64,000 nucleotides of DNA from positions 3,521,570 through 3,585,569 of the forward strand of contig OY282565.1 of the NCBI GenBank assembly GCA_958296445.1. The letters run 5' to 3'. Positions 1 to 64,000 of this stretch are shown piece after piece. The stretch is from an uncultured Dehalococcoidia bacterium (GTDB lineage: Bacteria; Chloroflexota; Dehalococcoidia; Lucifugimonadales; UBA3495). The position numbers were made by a program, and so were the translations under genes. Position 1 is the stretch's first letter; every line of letters begins with the position of its first letter. Under the pieces are notes generated by a model. It saw only the letters and a list, made by a program, of their open reading frames with translations, did not search any database and was not told where the DNA came from.

Positions 1-1821
1 GCTTACCGGGAATCTATGGAGTCGCCGGAGGGGTTCTGGGAGGGGGTGGCTTCGGAACTGGAATGGTCGCGGCGGTGGGACAGCGTGTTTCAGTGGGAGT
101 ATCCTACTTTCCGGTGGTTTCTGGGGGCGCGATGCAATATCACGCAGAATTGTTTGGACCGGCATTTGACTAACGGCAACAAGAATAAGGCGGCTTTTAT
201 ATGGTTGGGGGAGGACGGCGCCGAGCGGGTCTTTACTTACGGGCGGCTGGCGCAACTGGTGAACCGCTTCGCCAACGGGCTGCGGTCGCTGGGCGTGGGC
301 AAGGGCGACCGGGTGGTTATCTATATGCCGCTGACGCCCGAGGGGGCGATTGCAATGCTGGCCTGCGCCCGCATCGGGGCGGTGCATAGCGTGGTCTATG
401 CCGGGTTCAGCTCGGGGTCTCTGCGCGACCGCATTCTGGACGCTCAGGCTCGGGTGGTAATAACCGCCGATGTTGGCTATCGCCGGGGGAATGAGGTTGA
501 CTTGCTGGGCATCACCGCCCGGGCCGTCGAGAATCTGGATCTGGTGGAGAAAGTTATTGTCTGGCGGCGCAAGGGCGCGGACGGCAGGCCGTTGTCGAGT
601 CCTATCGGGGACGGGCGGGAAGTGGATTTCGATCAATTGATGAGCGGCAGTCCGGTTGAATGTCAGGCCGAGGAAATGGACTCCGAGGACCCGCTGTATA
701 TTCTTTATACCAGCGGCACTACCGGGCGGCCCAAGGGGGTGCAGCACGTACACGGCGGTTATATGGTAGGCACTTACTACCATTTCAAGACCTTCTGGGA
801 CGTGAAAGACGACGACGTGTACTGGTGCACTTCGGACATCGGCTGGGTGGTGGGCCACAGCTATATTGTCTACGCGCCGCTGGTGGCCGGGGCGACTACA
901 GTTTTCCGCGAGGGGGCTATTGACTACCCGCATCCGGGGGTTTTCTACGAAACTATTGAGAAATACGGGGTCAACGTTATTTTCACTGCGCCCACCGCGC
1001 TGCGGATGCTGATGCGCTACGGCGAGGATTACCCGCGGCAGTATGACCTGCGGACGCTGCGCTTTCTTACCTGCGCCGGGGAGCCGCTGAACCCGGAGGC
1101 GCTGCGCTGGAGCTACGAGCATATCTGCGGCGGCGGGCGGTGGGGCCACATTGTGGACAACTGGTGGCAGACGGAAACGGGCGGGCCGTGCCTGGGCGCG
1201 ACGGCTACGATGGCGGTCAAGCCGGGGCGGGTGGGGCGCCCGTTGCCCGGCGCGGAAATGGACATCGTGGACCGGGAAGGCCAGCCGATCACCGAGCCGG
1301 ACAAGGGGGGGCTGCTGGTGATTAAGCGTCCTTTTCCGCACTTTTTCCGCACGGTTTTCGGCGACCCGGAGCGTTACGCCCGCGACTGGAACACTATTCC
1401 GGGGGTGTATTTCACGGGCGACGTGGCTCTGCGCGACGCCGACGGCTACTATATGGTGGTGGGGCGGGCCGACGATGTGCTAAATGTGGCGGGCCACCGC
1501 ATCGGCTCGGCGGAGGTGGAGAGCGCGCTGGTGTCGCATCCGGCGGTGGCGGAGGCGGCGGTCATCGGCAAGCCCGACGAGCTGCGCGGCGAGAGCATCA
1601 AGGGCTTCGTAACTCTCCGCGTGGGCAACGCGCCGTCGGAGGAAATGGTCGGCGCCCTGAAGTTGCACGTCCGCAACGAACTGGGGCCGATAGCGGTTCC
1701 GGCGGAGATAGATTTCACTCCTAGCCTGCCCAAAACCCGCAGCGGGAAGATAATGCGCCGCCTGCTGAAGGCGCAGGAGCTGGGGCTGGATCCGGGGGAT
1801 ATTACGACTTTGGAGGAGTAG
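1..1821 (+). CDS. acs: acetyl-CoA synthetase, 5' end cut off by the window
   Basis: This enzyme joins acetate, ATP and CoA to acetyl-CoA through acetyl-AMP in the cytosol. Counting from the ATG at 16, the AMP-binding signature YTSGTTGRPKG lies at residues 231-241, the YFTGD adenylate motif near 445, and the C-terminal PKTRSGK with the adenylation lysine near the end. The reading frame is open from base 1, and the codons before the ATG (AYRES, then MESPEGFW) match the usual Acs N-terminus. The true start is therefore outside the window and roughly 30 residues are missing, against a usual length near 650. The strong match to the full Acs core, including the CLDRHL motif near residue 46, favours acetate over longer acids. 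An acyl-CoA synthetase for propionate is the main alternative. Confidence 0.93.
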   Translation, partial: AYRESMESPEGFWEGVASELEWSRRWDSVFQWEYPTFRWFLGARCNITQNCLDRHLTNGNKNKAAFIWLGEDGAERVFTYGRLAQLVNRFANGLRSLGVGKGDRVVIYMPLTPEGAIAMLACARIGAVHSVVYAGFSSGSLRDRILDAQARVVITADVGYRRGNEVDLLGITARAVENLDLVEKVIVWRRKGADGRPLSSPIGDGREVDFDQLMSGSPVECQAEEMDSEDPLYILYTSGTTGRPKGVQHVHGGYMVGTYYHFKTFWDVKDDDVYWCTSDIGWVVGHSYIVYAPLVAGATTVFREGAIDYPHPGVFYETIEKYGVNVIFTAPTALRMLMRYGEDYPRQYDLRTLRFLTCAGEPLNPEALRWSYEHICGGGRWGHIVDNWWQTETGGPCLGATATMAVKPGRVGRPLPGAEMDIVDREGQPITEPDKGGLLVIKRPFPHFFRTVFGDPERYARDWNTIPGVYFTGDVALRDADGYYMVVGRADDVLNVAGHRIGSAEVESALVSHPAVAEAAVIGKPDELRGESIKGFVTLRVGNAPSEEMVGALKLHVRNELGPIAVPAEIDFTPSLPKTRSGKIMRRLLKAQELGLDPGDITTLEE

Positions 1822-1876
1822 GGAGGCGGGATTGATTCCGGTGGCCGCGCCAGCAGGTGGAGTTATCAGCAAATGA

Positions 1877-2080
1877 ATGGAAGAGAAATTTATCCGGCGG
1901 GCGCGGCGCTATGCCCGGCGCAATGGGCTGGGATTTTATTTTGATGTTGACCGGGGCAAGGGGAGTTATGGAACGGTTTACGTTGGAGACCGGCGTACAA
2001 TAGTGCAGCACGGCGAAATTGGCAGGGGCGTTTTGTCAACGATGCTGAGAGAGTTGGGAATTGATCGAAGGGAGTTCTGA
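1877..2080 (+). CDS. hicA: HicA-family toxin, variant without the usual histidine
   Basis: This is a 67-residue basic protein of the HicA mRNA-interferase family, which has a small dsRNA-binding-like fold and cleaves mRNA. The family pattern is clear in GKGSYGTVYVGDRR (residues 27-40) and in HGEIGRGVLSTMLRELGI. The conserved histidine of the family's GSH motif is replaced by tyrosine (Y31). That histidine is catalytic in studied HicA proteins, so this copy may be weak, inactive or mechanistically different. The gene ends 3 bases before the HicB-like gene, in the usual toxin-then-antitoxin order. No strong ribosome binding site stands out; a GGAG lies about 15 bases upstream. Confidence 0.8.
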   Translation: MEEKFIRRARRYARRNGLGFYFDVDRGKGSYGTVYVGDRRTIVQHGEIGRGVLSTMLRELGIDRREF

Positions 2081-2083
2081 GTA

Positions 2084-2518
2084 ATGAAATACGCCTACCC
2101 TTGTAACATTGTTCCCGATGAAGAAGAGGGGGATGGATTCATAGTAACCTTTCCCGATGTGAAAGGCGCGATTACCGGCACCAAAACTTTTAAGGAATCC
2201 CTGGTTCTGGCCGAAGATTGTCTGCTTGTAGCGCTGTGCGCTTATGTGGACTGCGGTGAGGAGCTTCCCACGCCCAGCACGGTGGGGCAGGGGCAGGAAT
2301 TGGTGGCGGTGCCGCCTTTGGCCGCGGCCAAGCTGGCCCTGTATTCAGCTATGCGGCGGCAGGGCATCACGAAAGGGGAATTGGCTGAACGGACGGGTTT
2401 CAGCGAGTCGGCAGTAGGTAAGCTGCTGATTCCTGACCGCCATTCTCACATTACCCATATAACCAAGGCACTGGACGCCGTGGGCTGCCGTCTGGTGGTG
2501 GAAGATTTGGCGGCGTGA
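2084..2518 (+). CDS. hicB: HicB-family antitoxin
   Basis: This 144-residue protein has the two-part layout of HicB antitoxins. The N-terminal half is a partial RNase-H-like fold (MKYAYPCNIVPDEE, FIVTFPDVKGAITGTKTF) that binds and blocks HicA. The C-terminal half is a Xre-type helix-turn-helix (ITKGELAERTGFSESAVGKLL, about residues 97-117) for binding its own promoter. The gene starts 3 bases after the HicA-like gene and is probably cotranscribed and autoregulated. No palindromic operator was identified with confidence. Confidence 0.85.
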   Translation: MKYAYPCNIVPDEEEGDGFIVTFPDVKGAITGTKTFKESLVLAEDCLLVALCAYVDCGEELPTPSTVGQGQELVAVPPLAAAKLALYSAMRRQGITKGELAERTGFSESAVGKLLIPDRHSHITHITKALDAVGCRLVVEDLAA

Positions 2519-2561
2519 TGAGTAAGATTGCCAGAGCGGAATACGGGTTGAGAGGCAGAAG

Positions 2562-3209
2562 ATGCGTGAAATTATTGGACGTTATAAATTCAGCCCGGCG
2601 CAGTTGCGCCTAATGGTAAAGTTTGGCATAGCACTGGTTGATACCATTGAGAAGGCCCACTCCCCGGCGTACAAATTCACCGTTGGCGAGTTCGTGCGGA
2701 TGGCTGAAACAGGCATTCTGGACTCGGATGCCCGGGTGGAGCTGATGGATGGAGTAATAATTGAAATGGCGCCAACGGGCAGACCGCATGGACGCAGAAC
2801 GCACCGGATTGCTAGAATGTTTGGGCGCGTAGTACCGGAGGATGTAGAGATAAGCGTCCAAAGCACAATTCGTCTCAACGACTGGACTGGCCCGGAACCC
2901 GACATCGCTCTACTGAATCCGCAGGCGTCGCTGGACGAAGAGAACATCCCACGGGCGGAGGATGTTCTGCTGATAGTGGAAGTCGCCGACTCGACACTTC
3001 GCATTGACCGGGGAGATAAAGCTAGACGGTACGCTGAAAGCGGCATTCTTGAGCTGTGGATTTTCGTTTTGGCGGACGGGGAAATTGAGGTTTGCCGACA
3101 GCCTGCGGCGGAAGGTTATGCGGATGTGCGCCGGTTTCGCCGCGGCGATATGCTGGCGCCTCTAAGGTTGCCCGAAATCCGGCTTGCGGTGGATGAGCTG
3201 CTGGCCTGA
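2562..3209 (+). CDS. Uma2-family (DUF820) putative endonuclease
   Basis: This 215-residue protein belongs to the Uma2/DUF820 family, which has a PD-(D/E)XK nuclease-like fold and is greatly expanded in Chloroflexota and Cyanobacteria. Diagnostic parts are FTVGEFVRMAETGIL, ARVELMDGVIIEM, the acidic GPEPDIALL, LLIVEVADST, and the KARRYAESGILELWIF segment. These carry the expected Asp, Glu and Lys of the active site. The first ~35 residues before FTVGEF are not typical, so the true start may be the ATG at 2613. GAGGCAG before 2562 supports the longer form. The substrate and role of this family are unknown. Confidence 0.85.
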   Translation: MREIIGRYKFSPAQLRLMVKFGIALVDTIEKAHSPAYKFTVGEFVRMAETGILDSDARVELMDGVIIEMAPTGRPHGRRTHRIARMFGRVVPEDVEISVQSTIRLNDWTGPEPDIALLNPQASLDEENIPRAEDVLLIVEVADSTLRIDRGDKARRYAESGILELWIFVLADGEIEVCRQPAAEGYADVRRFRRGDMLAPLRLPEIRLAVDELLA

Positions 3210-3305
3210 AGGCCGGGAAAAGACTGTGGATGCGGTGGCGCATTCCATTATCTCGGCGAAGCCCGGCGTCGCGTGGGGGGGTGGCGGCGTGGTATGCTGG
3301 CTGGC

Positions 3306-3602
3306 GTGATTAGCGGATTTGGCAGCCAGGGAACTGCGGACATTTTTAACCGGCGCAATACTACAGTTGCTAGGCGGACTTGCCCAGTGAGCGTTTGGGC
3401 GGTGGCGCAGCGCAAACTGAGCTCGCTGGACGAGGCAACTAGGTTAAATGAGCTGTCTGAACCTCGCGGCAACCGCTTGGAGCCGTTGCATGGCAGGTCG
3501 GCAGGCTGGCACAGCATCCGAATCAACGAGCAGTGGCGCATTGTGTTTCGATGGACTGATGCCGGACCCGAAGAGGTGGAAATCGTTGACTACCACGACT
3601 AA
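3306..3602 (+). CDS. higB: HigB/RelE-type toxin
   Basis: This is a RelE/ParE-superfamily toxin of the HigB group, which cleaves mRNA at the ribosome. It shows the family landmarks GTADIF, ARRTCPVSVWAVAQRKL, GNRLEPLHG, HSIRINEQWRIVFRW and the terminal VEIVDYHD. A GTG start at 3306 gives the canonical beginning (M)ISGFGSQGTADIF and a 98-residue protein. Longer forms from 3273 or 3294 add sequence foreign to the family. Arg and Tyr/His residues expected in the active site are present. It is followed by a HigA-type antitoxin, the reversed (toxin-first) order typical of HigBA. Confidence 0.88.
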   Translation: MISGFGSQGTADIFNRRNTTVARRTCPVSVWAVAQRKLSSLDEATRLNELSEPRGNRLEPLHGRSAGWHSIRINEQWRIVFRWTDAGPEEVEIVDYHD

Positions 3603-3741
3603 CGCCGTTGAACCGGAAGAGCTTGAGGGGGAACCTTACCGGGCGTCGCTAGGGTACGTTAAGGCCGGAGACGTTGAGCTGCCTGCCGGACGTCCTGCGG
3701 AAAAGGCGGACGAAGGCGAGCTTGGAAATCTCATCAAATTT

Positions 3742-4104
3742 ATGCCCCACAGGTTTTTGGGGTATACCAACGTTCCCGACGGGGGGCCGCCTACCCATCC
3801 TGGCGAGATGCTGCTTGAGGAATTTCTGAAGCCTTTGGGCATATCGCAGCGGCAACTGGCGGACGCTATCCGGCTGCCCTACCGCCAGGTGAACGACATT
3901 GTCCGCGAGCGGCGGCGGGTTACGCCGGTTATTGCTTTGCGCCTTACCCGATATATCGGTATGTCGGTGGGGTTCTGGATGAATCTGCAACTGGCTTGGG
4001 ATTTGTATTACGCCGCCCGCGACGAAGCGGAAACTTTGAGCGAAATTGAGCCGTTTCCGCGCCCGGATCTGGCGGATACGGCCATAATTCAGGAAAAGGA
4101 TTGA
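3742..4104 (+). CDS. higA: HigA-family antitoxin (XRE family)
   Basis: This antitoxin has the HigA signature THPGEMLLEEFLKPLGISQ followed by a helix-turn-helix (RQLADAIRLPYRQVNDIVRERR) and the VIALRLTRYIGMSVGFWMN block. The C-terminal tail of ~25 acidic residues is longer than usual. The ATG at 3742 gives 120 residues but leaves 139 bases after higB. The same frame is open upstream to an ATG at 3562 inside higB and reads plausibly (EPEELEGEPYRASLGY). A longer N-terminus overlapping higB is therefore possible. No clear ribosome binding site decides between them. Confidence 0.82.
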   Translation: MPHRFLGYTNVPDGGPPTHPGEMLLEEFLKPLGISQRQLADAIRLPYRQVNDIVRERRRVTPVIALRLTRYIGMSVGFWMNLQLAWDLYYAARDEAETLSEIEPFPRPDLADTAIIQEKD

Positions 4105-4107
4105 GAG

Positions 4108-5238
4108 ATGAAGGTTTACTACTTCAGCGAGTTTCCTTATCACGAGTACCCGGATGAGGAGGGGGAGAAGTATCCGTCGTTGCGGCTTACTTTTCCGAAC
4201 AGCTTTTTTGATCCGCAGACGGCTAACGGGTTGTTCAAGCGGTACTTTGATGAGTGCCAGTATGTGGACGAGCTGGGCTACGACGGGATTATGGTGAACG
4301 AGCATCATAGCACGCCGTCGTGCATGAACGCTTCGTGCAACCTTACGGCGGCGGTGCTGGCCCGCACTACACAGAACGCCAAGATTCTGTTGCTGGGGAA
4401 TATATTGCCGATTCACGAGAATCCGGTGCGGCTGGCCGAGGAAATTGCGATGATTGACGTGATTTCGGGGGGACGGGTCATATCGGGGATGGTGCGCGGC
4501 ACGGGGGTGGAAACGGTGTCCACCAACATTAACCCGGTGGAGAATCGGGAGCGGTTCGAGGAGTGCCACGACCTGCTGATTAAGACCTGGACTACGCCCG
4601 GGCCTTTCCGGTGGGAGGGCAAGCATTTCAACTTCCGGGCGGTCAATCCGTGGATTATGCCGATTCAGCAGCCGCATCCGCCGGTGTGGGTGCCGGGGAC
4701 GGCCAGCCCGGAAACCGCCGAGTGGGCCGGGCGCCGCGGGTATACTTATGTGGCTTTTCTGACGGCTCTGGATGTTACCGAGGAGCTGTTCGGGATTTAC
4801 CGCAACGCCGCCGCCGAAACCGGGCGGGAAACCGTCGCCGATGATTTCGGCTATCTGCTGTGTTGCTATGTGGCGGAAACCGAGGAAAAGGCGAATGAGG
4901 AGGCGCGGCATTTTATCTGGCGGATGGGGGCGACCACTAGGGCGCCGCGCGAGTATATGAATCCGGTGGGCTACCGCACTCAGGCGGGGGCGGCGGTGGC
5001 GGCGCGGCGGCAGGCCAAGCCGCTGGTCAGCCAGAGTTTTGAGGAGCTTAAGGAGAATTTCCACATCGTTTGCGGCACGCCGGACACGGTGCTGGAAAAG
5101 CTGGAGTACCTGCACCGGCGGCTGGGGATGGAGCATTTGATAATGTACGGGCAGGAATCGAAGATGTCGCACTCGGCCACGATGTCCAACATTGAGCTGT
5201 TCGGGAAGGAGATATTGCCGGTTATCAAGACTTGGTAG
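4108..5238 (+). CDS. LLM-class flavin-dependent oxidoreductase (luciferase-like)
   Basis: This is a 376-residue TIM-barrel monooxygenase of the bacterial luciferase superfamily, which uses reduced FMN or F420 to oxidise small organic substrates. Family landmarks include YDGIMVNEHHSTPS, NAKILLLGNILPIHENPVRLAEEIAMID, and SGGRVISGMVRGTGVE. The ATG follows the higA stop by 3 bases, so it may be read through from the toxin-antitoxin operon, though a functional link is unlikely. A hairpin with a T-rich tail follows at 5292. The substrate cannot be inferred. Such enzymes are strongly amplified in SAR202-type Chloroflexota. Confidence 0.88.
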   Translation: MKVYYFSEFPYHEYPDEEGEKYPSLRLTFPNSFFDPQTANGLFKRYFDECQYVDELGYDGIMVNEHHSTPSCMNASCNLTAAVLARTTQNAKILLLGNILPIHENPVRLAEEIAMIDVISGGRVISGMVRGTGVETVSTNINPVENRERFEECHDLLIKTWTTPGPFRWEGKHFNFRAVNPWIMPIQQPHPPVWVPGTASPETAEWAGRRGYTYVAFLTALDVTEELFGIYRNAAAETGRETVADDFGYLLCCYVAETEEKANEEARHFIWRMGATTRAPREYMNPVGYRTQAGAAVAARRQAKPLVSQSFEELKENFHIVCGTPDTVLEKLEYLHRRLGMEHLIMYGQESKMSHSATMSNIELFGKEILPVIKTW

Positions 5239-5291
5239 GGGGCTGCGGGGGCTGACGCCGCCCGCATTTTCCGGTCGTTCCTCGTTGCCTG

Positions 5292-5341
5292 AACCCGTTT
5301 GTCCTGAGCTTGTTGAGGGATGAACGGGTTTTTGTTGTTTT
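5292..5341 (+). terminator. probable Rho-independent terminator
   Basis: AACCCGTT (5292-5299) pairs with AACGGGTT (5323-5330), followed by TTTGTTGTTTT. The internal part resembles a widespread intergenic repeat. It lies 54 bases after the oxidoreductase stop. Confidence 0.6.
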
Positions 5342-5379
5342 GGCTGGGGTGGGGGCCGTGGGTTTCGGCGGGGGGGGAA

Positions 5380-6060
5380 TGCACGGGGTTTTGCGTGGGC
5401 GGAATTGATGGGGTTGTAGGGAATGGGCGCACGGCTGTGCGCCCCTACGGGGTTTTGGGCGGGCGGGAATGGCGGGGGGGAATGCGCGGGGGGTTGCGTG
5501 GGCGGAATTGATGGGGTTGTAGGGAATGGGCGCACGGCTGTGCGCCCCTACGGGGTTTTGGGCGGGCGGGAATGGCGGGGGGGATGCGCGGGGTTTTGCG
5601 TGGGCGGAATTGTGATGGGGTTGTAGGGAATGGGCGCACGGCTGTGCGCCCCTACGGGGTTTTGGGCGGGCGGGAATGGCGGGGGGGAATGCAGGGGGGG
5701 TTGCGTGGGCGGAATTGATGGGGTTGTGGGGAATGGGCGCACGGCTGTGCGCCCCTACGGGGTTTTGGGCGGGCGGGAATGCGCGGGGTTTTGCGTGGGC
5801 GGAATTGATGGGGTTGTGGGGAATGGGCGCACGGCTGTGCGCCCCTACGGGGTTTTGCGTGGGCGGAATTGCTGGGGGTTGTAGGTTGTGGGTTCCCGCT
5901 TTCGCGGGAATGACGGGGTTGGGGTGGGAATGCACGGGGGGGTGGGGGGGCGGAATTGGCGAGGGGACGGGCGGGGATGACCGGGGGTTAGGGCGGGGAT
6001 GACCGGGGGGTTGGGGGGGCGGAATTGGTGGATGGGTTGTAGGCTGGGGGTTTCGGCGGG
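5380..6060. repeat. tandem ~103-bp repeat array with an internal palindrome
   Basis: Five copies of the palindrome GGGCGCACGGCTGTGCGCCC begin at 5425, 5528, 5632, 5735 and 5825, giving periods of 103, 104, 103 and 90 bases. Each palindrome is an 8-bp stem with a GGCT loop and is followed by CCTACGGGG. The inter-palindrome sequence (GGGCGGAATTGATGGGGTTG, then GGGCGGGAATGGCGGGG) is also conserved. Degenerate copies run to about 6060. Apparent open frames here are Gly-rich artefacts. The same palindrome recurs as single copies at 55.7, 56.7 and 62.3 kb. Confidence 0.92.
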
Positions 6061-6431
6061 CGGAGGGGACGCCTTTTATCTCTGCGTTTCATAGTGTTTT
6101 ATGATATTGTTTACATTGTATTATTTCTATTAGGTATGGATTCGTTTTTCTGAGCTTGCTGAGGCGTGGACGGATTTCGTAGAGTTTTGACGATATATGA
6201 ATGTACTTTATGGCATTAAGCATTTATTTGATAGTTTTGGCAATAAGTATTGCGCAAGTGTTTCGTGTTATGGTAATGTCTACTGCGGTTCGGTATTATC
6301 TCGGGGCGGGGGCAAATCGTCTTGGCTGAATGGGCCGGGGATGGGTTTGGCGCTCTGCCTGGGTGGGATTGTGTCGGAGCTAGGGGGCGTTTGTTGGGGT
6401 GGCATCGGGTTTCCTGTTGTTACCCCCCCGT
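6061..6431. other. AT-rich non-coding leader region of the giant surface protein gene
   Basis: Base composition changes sharply here: 6090-6290 is AT-rich against a GC-rich background, as expected of a promoter region. I found no -35/-10 pair with good spacing. A 96-codon open frame (6197-6487) crosses the poly-C tract and overlaps the next gene; it looks spurious. Confidence 0.45.
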
Positions 6432-6450
6432 CCCCCCCCCCCCCCCCCCC
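6432..6450. repeat. homopolymer of 19 C residues upstream of a surface protein gene
   Basis: An uninterrupted run of 19 C (plus 7 C at 6423-6429, separated by GT) ends 38 bases before the start codon of the giant adhesin-like gene. A tract of this length is prone to slipped-strand changes and lies in the promoter or 5' leader, a common arrangement for phase-variable surface genes. Length errors in sequencing are also likely at such a tract. Confidence 0.9.
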
Positions 6451-6488
6451 GACTTTCAAGCCGGAAATAATGACGCGGAGTGATTGAA

Positions 6489-9400
6489 ATGCGGATTGCG
6501 CATCTGAATAGTTTTATTGTTTTCATACTGGTCGCGGCCGGGGTTGCGGTGGGGACGTTTTTTGCGTTTTCGGGTTTGGCGCAGGCTAACCCAGCGGCAT
6601 ATCTGAGCTTGTCGCCGGATTCGATTTCCGAAAACGGGGGGGCCAGCACTGTTACCGCTACATTATCGGCTACGTCTACGGAGGCGGTGGTGCTTACGGT
6701 GTCGGCGGCGGCGGTTGGCCCGGCTTCGGCGGGGGATTTTGCGCTGTCGGGCGACACGCTTACCATTGCGGCGGGGGATACGGCCAGCACGGGGACGGTT
6801 ACGATTACCGCGACCGATAATGATGTTTATGGGGGGGATAAGACCGTTTCGGTGTCTTTGGGGCAGGCGTCGGGGCCGTCGGTGGGGCTGCCGTCGGCGC
6901 AGTCGCTTACGATTAGCGACGATGAGACGGCGCCTACGCCGGAACCGGAGGTTACGCCTGAACCCGAAGTTACACCCGAACCAGAGGCTACGCCGGAACC
7001 GACGTCTACGCCCGAACCGGAATCTACCCCGGAACCTACGCCTACTCCTGAACCGGAGTCTACGCCCGAACCTACGCCTACCCCGGAACCGGAATCTACC
7101 CCAGAACCTACGCCTACTCCTGAACCGGAGTCTACGCCCGAACCTACGCCTACCCCGGAACCGACGCCTGCGCCGGAACCGGAGTCTACCCCGGAACCGA
7201 CGTCTACGCCCGAACCGGAGTCTACCCCGGAACCGACGTCTACTCCTGAACCTGAATCTACCCCAGAACCGACGCCTACTCCCGAACCGGAGTCTACCCC
7301 AGAACCTACGCCTACGCCGGAACCGGAATCTACCCCAGAACCGACGCCTGCGCCGGAACCGGAGGGCCCGGCCCCGGTGGATGATGGGCAGGTGGCGGTT
7401 AGCTTGTTGCTGTCGCCGGAGTCCGTTTCGGAGAGCGGCGGGGTTAGCGTGGTGACGGCGGCTTTGTCGGCCACTTCTACGGAGGCGGTGGCGCTTGTTG
7501 TGGGGGCGGCGGCGGTTGGCGCGGCGGCGGATGGGGATTTTGTGCTGTCGGAGAATGTTGCGCTTACGATTGCGGCGGGGGAGACGGCCAGCGCGGGCGT
7601 GGTTACGATTACGGCGGTTGATGATGATGTCGCGGGCGGGGATAAGGCCGTTTCGGTGTCTTTGAGCAAGGTATCGGGGCCGGCGGTGGGGCTGCCGGCG
7701 GCGCGGTCGCTTACGATTAGCGATGATGATGCGGCGGACGGCGGGGAGCAGCCGCTGCCGCCGCCGGATCAGGTGGAGGTGGATGCGCCGCCGGAACCGC
7801 AGGCGCAGGCCCAGGGCAGCGAATCGGGGACGGGGACGGTTACGCTGTCGCTGTCGGAGTCGTCCATTTCGGAGAACGGCGGTTCGGCTACGATTACGGC
7901 TACACAGAGTTTTAGCGCGGCGTCCGCTACTACTATCACGCTATCGGCCAGCCCGGCCGGGGATGTTAGGCTGTCGAGCAACACCTTGACTATTGCCGCC
8001 CGTAATACCGCCAGCACGGGGGCGGTGACGATTACGGCGGTGGACAACAGCGTTGTGGCGGCGGACAAGTCGGTTACGGTGTCCGGCTCGGCGTCAAACT
8101 TTGATGAGCGGTTTCGCAACCTAACGGTGACCGGGGCCACGCTTACGATTACCGAAGATGATTCGCATGGGGTTACGCTGGCGCTGTCGGAGTCGTCCAT
8201 TTCGGAGAATGGCGGGGTTAGCACGGTTACGGCTACGCAGAATTCTGCGGCCAATGCGGATACTACTATCACGATATCGGCGAGCCCGTCCGGGGATGTT
8301 AGCCTGTCGAGCAACGTTACCTTGACCATTGCCGCCGGTGATACCGCCAGCACGGGGACGGTGACGATTTCGGCGGTGGACAACAGCGTTGTGGCGGCGG
8401 ACAAGTCGGTTACGGTGTCCGGCGTGGCGTCTTACAATGGGCCTACCTCTGCTGCTATCCCGGCGGTGACCGGGGCCACGCTTACGATTACCGAGGATGA
8501 TTCGCATGGGGTTACGCTGTCGCTGTCGGCGGCGTCCATTTCGGAGAACGGCGGTTCGACTACGGTTACGGCTACTTTGTCGGCTACGTCTACGGCGGCA
8601 ACCATTATTACGGTGGCGGCGGCGCCGGTTAGCCCGGCGGCGGCCGGGGATATTTCGGTGTCGAGCAACGTTACTTTGACCATTGCCGCCGGTAGCACTA
8701 TCAGCACCGGGGCGGTGACTATTACTGCCAACGACAACAGCGTTGCGGCGGCGGACAAGACGGTTAGGGTGTCCGGCTCGGCGTCGAACAGCGAATATAC
8801 TCCGGCGGTGACCGGGGCTACGCTTACGATTACCGACGATGATACGCCTACGGTTACGCTGGCGCTGTCGGCGGCGTCCATTTCGGAGAATGGCGGTTCG
8901 GCTACGGTTACGGCTACGCAGAACTTTACTGCCGAAAAGAATACTTATATCGCGGTATCCGCTAATCCGGCCGGGGATGTTAGCTTGTCCGCCAACGTAA
9001 ATTTGATCATTGCGGGCGGGACTACCAGCAGCATAGGGATAGTGACTATATCCGCCGTGAACGACAGCGATGCGTCGGGGGACAAGACGGTTGCGGTGTC
9101 CGGCACGGCGTCGAATGACGATTATGCCGACGCGACGTTGGCCGGGGCTACGCTTACGATTACCGAGGATGATGCGCCTGCGGTTACGCTGTCGCTGTCG
9201 GCGGCGTCCATTTCGGAGAATGGCGGTTCGGCTACGGTTACGGCTACGCAGAACTTTACCGCGACGGCGGCAACCACTATTACGGTGGCGGCGGCGCCGG
9301 TAAGCCCGGCGGTGGCCGGGGATATTTCGGTGTCCAGCAACAAAACTTTGACTATTGCCGCCGGGTCTACCAGCAGCACGGGGGTGGTGACTATTACGGC

Positions 9401-12400
9401 CGTGGACAACAGCGTTGTTGCGTCGGCGATCAAGACGGTTGCAGTGTCCGGCACGGCGTCGAACAGCGAATATGCTGACGATCCGCCGGTGAACGGGGCG
9501 ACGCTTACGATTGTCGAGGATGATCCGGTGGTGACGCTGGCGCTGTCGGCGACGTCCATTTCGGAGAACGGCGGTTCGGCTACGGTTACGGCTACGACGA
9601 ATTTTACCTTTCCCTTGCCGATAGCTGTCATAGTGGCGGCAACTCCGGTGAGCCCGGCGGTGGCGGGCGATTTCAGTTTGCCTTCCGACACTACTTTGAC
9701 CATTCCTGCCAATCAGACCAGCACCACGGATACGGTGACGATTACGGCGGTGGACAACAGCTTTAATAACCCGGACAAGACGGTGACCGTGTCCGGCACG
9801 GCGCGGGTGACCGGGTTATTATTCACTACAACAAATTACGAGGTGATCGGGGACACGCTGACCATTCTTGACGATGAGCCGTCGGTGACGCTGACGCTGT
9901 CGCCGTCGTCCATAGCTGAGAACGGCGGGGTTAGCACGGTTACCGCTACGCAGGATTTTACTGCCGAGTCGGATACTATTATCACGGTATCTACGAGCGC
10001 GGCGAGCGAGGATGCCAGGCTGTCCGAGAACGTTACCTTGACCATTGCCGCCGGGTCTAGGAGCAGCACGGGGGTGGTGACTATTACTGCCGTGGACGAT
10101 GACGTTGCGGCGACGCTCAATACGGTTGCGGTGTCCGGCACGGCGTCGAACAGCGAATATGCTTCCGCGCCGCCGGTGGTCGGGGCTACGCTTACGATTA
10201 GCGATGATGAGGAGTTGGTTACTCTGGCGCTGTCGCCGTCGTCCATTTCGGAGAATGGCGGTTCGGCTACGGTTACGGCTACGCAGAACTTTACTGCCGC
10301 GTCGGCTACCACTATTACGGTGGCGGTGACGCCGGTTAGACCGGCGGTGGCCGGGGATATTTCGGTGTCCAGCAACGTCACTTTGACCATTCCCGCCGGG
10401 GCCAGCAGCAGCACCGGGACGGTGACGATTACGGCGGTGAACAACAGCCATGCGGCGCGGGACAAGACGGTTACGGTGTCCGGCACGGCGTCCAACGCCG
10501 ATTACGCGGCCGCTCTGACGGTGAACGGGGCTACGCTTACGATTACCGAGGATGATCGTTTGGTGAAGCTGATACTGTCGGAGCGATCCATTGCCGAGGA
10601 TGGCGGTTCGACTACGGTTACGGCTACGCAGAACTTTACTGTGTTTTGGGATACCAGAATCGTGGTGTCCACAAATCCGATTAACCCGGCGCAGAACGGG
10701 GACATTTCCGTGTCCGCCAACAAAACTTTGACCATTCCCGCCGGTAATACCACCAGCACCGGAGTGGTGACGATTACTTCCGTGGATAACGACGACGCCA
10801 CGCCGCACAAGACGGTGATTATATACGGCGCGGAGCAGTCCCGGGAATACCCGGTGCTTGGGGCTTCGGTTAGCATCATTGACGACGAACGGGCGGACGT
10901 TACGCTTACGCTGGCGTCGTCCATAAACGAAAGCGGGACCGGGAACTCCACTTCCATCAGGGTCAGGCTGCCGTGGGTCTCCAACACCACGACCACGGTC
11001 GCCATTAGGGCGACGCCGGTCAGCCCGGCGACGGCGAGCGATTTCATTTTGTACTTGAACGATGACCCTGCGTCCGGGGAAGCCACGGTGAACTTTCCCA
11101 CCAGGACGGCGACGGGCCACTTGGGCCTGGTCAAAATTACGGCGGTGGATAACGCTGATGACGAGTCGGACAAGTGGGTGAATGTATCGCTTACGGTGGA
11201 TAGCAGCAGCGAGAGATATACGGCGCCGCTCACTCCCTACAAGCTGCGGATTATTGACGATGACGGGGCGGACTGCGAGGGGGGCGGGGCGTTGGCTAAT
11301 TATACCGGCGCCGCCCGGACGCAAGGGCTGATTGACGATTGCTCGGCTTTGCTGCGGCTTAAGGACACGCTGAAGGGGACGACGGCGCTGAACTGGAGTG
11401 AGAGCCTGGACATAAACCAATGGACGGGCGTAGAGGTTGGCGAGGGACAGGCCGAGGGCTGCACTCCGGCCAGCGGCAGCGGGAACCGGGTTATCAAGGT
11501 TCACATAGGCTGGCAGAACACCAAAATCGCCAACAATGACAGCAACGAATATCAACCGGCCCTTACCGGGACAGTGCCTGCCACTTTTTCCGAATTAACC
11601 GCGCTGCGTTATCTGTCCTTGAAGGAGCATTCCGGGCTTACCGGCGGCATCCCGTCGGAGTTGGGCAGCCTAGCCTGCCTTCGCAGCCTGTCTTTGGCCG
11701 GGAATGGACTGACCGGCGGCATCCCGGTTGAACTGGGCAACCTGTCCAACCTTACCGACTCGCTGGTTCTGTCGGACAACCGGCTAACGGGCAGCATTCC
11801 GGCCGAATTGGGTAATCTGAGCGGACTGTCCCAAAGTCTGCAACTCAATAACAACCGGCTAACGGGCAACATTCCGGCCGAATTGGGCAACCTGTCCAAG
11901 CTGACGCAGCTTCAGCTGAACGACAACCAGCTGAGCGGCAGCATCCCGGCGGGGCTGGGCACCGTGGGGCGGGAACGCACGGACAACCCGCGCGACGACG
12001 CCAACCCGCAGTACCGGCAGAATCTGTTCAAGCTGCAATTGCATAACAACCGGCTAACCGGCCTGATTCCGCCGGAACTGTCGAAATTGACCGGGCTCAT
12101 TCGGAGCCTTACCAACTTCACCGGGAACGATCTCAGCAGCGATGTCACGCTGTCGGTGACTCCGGGGACGCTGGCGGAAAGCGACGGGGAAACGTCGTTC
12201 ACTGTGACGGCGGCTCTGGACGCCGGAACGATATGGGCCGCGGAGCTGAAGCGCGGGAAGGTGGCGGAGGGCATCGTTGTTGACGGGACGGGGAGCGGGA
12301 CGGCCAACGCGGTTGCTTTCAGCAGCACGGCTACGCCGTCTTTCGAGATTCTTAATTCGGCCATCGTTACCGGCAGCGGCGGGGTTAAGTCGGCCAGCGC

Positions 12401-15400
12401 GACGGCCACGCTGAAAATAACCCCGACGGCCAACGCGCTGTTGAACGCGGATGAAACTATTACTTTGGGCGTCACCGGAACGGGGGCGCCGGGGATTGCC
12501 GGCACCAGCCTGCGAGTGAAGCCGCCGGCGGCCACTATTTTGCTTGCCGACGATGATTCGCCTGCGGTGACGCTGTCGCTGTCGGCGGTGTCCATTTCGG
12601 AGAATGGCGGGGTGACTACGGTTACGGCTACGCAGAATTTTGTTGCGGCGGCGGATACTACTGTCACGGTGGCGGCGGCGCCGGTTAGCCCGGCGGTTGC
12701 CGGGGATATTTCGGTGTCCGACAACGTCACTTTGACCATCCCTGCCGGTAACACTACCAGCACCGGGGCAGTGACTGTTACTGCCGTGGACAACAACGTT
12801 CGGGCTGCGTACAAGTCGGTCGAGGTGTCGGGCACGGCGTCGAATACAGCCTACCCCGCGGCCCCGGCGGTGTCCGGGGTTAGACTTACGATTGCCGACG
12901 ATGATGCGCCTGCGGTGACGCTGTCGCTGTCGCCGTCGTCCATTTCGGAGAACGGAGGGGTTAGCACAGTTACGGCTACGCAGAATTTTATTGCGGGGTT
13001 GGATACTACTGTCGAGGTGACGGCGGCGCCGGTTAGTCCGGCGGCGGCGGGTGATTTCGCTTTGTCCAGCAATGTCACGCTTACCATTGCCGCCGGTAAC
13101 ACTACCAGCACCGGGGCGGTGGTGACCATTACCGCCAACGACAACGGCGTTGTGGCGGCGGACAAGCCGGTGGCGGTGTCGGGCGTGGCGTCAAACACTG
13201 CTGACCGGTTTAGGAACCCGGCGGTGACCGGGGCTACGCTTACGATTACCGAGGATGATTTGCCTGCGGTTACGCTGTTGCTGTCGGCGGCGTCCATTTC
13301 GGAGAACGGCGGTTCGGCTACGGTTACGGCTAGGCAGAACTTTGTTGCGGCGTCGGATACTACTGTCACGGTGGCGGCGGCGGGCGGGGATGTTAGCCTG
13401 TCCGGGAACGTTGTTTTGACCATTGCCGCCGGTTCCGTTACCAGCACCGGGGCGGTGACTATTTCCGCGGTGGACAACAGCGTTATTGAGGCGGATAAGA
13501 CGGTTGCGGTGTCGGGCGCGGCGGTCAATGCGGAGTATACTTCCCCGGCTCCGGCGGTGACCGGGGCTACGCTTACGATTACCGAGGATGATACGCCTGC
13601 GGTTACGCTGTTGCTGTCGGCGGCGTCCATTTCGGAGGATGGCGGGGTTAGCACGGTTACGGCTAGGCAGAACTTTGTTGCGGCGGCGGATACTACTATC
13701 ACGGTGGCGGCGGCGGCGGTTAGCCCGGCGGTGGCGGGCGATTTCAGGCTGTCCAGCAATTACACGCTTACTATCGCCGCCGGGAGTACCGTTAGCGCGG
13801 GGGCGGTGACTATTTCCGCTGTTGATAACAGCGTTGTTGCGGCGGACAAGACGGTTACGGTGTCGGGCGGGGCGGTCAATGCCGCTCATGCCGCCTTGGG
13901 GGTGAACGGGGCTACGCTTACCATTACCAACGATGATGTCGTTACAATCATCAGGGATCCGGTTGGGCCGGTTGGGCCGACACAGCCTAGGAAAGTTACG
14001 CCCGCGGTTACGCTGGCGCTGTCGGCGTCCAGCATATCGGAGAATGGCGGCACGGCTACGGTGACGGCTCGGCAGGATGTGGCGGTTAGCGCGGATACGG
14101 TTGTCAGCGTGTTTGTTGCGCCGGTGGAGCCGGCCGGGCGGGGCGACTATAGGATGACGGGCGCGACGCTTATTATCGCCGCGGGGGAAACCCGCAGCAC
14201 GGGGACGGTGACTATTACCGCGGTGGATAACGGCGTTGTGTCTGGGGACAAGGAGCTTTGCATCGAGGGGAAAGCGGTCAACAGCGAGCATACTTCCCCG
14301 GCGCCGACGGTGACCGACGCTGCGCTTACCATTACCGACGATGATACGCCTGCGGTTACGCTGGTGCTGTCGGCGGCGTCCATTTCGGAGAACGGCGGTT
14401 CGGCTACGGTTACGGCTAGGCAGAATTTCACTGCGACGACGGATACTACTATCCGGTTGTCGGCGATTCCGGTGAGCCCGGCGGTGGCGGGCGATTTCAG
14501 CCTGCCCAGCGATGCGACGCTTACTATTGCCGCCGGGGATACGGTTAGCACGCGGGCGGTTATAGTTGCCGTCGGGGATACCGGGAGCGCGGGGGAGGTG
14601 GTGATTACCGCCAATGACAACAATGTTATTGCGGAGGACAAGACGGTTAAGGTGTCGGGCAAGGCGTCCAATGCCGCCCATAGCAACGTGGGGATGAACG
14701 GGGCTACGCTTACGATTACCGACGATGATGCGCCTACGGTTACGCTGGCGCTGTCGGCGGCGTCCATTTCGGAGAATGGGGGTTCGGCTACGGTTACGGC
14801 TACGCAGAATTTCGTTTCGGCGTCGGACACTACTATTATCGTGGGGGCGGCGCCGGTAAGCCCGACGGGGGCGGGCGACTATGCTTTCAGCGGGAGCAGG
14901 CTTACCATCGCGGCGGGCAAGACGGCCAGCGCGGGGGTGGTGACTATAACCGGCGTGGACAACCGGGTTGACGCGGCGGATAAGGAGCTGCCGGTATCCG
15001 GCACGGCCAGCAACGCGGAGCATTCCGGCGGCCTGCGGGTGCGCGGGGCGACGCTGGCGATCGCCGATGACGATACGCCGAGGGTGACGCTGGTTTTGAC
15101 GCCGCCGAGGGTCGGCGAGGATGGCGGGGTCGCGGTGGTGACGGCGGAGCAGAGCGTTGCGTCGAGCGTGGATACCACGGTCACGATTCTGGCCGCGCCG
15201 GTAAGCCCGGCGGCGGTGGGGGATTATGCGCTGAACGGCGATACGCTTATCATTGAGGCCGGGCAGACGTCCGCTTCGGGGCGGGTTACGATTACCGCCA
15301 TGGATAACGGGGTTGACGCGCCGGACAAGGAGGTGGCGGTGTCGGGGGCGGCGGCCAACGGCAACAATCCCGACGGGCTGGCGGTGGCCGGGGCCACGCT

Positions 15401-16475
15401 GGCGATTGCGGATGATGACGATACGCCGACGGTGACGCTGGTTTTGACGCCTAGCAGGATTTCCGAGGCCGGCGGGGTTGCGGTGGTGACTGCGGAGTTG
15501 AGCGTTGCGTCCAGCGCGTCTACCACGGTCGCCATCCTGGCCGCGCCGGTAAGCCCGGCGGTGGCGCGGGATTACAGGCTGAGCGGCGATACGCTTATCA
15601 TTGAGGCCGGGCAGACGTCCACTTCGGGGCGGGTTACGATTACCGCCAGGAATAACGGGGTTGACGCGCCGGACAAGCGGGTAGCGGTGTCGGGGACGGC
15701 GGCCAACGGGAACACTCCCGGCGGGCTGGAGGTGACCGGGGCCACGCTGGTGATTGCGGATAACGACGGGGGGTCGCCGCCGATTGATGACGAGCCGCCC
15801 GTTGATGATGAGCCGCCGGGGGATGACAACCCGCCCGCGGATGATCCGCCCATAGATGACGACCCGCCTGCGGATGACAACCCGCCCGCGGATGACCCGC
15901 CCATAGATGACGACCCACCTGCGGATGACCCGCCCGCGGATGACAACCCGCCTGCGGATGACCCGCCCGCGGATGACGCGCCGGTAGTGCTGGAGGCGCC
16001 GGTGGCGCTGGACACGCCGTTTGTGGTGGACGTGCCGACAACGGTTGCTACGCCAGGGGGGATTGACGCGCCGTTGGCGATTGACGGACTGCCGCCGTTG
16101 CCGGATCGCGGGTCGGTTTTCGTTGAGACGCCCACCGGGATAACAACGGATTCCGGGCCGGGGCCGACGGCTTTGCCAGCCCAGGGCGCGATAGGGACGG
16201 GGCAGGTTGCTCCACCGGCGGCGCCGCAGGAGCTGCCGGCGCCTACGCCGCCGGGGGCGGCGGCCGGGGCGGCCGATGCCGTGCCTGCGGCCGGGGCGCC
16301 GGTTCCCGCGATTACGCCGGAGCTGGATCAGGGCGCGATACCGGGCGGTACGGGGCGCACACTGGCGGTCGGGCCGTTCCCGTGGTGGTGGCTGCTGATA
16401 CTGTTGCTGGTCATCACGGCGGTGGCCTGGGCAATCCGGCGGCGGTTGCAACGGCGGCGGTGGCAGTGGGGATAG
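6489..16475 (+). CDS. giant Calx-beta/LRR repeat surface protein
   Basis: This ~3328-residue protein was probably built for the cell surface. The ATG at 6489 is chosen because GGAG (6477-6480) sits 8 bases upstream; a GTG at 6480 is in frame. A signal peptide ends at FSGLAQA (about residue 33). About 22 modules of 95-110 residues follow, each starting like LSLSAASISENGGSATVTA and ending GATLTITEDD, resembling calcium-binding Calx-beta domains. A Pro/Glu/Thr spacer of (TPEP)n type lies at ~148-293. A leucine-rich repeat block with LTGxIPxELGNLSxL repeats lies at ~1698-1875, preceded by an N-cap near 1602-1660. An Asp/Pro spacer lies at ~3096-3163, then an Ala/Pro region, and a C-terminal helix (PWWWLLILLLVITAVAW) with an Arg-rich tail. 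There is no LPXTG. Adhesion is an inference. Confidence 0.9.
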   Translation: MRIAHLNSFIVFILVAAGVAVGTFFAFSGLAQANPAAYLSLSPDSISENGGASTVTATLSATSTEAVVLTVSAAAVGPASAGDFALSGDTLTIAAGDTASTGTVTITATDNDVYGGDKTVSVSLGQASGPSVGLPSAQSLTISDDETAPTPEPEVTPEPEVTPEPEATPEPTSTPEPESTPEPTPTPEPESTPEPTPTPEPESTPEPTPTPEPESTPEPTPTPEPTPAPEPESTPEPTSTPEPESTPEPTSTPEPESTPEPTPTPEPESTPEPTPTPEPESTPEPTPAPEPEGPAPVDDGQVAVSLLLSPESVSESGGVSVVTAALSATSTEAVALVVGAAAVGAAADGDFVLSENVALTIAAGETASAGVVTITAVDDDVAGGDKAVSVSLSKVSGPAVGLPAARSLTISDDDAADGGEQPLPPPDQVEVDAPPEPQAQAQGSESGTGTVTLSLSESSISENGGSATITATQSFSAASATTITLSASPAGDVRLSSNTLTIAARNTASTGAVTITAVDNSVVAADKSVTVSGSASNFDERFRNLTVTGATLTITEDDSHGVTLALSESSISENGGVSTVTATQNSAANADTTITISASPSGDVSLSSNVTLTIAAGDTASTGTVTISAVDNSVVAADKSVTVSGVASYNGPTSAAIPAVTGATLTITEDDSHGVTLSLSAASISENGGSTTVTATLSATSTAATIITVAAAPVSPAAAGDISVSSNVTLTIAAGSTISTGAVTITANDNSVAAADKTVRVSGSASNSEYTPAVTGATLTITDDDTPTVTLALSAASISENGGSATVTATQNFTAEKNTYIAVSANPAGDVSLSANVNLIIAGGTTSSIGIVTISAVNDSDASGDKTVAVSGTASNDDYADATLAGATLTITEDDAPAVTLSLSAASISENGGSATVTATQNFTATAATTITVAAAPVSPAVAGDISVSSNKTLTIAAGSTSSTGVVTITAVDNSVVASAIKTVAVSGTASNSEYADDPPVNGATLTIVEDDPVVTLALSATSISENGGSATVTATTNFTFPLPIAVIVAATPVSPAVAGDFSLPSDTTLTIPANQTSTTDTVTITAVDNSFNNPDKTVTVSGTARVTGLLFTTTNYEVIGDTLTILDDEPSVTLTLSPSSIAENGGVSTVTATQDFTAESDTIITVSTSAASEDARLSENVTLTIAAGSRSSTGVVTITAVDDDVAATLNTVAVSGTASNSEYASAPPVVGATLTISDDEELVTLALSPSSISENGGSATVTATQNFTAASATTITVAVTPVRPAVAGDISVSSNVTLTIPAGASSSTGTVTITAVNNSHAARDKTVTVSGTASNADYAAALTVNGATLTITEDDRLVKLILSERSIAEDGGSTTVTATQNFTVFWDTRIVVSTNPINPAQNGDISVSANKTLTIPAGNTTSTGVVTITSVDNDDATPHKTVIIYGAEQSREYPVLGASVSIIDDERADVTLTLASSINESGTGNSTSIRVRLPWVSNTTTTVAIRATPVSPATASDFILYLNDDPASGEATVNFPTRTATGHLGLVKITAVDNADDESDKWVNVSLTVDSSSERYTAPLTPYKLRIIDDDGADCEGGGALANYTGAARTQGLIDDCSALLRLKDTLKGTTALNWSESLDINQWTGVEVGEGQAEGCTPASGSGNRVIKVHIGWQNTKIANNDSNEYQPALTGTVPATFSELTALRYLSLKEHSGLTGGIPSELGSLACLRSLSLAGNGLTGGIPVELGNLSNLTDSLVLSDNRLTGSIPAELGNLSGLSQSLQLNNNRLTGNIPAELGNLSKLTQLQLNDNQLSGSIPAGLGTVGRERTDNPRDDANPQYRQNLFKLQLHNNRLTGLIPPELSKLTGLIRSLTNFTGNDLSSDVTLSVTPGTLAESDGETSFTVTAALDAGTIWAAELKRGKVAEGIVVDGTGSGTANAVAFSSTATPSFEILNSAIVTGSGGVKSASATATLKITPTANALLNADETITLGVTGTGAPGIAGTSLRVKPPAATILLADDDSPAVTLSLSAVSISENGGVTTVTATQNFVAAADTTVTVAAAPVSPAVAGDISVSDNVTLTIPAGNTTSTGAVTVTAVDNNVRAAYKSVEVSGTASNTAYPAAPAVSGVRLTIADDDAPAVTLSLSPSSISENGGVSTVTATQNFIAGLDTTVEVTAAPVSPAAAGDFALSSNVTLTIAAGNTTSTGAVVTITANDNGVVAADKPVAVSGVASNTADRFRNPAVTGATLTITEDDLPAVTLLLSAASISENGGSATVTARQNFVAASDTTVTVAAAGGDVSLSGNVVLTIAAGSVTSTGAVTISAVDNSVIEADKTVAVSGAAVNAEYTSPAPAVTGATLTITEDDTPAVTLLLSAASISEDGGVSTVTARQNFVAAADTTITVAAAAVSPAVAGDFRLSSNYTLTIAAGSTVSAGAVTISAVDNSVVAADKTVTVSGGAVNAAHAALGVNGATLTITNDDVVTIIRDPVGPVGPTQPRKVTPAVTLALSASSISENGGTATVTARQDVAVSADTVVSVFVAPVEPAGRGDYRMTGATLIIAAGETRSTGTVTITAVDNGVVSGDKELCIEGKAVNSEHTSPAPTVTDAALTITDDDTPAVTLVLSAASISENGGSATVTARQNFTATTDTTIRLSAIPVSPAVAGDFSLPSDATLTIAAGDTVSTRAVIVAVGDTGSAGEVVITANDNNVIAEDKTVKVSGKASNAAHSNVGMNGATLTITDDDAPTVTLALSAASISENGGSATVTATQNFVSASDTTIIVGAAPVSPTGAGDYAFSGSRLTIAAGKTASAGVVTITGVDNRVDAADKELPVSGTASNAEHSGGLRVRGATLAIADDDTPRVTLVLTPPRVGEDGGVAVVTAEQSVASSVDTTVTILAAPVSPAAVGDYALNGDTLIIEAGQTSASGRVTITAMDNGVDAPDKEVAVSGAAANGNNPDGLAVAGATLAIADDDDTPTVTLVLTPSRISEAGGVAVVTAELSVASSASTTVAILAAPVSPAVARDYRLSGDTLIIEAGQTSTSGRVTITARNNGVDAPDKRVAVSGTAANGNTPGGLEVTGATLVIADNDGGSPPIDDEPPVDDEPPGDDNPPADDPPIDDDPPADDNPPADDPPIDDDPPADDPPADDNPPADDPPADDAPVVLEAPVALDTPFVVDVPTTVATPGGIDAPLAIDGLPPLPDRGSVFVETPTGITTDSGPGPTALPAQGAIGTGQVAPPAAPQELPAPTPPGAAAGAADAVPAAGAPVPAITPELDQGAIPGGTGRTLAVGPFPWWWLLILLLVITAVAWAIRRRLQRRRWQWG

Positions 16476-16491
16476 CGGGGGTTGTTTGCTT

Positions 16492-16522
16492 GGGCGGGCG
16501 CAGGGCAGCGCCCGCCCTTTTT
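16492..16522 (+). terminator. Rho-independent terminator after the giant gene
   Basis: A perfect 10-bp stem GGGCGGGCGC (16492-16501) / GCGCCCGCCC (16508-16517) with a 6-base loop is followed by TTTTT and GTTT. It ends the transcript 17 bases after the stop codon. Confidence 0.88.
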
Positions 16523-16560
16523 GTTTGCTTGTCATTGCCCCGCTCTGTTGGCGTTCCTAT

Positions 16561-16672
16561 CTGTCATTCTGAGCAAAGTCTGTCATTCTGAGCAAAGCGA
16601 AGAATCCGGGCTTGGGCGGTGAGGCCCTTCGCTTCGCTCAGGGTGACAATGCGTTGAGGGTGACAAATTGCG
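16561..16672. repeat. dispersed intergenic inverted repeat (GTCA..CTGAGC family), copy 1
   Basis: The elements TGTCATTCTGAGCAAAGCGA and CTTCGCTTCGCTCAGGGTGA face each other and can form a long imperfect hairpin. An extra partial TGTCATTCTGAGCAAAG is duplicated at the left edge. Related copies lie at 25998, 30163 and 32259. Confidence 0.8.
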
Positions 16673-16773
16673 GCGTTCTTAATTTATACTTGGTATAGGG
16701 TTTTGTAATAGAATGGCAGATAATCCGGCTGGCGCCCGGTGGCGGGCTGAAATCGGGCCGGTGGATTTTCCGA

Positions 16774-18765
16774 ATGGTTAGGCAACCGCCAGAACGCTCC
16801 CGGGGGATGCGGCCCGCCGGTGATGCGTCCGTTAGCGAACCGGCCGCTGATGCCGGGCAGCCCCTTTTGCCGCGGGTGGTGCGGCTTTTCCGGCCTTACC
16901 GGGTGCAGGTCGCCGTTGTTGTTTGCTTCATTCTGGTGACTTCCACTTTGGGCGTGGTGAACCCGATGCTGCTCCAAGTGGTGTTTGACGACGGGCTGGG
17001 GGTGTCGTCCGATGCCGGCCCCGACATCGGGTTGCTGTGGATTCTGGGCGGCGTGATGGTGGCGATTGCGGCGGCCAACGCGGGGATGGGGGTTTTCCAG
17101 ACCTATATGACCAACAAGGTGGGGCAGTCGGTGATGCGCGACCTGCGCGACGCGGTGTATGCCCACCTGCAAGGGATGGCGCTGCGGTTTTTCACGGGAA
17201 CCCGCACCGGCGAGATTCAGTCGCGGGTGTCCAATGACGTGGGCGGGATTCAGTCGGTGGTGACTACCACCCTTAGCGACACTATCGCCAACATCGCCAT
17301 CCTGGCCAGCACTCTGGGGGCGATGATTATTCTTTCGTGGCAGTTGACTCTGGTAGCCGTCGCCACGGTGCCGCTCTACTTCTTTATGGCCCAGTGGGTG
17401 GGGCGCAAGCGGCGGGAAATCACTTCGGCAACGCAAAAGTCTATGGCCGAGATGACCGTTATCACCCAAGAAACGCTGTCGGTGTCGGGAATTATGCTGT
17501 CCAAGCTGTTCGGGCGGCAGAAAGAGGAAATGGACAACTTCCGCCGCCACAATCAGGAATTGTCCGACTTGACGGTGCGGCAGCAGATGATTGGACATTC
17601 GTTTTTCGCGGTGGTGATGGCCTTTCTTTCGGTCAGCCCGGTGGCTATCTATCTGATGGCGGGATATATGATGGCCGGGGGCGGGCCGTCGGTGGTGAGC
17701 GCGGGAACGGTTATCGCCTTTACCGTGTTGCAAAACCGCTTGTACTTTCCGGTGGGGCGTCTGTTGCAGGTGGCGGTGGAGTTGCAATCCTCGATGGCGA
17801 TGTTCGAGCGCATCTTTGGCTACCTTGACTTGAAACAGGAAATCGTGGACGCCCCCGATGCCCGCGCTCTGCCCGCCGACAAGGCGGTAGGGGAAATAAC
17901 CTTTGACTCGGTGCGGGTGAATTACAGCCGGTCGGCGGATGACGGGACGGCGGAGGCCGACACGGAAAGCGCGGCGGAACGCCAATGGGCGCTGGACGGG
18001 GTAAGTTTCCGTATTCCGCCGGGGCAACTGGCGGCCTTCGTCGGCCCCAGCGGTTCGGGCAAAACCACTATCGCGTCGCTGGTTCCCCGGCTTTACGACA
18101 CCACTGAAGGCGCGGTGTCCATTGACGGCATCGACGTGCGGCGGATACGGCTGGCCGACCTGTCGGAGATAATCGGTTTCGTGACCCAGGAAAGCTACCT
18201 GTTTCATGCGAGTATGGAGAAAAACCTGCTCTACGCCCGGCCCGACGCTACGCGCGAGGAGATGGTCGAGGCGGCGCGGGCGGCCTTTATCCACGACCGC
18301 ATTATGGAGCTGCCCGAGGGGTATGATACGGTAGTCGGCGAGCGGGGGTTCCGGCTGTCCGGCGGCGAAAGGCAGCGGCTGTCCATCGCCCGCGTCATCC
18401 TGCACCAGCCGCGGGTGCTGATTCTGGACGAGGCGACGTCGGCGCTGGACACGGCCAGCGAGCGGTATGTGCAGGCGGCGTTGCAGCCGCTGATGCAGGG
18501 CCGCACCACGCTGGTTATCGCCCACCGCCTTTCCACCATAATGTCCGCCGACGTGATCTACGCCGTAGACCGGGGCCGAATCGTGGAGTACGGCCCCCAC
18601 GATGAGCTGCTGGCCCGGGGCGGGCTGTACGCCAGCCTGTACCGGGAGCAGTTCGACAGCGGCCGCATCGAGGCCCACTGCCACGACGGGGTAGTGTTCA
18701 GCGACGGCAGCATATCGCCGATCCAGACGCCGGGGCCTGCGCTGGCCGGCGTTGGGCGCGGGTAG
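16774..18765 (+). CDS. ABC transporter, fused permease and ATPase (MsbA/LmrA type)
   Basis: This 663-residue half-transporter should act as a homodimer exporting lipids, drugs or peptides across the cytoplasmic membrane. An N-terminal region with about six membrane helices (from VVVCFILVTSTLGVV near residue 48) includes the coupling segment EIQSRVSNDVGGIQ. The ATPase domain has Walker A GPSGSGKT (424-431), signature LSGGERQ (528-534), Walker B VLILDEATS (~549) and the switch IAHRLST. All key residues are present. A hydrophilic insert (DDGTAEADTESAAE) sits at the start of the ATPase domain. The start is uncertain because no ribosome binding site precedes the ATG. The substrate is unknown. Confidence 0.9.
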   Translation: MVRQPPERSRGMRPAGDASVSEPAADAGQPLLPRVVRLFRPYRVQVAVVVCFILVTSTLGVVNPMLLQVVFDDGLGVSSDAGPDIGLLWILGGVMVAIAAANAGMGVFQTYMTNKVGQSVMRDLRDAVYAHLQGMALRFFTGTRTGEIQSRVSNDVGGIQSVVTTTLSDTIANIAILASTLGAMIILSWQLTLVAVATVPLYFFMAQWVGRKRREITSATQKSMAEMTVITQETLSVSGIMLSKLFGRQKEEMDNFRRHNQELSDLTVRQQMIGHSFFAVVMAFLSVSPVAIYLMAGYMMAGGGPSVVSAGTVIAFTVLQNRLYFPVGRLLQVAVELQSSMAMFERIFGYLDLKQEIVDAPDARALPADKAVGEITFDSVRVNYSRSADDGTAEADTESAAERQWALDGVSFRIPPGQLAAFVGPSGSGKTTIASLVPRLYDTTEGAVSIDGIDVRRIRLADLSEIIGFVTQESYLFHASMEKNLLYARPDATREEMVEAARAAFIHDRIMELPEGYDTVVGERGFRLSGGERQRLSIARVILHQPRVLILDEATSALDTASERYVQAALQPLMQGRTTLVIAHRLSTIMSADVIYAVDRGRIVEYGPHDELLARGGLYASLYREQFDSGRIEAHCHDGVVFSDGSISPIQTPGPALAGVGRG

Positions 18766-18789
18766 AATGCGATAGGGGGAGTTGAGGGA

Positions 18790-19836
18790 ATGATTACTAA
18801 CATCAGGCTGGAAAACTTTAAGTGCTTCCGGGAGCTGGACATCAATCCCAAGCTGCTGACGGTGCTGATTGGGGCTAACGGCACCGGCAAGTCCAGCGTG
18901 TTGCAGGCGCTGATGTTGCTGAAGCAGTCGGTGGGGGATTGGCAGTCAAAGGGGGATTGGGAGATTGAGTATCAGGGAGAGTTTATCAACCTGAGCGGAC
19001 AGGCTGATATTGTCCCTAATTTCTTGGATAATTGCCCCCCAATGTACTTCGGATTTGCGGGCAACCAATGCGGCAAAAAATTTCAATGCTCCTATTCGGG
19101 GATGGCTGCTGCGGATTTATTCATACCCTTTAACGTCACGGATGACTCCCCTCTGACACAATTACGTATTGTGTCGGCAGCACGAGGGTTGGTGCGCCCC
19201 CAATATCCATTAGGCAACAATTATACTGAAGAAATATCTTTGCGTGACGGGCTTGACAGCCAGGAAGAACAGTTAGCGTCGAATCTTGCCTACAGCCGCC
19301 CGTTAGAAGAACCGCTTTCCGGCTTGTTAAAGAAAGTGACCGGCACGGGGTTACGCACCGAAATGGCGCCGCCTCAATCGGTTGAAGTGAAGTCAACAGC
19401 CCCGTCGGGCGCAGTCAACATTGTGGCAGAGGGGTTCGGGGCCAACGCGCTGATTTTGTTGCTACACCAACTGCTTACAGCGGATAAAGGCGCGACGGTG
19501 CTGATTGAGGAGCCGGAAATCCACCTGCACCCCAAGGCGCAGGCGGAGCTGGCGGAGGTTCTGGCCGACACCGCCAAAGCCGAGAATAAGCAGATAATTA
19601 TGACTACCCATAGCGAGTACGTTGCCGGGCGGCTGCTAACGCTGGTGGCGGAGAAGCGGCTGGGGCCGGACGAACTGGCGATTTACTCTTTCGAGAAAGA
19701 CGAAAAGGGGGAGTGCTTCGCCAGCGAGATTGAGGTTACGGAGCGCGGGCAGGTTAAAGGCGGGCTGAAGGGGTTTTTCCAAGCAGATATGGATGAGATG
19801 CGCCGGTATGTTGACGCTTTGCGGGCCAGGGAATGA
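18790..19836 (+). CDS. AAA-family ATPase (SMC/OLD-like)
   Basis: This 348-residue protein has the AAA_15/AAA_21 layout seen in OLD nucleases and other defence ATPases. It opens with MITNIRLENFKCFRELDI, then Walker A GANGTGKS (28-35), a mid region unique to this protein, and Walker B TVLIEEPEIHLHPKAQ (~237-252) with the double Glu. The MTTHSEY switch histidine follows. There is no TOPRIM domain. The ATG is supported by GGGGAG seven bases upstream. Its last four bases overlap the start of a PIN-like gene (ATGA), implying translational coupling. It is a candidate ATPase of a two-gene defence or toxin module; this role is inferred from family and arrangement only. Confidence 0.85.
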   Translation: MITNIRLENFKCFRELDINPKLLTVLIGANGTGKSSVLQALMLLKQSVGDWQSKGDWEIEYQGEFINLSGQADIVPNFLDNCPPMYFGFAGNQCGKKFQCSYSGMAAADLFIPFNVTDDSPLTQLRIVSAARGLVRPQYPLGNNYTEEISLRDGLDSQEEQLASNLAYSRPLEEPLSGLLKKVTGTGLRTEMAPPQSVEVKSTAPSGAVNIVAEGFGANALILLLHQLLTADKGATVLIEEPEIHLHPKAQAELAEVLADTAKAENKQIIMTTHSEYVAGRLLTLVAEKRLGPDELAIYSFEKDEKGECFASEIEVTERGQVKGGLKGFFQADMDEMRRYVDALRARE

Positions 19837-20312
19837 CACCCAGATTCATACTTGACGAAAACGTGGTGATATTCGCTCAGCTTGAATGCGACGAAACAGG
19901 CTCGCCCAATTCAACTTGCGTGGACTTGTTCCAGCAAATCGTCGAAATTTGTCATACCATCGTGGTTGATGACACTCTTTGGGACAAATACGTTGAGCAA
20001 CTGAATCGTCCGGCAAATTTTGACGCTGACCGGGGACCTTGGTTAATGAGGGCGTTTTACAATTTGTTCAGGATAGACGGCAAGCTGGAGGGCATCGACC
20101 ATAATGCCCCCGGTTTTGCAGAGGAGAGCAGCATCCCGCAAGGCAGCCAGGATGATGTGTTTATCGTCCGGCTGGCAGTGGAAACCAGGGCTATCCTAGT
20201 GACCGCAGACCGCCCCTTGCGGGAAGATTTGGCAAGCTCCGGCGTAGCGAGCCGCTACAGCCTGCGCGTCGTCTCCCCGCAAGAAGCCCTCGGCCTGCTG
20301 GGGCGGGCATAG
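19833..20312 (+). CDS. PIN-like domain protein coupled to the AAA ATPase
   Basis: This is a 159-residue protein with PIN-fold features. An N-terminal strand carries acidic residues (RFILDENVVIF), and the central and C-terminal pattern SQDDVFIVRLAVETRAILVTADRPL resembles the conserved Asp cluster of PIN nucleases. PIN domains cleave RNA with divalent metal ions. It overlaps the ATPase stop by 4 bases (ATGA). Length and acidic positions suit a VapC-like or DUF-type PIN, but the family assignment comes from pattern only. The pairing of AAA ATPase with PIN-like nuclease suggests an ATP-controlled RNase. Confidence 0.65.
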   Translation: MTPRFILDENVVIFAQLECDETGSPNSTCVDLFQQIVEICHTIVVDDTLWDKYVEQLNRPANFDADRGPWLMRAFYNLFRIDGKLEGIDHNAPGFAEESSIPQGSQDDVFIVRLAVETRAILVTADRPLREDLASSGVASRYSLRVVSPQEALGLLGRA

Positions 20313-20316
20313 CCGT

Positions 20317-21089
20317 TTACCGGGGCGGGAAGGTGCGGGCTATGACGGCTTGGGCTTCGGGCAGGGGGATGCCGCTGGCTACGGCGCAAGGGGCGGTTTC
20401 GGCCAGCACTGCGTTGGGGTTGCCCATCAGGGTGTGCTTTTTGTACTGGTCTTCGTACTCGATGCCTAGGGCGCGGCCTACCAGGGTCAGGTAATGCTCT
20501 ACCCTGAGGGGGTAGTCGGCCTCTAGGCCGCACATATGGCGCTGGCAGCCGTGGTACAGCGTGGCGTAGGTGTCGGCCCCGGCGTCGGCGGCCCGTTGCG
20601 CCCAATCGCCGCACATCGCGTCCCAAGCATCCGGCCCCATCTGCTGCCGCACTGCCGGGGTGCAGTGGCGGCCAAAGCGGGGGTCGGCCCCGATGTCGCG
20701 CACGGTGACGCCGGGCAGTTGGCGCAGCAGCGTCAGGGCGCTTTGGGCCTCGGCGTCCGACTGCGGGCGGCCCGTGTGGTAATGCAGCGCAACCGTGGTT
20801 TCCGGCTGGGGGCGGAATTCCAGCTTGTGCCGGTTCTGCACCAGAAACTCGGTTACGTGCTGGAAGGTGAAATCCTCGCGCATATCCATAATGTCGTCGT
20901 AAAAGAAAATGCACGAGGGACACCACATCACCACCTGCTCCGGGCCGAACTTGCGGAAGTTGGCGGCGGTGGTGGCGGGGTGGTCAGTAGCCAGTCGCGT
21001 TCCTCGGGCGCGGATTGCAACCCGTGCAGCACGTCAATCTCCCGGTAATAATTCCGGTAAAAACTGCGGTCGCTTTTTCCGTCGGTCAT
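20317..21089 (-). pseudogene. broken Fe-S oxidoreductase (HdrB-like, CCG domain)
   Basis: The reading frame that ends at 20317 encodes MWCPSCIFFYDDIMDM and YHGCQRHMCGLEADYP, cysteine patterns of the CCG domain in heterodisulfide-reductase-like proteins. It is open upstream through ATDHPATTAANFRKFGPEQVV, but a plausible ATG start at 21089 (TDGKSDRSFYRNYYREID) lies in another frame. A single-base loss between about 20978 and 20995 would join them into a ~257-residue protein. Only one CCG half is present, so even the repaired gene is short for the family. It is either a decayed gene or a sequencing error. It converges with the PIN-like gene at 20312. Confidence 0.6.
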
Positions 21090-21224
21090 TTCTCTTTCCT
21101 TATGTGGTGATTATTTCCCCAACTTGGTATGTATGTCCGCAACTTTGATTCAGAACAGTTGTTGCGTGCCATCGTATAGTGGAAGTCTCACAGAAACCAG
21201 TGGGCTGCCTTCGCGCTGATTGAA

Positions 21225-21245
21225 ACGGATAAGCCTCTTATCCGT
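21225..21245 (-). terminator. hairpin downstream of the VapC-like gene
   Basis: A 9-bp perfect stem, ACGGATAAG (21225-21233) / CTTATCCGT (21237-21245), with a 3-base loop. On the minus strand it follows the PIN gene by about 20 bases, with only a short T stretch after it, so termination is possible but not certain. Confidence 0.5.
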
Positions 21246-21266
21246 CGTTTCCAAAACAGGAATTTT

Positions 21267-21612
21267 CTAATGAATGGCCGTTGCGAGATGAACTGCATCC
21301 GCGGGGCTGATCCTAGGGGGATTGCGGTATTTCCGAACAAGATCCCGAGCTATGAAAGATACAGGGCTATCAATGTTGACTGGGATAATGTATTCTCTGC
21401 TGAAGAACTCTTTTATCAGACGTTCAGAGGCTTCATCCGATTGGCCTCTAAGGTAGGCGGTCTCCACTATCGCCATTTGGGAAATTAAAATTTCGGCTTG
21501 CCCCAAGTTCGGCCTGCCGAATTATCTGCGAACAAGCCAGACCTATGCTCTGGTCTCCGGCCAGATAACCGATGACTACGGATGAATCCCATAAGCGCCG
21601 CGGTGGAGGCAT
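21267..21612 (-). pseudogene. VapC-like PIN-domain protein with a +1 frameshift
   Basis: Reading from the ATG at 21612 gives MPPPRRLWDSSVVIGYLAGD, a textbook PIN-domain start with the first catalytic Asp, and continues to IIRQAELG. There the frame breaks at a run of four C (21501-21504 on the plus strand). One base too many shifts it to QAEILISQMAIVETAYLRGQ and on to ISPADAVHLATAI, which carries the last conserved Asp. Removing one base restores a ~114-residue VapC-type toxin. The start has GAGGAG six bases upstream and lies 3 bases after the stop of the 270-residue gene, so the two are one operon. It may be a true inactivating mutation or a base-calling error. Confidence 0.75.
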
Positions 21613-21615
21613 CAG

Positions 21616-22428
21616 CTACTCCTCATCATAGCCGCGAATTGCCCGCACGAATTTGGCGGGATCTTCGGCGGCTTCGTCGTCTGGGATACACCCGAATTCC
21701 GATCGGGGCAGCGTGGGGTCTGGGGTATTGTCAAGGATGTCTTGGACATCGCCAACAGATTGGGGGACTCCATTGGAGAAGTAGCGAATCCGCCCTTGAA
21801 CAAGAACCCTTTTTTCCAGCAAGGACTTAGTGAGTTCCTTCCAGTCTGGAGTATTAGGCAAAGAACAGCGAACCGGAGCCCGGCTAACTCTTTCCCAAAC
21901 GGTAAAATTAGGCCGCCGGTGAAAATTGACCGCTTCCAAGTGTCCTTCCAGTGAACCGAGGCCCGAGTAGCCCGAGGCGAGTATTTTCTTAACTTGTCTA
22001 CCAATGTCGCCAGTGATGGCCGTCGGCCCATCCCCGTTGGCAGATACACATATGGAATCGGCCTTGCCTTGGCCGCTGAAATGCCGACGCATTTTCATCA
22101 AACATTTTAGACCATCCTCGGTAAAATACTGCGGCGGACGATCTGCGTCTTGAGTGATTTCTTCTATGCCTACTACGATGGCGGATATGGATTGCTCAAA
22201 GCCGGAATCCCTTAGCGCCGGGTATCCGGCGGGGGCTATCGTGAAGGTGGGGGAACTGGAATTAAGCCTCGTAACCGCCCACCGTTTCCCGGAGCGCTTG
22301 CGGTTGACGGCGTAATCCACTTCAATAACCAGCTTTCGGACGTCTTCCAAGGCCCGAACAAACAAGTCCAGCGACGTAAATTCGCCTTCCGGTTTAATTT
22401 GGAAAGTAAGTCCATCCGCCACGGCCAC
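21616..22428 (-). CDS. 270-residue protein of unknown function, partner of the PIN gene
   Basis: I do not recognise this protein. It is 270 residues, apparently soluble, without membrane helices. Notable segments are SLDLFVRALEDVRKLVIEVD near the N-terminus, a basic central part (LMKMRRHFSGQGKAD), and a C-terminal part with RVLVQGRIRYFSN and VGDVQDILDNTPDP. It starts with GTG (22428, or GTG at 22422 with GAGGTGG upstream). It ends 3 bases before the VapC-like gene, whose ribosome binding site GAGGAG lies in its last codons, so the two are coupled. By position it takes the antitoxin place, but it is three times the usual antitoxin size. Confidence 0.7.
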   Translation of the reverse strand: MAVADGLTFQIKPEGEFTSLDLFVRALEDVRKLVIEVDYAVNRKRSGKRWAVTRLNSSSPTFTIAPAGYPALRDSGFEQSISAIVVGIEEITQDADRPPQYFTEDGLKCLMKMRRHFSGQGKADSICVSANGDGPTAITGDIGRQVKKILASGYSGLGSLEGHLEAVNFHRRPNFTVWERVSRAPVRCSLPNTPDWKELTKSLLEKRVLVQGRIRYFSNGVPQSVGDVQDILDNTPDPTLPRSEFGCIPDDEAAEDPAKFVRAIRGYDEE

Positions 22429-22470
22429 CTCAAAAACGGGGAGATTTTAAGAAAATTCGGCGCGGGCTGG

Positions 22471-24078
22471 CTACCACGCGACTACTGCGCCGTCTTTGCG
22501 GGGTTCGGTGCCGCCCTGGAGGGTGCCGGTGCGGTGGTCGCGGCTTATTACTTGGGCGCCGCCGATGGATACTCGGTGGCGGCCGGCGATCAGGCCGAGC
22601 TTGTGGCCGCGCGATTGCAGTTCGCGGGCCGTGTTGGGGTCTATGCCTTCCTCTAGCAGCGCCTGGCTGTTGCCTACCATAAAGCGCAGGGCGTTTACCG
22701 CCTGTTGCGGGTCCATTTCGTGGTCAACCATGTTGCTGATTAGCTGGAGGTGGCCCTGCGGCTGCATAAAGGCGCCCATCATCCCGTAGCAGTACAGCAG
22801 CTCGCCGTCGCGCGTCGCCAGCCCCGGAATGATGGTGTGGTAGGGGCGTTTGCCCGGGGCCAGGGCGTTGGGGTGGGCGGCGTCCAGCGAGAACAGCCCG
22901 GCGCGGTTGTGCAGCACGATGCCGGTGCCAGGGGCGACCATACCGGAGCCGAAGTCGGAGAATATGCTGTTAATCAGCGAGCAGGCGTTGCCTTGCCCGT
23001 CCACCGCGCTGACGTAGACGGTGTTGCCGCCGCGGTGTTCGTTTTCGGGGTAGGGCTGCCCGTAGGGGGCCGCCGCCATTGCGCGGCGCGGGTCAATAAG
23101 CTGGCGGCGCTGGGCGGCGTAATCTTTGGCAATCAGCCGCCCGGTGGGAACGTCCACCGCCCGCGGGTCGGCTATGTAGCGGTAGGCGTCGGCAAAGGCT
23201 AGGCGCATCGCCTCGATAAGGTGGTGATAGGCGTCGGGCGACTGCGGCCCCATCGCGCGGATGTCGAACCCCTCGGCGATGTTCAGGGCTTCCAGCGCGG
23301 CGATGCCTTGGCCGTTGGGGGGACATTCCCAGCAGGTGACGCCGCGATAGTCCGCGCTTACCGGCTCGTCCCAGTCGGAAGTGTGGGCGGCTAGGTCGGC
23401 GGTGGTGAGCCAGCCGCCGTGTTCCTGGACGAAAGCGGCCATAGCTTCGGCGATGGGGCCGTGGTAGAAAGCCTCGCAGCCGCCCTCGGCGATGGCCCGT
23501 AGCGTGGCGGCCAGGGTGGGCAGCCGCACCCGGTCGCCCTTGCGGGGGGCGGCCCCGTCAACCAGCATTTCCCGCCCCGACGGGTAGGAAAGCAGCTTGG
23601 GCAGGTTGTTGTGCCACTGCCAAGCGATGACTTCGGAAACGGGAAAGCCGTCTTCGGCGTAGCGGATGGCCGGCTCCAGCAGACGGGAAAGGGGCATAGT
23701 GCCGCATTGGGCCCGCAGGGTTTCCCAGCCGTGGACGGTTCCCGGCACGGCCACCGAGTAGGGGCCGGCGCCGGGCATATCGCGGTAGCCCTGGGCGGTG
23801 AGTTCCTCGATGCTGGCGGCGGCGGGGGCGCGGCCGCTGCCGTTGATGGCCCGCACCGACTTTTCTTTTTCGTTCCAGACCAGGGCGAACAGGTCGCCGC
23901 CCACGCCGGTGGAGTTGGGTTCGACCACGTTGAGCGCGGCGGCGGCGGTGATGGCGGCGTCCACCGCGTTGCCGCCGTCCATCAGAGCCTGCAGCCCGGC
24001 CATAGCCGCCAGGGGCTGGCTGGTAGCCACCATCCCGTTGGCCGCCAGAACGGTGCTGCGCCGGGAATCGAAGTACAT
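22471..24078 (-). CDS. ggt: gamma-glutamyltransferase family protein
   Basis: This 535-residue Ntn-hydrolase-type enzyme transfers or hydrolyses gamma-glutamyl groups of glutathione and related compounds. Family blocks are clear: GGNAVDAAITAAAALNVVEP, the GVGGDLFALVW segment, GTVHGWETL, and GNTVYVSAVD with the likely nucleophile and self-cleavage residue Thr353. This would give a large subunit 1-352 and a small one 353-535. FGSGMVAPGTGIVLHNR follows. No signal peptide is present, so it is cytosolic, unlike E. coli Ggt. The start has GGAGG eight bases upstream. It is divergent from the peroxiredoxin gene. Confidence 0.92.
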   Translation of the reverse strand: MYFDSRRSTVLAANGMVATSQPLAAMAGLQALMDGGNAVDAAITAAAALNVVEPNSTGVGGDLFALVWNEKEKSVRAINGSGRAPAAASIEELTAQGYRDMPGAGPYSVAVPGTVHGWETLRAQCGTMPLSRLLEPAIRYAEDGFPVSEVIAWQWHNNLPKLLSYPSGREMLVDGAAPRKGDRVRLPTLAATLRAIAEGGCEAFYHGPIAEAMAAFVQEHGGWLTTADLAAHTSDWDEPVSADYRGVTCWECPPNGQGIAALEALNIAEGFDIRAMGPQSPDAYHHLIEAMRLAFADAYRYIADPRAVDVPTGRLIAKDYAAQRRQLIDPRRAMAAAPYGQPYPENEHRGGNTVYVSAVDGQGNACSLINSIFSDFGSGMVAPGTGIVLHNRAGLFSLDAAHPNALAPGKRPYHTIIPGLATRDGELLYCYGMMGAFMQPQGHLQLISNMVDHEMDPQQAVNALRFMVGNSQALLEEGIDPNTARELQSRGHKLGLIAGRHRVSIGGAQVISRDHRTGTLQGGTEPRKDGAVVAW

Positions 24079-24241
24079 ATCCGCGTCCTCCCCCGCCGGG
24101 GTTCCGGCGGTTCTGCGATTGTAACACAGCCGGGGAAATCCCTTGCCCGGGACACACCTGCCGACTCTCCGGGCGAGGGTTAGGGCGGGGGCGTTGCTTA
24201 TGGTAATATGGCGGTATCAGCAATTTTGTGGAGGGAAACCT

Positions 24242-24718
24242 ATGGCAGTGGATGTGGGACAAGCGGCCCCGGAACTGGGCATATATGACTTCGACCGGCA
24301 AATTCGCAACCTGAGCGACCATCGCGGCCAGACGGTGGTGCTGGCCTTTTTCCCCGGCGCGTTCACCGGGGTCTGCACTACCGAGATGTGCAGTTTCCGC
24401 GACCGGGCCGACGCTTTCAACTCGATCAACGCGCAGGTGTTCGGCATCAGCGTTGACCCGCCCTTTGCCCAAAAGGCTTGGGCCGAGCAGAACGGCCTCA
24501 ACTTCCCGCTGCTCAGCGATTTCAACCGCTCGGCAGTCAACGCCTACGGCGTGGCCTTGCCCAATCTGGCCGGGATGGAGGGCTATGTGGCCTCGCAGCG
24601 GGCGGTTTTCATCATAGACGGCGAGGGGGTCATCCGCTACAAGTGGGTGGGCGAGTCGCCGCTCAACGAGCCGGACTACGAGGAAGTGCAGCAGGCGGCC
24701 GCGGCGCTGGGCGGCTAG
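24242..24718 (+). CDS. peroxiredoxin (AhpE/BCP type)
   Basis: This 158-residue thiol peroxidase reduces hydrogen peroxide and organic peroxides in the cytosol. The active-site block FFPGAFTGVCTTEMC carries the peroxidatic Cys45, and Cys50 is at the spacing of the resolving cysteine of E. coli BCP. Further blocks are VFGISVDPPFAQKAWAEQ and FPLLSDFN. The ATG at 24242 is chosen because GGAGG lies seven bases upstream and the protein starts as the family does; in-frame upstream codons are not family-like. A short GC hairpin with a T stretch follows at ~24730. Confidence 0.93.
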   Translation: MAVDVGQAAPELGIYDFDRQIRNLSDHRGQTVVLAFFPGAFTGVCTTEMCSFRDRADAFNSINAQVFGISVDPPFAQKAWAEQNGLNFPLLSDFNRSAVNAYGVALPNLAGMEGYVASQRAVFIIDGEGVIRYKWVGESPLNEPDYEEVQQAAAALGG

Positions 24719-24749
24719 GAAAGCAGCGCCCCGCTTGGGGGTTTTCCTT

Positions 24750-24956
24750 TCTTGGCGGGGTTGTCTGAATCAGGATTTTCAGGATTAGGGGATTTACCGG
24801 ATGCCAGGAATCCGGGAAATTCCTTAATCCGGGCTTAGGGTTTTTCGTTTCTTGGCGGGGTTGTCTGAATCAGGATTTTCAGGATTAGAGGATTTGCAGG
24901 ATGGCAAGCATCCTGAAAATCCCTGAATCCGGTAAATCCTGATTCGGACAATTCCG
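24750..24956. repeat. two copies of an intergenic CAGGATT-type repeat
   Basis: The segment CTTGGCGGGGTTGTCTGAAT followed by CAGGATTTTCAGGATTAG occurs at 24752 and again at 24851. Each copy is followed by an inverted part (ATCCTGAAAATCCCTGAATC near 24910, ATCCTGATTCGGACAATTCC near 24936). Similar half-copies flank the nucleoside hydrolase gene on the other side (~25955 and ~26075). No gene is seen here. Confidence 0.8.
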
Positions 24957-24975
24957 CGATGGTTTGCGCCTTAGC

Positions 24976-25932
24976 CTAGCCGAATCCTTGGCATAGCCTT
25001 TCGGTGAACAGGTTGGTAAGGGCGGCGGAGTCTACTTCTAGGCAGATCTTGGCGTTGGGTTTTGTTGCGCTCCAGTCGGCTACTGTCTGGCCGCGGGTTA
25101 GCTCGCTGTGGGTTTCGATTTCGACTAGGGCCGGGCGGGCGGTGAACAGGGCGGGGTTGACGGCGTAGCCTACGGCGGGCATATCGTTGTAGCGGACGCC
25201 CTCGTTGGGGGCGATGCGTCCGGCTTGGATGTAGGCTTCCCGCAGGTGGCTGGTGGCCCCGGCCAGCAGTTGGGCGGCGGGCGAACCGGCGGCCGCGATG
25301 GCGTTGAGCTGCGCCGGGGTGACGGTTACGCGGTTGCAGACGTCCAAGCCTACCTGCGTTATGGGGGCGCCGGAGCGGTAGACGATGGCGGCGGCTTCGG
25401 GGTCTTCGTGCAGGTTGGCCGTCGCCACCCCCGAAACGTTGCCGGGTACGGTGACCGCCCCGCCCATAACTACGATTTCCGGCACTGCGGTTGCGATTTT
25501 GGGCTCCAGCGACAGGGCCAGGGCTACGTTGGTCATACGGCCTAGGGCCAGAATCGTCAACTCGCCCGGCGCGGCCATCACCGCTTCGGCTATCGCCAGT
25601 GCTGCGTGCTTGCCCGTTGCTCCGGGCGTTGGGGTGGCGGCGGCGTCAACGGCTGGGGCCGGGCCGCCTAGTCCGTCGTTGCCGTGGATGTGCGCGGCCC
25701 ATCCTTGGTTGGCGGGGCGCAGCAGGGGCTTGCCTGCGCCGGTAAACACCGGAATGTCGCTGCGCCCGGCGGCGGCCAGCACGCGGCGGGCGTTGGCGGC
25801 GCAGGTTTCCACCGAGGCGTTGCCGTAGATTGTGGTAATGGCGGCTACGCGGAGTTCGGGGCTGGCTAGGGCTAGGAGAATCGCTGCGGTGTCGTCTATG
25901 CCCGGGTCTGCGTCTATGATTACTTGCTTCAT
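24976..25932 (-). CDS. nucleoside hydrolase (IunH/RihA family)
   Basis: This 318-residue enzyme splits the N-glycosidic bond of ribonucleosides to base and ribose in salvage. The calcium-binding N-terminal motif VIIDADPGIDD (Asp7, Asp9, Asp13, Asp14) is intact, as are TTIYGNASVE and the HGNDGLGGP segment of the inosine-uridine group. The C-terminal half has VVMGGAVTVPGNVS and the DVCNRVT block. Length is normal. GAGGAC precedes the ATG. It stands alone, bracketed by intergenic repeats. Substrate preference cannot be settled from sequence. Confidence 0.92.
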   Translation of the reverse strand: MKQVIIDADPGIDDTAAILLALASPELRVAAITTIYGNASVETCAANARRVLAAAGRSDIPVFTGAGKPLLRPANQGWAAHIHGNDGLGGPAPAVDAAATPTPGATGKHAALAIAEAVMAAPGELTILALGRMTNVALALSLEPKIATAVPEIVVMGGAVTVPGNVSGVATANLHEDPEAAAIVYRSGAPITQVGLDVCNRVTVTPAQLNAIAAAGSPAAQLLAGATSHLREAYIQAGRIAPNEGVRYNDMPAVGYAVNPALFTARPALVEIETHSELTRGQTVADWSATKPNAKICLEVDSAALTNLFTERLCQGFG

Positions 25933-25997
25933 TTTGTCCTCATCTGTTTGTGTGAATCAGGATTATTGCTCATCATATAGTTGCGAAATTCCCCTTT

Positions 25998-26066
25998 GTC
26001 ACCCTGAGCGGAGCGAAGGGTCTCACCGCCCAAGGTGGGATTCTTCGCTTTGCTCAGAATGACAGT
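25998..26066. repeat. dispersed intergenic inverted repeat, copy 2
   Basis: GTCACCCTGAGCGGAGCGAA and GATTCTTCGCTTTGCTCAGA with GTCTCACCGCCCAAGG between them can fold into one hairpin. The preceding TTGCGAAATTCCCCTTT is shared with the copies at 30 and 32 kb, so the repeat unit is larger than the hairpin. Confidence 0.8.
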
Positions 26067-26199
26067 CGGCGGAAAATCCTGATTCAGACAATTCCGGTTC
26101 CGGTTAGGGGGCGGGGGCGCCCGGCCCCTAGCGGATTGGGTTATACTAGCGCAGAACGATGGCTTGGGGGAAAGTTTCCGGTTTTCGAGGAGGTCGGGC

Positions 26200-26940
26200 T
26201 TGGCGACATTCGTACTGGTGCATGGGGCCTGGCATGGCGGGTGGTGCTGGGGCAAGGTGGCGCCGTTGCTGCGCCGGACGGGGGCGGCGGTGTTCGCGCC
26301 AACCCTGAGCGGGCTGGGCGAGCGGGCGCACTTGGCCGGGCGGCTGGATCCGGCGCAGGTGAATCTGGATTTGCATATCGAGGATGTGGCCCGGTTGCTG
26401 GAGTATGAGGGGCTGGACGATGTGACGCTGGTGGGCCACGCCTACGCCGGGATGGTGATTACCGGGGTGGCGGAAGTCTGCCCGGCGCGGCTTTCGCATC
26501 TGGTATACGTCAACGGCGTGATTCCTGCCGACGGCGAGTGTATGGCCGACCAGCTTATCCCGGTGCGCGGGGCAGAGTTCGCCGCTTGGGTGCGGGGCCA
26601 CATCGAGCGGGGCGAGGGCTACCTATCGCCGCCGGCGTCGCCGGAGGAGCTGGGCCGCCGCTGGGGTATCCCGGACGCCGCCGACCGGGAATGGATGTTC
26701 GGCAAGGTTACGCCGCAGCCCGCGGCGGCGATGGCCGGGCCGGTTCGCATCGGCAACCCGGCGGCCCGCGACATTCCCCGCAGCTTTATCGGCGGCGCGG
26801 AAGCCGGTTTCCAGCCCGTGGCCGACCGCGCCCGCCAAGCCGGCTGGGGGCTGTATCACCTCGAATCGGGCCACGACCCGATGGTCAGCCACCCCCGGGA
26901 ACTGGCCGAAATCCTGCTCGGCATCGCCGCATCGTTTTAG
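26200..26940 (+). CDS. alpha/beta hydrolase-fold protein lacking the nucleophilic serine
   Basis: This 246-residue protein belongs to the plant-esterase/pyrethroid-hydrolase-like branch. A TTG start at 26200 is chosen since GAGGAGG (26187-26193) lies six bases upstream and gives the family N-terminus ATFVLVHGAWHGGWCW with the oxyanion HG. The nucleophile elbow, usually GHSYGG, reads GHAYAG (Ala81, codon GCC), so the catalytic serine is missing. The catalytic-histidine region ESGHDPMVSHP and the family length are kept. It may be a non-hydrolytic member, a lyase, a binding protein, or an enzyme inactivated by one base change (TCC to GCC). Confidence 0.85.
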   Translation: MATFVLVHGAWHGGWCWGKVAPLLRRTGAAVFAPTLSGLGERAHLAGRLDPAQVNLDLHIEDVARLLEYEGLDDVTLVGHAYAGMVITGVAEVCPARLSHLVYVNGVIPADGECMADQLIPVRGAEFAAWVRGHIERGEGYLSPPASPEELGRRWGIPDAADREWMFGKVTPQPAAAMAGPVRIGNPAARDIPRSFIGGAEAGFQPVADRARQAGWGLYHLESGHDPMVSHPRELAEILLGIAASF

Positions 26941-27022
26941 GATTTACCGCAGAGGGCTCAGAAAAATCTCTGCGTCCTCTGTGTTCTCTGTGGTTAAAAT
27001 TCCCGGTTCAAGGAGTTTTGGA

Positions 27023-27730
27023 ATGGATGGAGTCAAGGCACTGGTTTTCGACGTTTTCGGCACGGTGGTGGATTGGCGCAGTTCGGTGAGCAGGCACGCG
27101 GCGGCTTTCGGCGCGGCCCACGGCATCAGCGCCGACTGGGCGGCTTTCGCCGACGGGTGGCGCGGCAAGTATCAGCCCTATATGGGCAAGGTGCGCTCCG
27201 GCGAACTGCCGTGGACTAAGCTGGATGAGCTGCACCGTATGGGGCTGGTGGAGCTGCTGGGCGAGTTCGGCATCGAAGGCGTGAGCGAGGGCGCCATTGA
27301 CGAGCTGAATCTGGCTTGGCATCGCCTCGACCCTTGGCCCGACGCGCCCGCCGGGTTGTCCCGCCTAAAGGCCAGGTACATCATCGGAACAATGTCCAAC
27401 GGCAACGTGGCCCTGATGACCAATATGGCGAAGTATGCCGGGCTGCCGTGGGACGTGATTTTGGGCGCGGAGCTGGCCCAAGCCTACAAGCCCGACCCCA
27501 AGACCTACCTGACGGGCGCGGAGCTGCTGGGGCTGGAACCGGGGCAGGTGATGATGGTGGCGGCCCACCAGAGCGACCTGCTGGCCGCCGGGGCGCAGGG
27601 CCTGAAAACCGCTTTCGTTCCCCGGCCTATGGAGTTCGGCCCCGACCGCCGACCGGATCCGACGCCCGACCCGTCTTTCGACATAGTAGCCGCCGACTTC
27701 CGCGATCTGGCGTCGCAGATGGGGGTTTAG
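27023..27730 (+). CDS. haloacid dehalogenase type II (HAD superfamily)
   Basis: This 235-residue enzyme resembles (S)-2-haloacid dehalogenases, which hydrolyse the carbon-halogen bond through an aspartyl ester. Motif I is VFDVFGTVVDWRSS with nucleophile Asp10. Motif II is GTMSNGN, motif III AYKPDPKTY with the Lys, and motif IV MVAAHQSDLLAA. The ATG at 27023 has AAGGAG seven bases upstream, so the longer form from 26981 is rejected. Halide substrates are plausible but other acids cannot be excluded. It follows the alpha/beta hydrolase by 82 bases that carry a CTCTGCGTCCTCTGTG type repeat. Confidence 0.88.
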   Translation: MDGVKALVFDVFGTVVDWRSSVSRHAAAFGAAHGISADWAAFADGWRGKYQPYMGKVRSGELPWTKLDELHRMGLVELLGEFGIEGVSEGAIDELNLAWHRLDPWPDAPAGLSRLKARYIIGTMSNGNVALMTNMAKYAGLPWDVILGAELAQAYKPDPKTYLTGAELLGLEPGQVMMVAAHQSDLLAAGAQGLKTAFVPRPMEFGPDRRPDPTPDPSFDIVAADFRDLASQMGV

Positions 27731-27764
27731 GGGGCGTCAATGATTCCCGCTTTCGGGGGGCTAG

Positions 27765-27814
27765 GCCGGAGTGACGGCGGGGGCGATTAACGCGCCCCCC
27801 GTCGTCACTCCGGC
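27765..27814. terminator. long bidirectional hairpin between convergent genes
   Basis: A left arm of 21 bases (27765-27785, beginning GCCGGAGTGACG) pairs almost perfectly with a right arm at 27793-27814 (ending CGTCACTCCGGC). It separates the HAD gene from the convergent 302-residue gene, whose stop codon lies in the right arm. No T tract, so it may also be a repeat element. Confidence 0.6.
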
Positions 27815-28713
27815 ACGCCATACTTCGACCACAGCAATATATCGCCCCGGTCTACGACGGGCCAGCCGGGGGCCAGCGTTCCCTGATAGGCCAGATCCTT
27901 GAGGCGGCGGGCGTAGTCTAGGGCCGTGTTGTCGGTAAGCCATGGGGTGTTGTGAAAGCCGTCATCGCCTTCCGGCTTTAGGGCTTTCCAGCCGTCGGCC
28001 AGTTCCGGGTATTTCTTAAGGAAGTGATACTCGAAACCCTCTACTTCGATTCCGGCGACTTCGCCGGTTTTATCGTCGTACCGGATAAGCAAATCCGCAT
28101 CCGCGTCAATAGTAGATGCGAACGTGTTATCTACGAACAGCATCAATAGACTGTCGGTGTCTATGCCATCGTCAAGCGTTCCCGTGTACCAATAAGTGAC
28201 TTTCTGGATTTCGGGCCATTTCAAGGGGGGGATTTCAGCCAGGGCGCTGCTCAAGGTTAAATCTGTATGCTCCCTGTATTCCTCTAGGGAACACAACTGG
28301 CGGGCGGCCCAGTCGGGGCCGGTTGCCGCCCCCTTGACGGCTTCCTGAAGGCAGCGGGCCACGATGATGGCGCCTTTGCTGGACAGCCAGCCGCTGCTGT
28401 GTATGCCGTTGGGGGCGTCCGGCTTGAGGGCGGCCCATTCCGCCGCCAGCTCCGGGCGCTGCTGGCATAGAAAGGAATCCTCGAACCCCTTGATTTCAAC
28501 CCCGGCCACATTGCCGGTTTCCGGGTCATACCGGATACCCAGCTTGCCGTCCACATCGGCGTACACCGCCGGGCAATCCTCGACAAACAGCACTGTCAGC
28601 AAATCGGTTTTGTGCCAGCCGTCATTTCCCAGATAGCGGAATCTGGCTTTTTTGATTTCGGTCCACTTCAAGGCGGGAATCCCGATTACGCCCTGGGATT
28701 TGGTCTCGACCAT
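27805..28713 (-). CDS. 302-residue protein with two DUF2283-like halves
   Basis: I recognise no named function. The protein is an internal duplication. The first half has IPALKWTEIKKARFRYLGND and IRYDPETGNVAGVEIKGFED; the second has IPPLKWPEIQKVTYWYTG and IRYDDKTGEVAGIEVEGFEY. Each half then has a shared ALKP motif. The strand pattern YD..TG.VAGIE..GF resembles DUF2283, small proteins often found next to small nuclease-like toxins. It overlaps the preceding minus-strand gene by 28 bases, so the two are cotranscribed. An antitoxin or immunity role is inferred from this context only. Confidence 0.65.
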   Translation of the reverse strand: MVETKSQGVIGIPALKWTEIKKARFRYLGNDGWHKTDLLTVLFVEDCPAVYADVDGKLGIRYDPETGNVAGVEIKGFEDSFLCQQRPELAAEWAALKPDAPNGIHSSGWLSSKGAIIVARCLQEAVKGAATGPDWAARQLCSLEEYREHTDLTLSSALAEIPPLKWPEIQKVTYWYTGTLDDGIDTDSLLMLFVDNTFASTIDADADLLIRYDDKTGEVAGIEVEGFEYHFLKKYPELADGWKALKPEGDDGFHNTPWLTDNTALDYARRLKDLAYQGTLAPGWPVVDRGDILLWSKYGVPE

Positions 28714-29036
28714 ATCAGAGTGTCCCCCCTTATGATTCGGGGCGTCTTGAAGGCAGTAATTATCCTGCCGAACCCTTGCCCGCGGATATAGCGCACCACA
28801 ACCAGCAGATACTCCTGCTCATAGGGCCTTGGCAGGATGCGCGGGCGGTAATAGAGCAATCTGTCCCTGAACCTGCCGCTGCGCCACACGTGGCACGGGT
28901 CGCGCAGGGCGGTTGCTACCGCAGACTGCCGGCCATCCATATATCCGTGTCCTGAAACAATATGTCCTTCCCATCTGTCGTGGGTGCAAATAACCGGCGT
29001 ACCCCAATAATCCGCCGTTTCCAATCCGCAAGACAT
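28686..29036 (-). CDS. small putative nuclease-toxin-like protein
   Basis: This is a 116-residue basic protein. The pattern RWEGHIVSGHGYMDG, then ALRDPCHVW, LLYYRP, EYLLVVVRYI and IITAFKTPRI follows the layout of barnase/EndoU/colicin/RelE-like (PBECR-type) domains: an N-terminal W..HI..H, a DP turn, then two strands ending in ITA(F/Y). Assignment is by pattern and remains tentative. The ATG at 29036 is chosen since in-frame sequence upstream is Pro/Arg-rich and overlaps the divergent oxidoreductase gene. Its end overlaps the duplicated DUF2283-like gene, suggesting a toxin-antitoxin pair. Confidence 0.55.
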   Translation of the reverse strand: MSCGLETADYWGTPVICTHDRWEGHIVSGHGYMDGRQSAVATALRDPCHVWRSGRFRDRLLYYRPRILPRPYEQEYLLVVVRYIRGQGFGRIITAFKTPRIIRGDTLIWSRPNPRA

Positions 29037-29098
29037 CCCGGCTATGCTACCATAGCGGCGGCACAATCCGATACCCGATTGCGAGGATGGTAACACCG

Positions 29099-30097
29099 AT
29101 GGCCCGATATGGAGTGCGTTTTGAGAATGACCCTTCTTTGACCCCGCAGGATTTGCAGGAGCTGGGGGTTCTGGCCGAGGGGCTGGGGTATGAGACCGTG
29201 TGGGCGCCGGAGGGGGGCGGGCGGGATTCGCTGACCGCGCTGGCCGCCATTGCCCTGCGGACGGAACGGGTGCGGCTGGGAACCGGCATCCTGCCAATCT
29301 ACGCCCGCACCGCCACCAACACGGCGATGGGCGCCGCCGGAATGGCCGCGGTGTCGGGCGGGCGGTTCATCCTCGGCCTGGGGGTGGGACACCGCCCCAC
29401 TGTCGAGGGGCGCGACGGCGTGCCTTTCCGCCAGCCGATGGCCCGGCTGCGCGAAACCATCAGCATCGTGCGCGGGCTGCTGGCCGGGGATAACGTGACC
29501 TATCAGGGCCGCCACTTCAACATCGAGTCGGCGTCTCTGGGCGGGGCCGCGCCCAAGGAGCGGGTGCCTATCTACATCGCCGCCCTAGGGCCGCAGATGC
29601 TGGAGCTGGCCGGGGAAATGGCCGACGGCGTGCTGATGAACTGGACGGCGGAGAGCTTTATCGCCGAGGCGGTGGACCACGTCCGGCGCGGCGCGGAAAA
29701 GGCGGGCCGCGACCCGGCGGAAATAGACATCGCGGGTTACGTCCGCGTGGCCGCCGGGGGCGACGAGGACGCGGTGCGGGATTCGTTGCGCGGCCAAGTG
29801 GCCCGCTACGCCAGCAATACTTTCTACCGCAACTTCTTTGTGGAAACCGGATTCGGCGACGAAATGGCCGAGGCCGCCAGTGCCTTGGCCGCCGGAGATT
29901 TGGCCCGGGCGTCCGAGGCCATCACGCCGGAAATGCAGGATCAGGTGGCCGTGGTGGGCAGCCCCGATGAGTGCCGCGCCGCCCTGGAGCGCCGCCGCGC
30001 CGCGGGTTTGCAGCTTCCGGTGGTCGCCCCCTTCGCCATCGGCGACAACAAGGAATCGCACCGCCACACCATCACCGCGCTGGCGCCGCAGGGTTAA
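29099..30097 (+). CDS. LLM-class flavin/F420-dependent oxidoreductase
   Basis: A 332-residue luciferase-superfamily TIM barrel, closest in pattern to F420-dependent methylene-H4MPT-reductase-like enzymes. Landmarks are ARYGVRFEND, LAEGLGYETVWAPEGGG, RVRLGTGILPIYARTA and GGRFILGLGVGHRPTVEG. The ATG at 29099 is preferred because GAGG lies 12 bases upstream; ATG 29087 lies directly on the same GAGG. It is divergent from the small nuclease-like gene with about 60 bases between them. The substrate is unknown. Confidence 0.87.
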   Translation: MARYGVRFENDPSLTPQDLQELGVLAEGLGYETVWAPEGGGRDSLTALAAIALRTERVRLGTGILPIYARTATNTAMGAAGMAAVSGGRFILGLGVGHRPTVEGRDGVPFRQPMARLRETISIVRGLLAGDNVTYQGRHFNIESASLGGAAPKERVPIYIAALGPQMLELAGEMADGVLMNWTAESFIAEAVDHVRRGAEKAGRDPAEIDIAGYVRVAAGGDEDAVRDSLRGQVARYASNTFYRNFFVETGFGDEMAEAASALAAGDLARASEAITPEMQDQVAVVGSPDECRAALERRRAAGLQLPVVAPFAIGDNKESHRHTITALAPQG

Positions 30098-30162
30098 ATT
30101 CACCACGGAGAACGCAGAGACGATTGCGAAATTGCCTTTTAGTCACTCTGCGCGTCCCTTTT

Positions 30163-30230
30163 GTCACCCTGAGCGAAGCGAAGGGTCTCACTGTCCAAGG
30201 CGAGATTCTTCGCTTTGCTCAGAATGACAG
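30163..30230. repeat. dispersed intergenic inverted repeat, copy 3
   Basis: GTCACCCTGAGCGAAGCGAA opposite GATTCTTCGCTTTGCTCAGA. It is preceded by a CACGGAGAACGCAGAGACGA element, the reverse of the one at ~26970, and by the shared GATTGCGAAATT segment. Confidence 0.8.
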
Positions 30231-30294
30231 ACGGCAGATCTCAGAAACCGGAGGATTCAGAATGACAGACGGCAGATCTCAGAAACCGGAGGAT
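30219..30294. repeat. 38-bp perfect tandem duplication carrying the next gene's ribosome binding site
   Basis: The 38 bases starting TCAGAATGACAGACGGCAGA and ending CCGGAGGAT occur at 30219-30256 and again at 30257-30294 without a difference. The second copy supplies GGAGG six bases before the next start codon. Confidence 0.9.
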
Positions 30295-30298
30295 ATTG

Positions 30299-31075
30299 AT
30301 GAGTAGTCGCGAGGAAATCAGGCGGAAAGGCTATGAGATAGCCGAACTGTTGCAGCACGGCACGAATCCGAGCCCGGCGCGGCCTAGGGCGGTGGGCAGC
30401 GTCCCGGGGCTGCGGCATTACACTCGAGAGTCTATTTTCGGGGCGGTATGGGCCCGGCCCGGGCTGGAGCTTCGCTATCGAATGTTGGCGACGCTTTCCG
30501 TCCTGTCATCGCTCCAGTACCTTTCCCAGCTCCAGACCTATGTCCACAGCGCGTTGAATATGGGCTTGAGCGCGGAGGAGATACAGGAGGCGCTGATTCA
30601 CTGCTCGATCTACGCCGGTTTCCCCACGGCAGTGAACGCGCTGGAGGTGGCGCACGACGCCTTTCGCGAGCGGGGCATCGAGCCGCCGCAGACGGAGGTT
30701 CCCGAGGTTAGCCTTGAGGAGATGGAGGCGCGGGGCCGCGAGCTTCGGGAACGGCTGATAGGCGTCGAGGATCAGGGCGGCTATGTGAACGCTATGGCGG
30801 ACTTGGCGCCGGATTTGCGGCGGCTTACGCTCCAGTTTTCCTTTGGGGAAATCTACTTCCGCCCGGGGCTGGACTTAAAGGCCAGGGTGGTATGCGCCAC
30901 CGCGGCATTGACCGCGCTGCGGGCCGATGCCCAGCTCAGGAACTTTCTACAGGCCGGCCCCCGCGTGGGCCTTGCCAAGGAGGAAATCGTGGAGGTGCTG
31001 ATGCATACCGGGGGGTATGCGGGCTATCCCGCCGCGCTGAACGCTATCTCCCTCGCGGCTGAAGTCTGGGGGTAA
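30299..31075 (+). CDS. carboxymuconolactone decarboxylase family protein, two domains
   Basis: This 258-residue all-helical protein contains two CMD/AhpD-like halves. The first has SLQYLSQLQTYVHSALNMGL and EEIQEALIHCSIYAGFPTAVNAL; the second has LRNFLQAGPRVGLAKEEIVE and VLMHTGGYAGYPAALNA. There is no CxxC redox pair, so it is nearer to decarboxylase-type than to AhpD peroxidase-type members. The ATG at 30299 has GGAGG six bases upstream inside a duplicated 38-bp element. The function may be in aromatic or lactone degradation, but the substrate is unknown. Confidence 0.85.
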   Translation: MSSREEIRRKGYEIAELLQHGTNPSPARPRAVGSVPGLRHYTRESIFGAVWARPGLELRYRMLATLSVLSSLQYLSQLQTYVHSALNMGLSAEEIQEALIHCSIYAGFPTAVNALEVAHDAFRERGIEPPQTEVPEVSLEEMEARGRELRERLIGVEDQGGYVNAMADLAPDLRRLTLQFSFGEIYFRPGLDLKARVVCATAALTALRADAQLRNFLQAGPRVGLAKEEIVEVLMHTGGYAGYPAALNAISLAAEVWG

Positions 31076-31113
31076 GGAACAGGAAAAAGTTTCGGGGGGC
31101 GGCAGGCGTACCC

Positions 31114-32142
31114 TTACCCTTGGATTCCGCAGACCTCGGCCACCAGTTCGTAGCTGCGGCGGCGGTGGGCGTAGTCGTGGCAGATGGTGACTATGCTCAG
31201 GTCGTTGGTCTGGTACATTTCGGCGATGTCGTCCAGTTGGGCTTTTACCTGTTGGGGGTCGCCGTCAATGCAGACTTGGGCGTACTGCTGGACGAAGCGG
31301 AATTCGTCGGGGGTGTAGCGGTAGGCCAGGGCTTCCTCGACGGTGGGGATGCCTTTGGCGCGGCCGGTTATGTTTTGCAGGCGGGCCAGGTTGCGGGGGG
31401 CGGCCAGGCGCAGGGCGTCGTCTTGGGTTTCGGCGCAGATTACGTGAACGCCGACGTTTATCTTGGGTTCGGCCAAGTATTGGGACGGCTTGAAGTTTTC
31501 GCGGTAGTTGGCGGCGATGACCGGCCCCTCGTCCACCGCGATGCCGAAAAAGTGGGCGTAGGCGAAAGGCAGCCCCAACTGCGCCGCCATATAAGCGCTT
31601 TCGTAGCGCGAACCGAGCAGCCACACATCCGGCGCGGTGGCGGGTTCGCGGTCGGGGCCGGCCTGAATCTGGGAAAAGATGTGGCCGTCTTCCATATCGC
31701 CCCGCAGGTAGCCCAGCAGGTCTACCACTTGGCGGGGGAAATGGCGTATCTCTCTAGGATGGCCGGGAAATGACAGGGCCGCCGCGGTTATCTGGTCGCT
31801 GCCCGGCGCCCGCCCGATGCCCAAGTCTATACGGCCCGGATGCAGCGACTCCAGCATCCGAAAGTTTTCGGCGACTTTCAGGGCACTGTAGTGGGAGAGC
31901 ATAACGCCGCCGCTGCCGACGCGGATTGTGCTGGTGCGGGCGGCGACGTGGCCGATAAGCACTTCGGGGCTGGTGCCGGCGAAGTTGGGCAGGCTGTGAT
32001 GCTCGGCCAGCCAGTAGCGGTGATAGCCCAACGCCTCTACGTCGGCGGCCAGTTGGATGGTTTCCCGCAGGGCATCCGCGGCCGTGTCCCCGGCCCGCAC
32101 CGGGGACTGGTCAACAACGCTCAACAACAACTGCTGGCTCAC
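31114..32142 (-). CDS. MsnO8-type LLM flavin-dependent oxidoreductase
   Basis: This 342-residue luciferase-family protein starts LLLSVVDQSPVRAGDTAADA and has WLAEHHSLPNFAGTSPEVLI, SGGVMLSHYSALKVAENFRM and GRIDLGIGRAPGSDQ, the signature of the MsnO8/YhbW group. The GTG at 32142 is chosen because GGAGG lies six bases upstream and the protein then starts as its relatives do. In-frame sequence further upstream (to 32217) lies in repeats. It converges with the CMD-family gene. No substrate can be assigned. Confidence 0.9.
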   Translation of the reverse strand: MSQQLLLSVVDQSPVRAGDTAADALRETIQLAADVEALGYHRYWLAEHHSLPNFAGTSPEVLIGHVAARTSTIRVGSGGVMLSHYSALKVAENFRMLESLHPGRIDLGIGRAPGSDQITAAALSFPGHPREIRHFPRQVVDLLGYLRGDMEDGHIFSQIQAGPDREPATAPDVWLLGSRYESAYMAAQLGLPFAYAHFFGIAVDEGPVIAANYRENFKPSQYLAEPKINVGVHVICAETQDDALRLAAPRNLARLQNITGRAKGIPTVEEALAYRYTPDEFRFVQQYAQVCIDGDPQQVKAQLDDIAEMYQTNDLSIVTICHDYAHRRRSYELVAEVCGIQG

Positions 32143-32258
32143 CGGGCGCCTCCATCGGCTTGAATGATGCGGTTGCGAAATTCCCTTTTGCCACTCTGAG
32201 AAATCCCTTTTTGCCATCCTGCGCAGTCACCCTTTGTCGCCCTGCGCAACCACCCTTT

Positions 32259-32516
32259 GTCACCCTGAGCAAAGCGAAGGGTCTCACCGCCCAAGGGGGG
32301 ATTCTTCGCTTTGCTCAGAATGACAGATTTTTGCTCAGCGTGGCAGGCGGCTTGCTCAGGGCGACAGGCGGCTTGCTCAGGGTGACAGGTGGTTTGCTCA
32401 GAATGACAGATATTTGCTCAGGGTGGCAGGCGGCTTGCTCAGGGCGACAGGTGGTTTGCTCAGGGTGACAGGCGGCTTGCTCAGAATGACAGGCTGGCTC
32501 AGAAATGACGGGCTGC
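32259..32516. repeat. dispersed repeat copy 4 with a derived 21-bp minisatellite
   Basis: A normal copy of the GTCACCCTGAGC inverted repeat (32259-32326) runs directly into nine or ten imperfect copies of a 20-21-bp unit, TTGCTCAGGGTGACAGGCGG, up to about 32516. Units alternate between GGGTGACAG, GGGCGACAG, GGGTGGCAG and AATGACAG cores. The unit is the right arm of the inverted repeat, so the minisatellite grew out of it. The whole 32143-32590 gap holds no gene. Confidence 0.88.
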
Positions 32517-32593
32517 CGTCTTACGCCCTTAGTATACAGTTCCCGCAAAGGATTCGCAGGCTGTAAGGCTAATTTTAGTTTGGAGCTAACTTT

Positions 32594-32622
32594 TTGACAT
32601 ATACTTATCATCCGTATACAAT
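32594..32622 (+). promoter_or_regulatory. strong sigma-70-type promoter for the MFS gene
   Basis: TTGACA (32594-32599), a 17-base spacer, and TACAAT (32617-32622) lie 55 bases before the MFS start in a locally AT-rich stretch. The spacing and match are near ideal. Confidence 0.85.
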
Positions 32623-32676
32623 ATCGCGGCATTTGAGAGAGCAAGCCCGGCGGTTTGTTGGGCGGGAGGTAGCGAA

Positions 32677-33879
32677 TTGGACACCCCGGCGATACGGCCC
32701 GGCGAAAGAGCAGTAAACAAGGGGCTGTTCCTTGCCGTGATTTTCGTGGGCGTCTTTGGCGCCATGAACGCGAATCTGATGATTACTGCTCTCTTGGTGG
32801 AGATAGCGACCGACCTGGATGTATCAGTGGCGGTCGCCGGGCAGTTGGCTACTGCAACCTATCTGGCTTGGGGCTTCTCGGTCTTTGCCGTGGGGCCATT
32901 GTCCGACTCCTTTGGCCGCCGCCCCATTGCTCTTGGCGGATTATTTCTGATTGCCGGGTCGTTGCTTGGGGCTGCCTTCGCCCCCAATTTCGAGTCGCTG
33001 CTGGCGTTCCGGGTCTTGACCGGACTAGGCGCGGGGACGCTGCCCCCCACCCTAGTGGGCGCGATTTCCGACGTCATTTCCCCGGCAGGGCGGGCCCGGG
33101 CGGTCGGCTCGCTGCTGGCCGCTGGAATGCTGGCGTCAGTGGTCAGCGTGCCGGCCGTCGCTCTGCTGGCCGACTGGGGCGGATGGGAATTGACTTTCAT
33201 CGCATCGGGTTCGCTGAGCTTATTGGGCTTTGCCGCCAACTGGCTATGGCTGCCAAAAGACAGGGGGGAGCGGGTTCGCGACCTCGTCATTTTTTCGCGC
33301 TACTGGTCCCTCATCGTATTGGGGTTCTTCCAGGTTGCCTTGACGGTCAATCTCATCCACCGCGTCGTCTTCTGGGTTATGGTCAGCTTCTTCGCCGCCT
33401 ATATGATTCATACCTACGACGTGAGCTTGGGGTTAGTGGCCCTGCCGCTGGCGATAATCGCGCTAGGGCAAGTGGCGGGCAGTTACGCGGGCGGATTGGT
33501 GGCGGGGAGCAGGCACCGCGCTCTGCTCATTGCCGCCGCCTGCGGTTTGGGGGGCGTGTGCGGGTTCCTGTTTTTCGCTGTCGAGCTGCAATTCTGGGTG
33601 GCGGTGGCGGTGGCGACATTGGGAACCGGGTTGTTGAGCGTTAATTTCCCGGCCCTAGTCGCCCTCAGCACCGAACATTCGGGGGAGTCAAAGTCCACGG
33701 GCGTTGGGCTTATGGGCTTCAGCAATCAGATGGGGGGAGTATTGGGGGTCGCGGTCGCCGGGGGCCTGCTGGGAAGCGCGGGCTACGGGGGGATAGCCTA
33801 CTTCTGCCTAGCGGCAACCGTCGCAAGCGTTCTGATGGCCGGTCTTTTCGGCAGGCAGTTGCGCACCGGCAACGGCTGA
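32677..33879 (+). CDS. MFS transporter (12-helix drug/metabolite exporter type)
   Basis: A 400-residue membrane protein of the major facilitator superfamily, probably a proton-driven exporter of small molecules. It begins NKGLFLAVIFVGVFGAMNAN, has the loop-2 signature GPLSDSFGRRPIALGG (motif A) and an antiporter-like GLGAGTLPPTLVG segment, with about 12 hydrophobic helices. The start is TTG at 32677, with GGGAGGT seven bases upstream, and follows a near-consensus promoter. The substrate is not predictable. Confidence 0.88.
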   Translation: MDTPAIRPGERAVNKGLFLAVIFVGVFGAMNANLMITALLVEIATDLDVSVAVAGQLATATYLAWGFSVFAVGPLSDSFGRRPIALGGLFLIAGSLLGAAFAPNFESLLAFRVLTGLGAGTLPPTLVGAISDVISPAGRARAVGSLLAAGMLASVVSVPAVALLADWGGWELTFIASGSLSLLGFAANWLWLPKDRGERVRDLVIFSRYWSLIVLGFFQVALTVNLIHRVVFWVMVSFFAAYMIHTYDVSLGLVALPLAIIALGQVAGSYAGGLVAGSRHRALLIAAACGLGGVCGFLFFAVELQFWVAVAVATLGTGLLSVNFPALVALSTEHSGESKSTGVGLMGFSNQMGGVLGVAVAGGLLGSAGYGGIAYFCLAATVASVLMAGLFGRQLRTGNG

Positions 33880-33898
33880 AAATCCGCCGCGCCACGGC

Positions 33899-33927
33899 TT
33901 GCGCGGCGTCTTGCGCCGGGATATAAT
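33899..33927 (+). promoter_or_regulatory. promoter of the pst operon
   Basis: TTGCGC (33899-33904), 17 bases, then a perfect TATAAT (33922-33927). Transcription would start near 33934, which rules out the in-frame ATG at 33927 as the pstC start. No Pho-box-like direct repeats were recognised around it. Confidence 0.75.
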
Positions 33928-33965
33928 TGAGACGTTATGAGAAAGCCCTAGTGGTGCCAGTAAAC

Positions 33966-34002
33966 CGCTCGCCGGACTTGTTTCCGGTGAGCGATTTTTT
34001 TT
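33966..34002 (+). terminator. terminator in the pstC leader, possible attenuator
   Basis: An 11-bp stem, CGCTCGCCGGA (33966-33976) / TCCGGTGAGCG (33983-33993), with one G-U pair and a 6-base loop, is followed by A and eight T. It lies about 32 bases after the expected transcription start and 66 bases before the pstC start. It may attenuate pst transcription, or simply end the MFS transcript. Confidence 0.85.
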
Positions 34003-34067
34003 GCCCGTTTTCCCGTAACGCCACAGTCAACCCGATATACCCCCGATATACCCGGAGAGGCTTAACG

Positions 34068-35066
34068 GTGGCTAGTGACCATACAGGATTGGACGGTTCC
34101 GGGAACGGCGCCGGGAGCGGTTCCGGGAACAATTCCGGGAACGGTTCCGGCGGCGGACAGGCGGGGCGGGCCCTGCGGGGCGGCTGGCGTAGGGTTCTGC
34201 CGGAGCGGTTTATATCGGCTTTCCTGATTGTCTGCACTTTGATGTCGGTGTTGACTACGGCCGGCATTATTTTCGTGCTTTTGTTCCAGGCGTTACAGTT
34301 CTTTGGCGAAGTTTCCTTTATCGAATTTATCACCGGCACCCGCTGGACGCCGCTGTTTCACTCCAAGCAGTTTGGCGTGCTGGCCCTGGTTAGCGCCACT
34401 TTCCTGACCGCCATTCTTTCTATGGTGGTGGCGCTGCCGCTGGGATTGCTCAGCGCCATTTTCCTGAGCGAGTATGCGCCGGAGGGGGCGCGGCGGGTGA
34501 TTAAGCCGGTGCTGGAAGTGCTGGCCGGCATCCCTACCGTGGTCTACGGCTACTTCGCTCTGCTGTTTGTGACGCCCCTTTTGCAACGGATTTCCGAGGA
34601 CATATTCGTTTTCAACGCGATGAGCGCGTCCATCGTGATGGGCATAATGATACTGCCGATGGTAGCCAGCCTGTCGGAGGACGCTATGCGGGCGGTGCCG
34701 CGCTCGTTGCGGGAAGGGGCCTACGCGCTGGGCGCGACCAAGCTGGAGGTGGCGACGCAGGTGGTGGTTCCGGCGGCCCTTTCGGGGATTGTGTCGGCCT
34801 TTATCCTCGCCGTTTCCCGGGCCATCGGCGAAACGATGATTGTTACCATCGCCGCCGGGCAGACGCCCAACTTCACCTTCAACCCCTTTGTGCCGATTGA
34901 AACTATGACGGCCTACATCGTGCAGGTAAGCCTAGGCGACACCCCCACCGGGACGCTGGAGTACAAGACGATATTCGCCGTTGCGTTGCTGCTTTTCGCC
35001 ATAACGCTGGTGATGAACCTGCTTAGTCAATATGTGGTGCGCCGGTTCCGGGAGGAATACGAATAA
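34068..35066 (+). CDS. pstC: phosphate ABC transporter permease PstC
   Basis: A 332-residue inner-membrane subunit of the high-affinity phosphate importer. The permease core has [33 protein letters not shown], the EAA loop [20 protein letters not shown] and [15 protein letters not shown]. The GTG at 34068 has GGAGAGG about eight bases upstream; a longer form from 33927 would begin within the promoter. Residues 10-35 are a Gly/Ser/Asn linker, unusual for PstC. It overlaps pstA by one base. No pstS lies upstream or elsewhere in the window. Confidence 0.92.
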
Positions 35067-35950
35067 TGGCGGTAATCACGCAACGGGAGTTCGCCCGCAC
35101 CAAAGCGCGGCGCGTCTGGATGGGCCGGGGGTTCTATGCCCTGTGCCTGCTGGCGGTGTGCATTTCCCTGGCTATGCTGGGGGTGCTGCTGGTCTATCTG
35201 GGTTCGCAGGGCTACGGACGGGTTAGCTGGGATTTTATTACGTCGTTTCCGTCGCGTTTCCCGGAACGGGCGGGCATTTATGCCGCATTGATCGGCAGCA
35301 TATACGTGGTGGGCATCGCCGGGATAGTGTCATTCGTGCTGGGGGTGGCGGCGGCGGTTTATCTTGAGGAATACGCCGGGCGCAGCCGGTTGGCGCAGAT
35401 CGCCCGGGTCAATATCGCCAACCTGGCCGGGGTGCCGTCCATCGTCTACGGCCTGCTGGGGCTGGAGATATTCGTGCGGGTGATGGAGCTGGGGCGGAGC
35501 GTAATGGCCGGGGGGCTGACCCTGGCGCTGCTGGTGCTGCCGATCATCATCGTCGCATCCGGCGAGGCCATCCGCGCCGTGCCGGGGTCGCTGCGGGAGG
35601 GCGGCTTCGGGCTGGGGGCGACCCGCTGGCAGGTGGTGCGCCATCTGGTGCTGCCGCAGGCCATGCCGGGGATTCTTACCGGCGTGATTCTGGCGGTGAG
35701 CCGGGCCATCGGCGAAACCGCGCCGCTCATCGCTATGGGGGCGCTTACTTTCGTGCCTTTCGCCCCCGACGGGCCGTTGAGCCGCTTTACCGTGCTGCCG
35801 ATTCAGATTTTCAACTGGGTATCGCGGCCCCAAGAGGGCTTTCACGAAGCGGCGGCGGCGGGCATTATCGTGCTGCTGGTGGTACTGTTGCTGATGAACG
35901 CGCTGGCAGTCATCCTGCGAAACAAGTTCCAAAACCGACTGGAAGGGTAG
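35066..35950 (+). CDS. pstA: phosphate ABC transporter permease PstA
   Basis: This 294-residue permease is the partner of PstC. It has [35 protein letters not shown], the EAA loop [19 protein letters not shown] and [16 protein letters not shown], with about six membrane helices. The start overlaps the pstC stop (TAATG), and pstB begins 1 base after its stop, so the three genes are one translationally coupled unit. Confidence 0.93.
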
Positions 35951-35951
35951 C

Positions 35952-36731
35952 GTGGTGGAAGCATCGGATTTCATTATACAGGCCGACAACCTGAGCGTTT
36001 TCTACAGCGGCAAACCGGCGGTGAACGGGGTGACCCTAGACGTTCCCAGCCGGCGGATAACGGCCATCATCGGCCCGTCGGGCTGCGGCAAAAGCACCCT
36101 GCTACGCAGCTTTAACCGGATGAACGATTTAGTGCCGACGGCCTCGGTCACCGGACGGGTAATCTTTCAGGGGCGCAACATCTACGAACCGGGCGTAGAC
36201 CCCACGGAAATACGGTATCTCATCGGAATGGTGTTCCAGCGCCCCAACCCTTTTCCCAAGTCCATTTACGACAACGTGGCCTTTGGGCCGCGCATCAACG
36301 GCTTCCGGGGCAATATGAGCGAACTGGTGGAGCAGTCGCTACAGGGGGCGGCGCTGTGGGACGAGGTGAAAGACCGGCTGAACAGCAGCGCCCTGGCCCT
36401 GTCGGGCGGGCAGCAACAACGGCTGTGCATCGCCCGGGCGCTGGCCGTGGAGCCCAGCGTCATCCTGATGGACGAACCCTGCTCGGCCCTGGATCCCATC
36501 GCCACCCTAGCCATCGAGCAACTGATGCAGGAGTTGAGCGAGCAGTATTCCATCATCATCGTCACGCACAATATGCAACAGGCGGCCCGCGTGTCGCACA
36601 ACACCGCTTTTATGCTGAGCGACGAGCGCAACATCGGCGGCTTCCTGGTGGAATACGGCGAAAGCAGCCGCATTTTCACCAACCCGCAGGATGAGCGCAC
36701 CGAAGCGTATATTACCGGGCGTTTCGGGTGA
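35952..36731 (+). CDS. pstB: phosphate ABC transporter ATP-binding protein PstB
   Basis: This 259-residue ATPase drives phosphate import. It shows Walker A GPSGCGKS (41-48), the PstB-typical [11 protein letters not shown] right after it, [20 protein letters not shown], signature [14 protein letters not shown] and Walker [14 protein letters not shown]. The GTG start at 35952 lies one base after the pstA stop. PstB also signals phosphate status through PhoU, here encoded about 18 kb away at 54.4 kb. Confidence 0.95.
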
Positions 36732-36811
36732 ATTTGGAGTTTTGCGGAATTATCCCCCACAGGCTTGCGTCATAGGGTAGAATACCTTCAACTGCTTATG
36801 GGAAACGGACG

Positions 36812-37261
36812 ATGAGCAATCGCTACCAGAAAGAAATCGAAGAGATACTGAAAAACGCCGGGGAGTCTGCGCCCAAGCCTGCGCCGAAGGAGCCTAAGGA
36901 TCCCGGGGAAAGGCCGACGGAACGCCGCCCGCGCCGCCGCCCAAGTTTGCCTCGAGTGCAGAAGGGCGACGTGCGCCGGGCCGCCATCAGCTACAAGCCC
37001 GTGATACTGGCGGGCATCATTGTGTTGCTAATCAACATATTCGTCGGCGGGCTGCCCCTGTTCTTTACCGGCGCCGGGCTGCTGGTTGCGGGATACGTCA
37101 TATATTACCGGACGCCCCGCTCCCGTTCCGGGGGCCGCAGCAACAGCAGCAGCGGCGGGGGCAACGAGGGCGGGCCGCCCAAGATGTGGCGGGGCCGCCC
37201 CATAAGCCCGGACGACGACCCGCATTTCACCGGCGACCGCTGGGGCACCGGCCGGCGGTAG
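36812..37261 (+). CDS. small membrane protein of unknown function
   Basis: This is a 149-residue protein I do not recognise. It has a charged, Pro-rich N-terminus with an Arg cluster (RRPRRRPSLPR, ~39-49), two adjacent hydrophobic helices (KPVILAGIIVLLINIFVGG and LPLFFTGAGLLVAGYVIYY, ~62-99), and a Gly/Ser/Asn-rich tail. N- and C-termini would both lie in the cytoplasm. It stands after pstB with its own weak ribosome binding site and is followed by a strong hairpin. Confidence 0.65.
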   Translation: MSNRYQKEIEEILKNAGESAPKPAPKEPKDPGERPTERRPRRRPSLPRVQKGDVRRAAISYKPVILAGIIVLLINIFVGGLPLFFTGAGLLVAGYVIYYRTPRSRSGGRSNSSSGGGNEGGPPKMWRGRPISPDDDPHFTGDRWGTGRR

Positions 37262-37286
37262 CAGGCGGTTAGGCTGGACAATAAAC

Positions 37287-37314
37287 AGGCCGGGCGCATC
37301 GGTGCGCCCGGCCT
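37287..37314. terminator. hairpin between convergent genes
   Basis: A perfect 12-bp stem, AGGCCGGGCGCA (37287-37298) / TGCGCCCGGCCT (37303-37314), with a TCGG tetraloop. It lies between the small membrane protein and dcd, so it could end both transcripts. There is no T run. Confidence 0.65.
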
Positions 37315-37345
37315 AGTGTAGTTGCGCCGGGTTGGATTCCGCCAG

Positions 37346-37891
37346 TTAAGTCCCGGTTATGTCGCGGCCCTGAAACATACCGTCGTAGCCTTCCCGGGCC
37401 GGCCGGCTCAGCCGCTCTATCAGCAGTGTGCATATCGTCATACCGCCCGACAGCCCAATAGCCCACGGCCCTAGGTTATACATTTCCAAAGTTATTCTGT
37501 TGCGAAAGCCGGGGTCTATCTTGGGGGCGGTGATATGGACGCCAACGGCCAGCCGGGCCAGTCGGCTCCGCCCCTCCACCCGCCCGGCCAGATCCAAGGG
37601 CATTTCAACAAATTCCAGCGTCTGCCCAATGACGAAACGGCCCGGCTCAAATCTCCAGGTTTGCTCCCCGGATATATCAACCCTGTCGGTGTAGCGAGCA
37701 AGATGGTCTTCGATATTCAAGGTTTCCGGGTCGAGGGTCATACCGCGCACAGGTTCCCGGCCCGCCACTAGAATTTCGGAATACAGCCGCAAGTCAATGG
37801 AAACGGGCTGGAGATTATCAGCGAGGAATGGGTCAATGACCAGATGCCCGGATTCTACCGCCTGCCTGATTTCATCGCGGGATAACAGCAT
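37346..37891 (-). CDS. dcd: dCTP deaminase (Dcd/dUTPase family)
   Basis: This 181-residue enzyme deaminates dCTP to dUTP for thymidylate synthesis, as a trimer. Diagnostic parts are LQPVSIDLRLYSEI, RFVIGQTLEFVEMPLDL, the catalytic block VEGRSRLARLAVGVHITAPKI with Ser and Arg, and PGFRNRITLEMYNLGP with the Glu. A bifunctional dCTP deaminase/dUTPase is the alternative. It lies 41 bases after a 99-residue gene on the same strand and may share its transcript. Confidence 0.88.
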   Translation of the reverse strand: MLLSRDEIRQAVESGHLVIDPFLADNLQPVSIDLRLYSEILVAGREPVRGMTLDPETLNIEDHLARYTDRVDISGEQTWRFEPGRFVIGQTLEFVEMPLDLAGRVEGRSRLARLAVGVHITAPKIDPGFRNRITLEMYNLGPWAIGLSGGMTICTLLIERLSRPAREGYDGMFQGRDITGT

Positions 37892-37932
37892 ATTCTCTCT
37901 GCCTTTGACCGTAACCCTTCGACTGCTCCCGG

Positions 37933-38232
37933 TTACTTGACCAGAACACTATCGAGTTTGTCCTCCGGGATATGCCAGTAGGTTGTGCCGTCGTTGCCTA
38001 CCGGCAAGACTATGACCAGCTTATCGCCGATGCGCCCCACTTTTTGCGCCGGGACGTAGGTGTGGTCGGCGGGCAGGGACGTGGTTGGAATCATCGCCTC
38101 GTATTTGGTATCGCCGATGTTCAGGCGAATGACGGTTTCGTGGGGCAAAGCGATGCCCTGCTTGACGTTTGCCGGGTCCAGCCTGATTTTGAGCTGGACT
38201 CTTTCTTCCAATACGAAACGCGGCTCTGCCAT
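37933..38232 (-). CDS. conserved-looking small protein of unknown function
   Basis: This is a 99-residue soluble protein, mostly predicted strands: VQLKIRLDPANVKQGIALPH, VIRLNIGDTKYEAMIPT, VGRIGDKLVIVLPV. I do not recognise the family. The ATG has AAGGAGG seven bases upstream, a strong site, so it is very likely real. It precedes dcd in the same orientation. Confidence 0.65.
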   Translation of the reverse strand: MAEPRFVLEERVQLKIRLDPANVKQGIALPHETVIRLNIGDTKYEAMIPTTSLPADHTYVPAQKVGRIGDKLVIVLPVGNDGTTYWHIPEDKLDSVLVK

Positions 38233-38300
38233 TCCTTAGCCTCCTTGACCTGTTTCCATTACCTTACGCCGAGGGCGCGGAATGTTCAACGGGCTAATGT

Positions 38301-38356
38301 CAGCAATTATTGACGGCTGCCAGCAATTATTGACGGCTGCCAGCAATTATTGGCGG
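38301..38356. repeat. 20-bp tandem repeat at the hemD end
   Basis: CAGCAATTATTGACGGCTGC is repeated at 38301 and 38321, with a third partial copy from 38341 that contains the hemD stop codon (TAA, complement of 38347-38349). Confidence 0.85.
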
Positions 38357-39183
38357 CCCGGTTCCGGCGCGTCCAGCCGGTCGGCTAGGGCCAGCACTAG
38401 GTTGCCCATGTGGGGGTGGGGCGGCTCTACGTCAACTTTCAGGCCGTTTTGGAGCAGGCGGCGGGTGCAGACCGGGCCCACCGACGCCACCAGAACCGCG
38501 GCGGAGTTCAGGCAGCGGCGCAGCGCGGCTTCCTGCCCGGCCTGGGCGGCGATGGCGAGCAGGTTGGGAACCTGAGGCTGGCTGGTAAAGGCCACGGCGG
38601 CGATTTCGCCCGCCTCCAGACGCCGAATCAGCTCCAGCACCGGCGACGGGTCATCGGGCAGCCCCCAAGTGTAGAGGGAAACCTCGCGGACGGCGGCGCC
38701 CCGCTCCCGCAGCGTCCGGGCCAGCAGGTTGTTGGGGCCGCCGTAGGCTTGCACCGCCACCTCGCGCCCGGCGAAATCCACGCCTTGGGCGGCCTCCAGC
38801 AGGTCTTCGGTGGCGAAAGGCTCCGGGGGCATCAGGTCAATGCGGACTTTGTGGCGGCGCAGCACGGCGGCGGGCTTGGGGCTGCGGGCGATGACCATAA
38901 TGCGGGCGAGGGCGTCCAGCAATTCTTGGCCGCGGCCCAGAGCGTCGGCGGCCCCGAACAGCGCCCGGGTGCCTACGCCGGTCTGCAGCACCGCGATGTC
39001 TATGCGCCCGGCGCACAGGTCGTCAATCAGCCCGGACACTTCGGGGGTGTCGGCAGCGTAGATTTCCTGCAACACCGGGGCGGCGAAGGGGATGCCGCCG
39101 TGCCGCTCCACCAGCGCCCCCATCTCCGACTGCATCCGCGCCTCGACAAAGGCTATAACCCGGCCGTTCAGCGATGCGGTCAA
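38347..39183 (-). CDS. hemD: uroporphyrinogen-III synthase
   Basis: This 278-residue enzyme closes hydroxymethylbilane to uroporphyrinogen III, the precursor of siroheme, heme and cobalamin. Sequence conservation in the family is low. Here GRVIAFVEARMQSEMGALVE, DIAVLQTGVGTRALFG, VIARSPKPAAVLRRHKV, VQAYGGPNN and AAVAFTSQPQVPNLL fit the HEM4 pattern. The start is TTG at 39183 with a GAGGGG-type site upstream. It lies 67 bases after the siroheme-dependent reductase on the same strand, which suggests a link to siroheme supply. Confidence 0.82.
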   Translation of the reverse strand: MTASLNGRVIAFVEARMQSEMGALVERHGGIPFAAPVLQEIYAADTPEVSGLIDDLCAGRIDIAVLQTGVGTRALFGAADALGRGQELLDALARIMVIARSPKPAAVLRRHKVRIDLMPPEPFATEDLLEAAQGVDFAGREVAVQAYGGPNNLLARTLRERGAAVREVSLYTWGLPDDPSPVLELIRRLEAGEIAAVAFTSQPQVPNLLAIAAQAGQEAALRRCLNSAAVLVASVGPVCTRRLLQNGLKVDVEPPHPHMGNLVLALADRLDAPEPGRQ

Positions 39184-39250
39184 GGCGCCCCCCTCTGGCC
39201 CGGCGGCAGGCGCCGGGCAAAGGGACTCTTGGCTGGCAGGAACGTGGGGG

Positions 39251-41089
39251 CTAGACGGCGCATTCGCCCTCGCCCCGCTCCAGCTTGTAGATGTTGGTGC
39301 GTTCCCAGTCTACGTATAGGTCGGAATCCGGGGCGGCTTCCTGGGCCGACTTTTCGGCGGCGATGGCTACTTCGGTCAGCTCTTCCAGCCCCACCCGGTC
39401 GAGGAACTGGTTAAACTTTTCCGATTCGTCGGCGCGGTTGTTGCGGTAGTAGGTGACGATTTCTTTCAGCACGCCGGGGGCGGCTTTGGCCGGCACCTTG
39501 ACGCGGGGGATGCGCGTTCCGACGCGGGAGTCTTCAACGCGGTTGTCGCCGTAGTTGCCGCCGAGGAACAGCTCGTAGGCCGGCGCCTGCTGGCCGTCGG
39601 CGCCCTTTAGGGCCGCGCCGTGGAAGCCGATGTTGGCGATGTGATGCAGCCCGCAACCGTTGGGGCAACCCGACATTTTGATTCGGATGTCCTTGACCCC
39701 CCGGTCGTCCAGCAGTTCGCCGCTCCAAGTGTCCATCTCATCCCGCAGGGCCTTAGCAAGCCCCATAGACGAGGTTATGCCCAGCTTGCAACTGTCGGTG
39801 CCGGGGCAGGACACCACGTTGGTGATGGCGCGGGCGTCGGCTTCGGCTAGGCCGATGCGTTCCAGCTCTTGCCAAACGGCGTGCAGGAAACCGTCGGGAA
39901 TAAAGCGCAGCACCAGGTTTTGCTCTTGGGTGGCGCGGGCGCGGCCGCCGGTGTAGCGGCGCATAATGTCGGCCAGGGCGCGGAACTGCGGGCCGTCTAG
40001 GTTGCCGCGCTCGGGCTTTACGTTGACTGCGTAGTAGCCTTCCTGCCGCTGCGGCTCCACGTTGGTTTCGCGCCACTTGCGGAATCCATCGGGGGCGGCG
40101 GCGCCGTTGGACGCCGGGGCCACGGGCGGGATTTCCCGCATCAGGTCGTCCACATCCATATAGGGCGCGGGGTCTATGGGGCCGATGCGCTCCAGCTCGG
40201 CGTCCACCATACTGCGAAATTCGTCGAGGCCGATGCGGTCTATCAGCACCTTGAGCCGGGCCATCATCCGGTTCTTGCGGAGCATATCGGCGTTGTTGAA
40301 CACCGTCCAGATAGCCAGGGCCACGCGCAGGTAGTCGGCCACCGGCACGAACTCGTACAGCGGTTTGGCGAGGCGGGGCATAATGGAAGTGCCGCCGCCG
40401 CAGAAAACCTTGAACCCCCGCTGCTCCACGCCGTCAACTACGCGGATTTGCGACACATAGGTCAAGTCCTGAATCGCCGCCGATACGTGGTCGCGGGCGT
40501 CGGTGCCGGTGAAAGCCGACTTGAATTTGCGGGGGAAGTTCTGCGTGATGGGATGGCGCACGCCAAAGCGGACGTAGGCCGCCAGATAGGGGGTCGGGTC
40601 GAAAACTTCCTCCGGGTCAACCCCGGCCAGCGGCGAACCGACGACGTTGCGAACGGTGTTGCCGCAGGCTTCGCGGGTGGTAAGGCCGGCCGCGCCCAGC
40701 AGCCGCAGCGCCTCGGGGCATTGGGCCAGCGGGATGTGGTGAAACTGGATGTTTTCGCGGGTGGTGATGTGGCCCTTGCCCAGAGGGGCGTAGCGCTCGG
40801 CCACCTGGGCCAGCCCGTCCATACTCTCCGGGGTGAGGATGCCGCCCGGCACCTTGACCCGAATCATCTGCACGTCGGGCTGGCGCTGCCCATAGACGCC
40901 CTGCCGCAGCCGGAAGGGGGTGAAAACGGCGTTGTCCCGCTCGCCCGCCTCAAAGGCCGCCGACTCGTCCTCAAGCCGCACAACCTCCTCGTCCATAAAG
41001 GGGATGATGGCCGCCGCCGACCGGGCAAGCTCCAGGCTGTCTTGGTGAATGTCCTCCAGGGTGCGCTGGATAGAGGTCTGGCTGCTCAA
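39251..41089 (-). CDS. siroheme nitrite/sulfite reductase (ferredoxin type)
   Basis: This 612-residue enzyme reduces nitrite to ammonia or sulfite to sulfide with six electrons. Two ferredoxin-like half-domains and two siroheme-Fe4S4 domains are seen. The cluster ligands are C428-x5-C434 (CPGTDSCKLG) and C475-x3-C479 (SGCPNGCG). Siroheme-binding Arg-rich parts TTRENIQFHHI and GNTVRNVVGS are present. Its start is TTG with GGGAGG four bases upstream. It is led by a ~170-base leader with a terminator and followed by hemD. Nitrite versus sulfite cannot be separated by inspection, and no nitrate reductase or sulfate-reduction gene is near. Confidence 0.88.
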   Translation of the reverse strand: MSSQTSIQRTLEDIHQDSLELARSAAAIIPFMDEEVVRLEDESAAFEAGERDNAVFTPFRLRQGVYGQRQPDVQMIRVKVPGGILTPESMDGLAQVAERYAPLGKGHITTRENIQFHHIPLAQCPEALRLLGAAGLTTREACGNTVRNVVGSPLAGVDPEEVFDPTPYLAAYVRFGVRHPITQNFPRKFKSAFTGTDARDHVSAAIQDLTYVSQIRVVDGVEQRGFKVFCGGGTSIMPRLAKPLYEFVPVADYLRVALAIWTVFNNADMLRKNRMMARLKVLIDRIGLDEFRSMVDAELERIGPIDPAPYMDVDDLMREIPPVAPASNGAAAPDGFRKWRETNVEPQRQEGYYAVNVKPERGNLDGPQFRALADIMRRYTGGRARATQEQNLVLRFIPDGFLHAVWQELERIGLAEADARAITNVVSCPGTDSCKLGITSSMGLAKALRDEMDTWSGELLDDRGVKDIRIKMSGCPNGCGLHHIANIGFHGAALKGADGQQAPAYELFLGGNYGDNRVEDSRVGTRIPRVKVPAKAAPGVLKEIVTYYRNNRADESEKFNQFLDRVGLEELTEVAIAAEKSAQEAAPDSDLYVDWERTNIYKLERGEGECAV

Positions 41090-41121
41090 GTTTCCTCCCT
41101 AAGTATTACGCCTGAAAATTT

Positions 41122-41160
41122 GACAAAACAAAACCCGCCAACTTCAGCTTCATTGGCGGG
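41122..41160 (-). terminator. terminator in the siroheme reductase leader, probable attenuator
   Basis: On the minus strand CCCGCCAA (41160-41153) pairs with TTGGCGGG (41141-41134), followed at once by TTTTGTTTTGT. It lies downstream of a promoter at 41297-41269 and just 33 bases before the ribosome binding site. There is no upstream gene on this strand to terminate, so it most likely controls read-through into the reductase operon. Confidence 0.85.
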
Positions 41161-41268
41161 CGATAGGGCCTGAACGCGCTGACCGGCAGACGCAGAAAAC
41201 TCCCGCACCTATGTAGGCGGACAGGAACAACAAACGAGTACTGCGGGCCAGTTACTTATCACGGCGAT

Positions 41269-41297
41269 AATGTACCCCACGGCGGGCGGAATGTCAA
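41269..41297 (-). promoter_or_regulatory. promoter of the siroheme reductase operon
   Basis: On the minus strand TTGACA (41297-41292), 17 bases, TACATT (41274-41269). The expected start near 41262 gives a leader of about 170 bases before the TTG start, containing further short hairpins (one around 41183-41165 and one around 41222-41203) ahead of the terminator. Confidence 0.8.
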
Positions 41298-41462
41298 CCT
41301 GCCCGGTTGTCCCCGGCTTCGCGCCATTCCCGCCGGTTGGCGGCGGGGGGCGATGCGCGGCTGGCGGCGGGGAATACGCGGGAATGACGGGCAGTGGCGG
41401 TCTTGCCAACGCCGGGGCGGGCGGGTAAGTTTAGGCGCAAGAACGGCAGAGGGGGCGGGACT

Positions 41463-42629
41463 ATGCGGGCAACGGCGGACGTGGTGGTTATCGGCGGGGG
41501 CGTGATGGGGTGCAGCATCCTGTTTAACCTGGCCCGGCTGGGCATTACCAATACCGTGCTGCTGGAAAAGGATATACTCAACGGCGGCTCCACTGGGCGC
41601 AGCCAGAGCATTTGCCGGATGCACTACTCCAATCCGGTGACGGCTACGATGGCTTGGGAAAGCCTGGGGGTGTTTACCCACTTCGAGGAAATCATCGGCG
41701 GGCCGTCGGGGTTCACGGAAACCGGCTATCTGGTGGTGGTAAACGAGCAAGATCGGCCCGGACTGGAGCATAACGTCGCCATGCAGTACGCGCTGGGCAT
41801 TGACACTATGACCGTAACCGCCGCCGACCTGAGCGACATCGCGCCGATGGTGTCGGTTGCCGAGGGCGAGGTTATGGCCTGGGAGCCGCAATCGGGCTAC
41901 GCCGACCCGTATCTGGTGACGTCGTCCTACGCCAACCGGGCGCGGGAGCTGGGGGCGGAGATATGTCTGGGGCTGGAGTCTACGGGCATCGAGGTGGACG
42001 GCGGGCGGGTTCGCGCCGTCAACACGCCGCAGGGCCGCATCGAGACCGCGGCGGCGGTGGTGGCCGCCGGGCCGTGGTCGAAGGGGGAGCTGGCAAAAGT
42101 GGGCGTGGACGTTCCGCTGGTGACAGTGCGCCATCAAGTAGCGTCGCTGGCCCGCCCGGTGGACCGGCTGCCGCTGCATCCCGCGGTCGGCGACATCGCG
42201 CAGTCATTTTCCTTTCGCCCCGACGGGCCGCGAATGACGCTAATGGGCTTCGGCGACGACGAAGAGGCCGACGTGGAAACCTACAACCAGTTGGCCGGAA
42301 TGGACGACCTGAACGCGGCCAAGGGCAAGCTGGCGCGGCGGATTCCGGCTATGTCGAATGCCTACTTCCGGGGCGGCTGGGCCGGGCTGTTCACCACCAC
42401 CCCCGACTGGCATCCGGTTCTGGATGCGGCGCCGGGGGTTGACGGCCTGTATTGCGCCATCGGATTCAGCGGCCACGGCTTCAAGCTGTCGCCGATGATT
42501 GGCCTGACAATGGCCGAAATGATTGCCCAGGGCGCGGCGTCCAGCATAGACATTTCGCCCCTGCGCTTCAGCCGCTTCGAGGAAGGCGACCTGCTGGAGT
42601 CCAGCTACGGCTACCGGGTGCTGGCCTGA
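41463..42629 (+). CDS. FAD-dependent oxidoreductase (DAO / sarcosine-oxidase-beta-like)
   Basis: This 388-residue flavoprotein belongs to the DAO family, which oxidises N-methyl or secondary amino acids. It opens with the FAD dinucleotide fold ADVVVIGGGVMGCSILFNLA, followed by LEKDILNGGSTGRSQSICR. The C-terminal part has TTPDWHPVLDAAPG and YCAIGFSGHGFKLSP, typical of the sarcosine oxidase beta-subunit group. The ATG at 41463 follows a G-rich site; sequence in frame upstream is not family-like. It is divergent from the siroheme reductase. The amine substrate is unknown. Confidence 0.88.
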   Translation: MRATADVVVIGGGVMGCSILFNLARLGITNTVLLEKDILNGGSTGRSQSICRMHYSNPVTATMAWESLGVFTHFEEIIGGPSGFTETGYLVVVNEQDRPGLEHNVAMQYALGIDTMTVTAADLSDIAPMVSVAEGEVMAWEPQSGYADPYLVTSSYANRARELGAEICLGLESTGIEVDGGRVRAVNTPQGRIETAAAVVAAGPWSKGELAKVGVDVPLVTVRHQVASLARPVDRLPLHPAVGDIAQSFSFRPDGPRMTLMGFGDDEEADVETYNQLAGMDDLNAAKGKLARRIPAMSNAYFRGGWAGLFTTTPDWHPVLDAAPGVDGLYCAIGFSGHGFKLSPMIGLTMAEMIAQGAASSIDISPLRFSRFEEGDLLESSYGYRVLA

Positions 42630-42680
42630 AACCGGCGGCGGCGCCCGGCTGTTCCTGCCCGCGCCGTCATTCTTGCCTAC

Positions 42681-42710
42681 GCCGTCATTCCCGCGAAAGG
42701 CGGGAATGAC
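42681..42710. repeat. palindromic intergenic element (GTCATTCCCGC type)
   Basis: GTCATTCCCGC, GAAAG, GCGGGAATGAC form a perfect 11-bp hairpin; a partial copy (GCCGTCATTCTTGCCTAC) precedes it. Similar fragments occur at ~5890 and ~27740. It lies about 24 bases before the next gene. Confidence 0.8.
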
Positions 42711-42733
42711 ATGATGGAAAAGAAGCGTTGGCT

Positions 42734-43981
42734 ATGACTTCTCCCAATTTTTCCCTGCCCGTATTGCGCTCCAAGGTTTTGGTATGGGCTGTTCGCGGAC
42801 TGGCGGCGGCGGTACTGGCCGCGCTGCTGCTGTGGGCCGGGCGGGATTACCGGCCTACGGAGCTGGAGCTGGCGGTGGCGCCCTACCGCTTTGACTTGTT
42901 GCGCTGGGAAGCCGGAAATATCTTTGACAAGTGGTATCACAAGCTGGTCGCTTTGTTCCCTTGGAACCCGCCGCTGCCAAGGGAGGAACGCATCGCGCTG
43001 GCCGAGGAGTTTTTCCGGCTGGGCGAAGAGGAAAACCGGCTGGAAGGGGAACTGTTGACTGTCGGCGAAACGTCGCCGCAAGCCGGGATTCGCCGACGGA
43101 TTGCCGAAATCCACCAGCAGCAGGATCGCATCCGGCCCGCCGTGGAGCAGATAGTCGAATCGGAAATCAGCGCGGTTCTGGCCGGGGAAGGGTTCGTTTC
43201 CCGCATCGGCGTCATCCTGCCCCCGGTGGACACGGTGCTGGGCCGCTCGCCCGCCCTGCTGGTGACCTCGCCCCGCGACCGCATCTTTCGCTTGGAAAAC
43301 ACGCTGCTGCGGCACGAAATCAGCCACGGCGAGCGCGATTTTCTGGAAGAGCGAACACTGCGGGAGCGCAATCTGTCGGCCATCGTGGTAAACACCGGGG
43401 GCGTCGGCACCTATCCCAGCGTGGTTTCGTCGGGGAGCAGTATGCACCACGCCTTGACCACCGTCGCCCACGAGTGGCTGCACAACTGGTTCTTTTTCCG
43501 GCCGCTGGGCCAGCATTTCTGGGACAGCCCGGAGATGATTACGCTGAACGAAACGGCGGCCACTCTGGGCGGGTGGGAAATCGGCGACCGGGCCTATGCC
43601 GCGATGACGGGAATCGTGTTCGACCGCCAGCCGCCGCCCCCGCCCGGCCCGTCGCCCCCCGGCGCCTTCGACTTCAACGCCGAAATGCGGGAAACCAGAC
43701 GCCACGCCGAGGAACTGCTGGCCGGGGGGCGCATCGTGGAAGCCGAGGCTTATATGGAGGAGCGCCGCCTGGATCTGCTGGAGCGCGGCTACCGGATTCG
43801 CAAAATCAACCAGGCGTTCTTCGCTTTCTATGGCTCCTACGCCACCAGCGCCGCATCGGTCAGCCCGGTAGAGGGCCAACTGCGCGAGCTACGCCAACGC
43901 AGCGAAACGCTGGGAGAGTTTCTAAAGACGGTGGCCCGGTTCTCGACTTACCAAGAATTTCTGGCCTACCTAGAACAATAA
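42734..43981 (+). CDS. membrane-anchored putative zinc peptidase
   Basis: This 415-residue protein belongs to a family I cannot name. An N-terminal helix (VRGLAAAVLAALLLWAG) anchors it with the rest outside. A metalloprotease motif HEWLH (His246, Glu247, His250) with LNETAATLGG 22 residues later (Glu273) fits a gluzincin-type zinc site. The preceding part is helical and charged (EERIALAEEFFRLGEEENRLEGE). A Pro-rich loop (PPPPPGPSPPG) follows the active site. The ATG is 42734; a TTG six bases earlier is possible. It is likely an extracytoplasmic peptidase; the substrate is unknown. Confidence 0.75.
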   Translation: MTSPNFSLPVLRSKVLVWAVRGLAAAVLAALLLWAGRDYRPTELELAVAPYRFDLLRWEAGNIFDKWYHKLVALFPWNPPLPREERIALAEEFFRLGEEENRLEGELLTVGETSPQAGIRRRIAEIHQQQDRIRPAVEQIVESEISAVLAGEGFVSRIGVILPPVDTVLGRSPALLVTSPRDRIFRLENTLLRHEISHGERDFLEERTLRERNLSAIVVNTGGVGTYPSVVSSGSSMHHALTTVAHEWLHNWFFFRPLGQHFWDSPEMITLNETAATLGGWEIGDRAYAAMTGIVFDRQPPPPPGPSPPGAFDFNAEMRETRRHAEELLAGGRIVEAEAYMEERRLDLLERGYRIRKINQAFFAFYGSYATSAASVSPVEGQLRELRQRSETLGEFLKTVARFSTYQEFLAYLEQ

Positions 43982-44029
43982 AGTTGCCGCTGAACGCCCG
44001 CGCTTGCCCGGACACGCCGCAAGCAACTT

Positions 44030-44482
44030 TCAGCACCGATCGTAGTTCTTCTTAAGGTCTTCCAGAATTTCCGGCGGAAGGTTAATGCCCCGCTCGGCTA
44101 GTTCCCTTAGCGTCCGCTCCCGGCCCTCTTGACGGCCTTCCGCGATGCCTTCCTGTCGGCCTTCCGCGATGCCCTCTTGGCGGCCTTCTTCTACGCCTTC
44201 CTCCCGGCCTTTTTGCTCACCCTCCAGCCGCGCTTTGTCAATGTCTTTCTGGCGTTGCGCTAATGCCCACAGCATCCTGACCGTTATCTCCAAGACAAAA
44301 ATTGCCGAACCGTAGATAATCCCGCCAAAGGGGATTATCTGCCCCGCCGATTCCAGGTTGTCCCGGTTGTCCCACCATTGCCCGGCGCCGACGGAAAACA
44401 GTAGCAGCCAAGTCACAATCAGCGTTCCGAGGGGCGAAATCGCCAAATGCAACCGCAGCCAGTTATCTCGCAACCATTCCAC
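44030..44482 (-). CDS. triplicated small membrane protein, copy 1
   Basis: A 150-residue protein with two N-terminal membrane helices (LHLAISPLGTLIVTWLLLFS and IIPFGGIIYGSAIFVLEITV) and a long charged helix whose repeats read EGRQEGIA. It ends ELAERGINLPPEILEDLKKN. The charged repeats resemble the tails of Rpn/PD-(D/E)XK transposase-like proteins, but no nuclease domain is present. I cannot assign a function. Compared with the other copies it has IIPFGG for ITPFGG and ERTLREL for EQMLREL. All three copies keep the frame, which suggests selection or a very recent origin. Confidence 0.75.
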   Translation of the reverse strand: MEWLRDNWLRLHLAISPLGTLIVTWLLLFSVGAGQWWDNRDNLESAGQIIPFGGIIYGSAIFVLEITVRMLWALAQRQKDIDKARLEGEQKGREEGVEEGRQEGIAEGRQEGIAEGRQEGRERTLRELAERGINLPPEILEDLKKNYDRC

Positions 44483-44605
44483 GAGTGCAGTATAGCACCA
44501 TTCCCGCTTTTATATCCGCCCCGCCCGGCGAGAAACAGGGGCCGGCCGGTTAAGCGCGGCGCCCGCTGAACGCCCACCCTTGCCCGGACACGCCGCAAGC
44601 AACTT

Positions 44606-45070
44606 TCAGCACCGATCGTAGTTCTTCTTAAGGTCTTCCAGGATTTCCGGCGGAAGGTTGATGCCCCGCTCGGCCAGTTCCCTTAGCATCTGCTCCCGGC
44701 CTTCCTGTCGCCCTTCCGCTTTGCCCTCTTGCCGGCCTTCCTCCCGGCCCTCTGCAATCCCTTCTTGGCGGCCTTCTTCTACGCCTTCCTCCCGGCCTTT
44801 TTGCTCACCTTCCAGCCGCGCTTTATCAATGTCTTTCTGGCGTTGCGCTAATGCCCACAGCATCCTGACCGTTATCTCCAAGACAAAAATTGCCGAACCG
44901 TAGATAATCCCGCCAAAAGGGGTTATCTGCCCCGCCGATTCCAGGTTGTCCCGGTTCTCCCACCATTGCCCGGCGCCGACGGAAAACAGCAACAGCCAAG
45001 TCACAATCAGCGTTCCGAGCGGCGAAATCGCCAAATGCAACCGCAGCCAGTTATCTCGCAACCATTCCAC
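44606..45070 (-). CDS. triplicated small membrane protein, copy 2
   Basis: A 154-residue version of the same protein. The EGRQEG region holds four extra residues (EGREEGRQEGKAEG), a 12-base change in repeat number. The two membrane helices and the NLPPEILEDLKKNYDRC end are unchanged. Orientation follows selB, so the three copies may be read from the selB transcript or from promoters within each unit. Confidence 0.75.
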   Translation of the reverse strand: MEWLRDNWLRLHLAISPLGTLIVTWLLLFSVGAGQWWENRDNLESAGQITPFGGIIYGSAIFVLEITVRMLWALAQRQKDIDKARLEGEQKGREEGVEEGRQEGIAEGREEGRQEGKAEGRQEGREQMLRELAERGINLPPEILEDLKKNYDRC

Positions 45071-45209
45071 GAATGCAGTATAGCACCTTCCCCGCTTTTA
45101 TATCCGCCCCGCTCTATATCCGTTTCGCCCGGCGGGAAACGGGGGCCGTCCAGTTTAGCGCAGCACCCGCTGAACGCCCACGCTTGCCCTGACACGCCGC
45201 AAGCAACTT

Positions 45210-45662
45210 TCAGCACCGATCGTAGTTCTTCTTAAGGTCTTCCAGAATTTCCGGCGGAAGGTTGATGCCCCGCTCGGCCAGTTCCCTTAGCATCTGCTCC
45301 CGGCCTTCCTGTCGGCCTTCCGCTTTGCCCTCTTGTCGCCCTTCCGCAATCCCTTCTTGTCGGCCTTCTTCTACGCCTTCCTCCCGGCCTTTTTGCTCAC
45401 CTTCCAGCCGCGCTTTATCAATGTCTTTCTGGCGTTGCGCTAATGCCCACAGCATCCTGACCGTTATCTCCAAGACAAAAATTGCCGACCCATAGATAAT
45501 CCCGCCAAAGGGGGTTATCTGCCCCGCCGATTCCAGGTTGTCCCGGTTCTCCCACCATTGCCCGGCACCGACGGAAAACAGCAGCAGCCAAGTCACAATC
45601 AGCGTTCCGAGCGGCGAAATCGCCAAATGCAACCGCAGCCAGTTATCTCGCAACCATTCCAC
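45210..45662 (-). CDS. triplicated small membrane protein, copy 3 (nearest to selB)
   Basis: A 150-residue version with the same helices and charged tail (EGIAEGRQEGKAEGRQEGRE). It starts 86 bases after the selB stop. This copy lies in what is probably the original context, since its upstream flank is the intact selB 3' end, while the flanks of copies 1 and 2 carry selB remnants. Confidence 0.75.
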   Translation of the reverse strand: MEWLRDNWLRLHLAISPLGTLIVTWLLLFSVGAGQWWENRDNLESAGQITPFGGIIYGSAIFVLEITVRMLWALAQRQKDIDKARLEGEQKGREEGVEEGRQEGIAEGRQEGKAEGRQEGREQMLRELAERGINLPPEILEDLKKNYDRC

Positions 45663-45747
45663 GAATGCAGTATAGCACCTTTCCCGCTTTTATATCCGCC
45701 CCGCTTCTATATCCGCCCCGCCCGGCGGGAAACGGGGGCCGGCCGGT

Positions 45748-47613
45748 TTAGCGCAGCACCCGCTCATCCCCGGAGCGGCGGGTAATCTGCTCTTGGTCCA
45801 TCCGCTCCAGCAGGGGCAGAATATACTTGCGGCTGGTGTTGAACATCGTGCGGGCCTCGGCTACGGTGATGCTGCCCCGCTCCCGCAAATGCTCCACGAT
45901 GCGCCCGGTCATTTCGCGGTAGGCGTCGGCGGTGAAAACCACCGCGTCGCCGACACGCACCACCTGGCCCTGCTCCACCAGCGCGCCCAGCAGTTCGGCG
46001 TCCAGCGGCTGGCCGGTGGGGGGCGAGTAGGGTTCGCGCTCCAACGATTGCAGGAACCGGGCCGCCTGCTGCTCCATCTGCGGGGTAAAGCGCACTTCGT
46101 GGCCGGGCAGACGCACCGCTGGGCCGTCTTCGGCCACAAAGCCCTCGGCGGTCAAGCGGGCCAGGGCGCGAAGGTAGACCGGCTGCGACAGCCCCAAACG
46201 GCTACGCATTTCTTGGGCCGGCGCCCCTTTTCGCAGCGGATATTGGTCGTGGTAGGCCCGCAGCGCGGTTGCCAGCCTGCCTTTGAGCGAACCCCAGCCC
46301 AGCGCCGAGTAGACCACTGCGTCGCCGTCGGCCGCCAAGTCGCCCAAGGCCACCAGCTCCCCCTCTTCGGCCAGGGCCGCCGCCCGCTCCAGGGCTTCCT
46401 CGCGGGGCAGATTGGCGCGGCGGGAAAGCTCGGTAAGGCCGCACGGCCCCCACTGCTCGGCCACGCTGACAATCACGTCCTCGCTGGCCCCTTCGTCCAG
46501 CAGCATCAGCCGCTCGGATACGTCGGCGTCGAAGCGGCGGTGGCGGCGGCGCGGGTTGGGATCCACCACCTGCCCGCCGCCCAGAGTGCTTTCGGCGGAA
46601 CGAACCACGAAGTAGTCGCCCTTGACCACCGGCAGCGGCTCCGACAGCAGAAGCTGCACCCAGCCCTCGGCCCCCGGCGCCAGCCGCTCGGCGTCCAGCA
46701 GCCGCGCCCGGGCCGGCGACTCGCCAGTGAACAGGTGAAAGGTGACGCCCTCGTTGTGTTTCAGGGAATGGGGGGCGTCGTTCACCATCCGCAGGCGGGC
46801 GTCCACCCGCCGGGCCGGGCGCAGCCAGCCGGGTGAGGTGAGGATTTCCCCGCGCTGGATGTCGTCGCGGGATACGCCCGACAGATTCACCGCCAGCCGC
46901 ACTCCCGGCCCGGCGCTGCTTACCCGCGTCTTGTGGCTTTGCAGCCCCCGGATTCTGGCCCGTTGCCGGGAACCGGCCAGTTCGATTTCCTGCCCCACCG
47001 CCAGCGAGCCGTCTATGAGGGTGCCGGTGACCACGGTGCCAAAGCCGGATATGGTAAAGCAACGGTCTATCGGCAGCCGGGGCCGGCCCAAATCGCGCCT
47101 AGCCTCGGTATCGTCCAGTATGCCGTCAATCATCCCGCGCAGTTGCTCCATACCGGCGCCGGTGTAGGCCGACACGCCCGCCATAGGGCAGCCCTCGAAG
47201 GATGTTCCGGCCAGCGCGTCCTCTACTTCGGCCTTGACCAGCTCCACCAGTTCGGCGTCCACCAAGTCGGTCTTGGTCACCACCACCAGCCCGCGAGTCA
47301 CCCGCAGGATGTCAAGGATAGCCAAGTGTTCGCGGGTCTGGGGCATAACGCTTTCGTCGGCGGCGACGATGAGCAGGGCCAAGTCAATGCCGCCAACCCC
47401 GGCCAGCATATTCTTGATAAAGCGCTCGTGGCCCGGCACGTCCACGATGCTAACCTCGCGGCCGCTGGGCAGCGTCATCCAGGCAAAGCCCAAGTCAACC
47501 GTCATTTCCCGCTCCTTCTCCTCCGGGAGCCGGTCGGGGTCAATGTCGGTCAACGCCTTCACCAGCGTAGATTTGCCATGGTCTACGTGCCCGGCAGTGC
47601 CAATTACATACAT
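45748..47613 (-). CDS. selB: selenocysteine-specific elongation factor SelB
   Basis: This 621-residue GTPase delivers selenocysteyl-tRNA to UGA codons marked by a SECIS hairpin. The GTPase has G1 GHVDHGKST (8-16), VDVPGHERFIKNML and TKTDLVDAELVE. Domain II follows with TISGFGTVVTGTL, and the C-terminal half contains winged-helix domains (LSQPVYLRALARLTAEGFVAE; SITVAEARTMFNTSRKYILP) that bind the SECIS. Length is usual. No selA, selD, selC or recognisable selenoprotein gene lies in the window. Confidence 0.93.
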   Translation of the reverse strand: MYVIGTAGHVDHGKSTLVKALTDIDPDRLPEEKEREMTVDLGFAWMTLPSGREVSIVDVPGHERFIKNMLAGVGGIDLALLIVAADESVMPQTREHLAILDILRVTRGLVVVTKTDLVDAELVELVKAEVEDALAGTSFEGCPMAGVSAYTGAGMEQLRGMIDGILDDTEARRDLGRPRLPIDRCFTISGFGTVVTGTLIDGSLAVGQEIELAGSRQRARIRGLQSHKTRVSSAGPGVRLAVNLSGVSRDDIQRGEILTSPGWLRPARRVDARLRMVNDAPHSLKHNEGVTFHLFTGESPARARLLDAERLAPGAEGWVQLLLSEPLPVVKGDYFVVRSAESTLGGGQVVDPNPRRRHRRFDADVSERLMLLDEGASEDVIVSVAEQWGPCGLTELSRRANLPREEALERAAALAEEGELVALGDLAADGDAVVYSALGWGSLKGRLATALRAYHDQYPLRKGAPAQEMRSRLGLSQPVYLRALARLTAEGFVAEDGPAVRLPGHEVRFTPQMEQQAARFLQSLEREPYSPPTGQPLDAELLGALVEQGQVVRVGDAVVFTADAYREMTGRIVEHLRERGSITVAEARTMFNTSRKYILPLLERMDQEQITRRSGDERVLR

Positions 47614-47624
47614 CGCAGCCTTTC

Positions 47625-47999
47625 CTAACGCCCGGCGCCGTCAACATATCCTAAGTAGTGGGCATCCGTCGGATGCCCATCCGGGGGAATCCAATGTTCA
47701 GGAATCTTTGATATGGGCGGAACATAGCCCAATATGCCAGTCCATTCCGGTTTCCATTCCCGATATTGTTTGCGTTCCAGTTCGCCCTCTTTCAATGGGC
47801 GGACAGTGCTGGCGTCAAGATCTTCCAAAGCCGCAGTAAAGCCGGTTTGCAGGACAAACTCGACTTTGTAGCCCTTGCCGCCAGCGAGAATATCCACAAC
47901 CGTACCCAAATCTCCCTTTTCAAGATGTGCGCCTTTAACGTCTCGCGTTAGCGCAACAACATCAAATTCTTCAATCACAACGTCCGGCGCCATCAGCAT
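47625..47999 (-). CDS. DUF4926-like protein, copy 2
   Basis: A 124-residue protein whose first ~65 residues (FDVVALTRDVKGAHLEKGDLG, TVVDILAGGKGYKVEFV) match the DUF4926 pattern, a small beta-barrel-like domain often paired with toxin-like partners. The C-terminal ~55 residues (WKPEWTGILGYVPPISKIPE) are shared with the neighbour and not part of DUF4926. It overlaps the neighbour's end by 29 bases. A tandem duplication of the adjacent gene is evident. The function is unknown; an antitoxin or immunity role is possible. Confidence 0.7.
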   Translation of the reverse strand: MLMAPDVVIEEFDVVALTRDVKGAHLEKGDLGTVVDILAGGKGYKVEFVLQTGFTAALEDLDASTVRPLKEGELERKQYREWKPEWTGILGYVPPISKIPEHWIPPDGHPTDAHYLGYVDGAGR

Positions 48000-48327
48000 A
48001 TCCTAAGTAGTGGGCATCCGCCGGACGCCCATCCGGGGGAATCCGATGTTCAGGAATCTTTGATATGGGCGGAGTGTAACCAAATGCGTCAGTCCATTCC
48101 GGTTTCCATTCCCGATATTGCTCCCGCTTGATTTCGCCTTCTTTCAGAGAGCGAACATCGTTGGCAACAACCACTTCCAAGGCCGCGGTAAAGCCGGTTT
48201 GCAGAACGAATTCTACTATGTAAGCCTTGCCGTCGGCGAGAATATCCACTATCGTTCCCATATCCCCCTTTTTGAGATATGTGCCTTTAAGGTCTCGCGT
48301 TAGCGCAACTACCTCAAATTCTTTCAC
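47971..48327 (-). CDS. DUF4926-like protein, copy 1
   Basis: A 118-residue paralogue of the next gene, with FEVVALTRDLKGTYLKKGDM, TIVDILADGKAYIVEFVLQT, then a shared tail YTPPISKIPEHRIPPDG and HYLGYADGAGR. It begins 14 bases after the DUF6883-like gene, so DUF6883-DUF4926-DUF4926 read as one operon. This order fits a toxin-like gene followed by two immunity-like genes, but no activity is established by sequence. Confidence 0.7.
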   Translation of the reverse strand: MKEFEVVALTRDLKGTYLKKGDMGTIVDILADGKAYIVEFVLQTGFTAALEVVVANDVRSLKEGEIKREQYREWKPEWTDAFGYTPPISKIPEHRIPPDGRPADAHYLGYADGAGRCD

Positions 48328-48341
48328 GCGAACATAATATG

Positions 48342-48698
48342 CTAAATCTCCGAGTCATTAGGGTAGGCCGATATTAACCACGGCGCATCCTGCACCATAT
48401 CCATCATCCAGACCGTGCGAACTCGTAAGCAGCGGCCATCCGGCGTTTGTATCGCGCCATCTATTACGTAGCGAATTCCGTAATTATCTTGTCTCACATC
48501 AACAACAGGAGCAGTTTGGGCTAAAGCGACTAAATCCGCGATAAACGCACTGACATTGCTCTCATCATACCCCCTTCCCCGGAATACCCGCGCCTTACCC
48601 CCTCCCTTGAGATGGTCCAGGTTCAGCAGATAACCGGTAATCTTATCTTCAGGAACGTAGGCCAGGTGACGGTTGGGAAGCTCCATTACTCTACACAC
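48342..48698 (-). CDS. DUF6883-like protein
   Basis: A 118-residue protein with the DUF6883 pattern: [68 protein letters not shown] and the terminal LISAYPND. The fold resembles small RNase-type toxin domains with a conserved Lys/Arg and a C-terminal (I/V)(T/S)AYP strand. It leads the DUF4926 pair. The likely start is the ATG of MELPNRH (48683) or the one at 48698. Its first codons are part of a 543-bp segmental duplication. Confidence 0.7.
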   Translation of the reverse strand: MCRVMELPNRHLAYVPEDKITGYLLNLDHLKGGGKARVFRGRGYDESNVSAFIADLVALAQTAPVVDVRQDNYGIRYVIDGAIQTPDGRCLRVRTVWMMDMVQDAPWLISAYPNDSEI

Positions 48699-49736
48699 TA
48701 CAATACCACATTAGCGGAGGATTATTCTAGAAAGCGGGTGAATACTTGATTGGCTACTAGGTAGGCAGATGGGGCGAGGCGGATGCCGCCGCCTTCCCTG
48801 AGCAGTAGGCCATCGGCCAGGAGTCCCTCGATTTCGGGCCGGTAGCGGGCGGCCAGGTCTTGGCCCGCTACGGCGGAAGCGCGGGATAAATCCAGCCCGT
48901 CCAGCAGGCGCAGGCCGAGGAACATAGTTTCGGCGCAGGCGGTGTCCGGGCCAATCTGCTCCCAGCCGTCCACTGTGCGGGCTTCGCGCAGTTCCCGCTC
49001 CCCGAAGGCGTCCCACTGCCCGGCGGCTGCCTGCTGCCATTGGGCTTGGCGGCGGGCGTAGTCGCGGGGGCCAGGGCCGTCCAGAAGCGGTATCGGCCCA
49101 AGCGGGAATGGGCCCCCGGCCCGACGCCCAAGTACGGCTCGTTTCGCCAGTAGATCAGGTTGTGCCGCGATTCCCACCCCGGCTGCGCCCAGCAGGAACG
49201 TAGGCCAGATGACGGTTAGGCAATTCCATTACTCTACACTCTACAATACCACGCCGCCGCAGGATTACTCCAGAAAGCGGGTGAACACTTGATTGGCTAC
49301 TAGGTAGGCGGATGGGGCGAGGCGGATGGCGCCACCTTCCCTGAGCAGTAGGCCATCGGCCAGGAGTCCCTCGATTTCGGGCCGGTAGCGGGCGGCCAGG
49401 TCTTGGCCCGCTACGGCGGAAGCGCGGGATAAATCCAGCCCGTCCAGCAGGCGCAGGCCGAGGAACATAGTTTCGGCGCAAGCGGTGTCCGGGCCAATCT
49501 GCTCCCATCCGTCCACTGTGCGGGCTTCGCGCAGTTCCGGTTCCCCAAAGGCGTCCCACTGTCCGGCGGCGGCCTGTTGCCATTGGGCTTGGCGGCGGGC
49601 GTAGTCGCGGGGGGCCAGGGCCGTCCAGAAGCGGTATCGGCCCAAGCGGGAATGGGCCCCCGGCCCGACGCCCAAGTACGGCTCGTTTCGCCAGTAGATA
49701 AGGTTGTGCCGCGATTCCCGCCCCGGCTGCGCCCAG
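48650..49736. repeat. 543-bp segmental tandem duplication
   Basis: Copy 1 (48650-49192) and copy 2 (49193-49736) both run from the start region of the DUF6883 gene through the intergenic gap into the last ~155 codons of hemW. The junction at 49192/49193 joins hemW sequence GGCTGCGCCCAG to CAGGAACGTAGGCCAG from DUF6883. Copy 1 has lost one G in a G run near 49070. Divergence is a few percent, so the event is fairly recent. Confidence 0.9.
48722..49177 (-). pseudogene. duplicated C-terminal fragment of hemW
   Basis: The ~120 residues from [20 protein letters not shown] to the stop (ANQVFTRFLE) repeat the hemW C-terminus with few changes. The N-terminal radical SAM domain is absent, and the part before RDYARRQ is out of frame because of a one-base loss. 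It is a by-product of the segmental duplication and is unlikely to be functional. Confidence 0.85.
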
Positions 49737-50545
49737 TTGGAAATTTCGTAGTGATGATAGCCCGCCGCGGCCAGAACCTGCCGCGCCAGGTCATACATAT
49801 CGGCGGCCAGGTCGGGGTCGGGTTCCGGTATTTTCCCCTGCTCCGCCCACCGGCGCATGGGGGTGCCTTCCTCCAGGGTAAGGGCGTAGAGGGATATATG
49901 CTCCGGCGACAGGGCGGCCAGCCCGGTAATGGTGTCCTCCCATTGCGCGAGGGTCTGGCCGGGCAGTCCATACATCAGGTCGAGGTTGATGTTGCCGAAA
50001 CCGGCGGCGCGGGCCGACTGAAAGGCCGCTACGGCCCCGTCGGCGTCGTGGCGGCGGCCCAAGAGTTGCAACAGGCCGTTGTCTAGGCTCTGCACGCCGA
50101 TGCTCAGCCGGTTCACGCCCTGCCGCAGCAGCCCGCTACAGGCGGCGGCGTTCAGATCGCCGGGGTTGGCTTCGATGGTGATTTCGGCCCCGGCGTCAAT
50201 GGCGAAGGCGCCGGCCGCGGCCTCCAGAATGGCCGCGATGTCCCCGTCGGGCAGATAAGACGGGGTGCCGCCGCCGAAAAACACGGTTCGCGCCGTAGGG
50301 CCGCCCCGGCCATTTGACGCCAACCGGCGCCCCCACAGCCGCAGCTCTCCGGCCACCGCCTCGCGGTAGCCCCCCATCTGCCCCTCGATGCCCTGATAGG
50401 TGTTGAAGTCGCAATAGGGGCATTTCGTCCGGCAGAAAGGCACGTGGATATACAGTCCCAGGCCGGGCGGCGGAACGATGGCGCCTGCGGGGGCCGGGCC
50501 GGGCCGGGGGTTATTCGTCGTCAATGACGCGCCCGGTGCCGTCAA
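49265..50545 (-). CDS. hemW: radical SAM heme chaperone HemW
   Basis: This 426-residue protein inserts or delivers heme and was formerly annotated as oxygen-independent coproporphyrinogen III oxidase. The Fe4S4/SAM motif is C38-x3-C42-x2-C45 (FCRTKCPYCDFNTY). GGGTPSYLP and NRLSIGVQSL, LMYGLPGQTLAQW, LYALTLEEGTPM and the C-terminal HemN_C domain follow. The start is uncertain: TTG at 50545 or TTG at 50524, both overlapping the preceding gene's end. The 3' 155 codons are duplicated downstream. Confidence 0.92.
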   Translation of the reverse strand: MTAPGASLTTNNPRPGPAPAGAIVPPPGLGLYIHVPFCRTKCPYCDFNTYQGIEGQMGGYREAVAGELRLWGRRLASNGRGGPTARTVFFGGGTPSYLPDGDIAAILEAAAGAFAIDAGAEITIEANPGDLNAAACSGLLRQGVNRLSIGVQSLDNGLLQLLGRRHDADGAVAAFQSARAAGFGNINLDLMYGLPGQTLAQWEDTITGLAALSPEHISLYALTLEEGTPMRRWAEQGKIPEPDPDLAADMYDLARQVLAAAGYHHYEISNWAQPGRESRHNLIYWRNEPYLGVGPGAHSRLGRYRFWTALAPRDYARRQAQWQQAAAGQWDAFGEPELREARTVDGWEQIGPDTACAETMFLGLRLLDGLDLSRASAVAGQDLAARYRPEIEGLLADGLLLREGGAIRLAPSAYLVANQVFTRFLE

Positions 50546-50915
50546 CGACTTTGCCGGATTTGTTGTCCTCGGGGCCTTTGGACGGCGGGGCGACGCCGTT
50601 ATGCTCGTCCACTACCTCTTTGGGCGACAGCTTGACCAGCAGCAACAGGGCCAGGGCAATGAAAATCAGGTCGTCGAATCGGCCCAGGATGGGAACGCTA
50701 TCCCTCACGATGTCAATGGGCGAGACGGCGTAAACGAGGGCCACCGGCAGCAACAGGCGCAAAAACAGCGGCACCCGCTTGTCGAAGCTGAGCCGCCACA
50801 CCAGCCGCGCGAAACGCAGGATGTGGGGCAGAAAGCGGGGCGCAAAGAACAGCAGGATGGGAACCGCTATTCGCATGAACATCCTAAACCCTCCGTGTTC
50901 GGCCGCTGCGTTCAA
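50511..50915 (-). CDS. YkvA-like DUF1232 membrane protein
   Basis: A 134-residue protein with the DUF1232 core YAVSPIDIVRDSVPILGRFDD preceded by a membrane helix and amphipathic part (FDKRVPLFLRLLLPVALVYA) and followed by a second helix (LIFIALALLLLVKL). The C-terminus is acidic and polar. Members of this family are widespread and of unknown function. Its end overlaps the hemW start region by up to 35 bases, so the two are probably coupled. Confidence 0.85.
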   Translation of the reverse strand: MNAAAEHGGFRMFMRIAVPILLFFAPRFLPHILRFARLVWRLSFDKRVPLFLRLLLPVALVYAVSPIDIVRDSVPILGRFDDLIFIALALLLLVKLSPKEVVDEHNGVAPPSKGPEDNKSGKVVDGTGRVIDDE

Positions 50916-51017
50916 TTATAGGGCAAGTTATGGTAAGTTTACATCATCCTCGCCGCCGGCCGGCCCGATTGGGCCGCCGGGGAACACCGGCCCCGCGCCG
51001 GACTGGAGCCTTTGCCG

Positions 51018-52421
51018 ATGATTGACTACAGCTCTCTGCGAACCATTGACGACCTGCGAAACAGCGGATACCAGGTTCGCCCCGTCCGTGAAGAAATACG
51101 CAACAACCTGATTGCCCGGATTCGCGCCGAGGAAATGGTCTTTCCCGGCATCATCGGGTTCGAGGAATCCGTCATTCCGCAACTGGAAAACGCCATTCTG
51201 GCCGGGCAGGACGTCATCCTGCTGGGCGAGCGGGGGCAGGCCAAGTCGCGGCTGATTCGCGGGCTGGTCGGCCTGCTGGACGAGTACATCCCCAAGATAG
51301 CGGGCTGCGAAATCAACGACAACCCCTATCATCCCATTTGCCAAGCCTGCCGCAACCGGGTGGCCGAATACGGCGACTACACCCCCATCGAATGGCTGCC
51401 CCGGGAAGAGCGCTACTCCGAGAAGCTGGCAACCCCGGACATTTCCATCGCCGACCTGATTGGAGAGATTGATCCCATCAAGGTGGCCGAAGGGCATTAC
51501 CTTTCCGACGAACTGGTCATCCATTACGGGCTGGTTCCCCGCACCAACCGGGGGATATTCTGCATCAACGAACTGCCCGACCTAGCCGAGCGAATCCAGG
51601 TTGGCCTGTTCAACCTGATGGAAGAGCGGGACGTGCAGATAAAGGGCTACCGCATCCGCCTGCCCCTGGACGTTTACGTGGTGTCCACGGCCAACCCGGA
51701 GGATTATACCAACCGGGGCCGCATCGTGACGCCGCTGAAAGACCGCTACGGCTCCCAGATTCACACCCACTATCCCCGCGACCTGCGGGACGAAATCTCC
51801 ATTATGGATCAGGAGCGCAACCGCTTCCCCGACGAGGAGCGGCTGGTGGTTCCCGACTATATGAAATTCATCTTGGCCGAAATAACCTCCCAGGCCCGGT
51901 TGAGCAGCGAAATCAACCAGCGATCGGGCGTAAGCGTGCGCGTTTCCATCGCCAACTACGAAACCGTCTTGTCCAACGCCGTCCGCCGCAGCATCATCAA
52001 CGGCGAGGAGTGGGCCTGCCCCAGGGTGAGCGACCTGTCCTACATCGTGGCCTCCTTCGCGGGCAAGATAGAGCTGGAAACCTTTGAGGAAGGCCGCGAG
52101 TCGCGGGTTACGGACGAGCTGACCCGCCGCGGCCTGCTGCGGGTTTTCGGAAGCCGCTTCAGCCTTGAAGACCTGGAAGACGTGATAATGGCCTTCGATA
52201 TGGGCCAGAGTGCCTTGACCGGCAGCGACCGCCCGGCCGCCGAGTATCCGGCCCTAGTGGAGTCCATTGACGGCCTGGCCGATGCGGTGGCAGGGCTGAC
52301 TGGCGGCGACCGGCGCCCCGAGGTCATCGCCGCCGCCGCTGAGTTCATCCTAGAGGGCCTGCACCTGAGCCGACGGCTCAACTGCAACCGCTCCGCCGAC
52401 GGCTACCGCTACACCCGCTAG
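51018..52421 (+). CDS. Mg-chelatase/MoxR-like AAA ATPase
   Basis: This is a 467-residue AAA+ ATPase of the magnesium-chelatase ChlI-like group. The Walker A region reads LLGERGQAKSRL, with Ala in place of the last Gly, which I recall as a subfamily trait. GIFCINELPDLAERIQVGLF contains Walker B, and DVYVVSTANPEDYTNRG sensor 1. The relatives usually work with a VWA-domain partner to remodel protein complexes; none is encoded next to it here. The ATG at 51018 has GGAG nine bases upstream. Its client is unknown. Confidence 0.88.
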   Translation: MIDYSSLRTIDDLRNSGYQVRPVREEIRNNLIARIRAEEMVFPGIIGFEESVIPQLENAILAGQDVILLGERGQAKSRLIRGLVGLLDEYIPKIAGCEINDNPYHPICQACRNRVAEYGDYTPIEWLPREERYSEKLATPDISIADLIGEIDPIKVAEGHYLSDELVIHYGLVPRTNRGIFCINELPDLAERIQVGLFNLMEERDVQIKGYRIRLPLDVYVVSTANPEDYTNRGRIVTPLKDRYGSQIHTHYPRDLRDEISIMDQERNRFPDEERLVVPDYMKFILAEITSQARLSSEINQRSGVSVRVSIANYETVLSNAVRRSIINGEEWACPRVSDLSYIVASFAGKIELETFEEGRESRVTDELTRRGLLRVFGSRFSLEDLEDVIMAFDMGQSALTGSDRPAAEYPALVESIDGLADAVAGLTGGDRRPEVIAAAAEFILEGLHLSRRLNCNRSADGYRYTR

Positions 52422-52427
52422 GGGCGG

Positions 52428-52757
52428 CTAGGATTGCCGCGTGGACTCCAGAGAGGGATTGCCGGCCTGTCGGCGGGCGGACAAAAAAATATCGCCCAAC
52501 TCCGAGTAGTATGACGGTTCGGGTTCGGCGGAATCGCCAACGGCAAGGCCCAGCGTTTCGCCGCCGGAATCCGTCATTATCAGGCCATATACCAAGACTT
52601 TTCCGGCGAGGAACCCTCGAATCAAGAAGCATAAGTCCGGGAACTGAAGGCGGTAGGAGTAATCCCATCGGTTCCCGGCGTACTCCCAATTAACCGGCCC
52701 CGGCTGGGCGCGTTCCCGGAACGCCGCCAGCACTTCCTCTTGGTTTAGCCTGTTCAT
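52428..52757 (-). CDS. small protein of unknown function
   Basis: A 109-residue protein that I do not recognise. It contains WEYAGNRWDYSYRLQFPDL, a hydrophobic strand-like LCFLIRGFLAGKVLVYGLIM and an acidic C-terminus. It may be a single domain with no membrane helix. It lies 11 bases downstream of another minus-strand gene and could share its transcript. It converges with the ATPase gene. Confidence 0.55.
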   Translation of the reverse strand: MNRLNQEEVLAAFRERAQPGPVNWEYAGNRWDYSYRLQFPDLCFLIRGFLAGKVLVYGLIMTDSGGETLGLAVGDSAEPEPSYYSELGDIFLSARRQAGNPSLESTRQS

Positions 52758-52768
52758 AGCCCTCTCCC

Positions 52769-53260
52769 CTAATTCAGTCCTGGCATCCTTATTCGGAGTT
52801 CGGAAATTAACTTCGTCTCTATCTCCGACAGAGCGAAATTGAATTCGCTGACCTTTTCTCGCGGCAAGCGACCGTCAACACTGTCGGCGAAACGCTCCAT
52901 ATCCGCTATTGCTGATGACGCATCCCGAATCTGCGCCCGTAGGCTGTCGGTCAAATTCGGATGGCGAATTTCAATATCCGAAAGACTGGATGTGATGTCC
53001 CTGTAATAGGCGAAAGCCCGGTTCTTGTCGCCTTGCCGGTGGGCGTCTTTCAACTCCTCAATTTTCTCGCGCAGAGAGGCCAGTTCGCTCAGAGTCAGGT
53101 CGCGGCGAATCGCCCGCTCCGCCGACTCCGCCGCGTCCTTTGCCGCCCGCGTTTCGCCGCGTAGCTTGCGCAATTGCAGTATAGCAAACCCTAGGCCCAG
53201 CAGGGATATTGCCGCTCCGGCGAGGCTTGCTATACTGGCGGCGGTTTCCAGCGTTTCCAT
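52769..53260 (-). CDS. membrane-anchored coiled-coil protein of unknown function
   Basis: A 163-residue protein with one N-terminal membrane helix (AASIASLAGAAISLLGLGFA) followed by a charged helical domain (LRKLRGETRAAKDAAESAER, LSELASLREKIEELKDAHRQ) likely to form a coiled coil in the cytoplasm. It ends only 8 bases after the start of the radical SAM gene's stop region and could be part of that SOS-type transcript. The function is unknown. Confidence 0.6.
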   Translation of the reverse strand: METLETAASIASLAGAAISLLGLGFAILQLRKLRGETRAAKDAAESAERAIRRDLTLSELASLREKIEELKDAHRQGDKNRAFAYYRDITSSLSDIEIRHPNLTDSLRAQIRDASSAIADMERFADSVDGRLPREKVSEFNFALSEIETKLISELRIRMPGLN

Positions 53261-53268
53261 ACGCCGCC

Positions 53269-54243
53269 TTACGCGGTGAGGGCCAGCTCCAGTTGGCCGC
53301 CGCGGGCCGGGGCGGCGGGGCGGCGGCGGGACGGCTTGGCTTGGCTCAGGCTGAGCTCCAGTTGGCCGCGGACCGGCTTGGGGGCCGGGTCACGCTCCCG
53401 GCGGTGCAGTCCCCAGCGGCGGCGCTCCCGGTCTACGATGGACAGCACGCCCTTGGTGTATTCTTCCGGCGCGTAGGTTTTGCGGTAGAGCTTGGCGTAG
53501 CCCTGCTCCAGGTGCGGGTAGGTTTCCCGCAGCATAGGCATAAACCACTCCCGCGAGCCGGGCTTGAGGAACAGCACGTTGGCGCCGAGGAACTGGGCTC
53601 CGTGGGCGTGAGCGGCGGCGGCCACCGCGGCGATGTTCTCTTCGTGGTCGCTGATGCCGGGGAGCAGCGGGGCCATCATCACCCCGGCGTTGATGCCGTT
53701 CTCAACCAAGAACTGCATCGTCTCCAGCCGGGACTGGGGGCGGGGGGCGCCCGGTTCGGTGAGCTTCCAGACCTCTTCGTCCACCGTGCCGACGCTGAAG
53801 TTGACGCTGACTTCGGCGACTTCGCTCAATTGGCGCAGCAGGTCTACATCGCGCCGGGCCAGCACGCCCTTGGTGGTGATGGTGGCGGGGTTGGCGAAAT
53901 CAACCAGCACCTGAAGCACGCCGCGGGTAAGCCCGTACTCGGCCTCGGCGGGTTCGTAGGGGTCGGAAGCGGTGCCGATGGCGATGCTTTCGCCGCGCCA
54001 ACTGGGGCGTTTCAGTTCCTGCCGCAACACTTGGGGGGCGTTGACTTTGGCGAAAACCCGCTGCTCAAAATCGCGCCCGGCGTCCATACCCCAATACTCG
54101 TGGGTGGGCCGGGCATAGCAGTAGCGGCAAGCGTGACGGCAGCCGCGATAGGGGTTGAGCGTCCACCGGAAGGGGAACATCGGAACGTCCAGCCGGTTGA
54201 GCAGGGTCTTGCAGTGAATTTCCGTTACCTGAGCGCCTGCCAT
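53269..54243 (-). CDS. radical SAM protein, SplB/PA0069/Rv2578c-like
   Basis: This 324-residue protein has the radical SAM motif C35-x3-C39-x2-C42 (GCRHACRYCYAR), then TASDPYEPAEAEYGLTRGVL, VLARRDVDLLRQL and APLLPGISDHE. It belongs to the group related to spore photoproduct lyase and often annotated Rv2578c- or PA0069-family. The C-terminus is Arg/Pro-rich. GGAGG lies four bases before the ATG. Two LexA-like boxes and a good promoter lie directly upstream, which suggests a DNA-damage role. Its reaction is not established. Confidence 0.87.
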   Translation of the reverse strand: MAGAQVTEIHCKTLLNRLDVPMFPFRWTLNPYRGCRHACRYCYARPTHEYWGMDAGRDFEQRVFAKVNAPQVLRQELKRPSWRGESIAIGTASDPYEPAEAEYGLTRGVLQVLVDFANPATITTKGVLARRDVDLLRQLSEVAEVSVNFSVGTVDEEVWKLTEPGAPRPQSRLETMQFLVENGINAGVMMAPLLPGISDHEENIAAVAAAAHAHGAQFLGANVLFLKPGSREWFMPMLRETYPHLEQGYAKLYRKTYAPEEYTKGVLSIVDRERRRWGLHRRERDPAPKPVRGQLELSLSQAKPSRRRPAAPARGGQLELALTA

Positions 54244-54256
54244 GCCGCCTCCAAAA

Positions 54257-54284
54257 CAAACAATTGTTCGTAAACATTTGTTCG
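54257..54284 (-). promoter_or_regulatory. two abutting LexA/DinR-type boxes
   Basis: On the minus strand CGAACAAATGTTTA (54284-54271) and CGAACAATTGTTTG (54270-54257) lie end to end. Each matches the Gram-positive SOS consensus CGAAC-N4-GTTCG with one or two changes in the right half. They cover the expected transcription start, so LexA bound here would block transcription. Confidence 0.8.
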
Positions 54285-54285
54285 C

Positions 54286-54314
54286 ATATTAGCGGGCTAT
54301 CGCCGATGCGTCAA
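54286..54314 (-). promoter_or_regulatory. promoter of the radical SAM gene
   Basis: On the minus strand TTGACG (54314-54309), a 17-base spacer, and TAATAT (54291-54286). The predicted start, near 54279, lies inside the first LexA-like box. Confidence 0.78.
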
Positions 54315-54448
54315 TAGGCAACTGTCAGTGAAAAAAATTCGCCCCGAAATTCGCCGGATGTCCCAAGTCGCTGAACCTATCCTTATTATAACGCCCGGCG
54401 TCCGCAATGCGAACACCGGGCGGGCGCGGGGGGCTTTGGCGGCGTTTC

Positions 54449-55159
54449 CTAGACGGATGGAACCAAGACGCGCGGGCCGGGAACGTCTTGGGATGGCGGG
54501 GCGGAACTGCCCCACGGACGGCCGGTAACCAAGAATACCACCTGCTCGGCGATGTTGGTGGCGCGGTCGGCGATGCGCTCCAAATCGTGGGCCACCCACA
54601 GCAGATAGGTGGCCTGCCGGATGGTGCGCGGGTCTTCAATCATATAGAGCAGCAGCTCGCGGTACACCTGGTCATAGAGGGCGTCCACCTCGTCATCGGC
54701 CAGGCAGACGGCTTCGGCTATCTCCGTATCGCGCTGGAGCAGCGCGTCTATGCTGCCCTGGAGCATGGCGGTGGCCTTTTCGGCCATGCGGGGAATGTCT
54801 ATCAGGGGCTTGAGGGTTTTTTCGTCGCCCATCGCCAAGCTGATTTTGCCGATGCCTTCGGCGTAGTCGGCGATGCGCTCCAGCTCCACGCCGATGTGCA
54901 ACAGCGATATGATGGCCCGCAGGTCACGGGCCACCGGCTGCTGGGTGGCGATGAGGTTGACGCAACGGTCTTCGATTTCGGAATGCTTGCGGTCAACGAA
55001 ATCATCATCGTCAACCACTTGCTGCGAGGCGGCCAAGTCCCGGTTCTTGAGGGCTTCGACGGAGCGGCGAATCATATCGCTCACGAAGTGAGCCAGGGAT
55101 TCAACCTCTTCTTCCAGCCCAACCAGTTTCAGGTCGTATTCTTCCCGGCGTGTGGGCAT
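54449..55159 (-). CDS. phoU: phosphate signalling protein PhoU
   Basis: This 236-residue helical protein links the PstSCAB transporter to the phosphate response. Two PhoU half-domains are visible: FVSDMIRRSVEALKNRDLAA with IEDRCVNLIATQQPVARDLR and HIGVELERIADYAEGI, then MLQGSIDALLQRDTEIAEAV with LLWVAHDLERIADRATNIAE. Metal-binding Glu/Asp motifs (E..ERIAD) occur in both. The ATG at 55159 has GGAGG six bases upstream. It is 18 kb from pstCAB and stands alone, with no phoR/phoB near. Confidence 0.93.
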   Translation of the reverse strand: MPTRREEYDLKLVGLEEEVESLAHFVSDMIRRSVEALKNRDLAASQQVVDDDDFVDRKHSEIEDRCVNLIATQQPVARDLRAIISLLHIGVELERIADYAEGIGKISLAMGDEKTLKPLIDIPRMAEKATAMLQGSIDALLQRDTEIAEAVCLADDEVDALYDQVYRELLLYMIEDPRTIRQATYLLWVAHDLERIADRATNIAEQVVFLVTGRPWGSSAPPSQDVPGPRVLVPSV

Positions 55160-55207
55160 GGCTCTCCTCCCCGGCACAAGTACCGGCAGCCCGCCCGCCG
55201 GAAAGGG

Positions 55208-55672
55208 CTAAACCCGCGTCCAGAAGGGGGGCCGTTGGCGCTGCGCCTCTAACAAAGTTTCGTCCAAAAGCTCAAGTTTTGCTCCGGGTACGGGCGGCGA
55301 TGGAACATCATACCCAACGGCGTCCAGCACTGTCAAATTGGTGTAATAGCCATTGTAAACCTGCAACACCAACTGGTCAAAAAACTCGGCGTGGGACGCC
55401 TCCACCGCCTGCAACGCCGCATCCTGGGATTCGCCGGAAAGCGCGGCGAAACCGTCGGGGCCGCGCTCGGCGGCGGCGATTTCGATGGCCGCCAGCCCCT
55501 GCACAAACAGCCGCGTAAGGCCCGGCTCGCCGACGGCCACCGACTCCACGAAGCCGCCGATGCCCAAGTCGCCAGCGCCGGGCCGGTCGCCCTGGGGCGG
55601 GATGATGCGGTTCAGCGCCGCGTCCAGCGCCTGCCGCTGCGCCGCCGAAAAAACTTGCCGGGATGCGCTCAT
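55208..55672 (-). CDS. gluconate 2-dehydrogenase subunit 3-like protein
   Basis: A 154-residue protein whose pattern (FSAAQRQALDAALNRIIPPQ, GAGDLGIGGFVESVAVGEPG, QVYNGYYTN) resembles the small subunit 3 family of membrane-bound gluconate or fructose dehydrogenases. No twin-arginine or signal sequence is visible, and no GMC-type large subunit or cytochrome gene is nearby. It may therefore be an orphan accessory protein. Confidence in the family is moderate. Confidence 0.65.
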   Translation of the reverse strand: MSASRQVFSAAQRQALDAALNRIIPPQGDRPGAGDLGIGGFVESVAVGEPGLTRLFVQGLAAIEIAAAERGPDGFAALSGESQDAALQAVEASHAEFFDQLVLQVYNGYYTNLTVLDAVGYDVPSPPVPGAKLELLDETLLEAQRQRPPFWTRV

Positions 55673-55689
55673 AATTTCCTCACCTCAAG

Positions 55690-55732
55690 CAGGGCGCACG
55701 GCTGTGCGCCCCTACGATATGGTCGTACTCGA
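55690..55732. repeat. REP-like palindrome, left direct copy
   Basis: GGGCGCACGGCTGTGCGCCC (55692-55711) followed by CTACGATATGG, in the same orientation as the copy at 56711-56753. It contains the stop codon of the broken lipoprotein gene (complement of 55712-55714). Confidence 0.88.
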
Positions 55733-56707
55733 CTCGAAAATTCCCTTTTCCATTAAGGTTAGGGTTGGGGCGTTATATTCACGGGCGAGTTGGCCGACCT
55801 CTATAATGACTGCTTCCAAGGGGATATTCAACTCAGTCAAACGCTGCTTGAGAATTTTCCTGATTGCGTCCCCATCGGCTTCCGGGCTTATCTGGAACAG
55901 TATCCGGTTCAATTTGGGAGAAACGCCTGCGTCGAGAGCCGGTTTCGGAACATACCCGGCAAGGGCGACCAACTCCGAGTATTCCGACGCTTCCCCTACC
56001 GAGAAGCGCCTGTACCAGTCCTCTAGGAAATGCCCGTACCAGTCTTCCAGTTGCGTATAGGTAAAATCTCCTTGCAGGGGATGCACCGTGCGTTCTTTGT
56101 CCCAGCGCGACGGGCTCAGTTGGAAAGACATTATTTCCTCGGCCGCCTTCTGCGAGGGGTGGAGTAAGTATACGTAGAAAGTGGATTCGCCGGTATGGAA
56201 AAATCCTCCGAATCCCGCCGGGTGGGGAGGTTCACATTCCTCAAGTTTGTTATGCCACAAAACGTCGGGACGGGATCTCTTTCCAGCGGTAACTTCAACA
56301 ATTTCCGGTGGAATGCTCAATACCGGCAAGCGTTCCCTGATGGCCTTGCTGGCCGGTTGCAGATTTTTGTCGCAGTTGATGCTGATTTCGATGCGTTTAC
56401 GCTCTTCGTCTATCCCCATTGATGTAATTATTGAATATCCTTTCGCGGGTTGCAGATTTTCGAGTTGTTTCCAGCTTGGCAGGTTGGCTTGTATTGTCTT
56501 GTACCATTCCCGGATCTGGTGTAACGAAGCAACCGGGGCCATTGTCTGAGCCGGTTGCGCCAGGCCCGATGCTGTCCTCTGCGATGCGATAGGCGAATCC
56601 GTTGCCGGCCCTCCCTAGCAGGCAAGGATAAAGGGCCAGAACAGCAACAGCGATGAAAGAATGGCGAACCGGGGAATCCCCTTCCAGAAAAGGCTAGGGC
56701 GGGACAC
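55712..56707 (-). pseudogene. lipoprotein gene interrupted by an amber codon after the lipobox
   Basis: Reading from a GTG at 56707 gives MSRPSLFWKGIPRFAILSSL, then LLFWPFILAC, a complete lipoprotein signal peptide whose lipobox cysteine is residue 30. The next codon is TAG (complement of 56615-56617), after which the same frame runs GGPATDSPIASQ and onward for 301 codons. The mature part has two similar halves (IEISINCDKNLQPASKAIRE; ILFQISPEADGDAIRKILKQ) and no recognised domain. From ATG 56542 a 276-residue cytosolic form could be made. The gene is bracketed by direct copies of the 56.7-kb palindrome. A sequencing error, true decay or suppression are possible. Confidence 0.7.
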
Positions 56708-56710
56708 AGG

Positions 56711-56753
56711 CAGGGCGCACGGCTGTGCGCCCCTACGATATGGCCGTACCCGA
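56711..56753. repeat. REP-like palindrome, right direct copy
   Basis: GGGCGCACGGCTGTGCGCCC (56713-56732) with the same CTACGATATGG flank as at 55692. On the minus strand it ends 3 bases before the GTG start of the lipoprotein gene and leaves no room for a normal ribosome binding site. Confidence 0.88.
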
Positions 56754-56765
56754 ATAGCCCCCACC

Positions 56766-58535
56766 CTACCGCGGGACCACCGGCAGCAAAGCGTGGGATG
56801 GGTATTGGGCCGAGTGGTGGACGGTCTGGCGGGCGGTTTCTAGGCGGGCGTCGGCGCCGAGGGGGGCGCCGGTGTTGGGGTTGCGGTCGAACCGGGGGAA
56901 ATTGCTGCTGGAAATCTCCAGCCGCAGCCGGTGGCCGGCGAACAGCAGGTGACTGGTGGCCCACAAGTCTATTTCGTAGCGGTAAACCCGTCCGGGCTGA
57001 ATCAGCGACGGCTCGGCCACCGAAGTGCGGAAGCGGGCCCGCACGATGCCGTCTTGCAGGTTGTGGGCGTAGCCGTCGGGCCGGACGTCCACCAGCTTGG
57101 CGGTGAAATCGGTATCCACCGCGGAACTGGCGGCGTACAGGGTTACGCTGATGGGGCCGGTAAGCTCCAAATCGCGCTCCAGCGGCTCCGAGGTGTAGAC
57201 CAGCACATCCTGGCGGGCCTCCACTTCCCGCTGGTCGGCTACGCCCTGCGGGATAATCAGCGTGCTGCCGCCCTGGGTGGGAACCGGGTTGGCCGGGTCA
57301 TAGGTGTAGGCGTCGGGCGGTTCGTCGCCCGGCGGCGCGGTGGACAGCCCGCCCGCGCCGTGCAGGGTGTTAGCCGGGCCGCCGGTTTCGGGGCCGGAGC
57401 GCAGATACCAGCGGACATAGTGCGTCCGGGGCAAGGGCCAATCGGATTCGTCCCGCCAGCGGTTTTCGCCCATCACAAATATCCGCACCGGCGGGGCGTC
57501 CATCACGCCGGTCTGGATGTCTTTCAGCCAGTAGTCGAACCATTGGAGCAGATGCTCGTGCAGCTCGATGCGGGCCTCGGGGCCGAAGTCAATGTCGCCG
57601 GTGTCGCCCGACGTCGGCGCGGTGTAGGGGCGGATGTGGGCCCACGGCCCCACCAGCAGCCGCTGGCCGCGCCGCGCCCCGGCGGTGGCCGCCTGGTCGC
57701 GCAACGCCTGATAGCCGTTCAGGGCGCCCTCAAGAAAGATGTCGTACCACGAACTTACGTGGAACATCGGCAAATCTATACGGCGGGCGTGGCGCAGCAG
57801 GTTGACGCGCGACCAGTACGGCCCGTCGCGTTCTTGGTCGAAATACTCGGCGAAGTAAGGCGCGGCTTCCTTGAGGCGGTCAATCCAGTCGCGCAGGGGC
57901 AGGTGGGAAAACCAGGCGCCGGTGAGCGGCTGGGCGAAATTGTCGGCGGGCAGAACGTATTCGTCCATCTGCGCCAGCAAGTCCTCGCGGCCCGCCCGCA
58001 ACAGAGTGTTGCGGCCCTTGTGGATGGCGTAAGGCACCATCCAGCCCCATTCCATCGCGCCGCCGGTGTGGTAGACCCAGCTCTGGTGAAAGTCCGCCGA
58101 TGCCGACACCGGGGCCATGCATTGAAGGTGCGGCGGACGGGGCCCGGCGGCCAGCGTGTACTGCGTCGCGCCCAGATACGACTGCCCGGTGGTCGCCACG
58201 CGCCCGTTGCACCAAGGCTGGCGGGCGGCCCATTCCACGGTGTCGTAGCCGTCCTGCCCCTCTTGAAACAGCGGGTCATAGTAGCCGCCTTCCGAATCAA
58301 AGCGGGCGCGGCAGTCCTGGCTGACCACCACATAGCCGCGCTGAGGAAAGAACCAGATGGAATGCTCCTGGTTGTCGGCGTAGCCGTCCTTGCCATACGG
58401 CCCCCGGGTAACCAGGGCCGGGAAGCGCCCCGGCGAGTCGGGGCGGTAGATGTCGGTAGCCAGCCGCACGCCGTCGCGCATCGGCACCATAACGTTGCGC
58501 TCGCGGACAACCCGGTACTGCTCTGCCTGCGCCAT
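56766..58535 (-). CDS. CocE/NonD family hydrolase (X-Pro dipeptidyl-peptidase S15 type)
   Basis: This 589-residue serine hydrolase has an alpha/beta hydrolase domain and a C-terminal jelly-roll PepX_C domain, as in cocaine esterase and X-Pro peptidases. The N-terminus reads VMVPMRDGVRLATDIYRP. The nucleophile elbow TTGQSYLGATQ has Ser119; HVSSWYDIFLEG carries the likely Asp and LVGPWAHIRPY the His. PepX_C is seen in FTAKLVDVRPDGYAHNLQDG and LEISSSNFPRFDRNP. No signal peptide, so it is cytosolic. The natural ester or amide substrate is unknown. Confidence 0.92.
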   Translation of the reverse strand: MAQAEQYRVVRERNVMVPMRDGVRLATDIYRPDSPGRFPALVTRGPYGKDGYADNQEHSIWFFPQRGYVVVSQDCRARFDSEGGYYDPLFQEGQDGYDTVEWAARQPWCNGRVATTGQSYLGATQYTLAAGPRPPHLQCMAPVSASADFHQSWVYHTGGAMEWGWMVPYAIHKGRNTLLRAGREDLLAQMDEYVLPADNFAQPLTGAWFSHLPLRDWIDRLKEAAPYFAEYFDQERDGPYWSRVNLLRHARRIDLPMFHVSSWYDIFLEGALNGYQALRDQAATAGARRGQRLLVGPWAHIRPYTAPTSGDTGDIDFGPEARIELHEHLLQWFDYWLKDIQTGVMDAPPVRIFVMGENRWRDESDWPLPRTHYVRWYLRSGPETGGPANTLHGAGGLSTAPPGDEPPDAYTYDPANPVPTQGGSTLIIPQGVADQREVEARQDVLVYTSEPLERDLELTGPISVTLYAASSAVDTDFTAKLVDVRPDGYAHNLQDGIVRARFRTSVAEPSLIQPGRVYRYEIDLWATSHLLFAGHRLRLEISSSNFPRFDRNPNTGAPLGADARLETARQTVHHSAQYPSHALLPVVPR

Positions 58536-58627
58536 ATCCGGCCACCCCCTTTAGCTGCGGCCCTAGTCTAGCACAACCGGGGCCGCGGTCAACCGCGGGG
58601 GCACTGGCCTGAACGGGCCGACGGTTA

Positions 58628-59836
58628 TCAACCCGGCTCTTCGGTGAAATCCTCATCCGGCTTGTCGTCTTCACCACCGCCAAGCCCCTGCTCCATCAAG
58701 GCGATGTAGCTTTGATAGCGAAACAGCCGGGCGTTGCCGACGGCAAATAATTTCAGGATGCCCTGCTCTACGAACAGCTTGATCAAGTTGTTAGCCGTCG
58801 GAAAAGATACGTCCAAAAATTTGGCGGCCATATTAGCCGATACGATGGGATACTGAAACAAATGGTCCAGGAGTCGCAGCCCGTTTCCCGACCGAGGCTG
58901 AACCCTTTCCACCAGCCGACGGTGTTCTTCACGGAGCGTCAAAATCCGCTGGGCCGTCCGCCCGGCGGCTTCGGCCACCCGCCTAATAGCAGTCAGGATG
59001 TATTTCAGCCATCCCTCGATGTCGCCGTTGTCCCGCACCGCTTGCAGCCGGGCGTAATACTCGCCCTTATGCTCGTTGATGAATTCGCTGAGGTACAGCA
59101 GAGGGCGCTTCAGGATTTTTTTCTGGCACAGGTAGAGGATTATTATCAAGCGGCCCATCCGCCCGTTTCCGTCGCGGAACGGATGAATCGTCTCGAACTG
59201 GTAGTGCATCAGGCTCGCCTTGACCAAATCCGGCGTCAGGTCTTCTTCCTGAATGTACTGTTCCAGGTCATTCAAGGAGTCTTCCATAACATCGGGAGGG
59301 GGCGGGACGAAATCGGCGGAATGGACGTCGCTGCCCGGACGGCCAATCCAGTTCTGCCTTATCCTGAACTCCCCAGGGGTAAACTCGCTGCCCCGAACTC
59401 CCTGAAGCAGCGTCCGGTGGGTCTCTTTGACTAGCTCCATTCCCAGAGGCAAGTCATTCAGCCGCTCCAGAGCGTAGTTGGTGGCAAGCACATAGTTGCG
59501 AACCTCGGCGTGTTCGGCGGCAACTGTCCTGCTTTCCTGCATCGCTTCCTGTTCCAAGAAATCGGTGAGGGACGCTTGTGTGACCCCTTCCAACTGCGAG
59601 GTATGGATAGCTTCCTTTTGGACGTACATCCTGACGAATATGTCCGGGTTCGGAATCATATCCGCCGACGAGTCCAGCCTCCCAATTGCCTGGTCGGCCA
59701 TTGACAGGATATAAAGGAGTTCGTCGTCGTACCGAACCGGCGGCGAGAAGGGCAGCCCTGCGGGGTAGAATGCCCTGAAGCCCCCGGGCTGCCGGACGTA
59801 CCGCCCGGCTCTTTCGGTCTCGAAATGGCTTGCCAT
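58628..59836 (-). CDS. Fic-family AMP transferase with C-terminal winged helix
   Basis: This 402-residue protein carries the complete Fic motif HPFRDGNGRMGR (218-229), so it should transfer AMP (or another nucleotide part) to a target hydroxyl. An N-terminal TSQLEG (79-84) fits the class II inhibitory motif (S/T)xxxE(G/N), which keeps Fic off until relieved. The C-terminal part (DHLFQYPIVSANMAAKFLDV, SFPTANNLIKLFVEQGILKL) is a winged helix for DNA binding. The upstream region holds repeated TTAAAG...CTTTAA palindromes that it probably binds. GGAG precedes the ATG by about 10 bases. Confidence 0.9.
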   Translation of the reverse strand: MASHFETERAGRYVRQPGGFRAFYPAGLPFSPPVRYDDELLYILSMADQAIGRLDSSADMIPNPDIFVRMYVQKEAIHTSQLEGVTQASLTDFLEQEAMQESRTVAAEHAEVRNYVLATNYALERLNDLPLGMELVKETHRTLLQGVRGSEFTPGEFRIRQNWIGRPGSDVHSADFVPPPPDVMEDSLNDLEQYIQEEDLTPDLVKASLMHYQFETIHPFRDGNGRMGRLIIILYLCQKKILKRPLLYLSEFINEHKGEYYARLQAVRDNGDIEGWLKYILTAIRRVAEAAGRTAQRILTLREEHRRLVERVQPRSGNGLRLLDHLFQYPIVSANMAAKFLDVSFPTANNLIKLFVEQGILKLFAVGNARLFRYQSYIALMEQGLGGGEDDKPDEDFTEEPG

Positions 59837-59857
59837 GGCATTGCTTCTCCAGGTTGA

Positions 59858-59988
59858 TTAAAGTTACCTTTAAGCCGCAACGCTCCTATTAAAGCATAAG
59901 GCCCTTTTGCTTTAATAGCCGGAACCGCCATTAAAGTTATCTTTAATCCAAAGTGTCCCAATTAAAGCAAATGCCTGGTTTTCTTTAA
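59858..59988. promoter_or_regulatory. operator array of TTAAAG/CTTTAA palindromes
   Basis: Two short palindromes, TTAAAGTTACCTTTAA (59858-59873) and TTAAAGTTATCTTTAA (59931-59946), alternate with two long ones: CTATTAAAGCA (59886-59896) opposite TGCTTTAATAG (59908-59918), and TTAAAG (59962-59967) opposite CTTTAA (59983-59988). The pair repeats with a 73-base step. The array lies between the Fic gene and the divergent MTHFS-like gene and may control both. Confidence 0.8.
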
Positions 59989-60035
59989 CGGAACTCCAAC
60001 CCAACCCAAGCAAGCCCAGGAGCGACGGCAACATT

Positions 60036-60752
60036 ATGCGCAGCAAGCAAGAAATCCGCGCCGGGGTGTGGGCGGCGATGGAGCAGGCCGGGGCGGCCCA
60101 TACCCGCAAGCTGCACGACAAGATTCCCCATTTCCGGGGCTGCGAGGCCGCCGCCGGGCGCGTTGGCGAGCTGGATGCCTGGCAGGCGGCCCGCGTCATC
60201 AAGGGCAACCCCGACAAGGCCCAGCGCCCCTTGCGGCAGTTGGCCCTGGAGCAGGGCAAGACGCTGTATATGGCCGTGCCGCGCCTGCGGCAAGAGCAAT
60301 GCTTCGTCGAGCTTGACCCGGCGGTTATGGGCGCATCGCCTGCCGAGGCGTCCACCATCGCCGGGGCCTTCCGCTGGGGACGCCCGGTATACGTGGAAGA
60401 AATGCGCCCGGTGGACTTGGTAATCTCCGGTTCGGTGGCAGTCAACCGGCGGGGAACGCGGGTCGGCAAGGGCGGCGGATTCGCCGATTTGGAGTACGGC
60501 CTAGCCATCGCCGCCGGAATCGTCGCCCCCGACACGCCGGTAATCAGCACGGTGCATCCCATGCAGGTGCTGGACGAAGAACTGCCCTTTACCCGCCACG
60601 ACGTGTTTCTCGACTACGTGGTGACTGCCGACGAAGTTATCCCGTGCCGCGGCGATATGCCCCGCCCGTCGGGGATTTATTGGGAAGACTTAACCCCGGC
60701 CAAAATCCGGCAGATTCCGTTGCTGAAAAAGCTGCGGGCGAATGACGGGTAG
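60036..60752 (+). CDS. 5-formyltetrahydrofolate cyclo-ligase family protein
   Basis: A 238-residue protein of the MTHFS fold, which in typical members converts 5-formyl-THF to methenyl-THF with ATP. Visible parts are SKQEIRAGVWAAMEQAGAAH, VIKGNPDKAQRPLRQLALEQ, YMAVPRLRQEQCFVELDP and the nucleotide-binding loop RVGKGGGFADLEYGL, here in the MTHFSD-like form rather than the standard GRGGGYYD. The ending HDVFLDYVVTADEVIPC is family-like. The changed loop and longer N-terminus suggest the divergent MTHFSD-type subgroup, so the exact substrate is uncertain. Confidence 0.82.
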   Translation: MRSKQEIRAGVWAAMEQAGAAHTRKLHDKIPHFRGCEAAAGRVGELDAWQAARVIKGNPDKAQRPLRQLALEQGKTLYMAVPRLRQEQCFVELDPAVMGASPAEASTIAGAFRWGRPVYVEEMRPVDLVISGSVAVNRRGTRVGKGGGFADLEYGLAIAAGIVAPDTPVISTVHPMQVLDEELPFTRHDVFLDYVVTADEVIPCRGDMPRPSGIYWEDLTPAKIRQIPLLKKLRANDG

Positions 60753-60782
60753 AGTAGCGACGGGAGTGACGGCAACGGCGGT

Positions 60783-61457
60783 CTAGCCGCCCTGCGATGC
60801 GCCGGCGGGCGGCGCAACGCGCCCGGTTAGCAGCCACAGCCCGGCCAGTATCAGCCAGACCAGGAATGCTATCCCGGTTAGCCGGTGCATCAGGGTGGCG
60901 GAGTCCAGCCAGATGAACAGCATCGCCACTCCCAGCGCCGCCCCCGCCACGGCGTAGACCCGCATAACCCCGCCCGTCCGCCACTGCGCCGGGGCCAGCG
61001 CAGCCAAAGCCAGCCCGGCCAAAGTAAAGCCCAAGGCCCCAGTGGCCCAGCGTATTGCAAGCAACACATCCCCGCCCCCTCCCGGGGCCAGCAACGCCAA
61101 AGCGATGGCGCAGACGCCCGACACCGCCGTAACTATCCCCGACGCCGCCAAGAGGAAACAGGCCACACCCGCCGCCCTTGCCAGCAGCGTTGCCTGAACC
61201 GGCGGCAACAGGCGCGACAACCTGCCCGCGGCGGCCCAAAGAACCAGCCCGGACGCCAGACGCGCCGCCCCGCCAAAGCCGTATGCGGCGCGGCTGTCGG
61301 CAATGGCGTACAATGATTCCTGCGCCGTCGGCTGGTCGGCATCAGCCAGCAACCGCAGCCCCACGGACGCGGCGGTTGCGGCGGCGGTCAGCAACAACAG
61401 CACTCCGGCGGCGCGGTAATCAGGAATAGGGGCAGCCCGGTGAAACCAGAAAAGCAC
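60783..61457 (-). CDS. multi-pass membrane protein (DUF4386-like)
   Basis: A 225-residue, Ala/Leu/Gly-rich protein with about six membrane helices, starting near the GTG at 61457 (VLFWFHRAAPIPDYRAAGVL). The segment ESLYAIADSRAAYGFGGAAR resembles DUF4386-type proteins. A longer form from 61520 would overlap the upstream gene by 53 bases and adds an unlikely N-terminus. It follows the DinB-like gene by 10 bases, so the two are cotranscribed. The function is unknown. Confidence 0.68.
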   Translation of the reverse strand: MLFWFHRAAPIPDYRAAGVLLLLTAAATAASVGLRLLADADQPTAQESLYAIADSRAAYGFGGAARLASGLVLWAAAGRLSRLLPPVQATLLARAAGVACFLLAASGIVTAVSGVCAIALALLAPGGGGDVLLAIRWATGALGFTLAGLALAALAPAQWRTGGVMRVYAVAGAALGVAMLFIWLDSATLMHRLTGIAFLVWLILAGLWLLTGRVAPPAGASQGG

Positions 61458-61467
61458 GGCCCGCCCG

Positions 61468-62100
61468 TCAGATAAGCAGGTTGAAATTGGACGGCAAAGG
61501 CGTTCTGCCGGTAAGGGCATCGGCCAGCGCCGGGCCGCGGCCTTCCGCTACCGCCACCCCGGCAAGCACCTGCAACGCCACCTGCATTCCGCTGGGCGGC
61601 GGCGGCGCCTCTACCCCCAACGCCCGGGCCAAGTCGCCCCCGTGAATCACCAGCTCCATAATGCGGAGTGCCAGATAATCTATAAGCCGCATTCCGCCTT
61701 GCGGCGTGGCGAGGATAAAATCCTCATCCAGTTCGTTCACCCTGTCGCGGGCCATACTAAGGAAGCCGCGCACCATCATTTGCGGGCTGTCCATAATTTC
61801 CAGCCCGGCGGAGCGGCCCATTTCCGCAATGCGGTCGGGGTCGGCGTTCTGCCGCACATTGAGAATCCAGGCCACCGCCGACTCCACATCCACCTGCGGC
61901 GCCGGCTTTTCGGAGTAGCCGACCACAGTGCTAATAGAGCGGTAAGTATGACCCGCCAAGTCGCGCACCGTCCACTGGCCCAAGGCCGGCGCCTCCCAGC
62001 CGTCTATATCCACCCCGTCCACCAGCCCGGCGAAAAATTCGGCGGATTCCAAATACGCCTCCCTTACCCTGTCGCCGAAAGCACTTCTACCCTGAGTCAT
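61468..62100 (-). CDS. DinB-like / mycothiol-dependent maleylpyruvate isomerase family protein
   Basis: A 210-residue helical-bundle protein of the TIGR03083/MDMPI_N type. GQWTVRDLAGHTYRSISTVV contains the first metal-binding His; LALRIMELVIHGGDLARALG contains the later His pair region. Members act as thiol-dependent transferases or isomerases, but many have no known substrate, and mycothiol is not expected outside actinobacteria. GGAGG lies six bases before the ATG. Confidence 0.82.
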   Translation of the reverse strand: MTQGRSAFGDRVREAYLESAEFFAGLVDGVDIDGWEAPALGQWTVRDLAGHTYRSISTVVGYSEKPAPQVDVESAVAWILNVRQNADPDRIAEMGRSAGLEIMDSPQMMVRGFLSMARDRVNELDEDFILATPQGGMRLIDYLALRIMELVIHGGDLARALGVEAPPPPSGMQVALQVLAGVAVAEGRGPALADALTGRTPLPSNFNLLI

Positions 62101-62110
62101 ACATCACCTC

Positions 62111-62270
62111 CGCGCAATATCCGCAAATGCCACCCACCACCCCCCCGCAACATATCCGTCAACGGCGCACACCACCCCCACGCAACATATCCGTCAACGG
62201 CGCACACCATCCCCGCGCAATACCCGTGAATGGCGCACACCATCCCATCGCAATATCCGTAGGGGCGCAC
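62111..62270. repeat. 35-bp tandem repeat upstream of the DinB-like gene
   Basis: About four and a half copies of a 35-bp unit, CGCAACATATCCGTCAACGG with CGCACACCACCCC, begin at ~62111, 62146, 62181, 62216 and 62249. The last copy runs into the palindrome at 62263. Confidence 0.85.
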
Positions 62271-62347
62271 AGCCGTGCGCCCTAACGTCTGGCATCAGGA
62301 ACATCCCCGGAACCCGAGGTACAGGGCGCACGGCTGTGCGCCCCTAC
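62263..62347. repeat. pair of REP-like palindromes in inverted arrangement
   Basis: GGGCGCACAGCCGTGCGCCC (62263-62282) and GGGCGCACGGCTGTGCGCCC (62324-62343) are reverse complements of each other, with 41 bases between them. They are the same family as the 5.4-5.9 kb array. Confidence 0.85.
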
Positions 62348-62395
62348 GGGGTTTATGGTTGGCCCACCAGATTTCCGCGCAATATCCGTAGGGGC
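62348..62395. repeat. duplicated 3' tip of the Ldh-type gene
   Basis: TTATGGTTGGCCCACCAGATT at 62352 repeats, with small changes, the Ldh gene's own end (TTATGGCTGCCCCACCAGAT at 62396). On the minus strand both read NLVGQP-stop. The intervening CGCGCAATATCCGTAGGGGC is another copy of the local repeat. Confidence 0.75.
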
Positions 62396-63448
62396 TTATG
62401 GCTGCCCCACCAGATTCTCCACTTCCAGCGACTGCATCAGCCCGCTGATTTGGGCCCACGTTTCGTCCTCGACGAATATACCGTCGCGGCGGCGGGCCTG
62501 CTCGGTGCGATGCTCGATTTCGCCGGGATACAGCACCTCGCTGAAACCGGCGGCGGGCGGCGAATCCTTGACGAACTGGACGAACTCGCCCATATCCTGC
62601 TTGAACTCGTCCAAAGGGCGGAAATGCTCCAGATTGAAAGCGGCGATGAAACAGCCGTCGTTGTGGCGGCCCTCCGGGTCAATGCCGAAGCCGAGGCCGG
62701 TAAGCAGCCCGGAAAACACCTCCACCATAAAGGACAGCGCATAGCCCTTATGCCCCTGGTCTACGCCCACCGGCAGGATGGCGCCGCCGGAAAAGTAGTC
62801 GTTGGGGTCGGTAGTCGGGTTCCCCTCGCGGTCAACAATCCAGCCCAAGGGGATGGACTCGCGGCGGTTGCGGGCCAGGGAGATTTTGCCCAAAGCAACA
62901 GTGCTGGATGCCATATCCATCAGCACCGGGCCGTCGAGGTTGCTGGGCATACCGATGCAGATAGGGTTGGTTCCCAGCTTGCGGGCGCGTCCGCCGAAGG
63001 GCGCCACGTGCTTGGGGGCGGCCCCGGAATCGGCGGTAATCAGCCCAATCATACCCTCGGCGGCGGCCATAGTCGGGTAGTCGCCCAGCCGTCCGATGTG
63101 GCTCTGCGAGTGAACCGTGACGGCGGCGACCCCGTGGCTGCGGGCCTTGTCGATCGCCATCCGCATCGCCCGCTCGGTGACCACAAAGCCGAAGCCCCAG
63201 TTGCCGTTGATGACCGCGGTGCAAGGCGCTTCCCGCTCGACCACAAAGGGGGCGCCGGGGGCGATATGCCCAACGTCAATGCGATCGGCGTAGGTAGGAA
63301 TCTGGATGACGCCGTGGGAGTCGTGGCCGCACAGGTTGGCCTTGACCAGATGGGCGGCCACCACCTCGGCCTCAGCCTCGGGCGTACCCTTGGCGCGATA
63401 GATATGATAGGCCGCCTTATGCAGATATTCAGGCGAAAAAACGGGCAT
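62396..63448 (-). CDS. Ldh family (malate/L-lactate-type) NAD(P)-dependent oxidoreductase
   Basis: This 350-residue enzyme belongs to the type 2 malate/lactate dehydrogenase family, which reduces or oxidises 2-hydroxy acids and ureidoglycolate with NAD(P). Family blocks are HLVKANLCGHDSHGVIQIPT, VTVHSQSHIGRLGDYPTMAA, GLITADSGAAPKHVAPFGGR, GTNPICIGMPS and VDQGHKGYALSFMVEVFSGL. The ATG at 63448 with GAGGT upstream gives the usual N-terminus (M)PVFSPEYLHKAAYHIYRAKG; an extension to 63544 is rejected. The substrate is not settled. Confidence 0.9.
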   Translation of the reverse strand: MPVFSPEYLHKAAYHIYRAKGTPEAEAEVVAAHLVKANLCGHDSHGVIQIPTYADRIDVGHIAPGAPFVVEREAPCTAVINGNWGFGFVVTERAMRMAIDKARSHGVAAVTVHSQSHIGRLGDYPTMAAAEGMIGLITADSGAAPKHVAPFGGRARKLGTNPICIGMPSNLDGPVLMDMASSTVALGKISLARNRRESIPLGWIVDREGNPTTDPNDYFSGGAILPVGVDQGHKGYALSFMVEVFSGLLTGLGFGIDPEGRHNDGCFIAAFNLEHFRPLDEFKQDMGEFVQFVKDSPPAAGFSEVLYPGEIEHRTEQARRRDGIFVEDETWAQISGLMQSLEVENLVGQP

Positions 63449-63621
63449 AACGAAACCTCGCGGCGCAACAGGGTAGGAACCAAGCCAGGCCACCAACGGC
63501 CGGGCCAAACAAACCGCCCTAAGTCTAGCCCCGCCCCGCAACATTGTCCAGAAAAGCGGGGCAGGGGTAGGCTATACTGGAGAAAGGGCGTGGCCCTGAA
63601 AATGATTGAGGGGTGAATCCA

Positions 63622-63888
63622 ATGACTGTATCCGAACTGATAGCCCAACTGCAAAAGCTGCCCCCCGACCTGAAAGTCGAGGCCGAGGGCTGCGATTGCG
63701 TCAACGATGTGCGGGCCGCAGGCGTCTACGTGTTGAACCCGGGGAGCAGTAGAGAGGATGGCAAGCCCCGTTGCATTTTAGTCTGCGAGCCGGATTTCTA
63801 CGGGATACTCGGGCCGAGCATGAAGGAACGGCAACGGCAAAGATACCTACAGTCGCAAAAGCGGCAAGACCAACCAGCCGGGCAATGA
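63622..63888 (+). CDS. small protein of unknown function
   Basis: An 88-residue protein beginning MTVSELIAQLQKLPPDLKVE, a pattern seen in many small phage-like or accessory proteins whose function is unknown. It then has a strand-rich middle with three cysteines and a basic, Gln-rich C-terminus (MKERQRQRYLQSQKRQDQP). The ATG at 63622 has GAGGGG eight bases upstream; a GTG at 63613 is in frame. Confidence 0.7.
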   Translation: MTVSELIAQLQKLPPDLKVEAEGCDCVNDVRAAGVYVLNPGSSREDGKPRCILVCEPDFYGILGPSMKERQRQRYLQSQKRQDQPAGQ

Positions 63889-63983
63889 CCAGAAAGCGTT
63901 CTGCGGGAATTTCCCAACCGCCACAAACCGCCCCCGGCCGGTTGTATCCGGGCGCCCGGACGTGCTATGCTTAAGTGCAGGAT

Positions 63984-64000
63984 GCCCCTGTAGCTCAGCG
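63984..64000 (+). tRNA. 5' end of a tRNA, cut by the window
   Basis: GCCCCTGTAGCTCAGCG is a standard tRNA beginning: 7-base acceptor strand, TA, and the D-arm start GCTC-AG. The anticodon is beyond the window, so the identity is unknown. Confidence 0.78.

Follow-up and report, generated by a model that had tools for sequence, protein, structure and literature searches.

The locus analysed here raises the question of what a radical SAM enzyme would do in the SOS response of an uncultured bacterium. The window, i.e., the whole 64,000-nucleotide stretch of DNA, carries on its minus strand a gene for a 324-aa protein (53269..54243), preceded by a promoter. Read directly on that strand, the order is TTGACG-17-TAATAT-G-CGAACAAATGTTTA-CGAACAATTGTTTG-TTTT-GGAGG-CGGC-ATG. 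The -35 hexamer TTGACG (54309..54314) lies 17 bp from the -10 hexamer TAATAT (54286..54291). One base past the latter starts LexA-type box 1, CGAACAAATGTTTA (54271..54284), abutted end to end by box 2, CGAACAATTGTTTG (54257..54270), both of the GAAC-N4-GTT type. The expected transcription start, about 7 nt after the -10 hexamer, falls inside box 1, and a Shine-Dalgarno sequence GGAGG (54248..54252) stands ahead of the ATG at 54243. Direct reading thus confirms the layout given in an earlier note on this DNA, which had described a TTGACG-17-TAATAT promoter with two boxes placed end to end over the start region.

The encoded protein is a member of the radical SAM superfamily (PF04055, 56.4 bits; cut-off 29.5). 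Its CxxxCxxC motif (C35, C39 and C42; 54118..54141, minus strand), which would provide the 4Fe-4S ligands, is present in 72/72 distinct homologues, across which only these three cluster cysteines are invariant. NCBIfam relates the protein to the PA0069 (NF033668) and Rv2578c (NF038135) families, with which it shares the radical SAM domain, the alignment covering almost the full length of the model. Its scores of 315.7 bits for Rv2578c and 248.2 bits for PA0069 lie below the curated cut-offs of 430 and 360, respectively. Of 400 genomes sampled from the phylum, 201 have a match to the Rv2578c model, all of them below the cut-off; at the weak end, the matching proteins are other radical SAM enzymes. 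Since the window protein and those of 200 other Chloroflexota genomes all score below the cut-off, they are best regarded as a clade neighbouring Rv2578c. Several PA0069/Rv2578c genes have an SOS box upstream, and the proteins have a clamp-type motif at the C-terminus, as has the window protein, which differs from them in carrying two such motifs. Rv2578c and PA0069 are members of the LexA regulons of M. tuberculosis and P. aeruginosa. The NCBI label of the PA0069 family is only “hypoth_equivalog”, and our literature search found no open paper on Rv2578c or PA0069 in connection with LexA.

The earlier note had suggested that the enzyme may repair DNA lesions as its relative spore photoproduct lyase (SPL) does. 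The structural part of this suggestion is supported by the predicted fold. A model made with AlphaFold2 has a mean pLDDT of 78 and becomes disordered at residue 286. Its best Foldseek match is SPL (E 8e-8), and the structural alignment with 4fhf extends over 256 residues (Z 20.1, rmsd 3.0), the next fold scoring 15.6. The CxxxCxxC motif and an EPGT region are common to the window protein and SPL (SplB, 4FHC). The catalytic part is not supported. The hydrogen-donor cysteine of SPL, Cys140, is missing from the window protein and its homologues: in a MAFFT alignment, made at low identity and anchored by an adjacent S/T-D, it falls on Thr91, and the 72 distinct homologues have Thr (66), Ala (5) or Ser (1) at this position. 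The wild-type Cys was restored in the SPL fragment used, the available chains being C140A or C140S mutants. A relative fetched as an SPL family member (L211) has no Cys at this position either and is therefore no positive control for the chemistry. From the model and the alignment, the protein appears to share the SPL fold without its hydrogen-donor cysteine, and lyase chemistry is not supported, since the Cys140 position is Thr, Ala or Ser in every homologue. With the catalytic cysteine absent, likeness to SPL tells little about the substrate.

It is therefore unlikely that the product is an SOS-controlled SPL-like enzyme which uses the SPL mechanism to undo a UV product of the thymine-dimer type, its C-terminal motif playing no part. 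Such an enzyme would explain why SPL leads the structural matches, and it would agree with a marginal SPL match in the PDB sequence search (profile E 0.014) and with the description of SplB/COG1533 genes as SOS-controlled photolyases (PMC3323433, PMC8565304). Besides the substituted cysteine, it is opposed by the low identity in the structural alignment (12–14%) and by the search for the SPL family PF20903, which at E 0.001 gave no hit in this genome.

On sequence grounds, the C-terminal tail points to action at DNA more strongly than the likeness to SPL does. The window protein ends in GQLELSLSQAKPSRRRPAAPARGGQLELALTA. Residues 286–324, with a pLDDT below 50, hold an inner clamp-type motif QLELSL (residues 294–299; 53347..53364, minus strand) and a C-terminal one, QLELAL (residues 317–322; 53278..53295, minus strand). 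This tail did not figure in the earlier note. Both motifs lie in the predicted disordered stretch and fit the published clamp-binding consensus, Q-phi-x-[L/M]-[F/L] or Q-phi-x-[L/M]-x-[F/L] (PMC13254535). Known beta-clamp clients carry the canonical QL[S/D]LF, QVELEF in Pol III or QVEMEF in RecB, and the clients listed in the accessible sections of that paper (PMC13254535) include no radical SAM enzyme.

Within the last 14 residues, the published consensus is matched exactly by 38 of the 72 distinct tails, compared with about 0.6 for shuffled tails. A relaxed QLxLx[L/F]-like motif is found in 70 of the 72 (about 4 expected), counts to be read with the facts that the short motif was spotted on viewing the tails, that the relaxed pattern was written afterwards and that homologues are not independent. 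The two proteins lacking a C-terminal motif are from Actinomycetota and have EQQQLF near the N-terminus. The motif is spread over Chloroflexota, Actinomycetota, Pseudomonadota, Gemmatimonadota, a Firmicute and two phage contigs, and in five phyla it stands at the extreme C-terminus, after linkers of variable length. Relatives end in QLELAFTA, QLQLAFTA, QQLALIA, TQLSLPLAA, QLALPL, QLSLFGVH, QQLALFQAA or QLRLLPL. Endings in other phyla include GDQLTLF, GDQLRLF, GEQLRLF, GQLDLFAGIV, VQLSLL, GGQYSLF, QGELF, GQEPLF and QQSLFD, and those on the phage contigs are DQMSLFE and QQMTLADFM. Less closely related radical SAM proteins (mobile pair B, Runella, Paenibacillus and Haloarcula) do not have the tail. 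As a control, a similar pattern was detected in 6 of 224 other ORFs of the same loci, four of which are MBL-fold nuclease-like, end in DQLRLF or DQLSLF and adjoin the radical SAM gene. These nuclease-like neighbours belong to one Chloroflexota clade (L180, L183, L184, L187 and L193). No paper joining radical SAM enzymes and a clamp-binding motif was found in our literature search. Papers combining radical SAM, the sliding clamp and SOS dealt, in their accessible parts, with an antibiotic gene cluster or were a general review. That the family consists of clamp clients is, from the tails, a strong prediction rather than a demonstration.

The enzyme might also be a modifier of tRNA, protein or a small molecule that is induced together with SOS, its tail motif being due to chance or serving a non-clamp partner. 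The reaction of PA0069/Rv2578c is not known, many radical SAM folds with other substrates reach Z 13–15 against the model, and the conserved neighbours are not repair genes. The latter encode a MoxR-type ATPase (window 51012-52421), PhoU (54449-55177) and a Gluconate_2-dh3 protein (55208-55672), kept by tblastn in 30, 37 and 40 of 52 loci, respectively. Such a modifier is nevertheless quite improbable, as it leaves unexplained why the motif is retained at the very end of proteins from five phyla despite variable linkers, why exact matches to the clamp consensus so exceed the shuffled level and why some homologues lie beside a nuclease-like gene with the same type of tail. The two ORFs downstream of the radical SAM gene (52769-53260 and 52428-52757) have no Pfam hit and matched nothing in the loci of relatives at E 1e-5, and are thus uninformative as operon partners.

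Whether the two boxes are LexA operators was judged from the lexA genes of this genome and its relatives. The genome has one full-length LexA (G000:C1:977938-978627, L001), in which an HTH, an Ala-Gly cleavage site and the peptidase Ser and Lys can be recognized by sequence reading. The promoter of this lexA is TTGACA-17-TAATTT, followed by GTGC and then by TAGAACATAGGTTTTA, just downstream of the -10 hexamer. Of the 28 lexA promoters of relatives that could be read, nearly all show the element at the same place, e.g., as CAGAACATAAGTTTTA, and in 25 of the 28 a box of this kind scores above the 99% level of shuffled sequences. A matrix was built from 26 lexA sites only, all from the Dehalococcoidia/SAR202-like family, and contains 19.3 bits of information. 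As read from these sites, the family operator is an A/T-flanked variant of the Gram-positive box, roughly AGAAC-N4-GTTYT. It shares the GAAC-N4-GTT core and the spacing with CGAAC-N4-GTTCG, whereas its outer bases are mostly A/T (AGAACATAAGTTTTA in lexA promoters). A Gram-positive-type LexA box is also present in Dehalococcoides. Compared with the CGAAC-N4-GTTCG box named in the earlier note, the operator of this family is thus a variant and not a strict copy.

In the 64-kb window, the matrix derived from lexA promoters alone ranks box 1 first (14.7 bits) and box 2 second (14.1 bits), the next site having 10.1 bits. With both strands of the window counted, only three places reach a 12-letter consensus score of at least 11, two of which are the adjacent boxes, and the 4.0-Mb genome as a whole has a single copy of CGAACANNTGTTYG, at the site of box 2. 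The window boxes are imperfect at their outer positions (14–15 bits versus 24 for the genome's own lexA box); both have C at the outer position, unlike the usual A/T of the family. Allowing one mismatch, the Gram-positive pattern CGAAC-N4-GTTYG has 14 matches in this G+C-rich window against 9.5 expected, which is not significant alone. Ten of the 14 are both-strand hits of five distant copies of AGAACGGCGGTTCG (window 7873-14402), which lie inside an apparently repetitive coding region and are probably coding repeats, not operators. A search of the window for TAGAACANNTGTTYTA with three mismatches gave no relevant match, and the genome matches of GAACANNNGTTT are mostly inside ORFs and have low scores. 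As the one-mismatch pattern stays at chance level, the case for the boxes rests on the comparison with lexA and on conservation.

For the latter, homologues were taken from named genomes and from the SAR202-like family (41 of 50 genomes), and their promoters were scored with a symmetric 12-letter consensus at a threshold of at least 10, dinucleotide resamples serving as the null. A box is present in 28 of 32 distinct family promoters (null 5.4%) and in 18 of 24 promoters from other Chloroflexota families (null 3.5%). Family boxes, such as TAGAACAAATGTTTTA, TAGAACGAATGTTTTA and TAGTACAATTGTTCTA, are located at the -10/start region and are single (TATAATTAGAACAAATGTTTTA) or double (AGAACATCTGTACTATTAGTACAATTGTTCTA). 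A same-genus relative has two nearly abutting boxes, AGAACAAATGTTGCGAACACCTGTTGT, spaced 13 bp instead of 14. Examples from the other Chloroflexota are CAAACATTTGTTCTA, AGAACAAACGTTCTAT and CGAACGTATGTTCTAT, and two actinobacterial homologues (L030 and L031) have CGAACGTACGTTCG and CGAACGTATGTTCG. Four alphaproteobacterial homologues carry GTTC-N7-GTTC 25 to 47 bp ahead of the first start, and an Aeromonas homologue has CTGTATATATAAACAG at -28. Since these Proteobacteria have here the box that fits their own LexA class, LexA control would have been kept, or regained, despite the changed recognition sequence, an argument already made for splB (PMC3323433).

Taken from sequence comparison, SOS control of the window gene is well supported by the matrix ranks, by the same box at the same place in the genome's own lexA promoter and by the boxes upstream of homologues, and the placement of the gene in the SOS response by the earlier note is borne out. 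It is very improbable that the boxes serve another repressor with a GAAC-N4-GTT-like site: proteins consisting only of a short LexA DNA-binding domain do occur in this genome (112 aa, L002) and in relatives, and a small HTH protein is itself under the same boxes, but the same box stands at the same position in the family's lexA promoters, as autoregulation predicts, and Proteobacteria have their own class of LexA box ahead of the gene. The LexA-DNA-binding-domain-only ORFs (112–114 aa) are found at G000:C1:779391-779579, near a DnaN-like ORF, and at three places in a second genome (G018); they are possible LexA-operator-binding proteins of mobile elements.

The agreement is less clear for recA, which the earlier note had proposed to compare along with lexA. 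The recA gene of this genome has only a weak half-site, TAGAACATATATGCTT, within its promoter spacer (9.5 bits with the lexA matrix), and a same-genus relative has TAGAACATATGGGCTT in the corresponding spacer. Among the recA promoters of relatives, 10 of 29 score at least 10 of 12 (null 8.3%). A conserved recA box was sought in the family promoters (L095-L124), most of which have no box and some of which have one upstream of the promoter. In this family, recA may be outside the LexA regulon. As it shows no clear box, some of the SOS circuitry either departs from the usual or has escaped detection.

Drawing together the promoter, the conserved boxes, the radical SAM motif, the SPL-like predicted fold and the conserved tail motif, we consider it likely that the gene encodes a LexA-repressed, SPL-fold radical SAM enzyme that is recruited to the sliding clamp and processes damaged DNA. 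In undamaged cells, LexA dimers on the two abutting boxes would mask the transcription start and so silence the gene, and two abutting operators at this site are expected to give tight repression. Upon damage, RecA-triggered cleavage of LexA would free the promoter. The product, an SPL-fold enzyme of the PA0069/Rv2578c kind with two putative DnaN docking motifs in its disordered tail, would then be recruited to the beta clamp, on DNA that is replicated or gapped, and there its 5'-deoxyadenosyl radical might be used on a damaged or cross-linked base or nucleotide. Docked on the clamp and induced by damage, the enzyme would work at stalled forks or behind them, and its probable target is damaged DNA at the replication fork. 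The extension to the whole family, in which PA0069/Rv2578c and their Chloroflexota sisters would be SOS-induced DNA-repair enzymes, docked on the clamp by a C- (or N-)terminal motif and using a non-SPL radical chemistry, is a tentative proposal with somewhat less than an even chance; if true, it would amount to a replication-coupled radical repair pathway that has not been described before.

SOS control of SplB-like radical SAM genes is already published for other organisms. LexA-controlled radical SAM/SplB (COG1533) genes have been described in alpha- and beta-Proteobacteria (PMC3323433), in Gram-positives and Balneolaeota (PMC7739468), in Bacteroidetes (PMC8565304) and, as vnz_31145, in Streptomyces venezuelae (PMC9380542). 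The accessible sections of these four papers mention no clamp motif. New are such control in SAR202-like Chloroflexota, together with the LexA operator of this group, and, within the limits of our literature search, the clamp-type tail. SplB-like genes have been listed in regulon studies, even as core SOS genes of Gram-positives, without a known reaction. A putative clamp-docking tail conserved in five phyla gives a concrete handle on the working place, the sliding clamp, and makes the functional question directly testable. These uncultured Chloroflexota also gain a LexA motif and the first members of a regulon.

Two further plausible targets lend support to the operator. A ruvC-like operon (L163, G000:C1:2751000-2756500) has the box TCGAACAAAAGTTCTG at about G000:C1:2754101, approximately 80 bp ahead of a small Zn-ribbon-like ORF that is followed by a RuvC-like nuclease (PF02075, 31.1 bits; cut-off 22.2). 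The second is a gene for a 121-aa protein with a Cys cluster, YEDTGCEASDSCLDCPLPRC, and an HTH-like end (G000:C1:3495262-3495624; L162:2260-2637, minus strand), which 46 of 49 family genomes possess. Its locus was read in 12 cases, including relatives (L217-L227), and nearly all of these have one to three LexA-type boxes, e.g., TAGAACAAACGTTTGT and CAGAACAGCCGTTCTA, around its promoter. The protein appears to be a regulator under SOS control, so far undescribed, of this clade. At another locus (L164, G000:C1:2765048), TGGAACATAAGTTCTG is located ahead of a 491-aa ORF read as possibly phage-terminase-like, and the locus is perhaps a LexA-controlled prophage.
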